Shown here piece after piece: positions 1-24,262 of a stretch of DNA of 24,262 nucleotides. Origin of the DNA: Parvularia atlantis (lineage: Eukaryota; Opisthokonta; Rotosphaerida); assembly GCA_943704415.1 (NCBI GenBank), contig CALSCO010002124.1:1-24262 (forward strand). Reading direction: 5' to 3'. Made by a program: the position numbers and the translations under genes. Each line of letters starts with the position of its first letter. Position 1 is the stretch's first letter. Below the pieces are notes generated by a model. The model searched no databases. It saw nothing but the letters and a program-made list of their open reading frames with translations, and was not told the origin of the DNA.

Positions 1-144
1 CCCCCCTGCGCGCCGTCCCCGCGCCGCCACCCACCCCCCGTTCAGCAGGTGCGCGCGTCGCCGGCAGCACGTGCTGCGCGCACAGAAGGACTAGGCTGAC
101 AGCGCGCGCGTCCCCGCCGCCGCCGCCGCAGCAGCCGCCGCCGC
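1..144. other. upstream region of HMG-CoA synthase gene
   Basis: This is GC-rich sequence with no gene I can support. It should hold the 5' leader and part of the promoter of the HMG-CoA synthase gene. A run of GCC/GCA triplets lies just before the ATG at 145. I see no TATA box. Confidence 0.4.
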
Positions 145-2114
145 ATGGCCCCTCCCGTTGACGTGCCCGCGATGGACGCCGCCTCGCCCTTCCTCAGCAA
201 CGCCGCGCCCGCCGGCGCCGGCGCGGCCCGCGACGTCGGCATCCTGGCCATGGTGCGGCGCGGCGAACGTGGCACGTCAGCGCGGTTCCGACGCGCGGCC
301 CACAGGAAATCTACTTCCCGGCGACGTACGTGCGCCAGGCCGAGCTCGAGCAGGCCGACGGCGTGGGCGCGGGCAAGTACACCATCGGCCTCGGCCAGAC
401 CAACATGGCCTTCTGCGCCGACAACGAGGACATCAACTCGATGGCCCTCACCGGTGCGGCTGTTCCTCGCTCTCTGCGCCAACGCGGTGGCTCACGCGAA
501 GGACGCGCACAGCCGTGCGGTCGCTCATGCTCAAGTACAACGTGTCATACAGCGACATCGGGCGCCTCGAGGTCGGCACGGAGACGATCCTCGACAAGTC
601 CAAGTCGGTCAAGTCGGTCCTGATGCAGCTCTTCGAGGCGAGCGGCAACAGCGACGTGGAGGGTGCGCATCCGGCGGTGTGCGTCGCACCGCCAGCACGG
701 GCTCACACGCGCGCGGCGCCGCAGGCATCCAGAGCACCAACGCGTGCTACGGCGGCACCGCCGCGCTGCTCAACACGGCCGCCTGGGTCGAGAGCTCATC
801 GTGGGACGGCCGCCTGGGCCTCGTTGTCGCGGGCGACATCGCCGTGTACGGCACGGTGGCGGCGCGGCCCACCGGCGGTGCGTCTGCCGTCAGTGCGCGG
901 GCGTGCCGCGGCGATTGCTGAGCGCGCACCGCAGGCGCTGGCGTCGTCGTTATGCTCGTCGGCCCGAACGCGCCGCTTGTGCTTGAGCCGGGCCTGCGCG
1001 CGAGCCACATGGAGCACGCGTACGACTTCTACAAGCCCGACTTTTCGTGTGAGTACCCGACCGTCGACGGCAAGCTTTCCAACAGCTGCTACCTGCGCGC
1101 GGTCGATAACTGCTACACGCGCTACTGCAAGAAGGTGCAGGCCAAGGTGCGTGCCCGTCGCGCTGCGGCCTCGCCGCCGCCGTGTGAGTGGCTCACTCGC
1201 GCTGCCGCCGTCGCCAGGAGGGCAAGGAGTTTGATCTGACCAAGGCCGACTACGTCGTCTGCCACACGCCCTACGTCAAGCTTGTGCAAAAGTCGATCTC
1301 GCGCATGGTGCGTGCCACGGCGCTGCTGCTGAGCGCGCGTGCGCGCGCGCGCTGACGCACCTGCGCTGCGCTCGCGCAGATGTACATGGACTTTGTGCGC
1401 AACCCCGACCGGCCCGAGTTCCAGGACGCGACCATTCAGGCCTTCCGCTCGATGGACCCGTCTGACACGTACGCCAACGCCGACCTGGAGAAGGCCTTCA
1501 GGGTGCGCGCGTGCTTGCTTGTTGGTCGGGTAGGCGCGTGGGCACTGACGGCGCGCACGCAGAAACTGGCCGACCCGATCTTCGCGGCCAAGATGGCGCC
1601 GGGGACGATCGTGCCGACCAACATTGGCAACGCCTACTGCGCGTCGCTGTACGCGTCGCTGGTGTCGCTGCTGTCCAACGTGCCGTCGGCGGAGCTGGTG
1701 CGCTGCGCCCGCACGCACCGCGCACGCAGGGCTGACGCGGTGGCGCGCCAGGCGGGCAAGCGCATCGTCATGTTCTCGTACGGCAGCGGGCTGGCCGCGA
1801 CCATGTTCTCGGTACGCGTGCGCGGCGCGGCCGACGACATTGTCAAGAAGGTGCGCGCGCGTGCGAGTGTCCGCCCTCGGCACCGGCTAACGCTGCCCGC
1901 CGCGCCCGCGCAGCTCGACGTGACGGCGCGCCTGTCGAAGCGCGTGGCCGTGCCCGTGGATGACTACATCAAGACGATGAAGGCGCGCGAGGCCGCGTTC
2001 AACAAGCCCTCGTATAAGCCCGCGGCCTCGACGGCGCACCTCGAGCCCGGCACGTACTACCTCGCGGAGGTCACAGCGCAGTACCACCGCCTCTACCAGC
2101 TCAAGCAGGACTAG
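145..2114 (+). CDS. ERG13: hydroxymethylglutaryl-CoA synthase, ten exons
   Basis: The enzyme condenses acetyl-CoA with acetoacetyl-CoA to give HMG-CoA, the step before HMG-CoA reductase in the mevalonate and sterol pathway. Joining exons gives a full-length family member. It begins [10 protein letters not shown], passes through [15 protein letters not shown] and [15 protein letters not shown], and ends [10 protein letters not shown]. The three catalytic residues of the family are visible: Glu in VGTETILD (about 575), Cys in [10 protein letters not shown] (about 745) and His in CHTPYVKLV (about 1265). Nine introns are inferred, the first at 253-305, and all start GTGCG. Each was placed where the next conserved block resumes in another frame. 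The ATG at 145 is chosen because the short N-terminus runs straight into the conserved VGIL block. The gene is convergent with RDH54, 92 bp away. The product is expected to be cytosolic, since no targeting signal is evident. Confidence 0.95.
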
Positions 2115-2206
2115 CGCGGCGCGGCCTTTCCTCCCGGACCTCCCTTCCTTGTTGCGTGTGTACGACGTTCGCTCTCTGCTGCAAACATACTCGCTCGCTC
2201 ACTCAC
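2115..2206. other. convergent 3' intergenic region with CTCG/CTCA repeats
   Basis: This 92-bp space lies between the stop codons of HMG-CoA synthase and RDH54. It must hold both 3' ends. A short imperfect tandem repeat of CTCG and CTCA units runs at about 2190-2212 and continues into the last codons of RDH54. Confidence 0.5.
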
Positions 2207-5200
2207 TCACTCGACTTTTTCGACGCGCCGCTGGAAGACGAACGAGACGAGCTTGCGCCGGAGGAGGTCGCTGACGGCAAAGTCCTGCGGCGGGTGGTCA
2301 GCCAGTCGCGGCGAGGCGGCAGCGCGTGCCTCCATCTCGCCGTCGGGTGCGTCACCCGAGAAGTGCTGCCTGAGAGCGCGCGCGCGCGCGGTGTCGTCAG
2401 CACGCGTTGCCGCGGCGTTGCGGGGCACGCGCATACCACTCCATCAGCTCGCTGATCGAGATGCCGTGCGTGCGCTGCGGCGCGAGTCAACGAGGCGTAC
2501 AGGGGAGCGCGCATGGGGCACCTTCTGCCGCTTGGCGGCCGCGGTGGGCGCGTCGCCCTCGGCCGACTGCTGCTGGCAGGTGCAGTCGAGCAGATCGTGC
2601 GTGAGGCACGCGGTGTCGTCGTGCAGCGTGAACAGGTCGCGCAGCTCGTCCTGCGAAAAGTTGTTCTTGCTGCTCGGTCCATCGCCCATCACCGTCGCGC
2701 TCAGCGCGAGCTTGGTCAGCTGGCGCTGGTACATCTTCTCCTCGAGCGTGCCGACCGTGAGCAGGCGGAAGATGGTCACGGGCCGCTTCTGGCCTGCGCG
2801 CACGCGTGAGCCTGTCTGTGCCTCACAGCGCGAAACGCGCACCGTCGCGCCAGATGCGCGCCATCGCCTGCGCGTCCTGCTCGCGGCGCAAAGTGTTAGC
2901 GCGCAAAGCCAGCGAGCGCGCCGCGCACCGTCGCCGGGTTCCAGTCGATGTCAAACAGCACCAGGCGCGATGCGCCGACGAGGTTGAGCCCCGTCCCGCC
3001 CGACTTGGCCTGCGCGTTGTTCAGCGCTCCTTCTCTCGCCCGGCTTTGCATGCGCCGCGCACCGACAACAGGAAGAGCGTCGCGCGGGTGTACGGCGAGT
3101 TGAACTGCTCGACCAGGTGCTGTCGCCTCTGCACGGGCGTGCTGCGCCAGCCCGGGGGCAACTCATTGGCGGCCTGTGACCCCGGCGTGCCTGACGCACC
3201 TGCCATCGAGCCGGATGTACTCAAACTTGTCGGCGTCGCACACGCGCGCGATCATGTCGAGCGTCTGTGTGAAGTTGGACACGATCACGACCTTGTTCTC
3301 GGCGCTCTCGGCGCGGATCGCGAGCAGCAGCGCCCGCAGTGCGACCAGTTTGCCTGCGCGCTGGCGTCAAACATGCGACCGGCCACGGTGGTCCGTGCGC
3401 ACTACTCGTGCTGTCGACCCCGTCAGCGCACGCCTGCGCAAAGTCGCCTGGGATGCCCTTCATGATCTGCTTGTGCAGCGTCGTGAGCGCGTCCGCGTCG
3501 ACGTTGCGCAGGTCCTCGTCGCCCTCGGCGTCGGCGGCCGAGTGGCTCGCCGCTCTCGCCTGCCGCGCCGCGTCTCTGTCCAGCGCTGTCGACCTTAGGC
3601 AAAGCGCGCGCAGACACACCTGGATCGTCTGGTGCAGCAGCAGCGGCGAGTTGCACAGCTTACGCAGGACGAGGATGCCCAGCAGCTGCGAGTTGGCCGA
3701 CCCGTCCGAGAAGCACGACCTGCGCGGTCGTCAGCAAGAGAGCACACGCGCGCACACCAGACGCACCGGATGACCGACGTCTGCAGGATCTCGCGGTACA
3801 CGCGCAGCTGCACCGGCGAGGGCGGGCAGAAGAGGACCATCTCCGTCTTGGGCGGGAGGTACTTCTGGTTGATGTCCTGTGTCCGCCGCAGAACAAAGAG
3901 CCCCGTCAGGCGCGTGAGCTGCGCGGCCGGCGCCTCGTCAGCGCCCATGCTCACACGTCGCATGCGCGCACCTCGGCTGAGCGCGACGCGCCCAGCTGCA
4001 CGTCCGCGGGCGAGCACGACTTCTGGCGCGACTCGACGATCGGGTCCTCAAACACGCGCTTGAACTGCTTGTAGTCGCCTGCGTGTGCGCTCTTCAGGCC
4101 ACAGGAGTCACAGCAGGCTTGCGCGCGCGCGCGCGCACCGAGGATGCCCGGGTTGACAAAGTCGACCATGGCGAAGAACTCGGCCAGGTCGTTCTGGATC
4201 GGCGTGCCCGAGAGGATCACACGCCGCCGCGACGCCATCTGCTGCAGGGCCTGTGCGACCGTCAGCACCACGCGCCCCGCGCACGACGCGCGAGGGGGTG
4301 AGGGGCGCGCGCACGAGTGCCGTCTTGATGTTGGAGTTCTTGAGCCGGTGCCCCTCGTCGCACACGATCAGCCCGATGCCGGCCTTGGCGAGCACGTGCG
4401 CGGCCTGGCGGAACTGCGCCATGCCCGCAATGTCAGCCACGCGGAGGCGGCTGGCGACGGTGTCAGCTCACGCACGCACCCGTTCGTAGCCGATGATGAT
4501 GACCGAGAAGATGCTCGAGAGCGTAAAGTCGCCGATGTCGGTGTTGGGCTGCACGGCAAACGTCTTGCAGCGCTCGTCGCCCAGCCACTTCTTGAACTCC
4601 TTCTGCCAGTTCTGCGCACCGCCGTCAGCCGGGCGACACTGCTCCTCGGCCGTGCGCGAGCACCTGCACGAGGCTGGCGGGGCACACGACCAGCGCGCGC
4701 TTGATCGTCGACCCGCCGCCGTGCGGGTTCTGCTTGAGCAGCGTCCAGATGAGCGCTGGCGCGACAGTCAGCACGCGGCACAGCATGGGAGGGGGGCGAA
4801 GCACACAGATCGTCTGCAGCGTCTTGCCCAGGCCCATCTCGTCGGCCAGGATCGCGCCCGCACCCTTGAAGTCCTTCAGCTCCATCACGCACTCGTACAT
4901 GAACTTGACGCCCTCACGCTGGTGCAGCCGCAGGCACGAGGCGATGTACGGGTCGACGACGACATCGACAACGGGCCTGCGGCCGTGTCAGCGCTGTCAG
5001 CGCGCGCGGGCGTGCACGGGCGCGCAAGAGGCGCACGTCTTGCCGACGGGCGCAGGGCGCGGCATGACGAGCGCGTCCGGTGCGGTCGCGTCGTGGCGCG
5101 GCTGCACGACGACAGCGGCGGGATTGGCGGCACCGCTGCGGACAGGCGTGTGAGCGCGCGCGTGCGACGGGCGGTGTACCCGTGGCGGCGCACGCCGCCG

Positions 5201-5900
5201 AGCCGACGCCGGACGACGAGGGCGACTTAAACGCGGCGGCGGGTCTCGGCTGCGCGATCGCTTCACCTCAGCGTGGCGCACGCACACCGGCCACGGACGC
5301 ACCGGCGGCGGCGCGGGCGCGAGCGACGAGCCCGTGCCGGACTTTGACAGGGAGATGAAGCACGCGCCGCGCTTGAACGTGTCGTCGTCGATCGTGCCGA
5401 CGACCTCGAGCTCCTTGGCCGAGAACGAGAGCGACTCGCCCACCTTGAGCTTGGCAAGCTGGTCGGCGGGGTAGGTCGTGCACTTGCCGATCCTGCGGGG
5501 CGTGATGTGAGGGCGGATGACGGAGGGCGCCGCAGCATCGAGGGCGCGCGCACTCGTTGGCGTCCGAGTCGAGCAGCTTGCACGAGCGCTCGGCCACGAC
5601 CAGCACGCCGTCGCCGTCCCAGCTCTTGTGCTTCTTGGTCGAGGTCTTGCGCCACACGACGCTGAAGTATAGCAGCCGCTGCTGCGGCTCGTCCTCGTTG
5701 CCCGCGCTCACGTTGACCCGCAGTGGCGCCGTCGTCGTCAGCGGGCGGAACGTCGGGTGCGGCGGCCGCTTCATCGGTGGCGGCGTGGGCGGCGCGTCCT
5801 CGGCGGCGGCGGGTGACGCGGCGGCGGCGGCAGGCGGCGACGCGACGGGGCGCGGTGCGTAGAAGGCGCGCTGGGCCGAGGGCGTCTGCGAGCGCCGCAT
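2207..5900 (-). CDS. RDH54: RDH54/RAD54B-type Swi2/Snf2 DNA translocase
   Basis: Rdh54/Tid1 is a dsDNA translocase that works with Rad51 or Dmc1 in homologous recombination and strips Rad51 from dsDNA. The N-terminal block [20 protein letters not shown] (about 5670-5610) and [12 protein letters not shown] (about 5065) are typical of RDH54/RAD54B rather than RAD54. Next come [17 protein letters not shown], Walker A/motif [86 protein letters not shown] and [12 protein letters not shown]. All helicase motifs seem intact. The C-terminus has a small CTC element and ends [11 protein letters not shown]. Many short introns are needed. The start at 5900 ([10 protein letters not shown]) is preferred because RAD54 in this window also starts MRRS. 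An in-frame ATG at 5942 would add 14 residues and leave only 18 bp to the upstream gene. The product is nuclear. Confidence 0.9.
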
Positions 5901-5960
5901 TCCGTGGCGCCACCGAAGCGCGCCAAAACTGATGATCATCATCTAGGCCTAAACTGCAGT

Positions 5961-8396
5961 TCACGTTGCACACACCGCGGCCAGGGAGCGGAAGCGGTCG
6001 CGCAGGTCGGTGCAGCGCGCGCGCGCCGCAAACGCGCCCGGCCGATCGCGGTTGCGCTCGAGCCGCGCCAGCGCCGCGTCAAACAGCTGCTCGATGTCGC
6101 CCAGCGCGGGCGCGAGCGAGGGGTAGCGCAGCTCGGCGAGGCGGTGGGCGAGGGCAGCGAGCGTCGCGCCCGTGTCGTCGTCGCTGTCATCGAGGAGCGC
6201 GCCGGCGGCGTCGCGCTGCAGGAAGCGGACAAGGTCGTGCGCGACGGCGAGGTTGTGCGCACGCAGCAGCTCGTCGATCGCGTCGGCACACCCGCGGAAG
6301 TAGCGCGTGCGCCGGGCCTCGCTCAGCAGCCGCGCGACGCCCGGAAAGAGCGGGCCGCGCTGGTCGCACAGCAGGATCACCTTGAGCTCGATCTTGCGCT
6401 CGAAGCTGATGAAGCCGCGCTCGTACAGCGTCTTGACCGTGCACAGCAGGTCGCGCCCGAGCATGACGGCCGGCACTGTGCACGCACACGCACACGTGAG
6501 CCGCGAGCCCCCTCCATGCACCCGCGACAAGCGCGCGCGCGCACCGTGCACGTGCTTCGGGACGGGGCGCGGCCCGCTCGGCTCGGGCGGCGCGGCGGCG
6601 GCAGCAGCGTCGGGCGTGTGCGCGGCCGGCTCATCCACGGGCGGCGAGGCGACGTACTGCGGGCGCGGGCGCACGCTGCGGACGCACGATGCACGTCAGC
6701 ACGGCACGCACACCAGCACGCTCAGTACGCACGGCTGCAGCAAAAGCGCCGACGGGTCCGAAAGCGGCAGCTCGCTTAAGGGGACCGTGCGTGTCGTGGC
6801 CGTGGCGCCGTCCGAGAGCGGGACCCACTCGTCCGGGATGCTGCGTGCGCGCCTTTGAGTGAGCAGGGCGTCACGCTCTGAGCAAGCGAGCGGCACGCAC
6901 ACGCCCTCCGGGTACCACCGCAGCAGCTGCAGCGCCGCGCTGCCGTCGATGTAGCCCAGCCCGACCACCTGCGCGGCAAAGTGCAGCGCGGGCACGGCCG
7001 GCCTGGGCTGGCCGCCCTTGCCGACGAGCGCAAAGAGGCGCCGAGCGAGGTCCGAGCCGATGCGTCGTCCCAGCTGCGAAAACATCCACTGGTCCGACTT
7101 GGCCTGGTCCTCGGCGTCGGGTGTGAGCAGCGTGACGGCGCGCGGGACGGCGGCGGACGAGGCGGCGAAGGGCGAGAGCGAGCCGAGCGAGTCGGTCGAG
7201 GACGAGCGCATGTCTTCGGTGCGTGCACGCTTGCGCCACGCCTCCTCGCTCAGGTCCATGCGGTGCACCTGCACCTTGCGCGGTCGCCCTGGGCCCCGCG
7301 CGATACCCGGCATGCCGATGGCTGCGCGGCGGACGTGAGCACGCTGGACAAGCGGAGACGGCAAGCACCGCTACGCACGTCGCTTGATCGAGTGCGCAGT
7401 CGATGTCAACGCCGCGCGCACCGTCGGCGGCCGTCCCACAGGTCGGCTCACGGCTCCCAGCGCGACAGACGCCTTGCTCGCCGACGGCGGCCGACCGGGG
7501 CCGCGCTTGGGGGCCGTGCTTGTCGTCGGCAGGCTCACGGGTACGTGCGTCGGCAGGATCAGAGGCGGGCGCACGGGCAGGAGCTCTGGCGGCGCAGGGC
7601 GCAAGGGCACCTGCGCGCGCGCTCCGGCCGGCGGCGGCGGCGGCTGCGGCAGCAGGGGCATAGAGGGCATGCCAGGCTTCCACATGACGGGCACGCTCGT
7701 CGGCGCGAGCTGAAAGAAGTTGGAGATGTCGGCTATCTCATCCGCGGGCGGCAGCAGTGTTGGGGCGGCCGCCACGCGCTTCTGCGCGGCGCTGACGAAG
7801 GTGCTCTCGCTGCCGCCATTGGCGCCGGCCGGCAGCTTGCCGTTGCGCTCGTGCTGCGGATTGCTGCTGGTGCTGCTGCTGCTGGGCACCCGGAGGATGA
7901 CGCGGGGCGAATGTAGCCCGCTGCTGTGTGTCGGCGGCGACGACGAGCCGTCGTCGTCGTGTGTTTCGCGCTCGAAGGAGTAGACCGGCCTGGCAGCCGG
8001 CTTCACCGCTTTACGCTTCGCGCTGGTCGTGCCGTCGTAGAAAATCGTCGCGACGCTTGAAATCGACGGCGATGTCGCCTTGGCGAGGCCACCGGCACTG
8101 TGGCGGGACGGCGACAACGAGCCGCCGCGCAAGCTTGACCCTCCGCCACTGCCGCGCATGCTGTCGGCCGACTGCCCGCCCAGGCCATCGATGTGTGTCG
8201 CCTCGATGTGGTTCTTGAGCGCGGTCTGGCGCTTGAACACCTGGTTGCAGCCCTCGAAGAAGCACGCGTACTCGTCCGGGTCGCCGAGCACACGCGCGGT
8301 CGCGGCAACGTCGCGGTCGGCGTTTGCCCTTTGGCCGTTGCTGGCGGAGGAGGCCGCGCCGACGGGCGACGTAGCCACGCGTTTTGCTGCTGCCAT
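5961..8396 (-). CDS. C2H2 zinc-finger protein with three AT-hooks, function unknown
   Basis: I do not recognise the family. Exon 1 starts at the ATG at 8396 and encodes one C2H2 finger near the N-terminus (CFFEGCNQVF, then HIEATH; about 8262-8195). A long Ser/Pro-rich, probably disordered region follows. Three AT-hook-like motifs come next: RGPGRPPSAS (about 7500), RPVGRPPT (about 7440) and RGPGRPRK (about 7290). An intron at 7322-7378 with donor GTGCGT and end CAG separates hooks two and three. It contains an in-frame stop, so splicing is required, and joining it gives KRPIGMPG in frame. Two further introns, near 6685-6745 and 6480-6550, join to a C-terminal region that looks helical and carries KTLYERGFISFERKIELK and DLLRAHN-like segments; it ends AAVCAT at 5961. 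The C2H2 and AT-hook motifs imply minor-groove and sequence-specific DNA binding, so a nuclear chromatin or transcription factor is likely. The gene lies directly upstream of RDH54 on the same strand. Confidence 0.7.
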
Positions 8397-8797
8397 CCCG
8401 GCCGGTGCCACACCGCGTGCGTCACAGAGTCCTATGCAGCCTTGACGGCGCCCGTCCGACTGGACCGCGAAGGCTGCCGACTCGCGTCGCAGGCGCCCGG
8501 CTCGGCTCAGCGCGGCACGCCGCGGCTCTGTGCGCGCACCGAGGCGGCCGTGTGAGTGTCGCTGCGCGTGTGCCAAGCGCGGCAGCGTTGTTGGCGCCAA
8601 CTCAAAGGACACGCGGAGGTGATGGAACCGGCGGGGTTCACCGCGCATCCACCCGTGCCCGCCCGCTTGCCGCCCCACGGGCCGGCCACGCGCAGCCGCC
8701 GGGCCACGCGCCGCCGCCGCCCACGAGACGCGCAGCAGCGTCGGCTCAGCGGCAGCGCAACGCAGAGTCGCACGTCTCCACTTTGCGCAAAGGCACA
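8397..8797. promoter_or_regulatory. divergent intergenic region, likely shared promoter
   Basis: About 400 bp lie between the start codons of the zinc-finger/AT-hook gene (leftward) and the coiled-coil gene (rightward). Long open frames cross it on both strands, but they are extensions of neighbouring frames or GC-driven and carry no recognisable motif. I see no TATA box or clear operator. Confidence 0.45.
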
Positions 8798-9871
8798 ATG
8801 GCGTCCGATGAGGAGCAGCATGGCCGCGATGAGGCGCCAACATGGCCGCGGCATGGCGGCGACGTCAACCTCAGGCTCCCGCGCCTCCGCGCGCTCGCCG
8901 CGGCCGACGCGGGCGGGGCGGCCGGGGCCGGCGCCGACACGACGCGCTTTGTGTGCGTCTTCCGCGACGCGGCGCTGCCCGGGCTGAGCGCCGTCGTGCT
9001 CGAGCGCACGGGCGCGGCCGGCCGCGACTCGCTCGACCGGCAGCGGCAGGCCGCGGCGCAGATCCAGACGACCCGCGCGCTCCGCGACAAGCAGCACGTG
9101 CTGGACGCACAGCGTGCGCGCGACGAGGCCCTGCGCACGGCCACGCAGGCCGCGGCGCAGCGGGCGCAGCGCGAGCACGACCAGGCCGCGCTGGCGGAGC
9201 TGCAGCGGCGGCACCAGAACGTGCGTCGCTTGCCTGCGGTTGCTGTCGTTGTCTCACCACGCCGCGCCAGTACCTGCGCCAGCGCCACGAGCTCGAGGCG
9301 CAGTTGGCGCGCGAGCAGGCCGCAGTCGACGCCGAGACGCGCCGCCAGCGCGAGCAGCTGCATGAGCGTGAGACGCAGCGCGACCTCGAGTATCTCCGCC
9401 GTATCGTCGCCGGCAGCACGCCACCGACATCGGCGCTGGCTGCTGCCGAGGCCGCCGCGGACGGCGACGCGCAGGCGGGCGGCCACCGCCAGCGCGCGTA
9501 CGAGCAGGCCCTGGCGCGCATCGAGACGGCGAGGTGGAGTCGGTCGTGCTCCGCGACGGCCGTGTGTCTCACCGGCGACGGCGCGCGCAGGACGCAGGCG
9601 CTGGCCGAGCTCGAGGCGCGCACGTACCTGGGCGACGTTGCGCGCGGCATCCGCAAGCGCGAGATCGAGCGTGAGAGCGCGGCGCGGCGGCGGGCGCTCG
9701 CGGCCGAGCGGCAGGTGCGGTCGCGTGCCGCAAGACTTGCAGACCGCGAGCCTCACGGCGCCGCCGCCCCGCCAGAGCCGCAGCGCAGCGACCGAGCGGC
9801 GCGACTACTTCCTCGCCGGGGTCAACGTCGAGAAGGCGCGCACAGCCAAGGCATTGTCTGTGTTTGCTTGA
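8798..9871 (+). CDS. coiled-coil protein, function unknown
   Basis: I do not recognise the family. The ATG at 8798 opens MASDEEQHGR, followed by a short globular-looking segment with RFVCVFRDAALPG. A long Glu/Arg/Gln/Ala-rich heptad-like region with LRDKQHVLDAQRARDE, AALAELQRRHQN and YLRQRHELEAQLAREQ follows and should form coiled coil. Inferred introns are near 9221-9270 (donor GTGCGT), 9534-9590 (donor GTGGAG, in frame, so less sure) and about 9715-9748 (short). The C-terminal exon encodes TERRDYFLAGVNVEKARTAK and ends VFA with TGA at 9869-9871. It is on the same strand as FAN1, whose ATG starts 7 nt after this stop, so the two transcripts must overlap or be joined. The last intron, and so the C-terminus, is the weakest part of the model. 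Confidence 0.6.
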   Translation: MASDEEQHGRDEAPTWPRHGGDVNLRLPRLRALAAADAGGAAGAGADTTRFVCVFRDAALPGLSAVVLERTGAAGRDSLDRQRQAAAQIQTTRALRDKQHVLDAQRARDEALRTATQAAAQRAQREHDQAALAELQRRHQNVRRLPAVAVVVSPRRASTCASATSSRRSWRASRPQSTPRRAASASSCMSVRRSATSSISAVSSPAARHRHRRWLLPRPPRTATRRRAATASARTSRPWRASRRRGGVGRAPRRPCVSPATARAGRRRWPSSRRARTWATLRAASASARSSVRARRGGGRSRPSGRCGRVPQDLQTASLTAPPPRQSRSAATERRDYFLAGVNVEKARTAKALSVFA

Positions 9872-9878
9872 CAACTCG

Positions 9879-12800
9879 ATGAAGCGCGGAGCTGTCTCGC
9901 CCGCGCAGTCGCCCACGCGCTCGCCGTCGGTCGCGGATCTGTTCCGGAGGCAGCGCGCGCGGCTGCAGGACGTCGCGGCCGACGCGGGCGCGAGCATGGA
10001 TGTGGGGGCGGATGCGGATGCGGGCGTCGCGTGTCCGGCGTGCGGGCGCGATGTGCCGCTGCAGCGTATCAACCTGCACCTCGACCGCGACTGCGCCGTG
10101 CTCGGCACCGTGCTACCCGAAGCGGTGGCCGTGCCCAACGTGGTCGACGTGCCCGACGTGGTCGCCGTGCAAGACGTCCAGGCGGTGGCGCTACCAGCTG
10201 CACCTGCACCTCTCGCTCTCTCAGCGGTCGCCCCACTGGCCGCACCAGCATCGGCCGAGCAGCGCTACTACGAGCGCCACTTTGCGCTCATGGTGCAGGC
10301 CGCGCTGCAGCACCACGCCGCGCTGTTTGACCCGGCCGAGCTGGACGCGCTGCGCTCGTTCCCAGACATGCCGCGTGCGCCCCGCTGCCTCCCGTGTTCG
10401 CTGCACCCTGGCTGACGGCACACACACACACAACAGCCGACGCCCAGCGCCTGTTCATCCGACTGTCGCAGCGCCAGGGCCGCTGGTTCCGCGTCGCGCA
10501 ACTGCGCTACCGCGACATCGGCGACGTGGCGGCTGCGGCGGCCGAGCTCGTGCGGCGCGGCCTTGGCGCGAACGGTGCGTGAACCGCGCACACAGCTGCG
10601 CCGTGCTGACGACGCGCTGACGACGCGACGCAGAGCAGCACCTGAGCGACATCGGCACAGCGCTGCGGCTGCTCACGGCGCCCGAGCTGCGGCAGCTGGC
10701 GCGCGAGCTGCGCGTGCCCGGCAAGGCGCTGGGCGGTGCGGGCAAGGTCGGTGTACGCGGACGTGCGCATGTGCGGCATCGCCTCGCACCCCTGACCGCG
10801 ACGTCGCAGGACGCGCTGCACACGGCCATCCGCGAACACCTGAGCTCGCAGCCCGTGCTGGTCGGCTCGCCGCGCAAGTCGACGATCAAGCGCGTGCTGC
10901 GCGCGACGGGTGTGCCCGACCACGCGAGCGTGCGCGCGTGCTCAGCAACGGGCAGGCGCCATCGTCGGGCTGTCTGCCGAGGCGCGCGAGATCGTCAAGC
11001 GCGTCGAGCTGCTGTTCTTCGCCAACACGACGCAGGAGGAGCGCACGATGACGACAATGGTGCAGCGCGGTCTGTGCGCGCACGCGGGCTGCCGTTGACT
11101 GAGACGGCCGCCGTGCAGGTACTCGTCGACAAGGACTTGCTCGTCTACCCAAAGTACAGCGTCATCCGCTCGCGGCCCGTCTTTGCCGACCGCCCGCAGC
11201 TGCTCGCGTACGAGCAGGCGCTGCGCGTCGAGGCCGAGCTGACGGACCTGCTCGAGGGTGCGTCGCCTGCTCCGTACGCCTGCTGGACCAACACGGTCGT
11301 AGCGCTGGGCGGCTCGCACGCGCACAGCGAGGCGTCTTCGCGGCGCTGGACGAAGCGGTCGGCAGCCGCGGCAGCAGCAGCAGCAGCGCGCGACGGCGAC
11401 AACGTCGGCGAGGGCGAGAGCTACGCGAGCGCGTTCCAGTCTGCCGGCGCACGGGACGCCGCGCACACGCTCTGCACGCGCGTGGCGGCGCTGTGGCGCG
11501 AGTGCGTGCGCTCGCCGGACGCCGCCGGGGCCGCGAGTGGGCGCGACGGCGCGAGCTACTTCCTGCGCCGCTTCACCGCGCCGTGGGTGTACACGCGCGC
11601 GGCGTCGATGGCCGCCGAGGTGCGCACGGTCGCTGCATCATCGCTACACCAACTCACACGCGCGCATGTCTGTCACAGGTGCTCGAAAAGCTGCATCGGC
11701 ACGACGAGGCGGTGGAGCTGCTGCGCGAGCTGCTGGGCCAGCGCGACTTTTGCCGCGGTCTGCGGTCCGTCGTCTCTCAGCACACGCCGCGGCTTTGACG
11801 CGCTGCTCGCAGCGGACACTGGTGGGATCGGCTGTCGCTGGACGTGCTGCACCACCAAAAGGAGCGCGGCACGGCGCACCTTGTCTGCATCGAGGGGCTC
11901 GGCGACGCTGACGTGCGCACAGGTACGTTGGCGCTTGCTGCCTTCTGAGCCTGCGTCCGATGCTGACTATAGCTGTTGCAGGGCACCGCCAGGCCCTCAC
12001 AAAGCGGCTGCGACGCATCGAACGAAGCAAGCAGGTCGCGAGCAAAGTGCGCTCACCCGCCAACCGCAGCGGTGCTGGCGGCGTCATGCTGGCCGCGCAG
12101 CCCGTGCACGTCACGATCAAGGGTGTGCCTGTGTGCTGCTGGTGCACCGCTGGGCTTACCGTACCCGGCAGGCCGCCTGGTGTCGCTCTCGGCCGTTGGG
12201 TACGGCGTGGAGTACCTCGGCTGCGACGGCGCCGTGTGCCGCGTGGAGGAGCTCGCGCTGCAGTTCTACACGCGCCTGGAGCGCGACAATACACTCAGGT
12301 GCGCGGGTGTGATCTCGCTCTCGTCCTGATGCTCACGCGCGGTGGCAGCACGGCGCGCGACGCGGCCGGTATCCCGCTCGAGACGGGCTGGCGCGGCCTG
12401 CACGCCGAGAACGGCATCGTCACGACGCTGTTTGGGCTGCTGTTTTGGGACGTGCTCTTTGCGGCGCAGCCGGACGTGTTCCAGACCGAGTACCAGAGTG
12501 CGCATATGGCAGGGCTCGCTTGCGACCACGCGGCTCATGCGGCGTCCAGTCGCGCCGCTCGACCTCGTCACTGACGCCTTCTACCTCACGCGGCGCGACG
12601 CGGTCGATGCGCGCCTGCGCCAGATCGAGAACGGCGAGGCGGCGGCGCTCATCACGGCCGCAGGCGACCAGCACCGCGGCGAGCTTTGCGTCGGCGTCAA
12701 CTGGGCCGCGTACGCGCGCGAGACGCTGCTCGAGATCGCCGCGTGCCTCGGCGGGCCCGTGCTCGCGTGCATCTGCCGCCTGCTGGCCGAGGACTATCGC

Positions 12801-13665
12801 CACCGCTGCAGCGGCATGCCGGATCTGGTGCTGTGGCACGCGGCCTGGCAGCGCTGCCGGGTGCGTCGCCCTGTCGCCCTGTCGCCGCAACGGCCGTGCT
12901 GATGGCTACGTCCAGTTTGTCGAGGTCAAGAGCACGAACGACCGCCTCTCGGACCGCCAGGAGGTGTGGCTCGAGGCACTGTGCGAGCACGGGGTGGACG
13001 CGCAAGTGTGCCACGTCGACGGTGAGACCGCCTGCGCGCTCGCGCGCCCGTTGACGCCGTCGGTGTCGCAGCCGCCAAGCGCTTCGAGGCGACGACCATG
13101 CCCACGCCGGACGTGGCGCAGACGCCAGGAGTGCCGTCGCCCGGCAGCTCCGCGTCCGCGTCGACGGGGACAACGATCGAGTCGGTGCTGCGGCTCGTGC
13201 TCGGGCCAGACGGCGACGAGTACGCAGCACCGGACGAGACGCCGCAGCAGACGCTGCCGTCGCACCCGGGTCCGGTCGACGTGCAGGTGGTCGGGCACCA
13301 GTTTTGCTGCGCGGCTGCGGCTGCGACAACGACAACCGTGGGTGACGCGGGTACGTGCTGCGGGCTTCTGGTCCCGGACCGCGCCGTGCGCCTGGAGCGC
13401 GAGCACGCAAACGTGGTCGACCTGAACGCGATCTTGGTAGTGGACGAGCTCACGCAGCGCGCGCTCGGCCACGTGCCGCGCAAAATCGGTGCGCCGTGCT
13501 CGCATCGCCCGTGCTGTGCCGTGCGCTGACGCGCGGGCGGCCGCAGCGCTGCTGCTGGCACCGCACCTCGACGCCGGCACGGTGGCAGCGACGGGCTACG
13601 TGCGGCGCGCGTACGGGCGGCGCAGCGCGTTTGTGGCCCTGTCGCTCGAGCGTATCGCGGACTGA
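9879..13665 (+). CDS. FAN1: FAN1-type structure-specific nuclease with C-terminal HIRAN domain
   Basis: FAN1 is a nuclease for 5' flaps and interstrand crosslink repair. Domains in order: a UBZ4-like finger CPACGRDVPLQRINLHLDRD (about 10032-10094; the pattern Cys-x2-Cys...His-x3-Asp-Cys fits ubiquitin binding); the FAN1 N-terminal domain with YYERHFALMVQAAL and LFIRLSQRQGRWFR; a SAP-like block LTAPELRQLARELRVPGK; the TPR-like middle with FLRRFTAPWVYTR and LEKLHRHDEAVELLRELL; then GRWWDRLSLD-type and VEELALQFY blocks. The VRR-NUC domain follows, with LHAENGIVTTLFGLLFWDVL, GMPDLVLWH, FVEVKSTNDRLSDRQ and VCHV. Asp of PDL and Glu/Lys of EVK, the catalytic residues of the fold, are present, as is the upstream Glu in HAEN. 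An intron at 12861-12915 sits just before FVEVK. The usual FAN1 end at VCHV is followed by intron 13022-13071, which joins in frame to about 65 linker residues and then a HIRAN-like domain (see separate entry). The ATG at 9879 gives MKRGAVSPAQS; no better start is seen. Nuclear. Confidence 0.92.
13278..13665 (+). other. HIRAN-like domain at the C-terminus of FAN1
   Basis: After splicing, this part of FAN1 reads VDVQVVGHQF, a short Ala/Thr-rich loop, VRLEREHANVVDLNAILVV, ALGHVPRKIALLLAPHLDAG and TVAATGYVRR, ending LSLERIAD. This follows the HIRAN pattern of VVG-x-x-[FY], L-x-REP-x-N-x-x-D-x-NAI, GHLPR, LAP-x-[IL]D and a final G-x-V strand. An intron at 13489-13546 (GTGCGC...CAG, with a GCTGAC branch-like site) rejoins HVPRKI to ALLLAPHLD in frame. 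HIRAN domains in HLTF and Rad5 bind ssDNA 3' ends, and plant FAN1 proteins are known to carry a HIRAN domain at the N-terminal side. Confidence 0.82.
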
Positions 13666-13716
13666 AAAGTGCCTCTGAACACAGAAAGCAGTCGCCAGCG
13701 ACCCCACGCGGCCCAT
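13666..13716. other. 51-bp convergent gap between FAN1 and RAD54
   Basis: The stop codons of FAN1 (TGA, 13663-13665) and RAD54 (TAG, 13719-13717 on the minus strand) are 51 bp apart. The 3' ends of the two repair-gene transcripts almost certainly overlap. No obvious poly(A) signal is seen. Confidence 0.6.
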
Positions 13717-16700
13717 CTATGCAGTCTTGATCGGGTCGGGCGACTGCGTCGAGAACACGAGCGAGACGATGTCGCCCGCCGAGTCGCGCAGGATGGGGTC
13801 GTCGATGTCGTTCATCTCGGAGATGTGGTGCCACTGCGCCATGTCGCTCTCCTCGGCGCTCGAGATGCGTACGTCCAGCGGCAGCCTGCACACGCGTCTG
13901 AGCAGGGCGCGCGCGCACACACGGCACGCCGCACGCACTTCTCGCCGCGCTTGCAGCGCTCGCAATTGAAGCTGTCGTGCGTGTCGCTCAGCGTGTCCTC
14001 CTTGAACGTGAACAGGTCCTTCAGCTCGGACGCGGTGAAGTGGCGCTCGACGTCCTCCTCCTCGTCCACCACGACGCTGCTGAGCGACTGCTTGTGCGCC
14101 TGGCGCTGGAAGATCTTCTCCTCAATTGTGCCCGTCGCGACCATGCGGTAGATGAACACCTGCGCGGCTCGATCAGCGAGCCAGGCAGGCAGGCGCAAAC
14201 GCGCGCCTTCTTCTTCTGACCGTCGCGCCACACGCGCGCCATCGCCTGGCCGTCGTTCGCCTGTGGCCGTCGCAGGGGCGTCAGCCGGCTCCCAAGGGCA
14301 CGCAGCACAGCGACGCACCGGGTTCCAGTCCGGGTCAAACAGCACCAGCCGGTTTGCGCCGATCAGGTTGAGGCCGCAGCCGCCGGCCTGCACACGAGGT
14401 CAGCGTGCAACGTTCACCGGCTACGACCGTCCCACTGCGCGCCTTGGAGCTCAGCAGGAAGGCAAAGTCGCGGCTGTCCTTGTCGTTGAATCGGTCGACG
14501 AGCTTCATGCGCTTGGCGATTCCGAGCGAGCCGTCGAGGCGGACGTAGCCGTACTTGCGTGCGCGGCACATGAGCTCCATCATGTCGAGCGTCTGCGTGT
14601 AGTTGGACACGAGGACGACCTGCGCGAGCGCATGAGCGACCGTGCACCCGCGTGACGCAGACACACGCGCACGCGCCTTGTCGCTCGTCGTCGTTCTGAT
14701 CCACGCCAGCATCGTGTCGAGCACCTGGAATTTGCCCGACATCTCGGGCCGGAACGAGAGCTCGGGCCGGTACGCCTGCGGCGAGAAGCCTGCGGGCGCC
14801 GGCGCTTCAGCGCATCAGTGCAGCACGAGAAAAAGTGCACACCTGGCGGGAACAGCTCGAAGGCGTCCTCGAAGCCCTCGGCGCGCTCCTTGCACTTGTC
14901 GAAGATGAGCGCGGGGTCTGCGCGACGCGCCTGGTCAGCACGACCGCAGCCGCACCCTCCGCCACGGCCACGCGCACGGTTGGCGATCTTCTTGAGCGAC
15001 GTAATCGCCGTCAGCGTCGACGTGCCCGCGCCGGCGATGACCTTCTTGACCGACTTGCTCTTGACAAAGTTCTTGTACATCGTCTTCTGCATCTCCGTGA
15101 GGCGGCAGAACACGACTTGGTCCACTGCGACCGCGCGCGAGTGCGCATGAGCCGCAACCTTCATAATGCCAAGCGCGCGCACGCACCTTTGACCGGAAGG
15201 TACTTTGACAGGATCGTGGACGTGCGGCGGATCGTGAACATCTGCGCGAGGCCGACGAGCTGGGCGCGGCGGCTGAGCAACCCACGAACATGCGGCACGG
15301 GGCGCGGTGCACCTCGTTCAGGCGCTCCTGGCCCTTCTTCTGCTCGTCCTCGGTCGCGAGCGAGTCGCGCGCGCGCAGGATGGGCACCTCGAAGCGCCGG
15401 TGGAACTCGTTCGACGAGCCTGCCAACGCGCGCGCTCAGCCGCACACGGCCATCACACACGCGTGCGTGTGGCGCACCCAGCACGCCCGGGTTGACAAAG
15501 TTGAGCAGGCTGAAGTACTCGGTCAGGTCGTTCTGGATGGGCGTGCCCGAGAGGATGATGCGGCGCGTCGTCTGCAGCTGGTTGAGCGCCTGGAAGGTCT
15601 GGCTGGCCGAATTCTTGAGACGGTGCCCCTTGCGCGGCGGCGACGGGGGGTGAGCGCGCACACGTGCACGGTGCGCGCGCCCGGCACACCTCGTCGCACA
15701 GAACGAGGCCCACGGGCTTGCTCTGAAGGATGTTGGCGTAGAGGCGGAACGTCTCGTACGAGATGATTAACACGGCAAACTTGGGCTCCTCGGCCTCGCC
15801 CGCGCGGCGTTTGAGCCACGACGTCTCGCTCAGCCCGATAAAGTTCTAAAGCGCGCAGCGTCAGCAGGCAACGCGAAACGAAGCAGGGTGCAGCGCACGT
15901 TCAACTTGGCCTTGATCTCCTCGCGCGAGCCGCCGTCGATCGGGCACGCGGGCAGCTTGGCGCCGAGCCACTTGCTGATCTCGCTGTACCAGTTCTGCAC
16001 ACGCACGCCGCATTAGTATGAGGCGCGCATGTGCACGAGCGGCGCACGTTGACGAGACTCGACGGGCAAGCGATGATCGCGTTGTCGGCGATCGAGCGGC
16101 CTGTCGCCCGCCGATGAGGTCGGCCATGCACGTGCACATGCGGACGGCCGCACCGTAGGGCCCCTGCTTGAGCAGCGTCCACATGAGCGTGATGCACTGC
16201 AGCGTCTTGCCGAGGCCCTGCCGCGCGAGACCGTTCAGCCGACGCGCGCAGCCGCGTGTAGTCAGCGGCGCACCATCTCGTCGGCCATGATGCAGCCGCG
16301 CCCGTTGGGGATCTTGGCGCCGCTGAGACAGTCGTACATGAACTTGACGCCCTCGCGCTGATGCGGCCGGAGCACCTTGGTGAGCACGGGGTCGACGACG
16401 ACTGCACACACACACACACACGAGCGCGCGTGAACGGTGCGTCGCTGCGCACCCCCCACTGCCGCGCACCGTGCACTTTGACCGGCTCCTCGTCGCTCTT
16501 GGGCACGATCTCGTTCTCCATGTCCTCGCACAGCTTCTGCAGGTACTCGGAGACGTCGGCGGGGTCGTCGGGCGCGTACAGCACGAGCGCGTTCTCGTCG
16601 TCGGGCGAGTGCAGCGCACGCCGCAGCGGGTCCTTGAGCGGCTTGCTGAACTTGACCTTGCCTGTCACGCACCCCTCGGTCACGCACGGGCCAAGGGAGG

Positions 16701-17408
16701 GCGCAAGAGAGGGCGGTGGTGGCGCACCAGTGTAACCGTCGATGGGCACGCGGAACGGCTTGGACAGGATGCGCTTGATGATGTCCTCCTGCGCACGGCC
16801 CGCGACGTCAGCGACGTCGGCCAAGCCGCATCGGCCCGCAGTGCGGTGCGCACGTGCGTCAGCCGCCGCGTCGCCGTCGCAAGCTTGCCGCCAGCGCCGG
16901 GCGCCGATGCCGCGTTGACGGCCGCGGGGGCGCTGGCCGCGGCGCGCGTGACGCGGGCGGGCGCGGGCGGCCCGGCCATCAGTGACGCCTTGCTGGACGG
17001 CGCGGAACGTCTGCGCGGACGCGGCTGTGAGTGGCGCGCGGCCGCCGCACAGGTGGCTGCGGACGCACGGCCGTTTGCGCGGCGCCCCCTCGCCGTCCTC
17101 GTCGTCGCCATCGCCGTCGCCGTCGCCGTCGCCGCCGCGCGGCCGCCGGTTCTCGCCGCTCTCCTCGCCGTCGTCGTAGTCGCCGTCGTCGTCCCCGCCG
17201 CCACCGCCCGCGTCGTCGTCGACGGCCGTGTCGTCACTGTCGCGCCGGCTGCTGTTGCTGCTGCTGCCGCCGCGCGGCGCCGCGGCCGACGTCAGCGGCT
17301 TGAACGGCGCGCGCGGCGCGGCCCCCGCGAGGCTCGGCGCGTGGCTGCGGCGCTGCGGGTGGGCGGCGGCTGAGCGTGCGCCACAGACGGCTGGGGTGGC
17401 CGCACCAT
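13717..17408 (-). CDS. RAD54: RAD54 DNA repair and recombination translocase
   Basis: Rad54 is the Swi2/Snf2 dsDNA translocase that partners Rad51 in homology search and strand exchange. The predicted N-terminus is [20 protein letters not shown], with the first intron (17353-17405) directly after the ATG. An acidic Asp/Gly/Glu repeat region follows (about 17070-17220). Then come [39 protein letters not shown], Walker [13 protein letters not shown] (split by intron 16218-16273), [118 protein letters not shown] and [19 protein letters not shown]. The Cys-rich [12 protein letters not shown] near the end matches the RAD54 C-terminal zinc-binding element. It ends [11 protein letters not shown]-like at 13717. 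Motifs look intact. The ATG is 43 bp after the TRM6 stop on the same strand. Nuclear. Confidence 0.93.
16404..16422. repeat. short (CA)n repeat in a RAD54 intron
   Basis: About nine CA units on the plus strand fall inside the intron between the VKVHG exon and the [10 protein letters not shown] exon of RAD54. The repeat is therefore non-coding in the model. Confidence 0.6.
17095..17145. repeat. hexanucleotide-like repeat encoding Asp-Gly tract in RAD54
   Basis: On the plus strand the units CGCCGT and CGCCAT repeat at about 17101-17135. On the coding (minus) strand they give alternating Asp and Gly inside a longer acidic region of the RAD54 N-terminus. Such a repeat may vary in copy number between strains. 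Confidence 0.6.
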
Positions 17409-17451
17409 CGGTTCAGTGGCGCTACCGGAGCGCGCGCAAAACGGTCTGGCG

Positions 17452-19228
17452 TCACACAGCCACACGTTTGCTCGGGCCCTCGCCGTCTTCGCCCTCCTGG
17501 TCGTCGTCGTCCTGCTCGGCGTCGTGCACCTTGGCGGTCTCCGCCGGCGCCGCATCGGCAGCGTCGGCCGGCTCGTCGGGCTGCGCGGGCGCGGCGGCAG
17601 GCTCGGCGGCGACGGGCTCACCGCGCAGAAGGCGGTGCGCGCGATCGAGGCGTCGTGCGCGCTCGTCGGGGCTCGCGGCGAGCAGCGCCGTGCCCGAGAG
17701 AACAAAGCCTGAGGCGGCCGACGTGCTCATGAGCGGGTGCGTCCGCCCCGGCAGCACCTGAATCTCGCGCGTCCACGTCTCGGCCAGCTGCGTGTTGACC
17801 GCCCAGCCCTCGCGCCGCAGCACGCCCATTGCCGCGCCGAGCGGGCCCGCCGACGGCGAGAACAGCGCGAACGACGCCGAGCCCATGAGCAGCGGCAGCA
17901 GCGCGCGGGCCAGCTCGGTCGGGTCGAAGCGCGACGCGGCGACCAGCCTTGTGCGCAAAGTGGCGTGAGACCCACACGCGCAGCGCCACGCACGCGCGGA
18001 CCCGTCAAAGCCGCTCGCGAGCGCGAGCGCGCGCGTCTGCTGCTGTACCTCGAGGCGTGTGAGCTTGGCGCGCAGCTCGGCAGGCCTGGCCTGCGCGGCG
18101 TCCGTGGCCCCTTCTAGCTGCTGTCGCACGTCTGGCGCGGCCGCGGCGTAAGCGGACACGTCATAAACGCTAGGCGCACGCACGCTCGACAGTGCGCCCG
18201 GCGCGCGCCCACTCAAGCGAGCGCAGGCAGGCGAGGTGGTCGGGCGGCAGGTTGAGGTATTTGACGCTCTCAAAGTGCGCGTCGTGGGCGCACTGCATTG
18301 CGACAACGAGCCCCTACGCGCCGCACCGTCCGTCGGCCACCCCCGTTCGGTGCAGTGCCTGCCGCACCTGTCCGCCGAGCCGCTCGAGGCACGCGCCGAC
18401 GAGGAGGCCCTTGACGTCGTCGACGACGAGCAGGCGCGCGCCCGCCCGCACGTTAGCCAGGTGCAGCAACTGCGCGAGGCTGTCGAGGCGGAGTTCGCTG
18501 GTGCACGCCGCGTGAGCAGCGATGGCGCACGCGGGCGCGCACGCACAGGATGCTCGACGGCGCCTTGGCGAAGAGGTGCGTGGCGAGCACGCGCGCGGTC
18601 GGCCGGAGCAGCGTGACGAGGGCGAGGTACTTGGCGCGCTTGCGCTTGAGGTACTTGGCCTGCGCAAACTCGGTCTTGCCGGCGAAGGTGGCGCTGCTGT
18701 TGACGAGCTGCTTGACGATCTCCTGCGGGCGTTGCTGAGCGAGCGCGGGGCGGGAGTCACGTAAGCGCTCACGCACGTCGCCCGCCACGCCCTGCGCCCT
18801 CATTGCCGCGATCGCCGTCTGGTCGAGCGCCTGCGCGCGGTTGTCGTCGACGAGGCCCTGGTTGTTGGCCGTCGCAGGCACGTCTGGTGAGCGTACGACG
18901 TCGGCCTTCGCATCGGGCCCTGACGCGCGCGCGCGACGCACACTCGGCGACGCGGCCGACGTCAGCATCTGGGGCCGCCGCCGGGCGCAGCGTCTGGCCG
19001 TGCAGCTCGTACGCGCGGCCCCAGGGCAGGCCGATGAGGAGCGCGCCGTCGATACGTCCGTGCCTTCCGAGCGCGATCTTGCTGCGTTCATGCGGCGCAG
19101 CAGGTGAGCGCGCCCGATTGCGCTGCAGCGGGGCCAATCGCGACGCACGCGCCCGGCTGCGCCCGCACGAGCCGCTCGGTGCCGTCGAGGAGGCGCACGA
19201 GGACCCAGTCGGCGTTCGCGACGGCCAT
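17452..19228 (-). CDS. TRM6: tRNA (adenine58-N1)-methyltransferase non-catalytic subunit TRM6
   Basis: TRM6 (GCD10) pairs with the catalytic TRM61 to make m1A58 in tRNA, including initiator tRNA, in the nucleus. The ATG at 19228 opens MAVANADWVLVRLLDGTERL. An intron after QPGA joins to KIALGRHGRIDGALLIGLPW and GRAYELHG, the TRM6 N-terminal barrel. A second intron joins GRVAE to the conserved VDDNRAQALDQTAIAAM block. The family signature IVKQLVNSSATFAGKTEFAQ followed by KYLKRKRAKYL is clear at about 18730-18640. Later blocks are LVVDDVKGLLVGA, FESVKYLNLPPDH, TWTREIQVLPGRTHPLMSTS and GFVLSGTAL. The tail is acidic with a final PSKRVAV. No S-adenosylmethionine motif is seen, as expected for the non-catalytic partner. 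It starts 68 bp from the divergent AP endonuclease gene. Confidence 0.92.
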
Positions 19229-19296
19229 GTGTATGGCACTCGTGAAGTTAGTCAATGCACACTTACGCGCACGCCACCCCGCGCCACACGGATCCC
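19229..19296. promoter_or_regulatory. 68-bp divergent promoter region, TRM6 / AP endonuclease
   Basis: Only 68 bp separate the two divergent start codons, so both genes must share promoter elements, unless the true starts lie further inside one gene. No TATA box is seen. The stretch at 19232-19262 is less GC-rich than its surroundings (GGCACTCGTGAAGTTAGTCA is part of it). Confidence 0.5.
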
Positions 19297-21211
19297 ATGG
19301 CGGCGGACGCGCGCGCCGCCGACCTGGCCGATCTCGCGACGCTCGCGGTCGCGGCCAAGGCCGAGCAGGACGCGGCGCAGTCAGCCGCGGCGACCGTCGC
19401 GGGGCTGCGCACGGCCGGCGCGCGGGTGCGTTGTGGCGCGTGCGGTGCGCGCGCCCGCCGCGGTGCGAAAAGGCTCAAACAGCGGTCGCAAACGCGACGC
19501 GCCACGACGCCCAGAGCACGACCCGCGTCAGCGCGCGCGCGCGCAAGGCGCCGACGGAGGCGGTCGGTGCGACGGCTACGACGGCGCCGTCCACGCGCAA
19601 GCGCAAGAGCGAGGTGCGCCGGCGGTGTCGCGCGGGATGGCGCCGCAACGGCCGCGCTGATACGGCGCTTGCACAGGACGGCGCGGTGACGGGTGAGGCG
19701 GCGAGCGCGGACGCGCCGGCCAAGGGCGCGCGGGCCAAGAAGCCGCGCGCACCGGCTGTGGATGACGCGGAGCCGGTGGCGCCCGCCAAGCCGCGCAGCC
19801 GCGCGCCCAAGGCCAACGGCGCCGACGCGGACGCGGCGAGCGCGATGGACGTGGACGCGGACGCGCCCGCCGAGAAGGCCGGAAAGGCGCCGCGGGCACG
19901 CAAGGAGAAGCGCGCGGCCAAGGCCAACGGCGCGGGCGCGGACGAGGACGACGGCGCAGCGGGCGCGGCAGTGTCGAGCGTGCCGCCCGGGATGCCGACC
20001 AACACGACGATGCCCAAGGAGTACCACTTCGAGCCCGTGCCCGCGGGCTGCATCAAGATCGTCTCGTACAACGTCGCGAGCCTGTTTGCGGCGCTGAGCA
20101 AGGGCTTCAAGGTGTGCGCCGTGGCCGCACGCCGCCGCCGTGCACGTCGCTCACGCCGCGCCTCAGCCCTACATCGTGGCTGAGAACGCCGACATCGTGT
20201 GCTTGCAGGAGACCAAGCACAAGGACGACGCGCTGCCGCAGAACCTGCTCCAGGGCATCATGCGCGAGACCTGGTCGGCGCCCGAGGTTAAGAAGGGCTA
20301 CAGCGGCACGGCCGTGCTCAGCAAGGCGCGTCTCTACCTCTGATGCAACCGCGCGTGCGCTAAGAGCGCACCCCCGCAGATCAAGCCGCTCAACGTCAAG
20401 AAGGGCATCGGTGTGCCGCGCTACGACGACGAGGGCCGCGTGATCACGCACGAGTACGCCAACTTTTTCCTCGTGGCGACTTACGTGCCAAACTCGGGTG
20501 CGCGCGCTCCCCTCTCGCGCCGGCCGGTGCAACCGCTCACACCCGCGCACCCTCACAGGCCAGAAGCTCGACCGCCTCGGGTACCGCCAGGAGTGGAACG
20601 CGGCGCTGCTCGAGTACCTCAAGACGCTCGACAAGGCCAAGCCGGTCATCTGGACCGGTGCGCTCGCGCCCTGCCGCGCTTTGTGTGGCCTGAGACCGCA
20701 GAGCGCGCCCAGGCGACCTCAACGTCTCGCACCAGGACATCGACCTCGCCCGGCCGGCCACCAACAAGCGGTGCGCGTTCGCACGCACAAGCGCAGCGTG
20801 GTGATCTGGCGCGCTCGGCAGCACCGCCGGCTTCACGCGCGAGGAGCGCGACGACTTTGAGAAGGTGCTGGCCAGCGGCTTTGTCGACACCTTCCGCCAC
20901 TTCAACCCGGGGAAACAGTACCAGTACTCTTGTGCGCGGCGCACGCGACCGGCCGACCGCCCGCCGCTGACCACGCCAACGCGCGCAGACTGGGGCATGC
21001 GGTCCGGCGGCCGCTCCAAGGGCATCGGGTGGCGCCTGGACTACTTTGTGGTGTCGGAGCGGCTGCTGCCACGCGTCAAGGCGTCGCTGATCCGCGCCGA
21101 GGCGTACGGCGCGTCCGACCACGGTGCGGGCGGCCGCAGCGTCTCGCTCATGCGCTGACAGACTGTGCGGCAGTGCCGATTGTGCTCGTCCTCGAGGACC
21201 AGCCGGCGTAA
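19297..21211 (+). CDS. APE1: ExoIII/APE1-type AP endonuclease
   Basis: The enzyme cuts DNA 5' to abasic sites in base excision repair. The N-terminal third (MAADARAADLADLATLAV onward) is Ala/Lys-rich with KRKSE and repeated AKANGA segments, likely disordered and nuclear-targeting. The catalytic domain starts at CIKIVSYNVASL (Asn, about 20053). It continues with DIVCLQETKHKDD (metal-binding Glu), GYSGTAVLSK, YVPNSG, GDLNVSHQDIDLARP, AGFTREERDDF, SYWGMRSG, GIGWRLDYFVVS and SDHVPIVLVLEDQPA, ending at TAA 21209-21211. All ExoIII catalytic motifs are present. Nine introns are inferred, one of which (20326-20379) begins GC rather than GT. There is no C-terminal GRF zinc finger as in fungal APN2, so the protein is closer in form to animal APE1. 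The first intron (about 19434-19480) has an uncertain acceptor. The ATG at 19297 is the first in-frame one with good context. Confidence 0.92.
20326..20379 (+). other. probable GC-AG intron in AP endonuclease gene
   Basis: The exon ends AGC AAG (20325), the intron starts GCGCGT and ends CCCCGCAG (20379), and the next exon starts ATC AAG CCG. The join reads LSKIKPLNVKKGIGV, as expected for the APE1 family. Without splicing, a TGA at 20341-20343 stops the frame. A nearby GT (20330-20331) gives the wrong phase. Confidence 0.7.
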
Positions 21212-21332
21212 GTGCGCGCGCCCCCGCTCAAGTTGTTTCCCGATCCGTCCCGTCGCTTGTTGTCGCGTCCCGCTGTGTCACCCGCCGTTGTGCCGCCGTG
21301 ATCTGAACCTAAGAAACAAAGCGCCGCACCCC
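21212..21332. other. convergent 3' intergenic region, AP endonuclease / GPI12
   Basis: This 121-bp region between two convergent stop codons is pyrimidine-rich. It has a short AT-richer stretch AACCTAAGAAACAAAG at about 21305-21320 that may belong to a 3' end. No gene is seen. Confidence 0.5.
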
Positions 21333-22283
21333 TCACGGTCGCCGGCGCAGGCGGTTGATCCACATGTAGCTCGCAAAGGTGATGTGCAGCTGCCGGAACC
21401 ATACCATCTGCGTCGCGTGGGCGTAGGCCGCGGCGCGCGCCCGCTGGAAGTGGGCCTCCGGGGCGAAGACGATCGCTGCTGTAGCGTCGGTCGCGTCCGG
21501 TGCGAGCACGCACGCCCACGCCTCGGCCACGCTCAGGTACCGCCGCCACACGGGCACGCTCACGAGCTCCCACGCGGGCACGCCCGCCGCGCGCGCCGCA
21601 TCCCTGCCGCCGTGCCGTTGAGTGCTGCTGCCGACACGAGGCGCACAAGCACACGCACCGCGCGGCGCGCCCCGTGGCGATGTGGTTCGGGTGGCCCGTA
21701 ATGCCGCGCTCGTCAAACGTGAGCACCTGCCGCGCGCGCCGCTGTGATCAGCTTGGTCGGGCGGCGCGGTTGAGCGCGCACGAGGTCGATGCCGTGCCGC
21801 GCGACGTGCTCACCAACGATGCGTGCGGCCCTGGCCTCGTCCCACGACTGGCGCAAGCCGTCCTGCAGCGCGCTGCGCGACAATCAGCAGTGCACGTCCC
21901 GGCGCGAAGCCCGCCACGCACGGGTCGTCGAGCACGGCCACGTGCGACGGTGGCACGCCCAGCAGCGCGCACGCCACCTCCATCTCCTTGGCGCGCGCCG
22001 CGCCGATGCCGTCCGCGTTGCCGTTCGACAGGCACAGCACGTGCACGTCTGCGCCGTCGCCAAGCGCCAGCAGCCCCGGGCCGAAGAACATGCACTCGTC
22101 GTCCGGGTGGGCCACGACGAGCAGCGCGCGCGGGCGGCGCGCCAGGTGGCGGCGCAGCAGCCGCTCGGCCAGCGGCTCGCGCTCGGCCCGCCGCGCGTAC
22201 TGCGCCCGGGCGCGCGCGAAGACCGATGCGGTGACGAGCAAGGCGAGCGCCGCGATCAGGACGCAGATGGCCGCCGTTACCAT
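21333..22283 (-). CDS. GPI12: N-acetylglucosaminyl-phosphatidylinositol de-N-acetylase (PIG-L)
   Basis: This enzyme removes acetyl from GlcNAc-PI, the second step of GPI-anchor synthesis, on the cytosolic face of the ER. The ATG at 22283 opens MVTAAICVLIAALALLVTAS, a single membrane segment as in PIG-L. Next come the PIG-L/LmbE zinc-site motif LLVVAHPDDECMFFGPGLL, LCLSNGNADGIG and HVAVLDDP. An exon with LRQSWDEARAARIVGEHV follows, then FDERGITGHPNHIATG (the second zinc-site histidine), and the end MVWFRQLHITFASYMWINRL. Three introns are inferred (about 21894, 21750 and 21625-21680), each restoring the frame between these blocks. Active-site residues look intact and length is normal for the family. 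Confidence 0.93.
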
Positions 22284-22683
22284 CACAAGGGGTAGGTCCT
22301 ACGGTAAGCACAAAACACACGAGGGCCGGGTGCATCTCTCTGCGACTCGAGGTGGCTGCGCCTTCTGCGGGCCCACTGTCTCGTAGCTGGAGCACCTCTG
22401 CGACGTCATGTACTCGTCCGGGCCCAGTCGTGGTAGAGCTTGCTGGTGACGCTGCCCGACAGACCACTCGACGGTGCGGCGCACGGCAACCGCACACAAC
22501 GCCACAGGCAACACAAACAGCATCCCCGGCACCCGCACAGCAAGCGGCGAGCCGCACGGTGGGCCGCACGGGCCACACGAGCCACACGAGCCGCCCGCCC
22601 GCCGCGACCAGCCCGTCACGCATCTCCCGCCATGCTGGCACGCGCGGCCGTCCACCTAGGCGCGTAACGCCATGATGGAATAC

Positions 22684-22699
22684 GCATGTGTACACATGC
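22684..22699. promoter_or_regulatory. 16-bp perfect palindrome upstream of Maf gene
   Basis: GCATGTGTACACATGC reads the same on both strands. It ends 41 bp before the Maf ATG, within a patch that is locally AT-rich. It could bind a dimeric transcription factor; function is not known. Confidence 0.5.
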
Positions 22700-22716
22700 T
22701 CGCACATTTTTAGGTA

Positions 22717-22728
22717 TACTACGTAGTA
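22717..22728. promoter_or_regulatory. 12-bp perfect palindrome upstream of Maf gene
   Basis: TACTACGTAGTA is a perfect palindrome with an ACGT core. It ends 12 bp before the Maf ATG and is 17 bp downstream of the other palindrome. It may lie in the 5' leader or core promoter. Confidence 0.5.
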
Positions 22729-22740
22729 GGCCTATCACTC

Positions 22741-23737
22741 ATGACGAAAGTTATCCTCGGCACGAGCTCTCGTTGGCGCCGCCAGGTCGTCGGTCGTGTG
22801 CGCATCGTCGTGCATGGCGCTGACACGCACGCACAGGTCATGGACGGCACGGGCATCGCTTACGACGTCGCCACGGCCGATATCGATGAGAAGGCGATCA
22901 CCGCTGGCTTCGCGGACCGCAGGCGAGCGGATCCGCGCCAGCTCACCCTCGCCATCGCGCGCGCCAAGGCCGAGGCCATCCGCCCGCGGCTGCAGGTGCA
23001 CCGCGTCTGTGCAGAGCGGGCGGACTGCTGACAACGCGCACCGCAGACGCCCGCCCTGCTCGTCACGTGCGACCAGGTCGTGTTCCACCGCGGCGAGTGC
23101 GTCGCGTGCCGCGCCGCCGCCGCCCCGCTCACGACGCCCGTGCTCGCAGTATCCGCGAGAAGCCCGAGACGGAGGAGGTGTGTGCAACAAGACGCGCGCT
23201 CGTGCACGACTGAGCACGGCGGCGGCACGCAAGGAGTGCCGCGCCTACATCCGCAGCTACCGCGACCACCCGGCGTGCACGTGCTCGGCCGTCGTCGTGA
23301 CCAACACTCGCACGGGGCGGCAGGTCGAGGTGGCGGCCGGCGGCGGCCGAGCAGCAGCGACCCCGTGGCTCACTGCGTCGTGCACAGGGCACCGACATCG
23401 CCGAGCAGCACCTGGCCGCCGTGCCGGACGACGTCGTTGACGCGCTCATCCGCGAGGGCTCGATCATGTCGACCGCGGGCGCGCTGCGCGTCGAGGCGCG
23501 TGCGTGCCGGTCCCCCTGCTCTCCGCGCTCGCACATCCGCCGATGCCGCGCGCGCACAACGCAGCCGAGATGCGCCCGTTCCTGCTGCATCGCGTGGGCA
23601 CGGTCGACAGCATCATGGGCCTGCCGCTCGCGCTCACGGCGCGGTTGCTGCTCGCGAGCACCGAGGGCGACGCCGACGACGCGCTTGACCCGGCGACGCG
23701 CGCGCAGCTCGAGGGGTTGTTGAGGGCGCTGAGATGA
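22741..23737 (+). CDS. Maf-family nucleoside triphosphate pyrophosphatase
   Basis: Maf proteins hydrolyse dTTP, UTP and modified pyrimidine or other nucleotides to monophosphates and pyrophosphate. The ATG at 22741 opens MTKVILGTSSRWRRQ, the conserved N-terminal S-x-x-R-R motif. An intron ending at 22836 joins to VMDGTGIAYDVATADIDEKA. Its donor is uncertain (GTCGTC, or GTGCGC 12 nt later; both keep frame, and the first gives the usual family spacing). Further blocks are LTLAIARAKAEAI, LLVTCDQVVFHRG (catalytic Asp), IREKPETEE, CSAVVVTNTRTG, DDVVDALIREGSIMSTAGAL and GTVDSIMGLPLALTARLLL, ending LLRALR at 23737. Five or six introns are inferred. Length fits the family at about 200-230 residues. 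A housecleaning role fits the repair genes nearby, but this is inference. Confidence 0.88.
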
Positions 23738-24262
23738 AGGTCGTTGCTCGGAAGACTTTTGCTGTGCTCTCTGTGCACGGTCCACTTTCTCGTTCCGCGG
23801 ACGCCGCGCCTCGCGCCCTCGCGGCTCGCTTGCACACACAGGCGACTGGCCCGCACACACGCGCGCACGGCGCGACTGTGCTTTCCTCTCTCTCTCTCTC
23901 TCTCTCTCTTGCCCCCTTTTGTTGCCGGCGACCTGCGCCGCCTCCCCTTCGCCCCGCCGCCGCTCGCTCGCTGCCCCGCCTCCCTCCGCTGGCCCGCGCT
24001 CTGTGCCGCCGTGCGCGTGCGGGGGCCCGTGCGACGCCGCGTTTCAGCCGCGTGCCGTGTCAACGTGCCGCGTCGCGCGCCTGCGCGCGTAAACACTGCC
24101 TCGCGCGCCTTTTTCCGCGCCGCACACACGGCCCTCTCGCCCCCGCTCACCGCGGCACCGCGGCCTTGCACCACGCGTGTGGCGTGCACGTGCAGCCGTG
24201 AAACGCGGCGTCTCATCCCGTCGCACGCCGCACGCGCAGGGAAGGATGCGAAGCGGGTTCGG
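23738..24262. other. 3' flank with no supported gene; pyrimidine-rich
   Basis: I see no conserved motif in any frame over these 525 bp, although open frames exist on both strands because of base composition. The plus strand is strongly pyrimidine-rich from about 23880 to 24000. This could be the promoter or leader of a rightward gene beyond the window. Confidence 0.4.
23886..23909. repeat. (CT)n microsatellite
   Basis: A run of about twelve CT units lies on the plus strand, flanked by more pyrimidines. It is the longest pure dinucleotide repeat seen in the window. CT-rich stretches are common just upstream of transcription starts in fungi. Confidence 0.85.

Follow-up and report, generated by a model that had tools for sequence, protein, structure and literature searches.

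A predicted FAN1 nuclease of Parvularia atlantis with a HIRAN domain behind its VRR-NUC domain

FAN1 is a repair nuclease that gives protection from DNA crosslinks and, in Huntington's disease, acts as a modifier of trinucleotide-repeat expansion. The human protein is described with UBZ, SAP and VRR domains (PMC4402529), and in plants the combination of HIRAN and VRR-NUC is widespread (PMC5704218). The latter paper, in the part available, also places HIRAN-VRR-NUC in human FAN1, while the domain list of the former, within its accessible text, gives no HIRAN for the human protein. In Arabidopsis FAN1 (AT1G48360, Q5XVJ4) HIRAN is located between the UBZ (43-75) and VRR-NUC, i.e. at the place of SAP (PMC4402529). 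This order is given by the figure legend and by the position of the VRR residue K854 of 891, although one sentence of the same paper swaps the termini; the N-terminal side of plant FAN1 is also where the first-pass annotation of the DNA described here had placed HIRAN. Fungal FAN1 proteins, e.g. S. pombe Fan1, comprise the FAN1 core, SAP and nuclease domains included (PMC4045212), and fungal homologues are said to be without a UBZ in the available portion of PMC4402529. A survey of Fanconi anaemia (FA) proteins in 183 fungal proteomes reports, in the part seen, that architectures are conserved except for FANCJ and SLX4 and that early-diverging fungi have kept the FANCD2/FANCI complex; the word HIRAN has 0 occurrences in its main text as available (PMC11061109). 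Outside the FAN1 family, HIRAN stands N-terminal to the SNF2-RING part in HLTF and Rad5, and in the HLTF domain a dinucleotide of ssDNA sits between Y72 and Y93 (PMC4666394).

Here we describe a FAN1 gene in which, by predicted splicing, HIRAN follows VRR-NUC. It lies in a window of 24,262 nucleotides, by which we mean the whole stretch of DNA that was analysed. A dynamic-programming splice model predicts 15 exons and a protein of 1000 residues. When the model was fitted again with a cleaner codon table, and with the tail included in its right frame, it gave 16 exons; this second fit adds one intron of 45 nt, shifts the edges of another and leaves the C-terminal part unchanged. Across both fits the predicted introns measure 45-80 nt and the protein about 990-1000 aa. 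The features of the gene are the following:

9879-13665, plus strand: FAN1-HIRAN gene, ATG to stop (codon-usage splice model and phmmer comparison with human FAN1)
10032-10094, plus strand: UBZ-type zinc finger motif CPACGRDVPLQRINLHLDRDC (aligned weakly with human FAN1 by phmmer, the stretch scoring 8.1 bits)
10266-10561, plus strand: FAN1 HTH domain, spanning one intron (Pfam PF21315, 57.2 bits, above cut-off)
10634-10909, plus strand: SAP-like region, spanning one intron, bounds approximate (phmmer alignment to human FAN1)
11443-12001, plus strand: FAN1 TPR domain, spanning introns (Pfam PF21170, 80.2 bits, above cut-off)
12633-13020, plus strand: complete VRR-NUC nuclease domain, including the PD...EVK motif and the VCHV strand at its end (Pfam PF08774)
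12861-12915, plus strand: intron within VRR-NUC (splice model)
13022-13071, plus strand: intron between the VRR-NUC exon and the tail exon (GTGAGA...CAG, 50 nt, TTGAC inside)
13072-13277, plus strand: linker of about 69 residues, rich in Pro/Ser/Thr/Ala (translation and held-out codon usage)
13278-13662, plus strand: HIRAN domain, spanning the intron 13489-13546 (Pfam PF08797 and a separate bacterial profile)
13489-13546, plus strand: intron within HIRAN (GTGCGC...CAG, 58 nt)

In a phmmer search against solved structures the predicted protein matched human FAN1 (E 7.1e-83), with 42% of residues identical across the nuclease stretch at the C-terminus. Like human FAN1 (KIAA1018), it combines a UBZ-like motif, an HTH/SAP region, TPR and VRR-NUC. 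The Pfam VRR_NUC profile is matched at 106.7 bits over positions 4-115 of 116 (residues 712-822), and the alignment retains the nuclease residues of the human enzyme, i.e. the E of HGEG/HAEN, the D of PD and both the E and the K of VEVK, which we take to be the catalytic residues. For the SAP-like region the phmmer alignment to human FAN1 pairs, for example, LRLLTAPELRQLARELRV with LELLSAPELKSLAKTFHL, and the Pfam search of the full spliced protein gave no match to the SAP profile. A UBZ finger had been claimed as well: counted on the phmmer alignment, 10 of its 21 residues are identical to the human FAN1 UBZ, but the full spliced protein has no match to the Pfam UBZ profile, so that the claim holds at the level of the motif and lacks a profile match. 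As a motif, the finger would distinguish the window protein from fungal FAN1, which the available text of PMC4402529 describes without UBZ. Taken together, the sequence supports the reading of 9879-13665 as a gene for FAN1 with HTH, TPR and a complete VRR-NUC domain, and nuclease activity is predicted; the profile searches place these three domains together with HIRAN in one spliced frame, as expected from the initial assignment to FAN1.

The difference from human FAN1 lies behind the nuclease domain. The match to the human protein reaches residue 1013 of a 1021-residue chain, so that human FAN1 has no room for a tail like that of the window protein, where 178 residues follow VRR-NUC. The first-pass annotation had proposed that no stop follows the VCHV strand and that an intron (GTGAG...CAG, with TTGAC) leads in frame into a linker and HIRAN-like motifs. 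The VRR-NUC frame stays open to 13425 when read unspliced; the intron was recovered at 13022-13071, where its 50 nt restore the frame; and the joined frame, open from VRR-NUC onward to the predicted stop at 13663-13665, contains all the motifs named (REHANVVDLNAI, LGHVPRKI and LLAPHLDAG).

A profile search against HIRAN had been set as a test of the assignment, and it returned matches above the Pfam cut-off of 24.7 bits both for the full protein (31.5 bits, E 1.6e-7, profile positions 19-82 of 96) and for the tail alone (34.9 bits, E 1.4e-8). Before the exons were joined, the score was 17.9 bits and thus below the cut-off. The best stretch comprises residues 921-985 (13365-13617), with the start of the domain placed by alignment near 13278, and it is the one HIRAN stretch that Pfam finds in the full protein; a second HIRAN was not detected there. 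A separate profile was built from 19 bacterial HIRAN domains (19 of 21 loci, omitting L059, which has a stop inside, and L065, the weakest). Against this profile the window domain scores 19.6 bits, the best of 1000 shuffles 4.1 bits and an HLTF fragment 36.1 bits. By plain sequence search HLTF appears only at non-significant E values of 1.1-1.5, below two unrelated proteins (0.17 and 0.94), and with a longer tail no HLTF was found at E 1 or better, the only hit being an unrelated protein at 0.39. The homology to HIRAN, which we consider firm, is accordingly a matter of profiles.

Is the tail part of FAN1? Codon tables learned only upstream of the tail (822 codons for the frame scores) give the tail exons 13072-13488 and 13547-13662 scores of +29.2 and +15.0 in the predicted frame and of -75.2 to -0.1 in the other five frames of either exon, where the scores are log-odds from one small table and not probabilities of a transcript. 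Fused and split models were then compared with a table built solely from exons upstream of 12861, allowing GT-AG introns of 38-130 nt. The top model from 12916 onward is the fused one, with the intron 13022-13071 and its end at 13665 (score 62.2), while a split, in which FAN1 ends before 13098 and a separate HIRAN gene follows, reaches at most 45.6. The proposed fusion of HIRAN behind VRR-NUC therefore agrees with both the single spliced frame and the model scores.

Two adjacent genes, i.e. a FAN1 stopping close to VRR-NUC and next to it a short independent HIRAN protein, would have to use the ATG at 13098, which is the only one between 13001 and 13500. It is in frame and would give a HIRAN protein of 169 residues, and this open reading frame alone scores 40.6; moreover, the genome seems compact: the FAN1 ATG comes 7 nt after the stop predicted for the upstream gene. 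It is the FAN1 half of such an arrangement that fares badly: no ending ahead of 13098 scores above 5.0, and for the two stops that can be reached before that position (13025 and 13054) the best introns remove part of VRR-NUC. Reading on without splicing would take the VRR-NUC frame to 13425 through codon scores that are mostly negative past 13022, and a second promoter would overlap the FAN1 coding sequence or the intron 13022-13071. We thus regard two separate genes as improbable.

Some upstream exon edges vary between the model fits, and the window is assembled sequence, so that a chimera or indels might have joined unrelated genes. However, the gene body (0.75/0.50/0.89) and the tail exons (0.72/0.54/0.87 for the first, 0.79/0.55/0.89 for the second) have similar G/C content by codon position, the style of the introns is the same and a canonical intron restores the frame, which makes an assembly or sequencing artefact highly improbable. 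In our view it is quite likely that the predicted splicing yields one FAN1 protein in which VRR-NUC is followed by a flexible linker and then by HIRAN at the C-terminus. Such a fusion may still be private to the lineage or decaying.

Several further genes were found in the window:

162-623, plus strand: HMG-CoA synthase gene
about 2203-5942, minus strand: SNF2-type gene, with SNF2-rel_dom at 4625-4987 (limits from open frames and family motifs)
8798-9871, plus strand: predicted coiled-coil gene, ending 7 nt upstream of the FAN1 ATG
about 13717-17412, minus strand: SNF2-type gene, with SNF2-rel_dom at 15161-15766 and Helicase_C at 14335-14814 (limits from open frames and family motifs)
18453-19247, minus strand: Gcd10/TRM6-like gene
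about 19263-21158, plus strand: candidate gene of the endonuclease/exonuclease/phosphatase family, the match at 20805-21158 being just below cut-off (limits again from open frames and family motifs)
21810-22298, minus strand: PIG-L gene

FAN1 is thus surrounded by genes of repair type, namely the two SNF2-type genes and the endonuclease/exonuclease/phosphatase family match; by their motifs these would presumably be labelled RAD54, RAD54B and APE. No Pfam family exceeded the cut-off in the coiled-coil gene at 8798-9871. The HMG-CoA synthase gene speaks against a green alga and, like the short introns, would suit a fungus or a different opisthokont. We also considered whether HIRAN belongs to the neighbouring SNF2-type gene. 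This was ruled out, as that gene lies on the minus strand facing FAN1 and its open frame ends near 13717, while HIRAN lies in the reading frame of FAN1, on the plus strand.

For comparison, FAN1-like loci were collected from genome contigs with an alignment of the human and window nucleases, which retained 44 of 126 pattern-matching stretches. All 44 are bacterial, and in every one the reading frame stops at the VRR domain, from 2 residues short of to 14 residues past the point where the alignment ends, as against the 178 residues past VRR-NUC in the window protein. The same alignment found no loci in viral contigs, and a search with the full FAN1-HIRAN protein found no relatives in either the genome or the viral contigs. 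HIRAN is absent from all seven bacterial genomes that carry seven of the 44 loci; in the phylum of one bacterial FAN1-like locus it occurs in 21 of 296 genomes.

Plant FAN1 resembles the window protein in having HIRAN and VRR-NUC in one FAN1 together with a putative UBZ (PMC4402529, available part), but its HIRAN lies upstream of VRR-NUC, whereas the window protein has HIRAN after VRR-NUC and keeps a SAP-like region. A C-terminal FAN1-HIRAN fusion was not found in the published descriptions of FAN1, VRR-NUC and HIRAN as far as the accessible parts of these texts extend. The pairing of HIRAN with FAN1 is thus known from plants, and HIRAN behind VRR-NUC is apparently a new order. The original HIRAN paper (Iyer, 2006) reportedly describes eukaryotic proteins that unite HIRAN with nuclease domains, so that the C-terminal order may have been seen before.

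The HIRAN domain of the window shares with HLTF and Rad5 the RExxN..D.NAI and G.VP-type motifs, but differs from them in its C-terminal position and in a Val at Y93. In HLTF numbering, R87, N91, D94, N96, A97, I98, G109 and H110 are identical to HLTF, and E88 and P112 match the bacterial consensus. All of the commonly conserved HIRAN residues R87, E88, N91, D94, A97, G109 and P112 are therefore present; among the 19 bacterial domains they agree in 14, 18, 18, 19, 19, 19 and 18 cases, respectively. P89, which is P in 14 of the 19 bacterial domains, is His in the window, and at Y93, where all 19 have Y, H or F, the aromatic residue is lost. Y72, the other stacking residue of HLTF, lies outside the aligned HLTF fragment. 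The replacement of Y93 by Val lowers the claim of HLTF-like end binding, which we still regard as plausible, and leaves the claim of HIRAN homology as it is.

From what is known of the families, the UBZ would bring FAN1-HIRAN to monoubiquitinated FANCD2/FANCI at a crosslink-stalled fork, where the FAN1 core (SAP/TPR) would bind a 5'-flap or junction and VRR-NUC would cut. As the least certain step, the tethered HIRAN might grip a nearby ssDNA end, probably a 3' end on a strand that is nascent or nicked, and this grip could steady or orient the nuclease on forks and gaps where a free end is present as well. As the window protein keeps its SAP-like region, HIRAN would provide an extra contact and not a substitute for SAP. 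Whether HIRAN has such a DNA-end role within the fused protein seems to us evenly balanced.

Alternatively, the fusion may be real and HIRAN may serve for protein contact or nuclear localisation instead of DNA-end binding. S. pombe Rad8 without HIRAN stayed cytoplasmic, and restoring its localisation still did not restore the damage response (PMC4132169). The loss of the aromatic residue at Y93 points in the same direction, but most other diagnostic HIRAN residues are retained and FAN1 already acts on DNA junctions, which leaves a role in contact or localisation rather unlikely. A FAN1 that naturally has a tethered HIRAN would offer a direct means to ask if FAN1 gains from holding a second DNA end. 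We tentatively suggest, well short of a probable reading, that HIRAN joined FAN1 independently at the end opposite to that used in plants, uniting the reading of ubiquitin, flap and free end in one chain. Two HIRAN positions, one in plants and one in the lineage of the window, would indicate repeated selection for a link between FAN1 and HIRAN. Independent joining, if true, would speak for DNA-end sensing as something that FAN1 generally requires and for which animals would use a separate partner.
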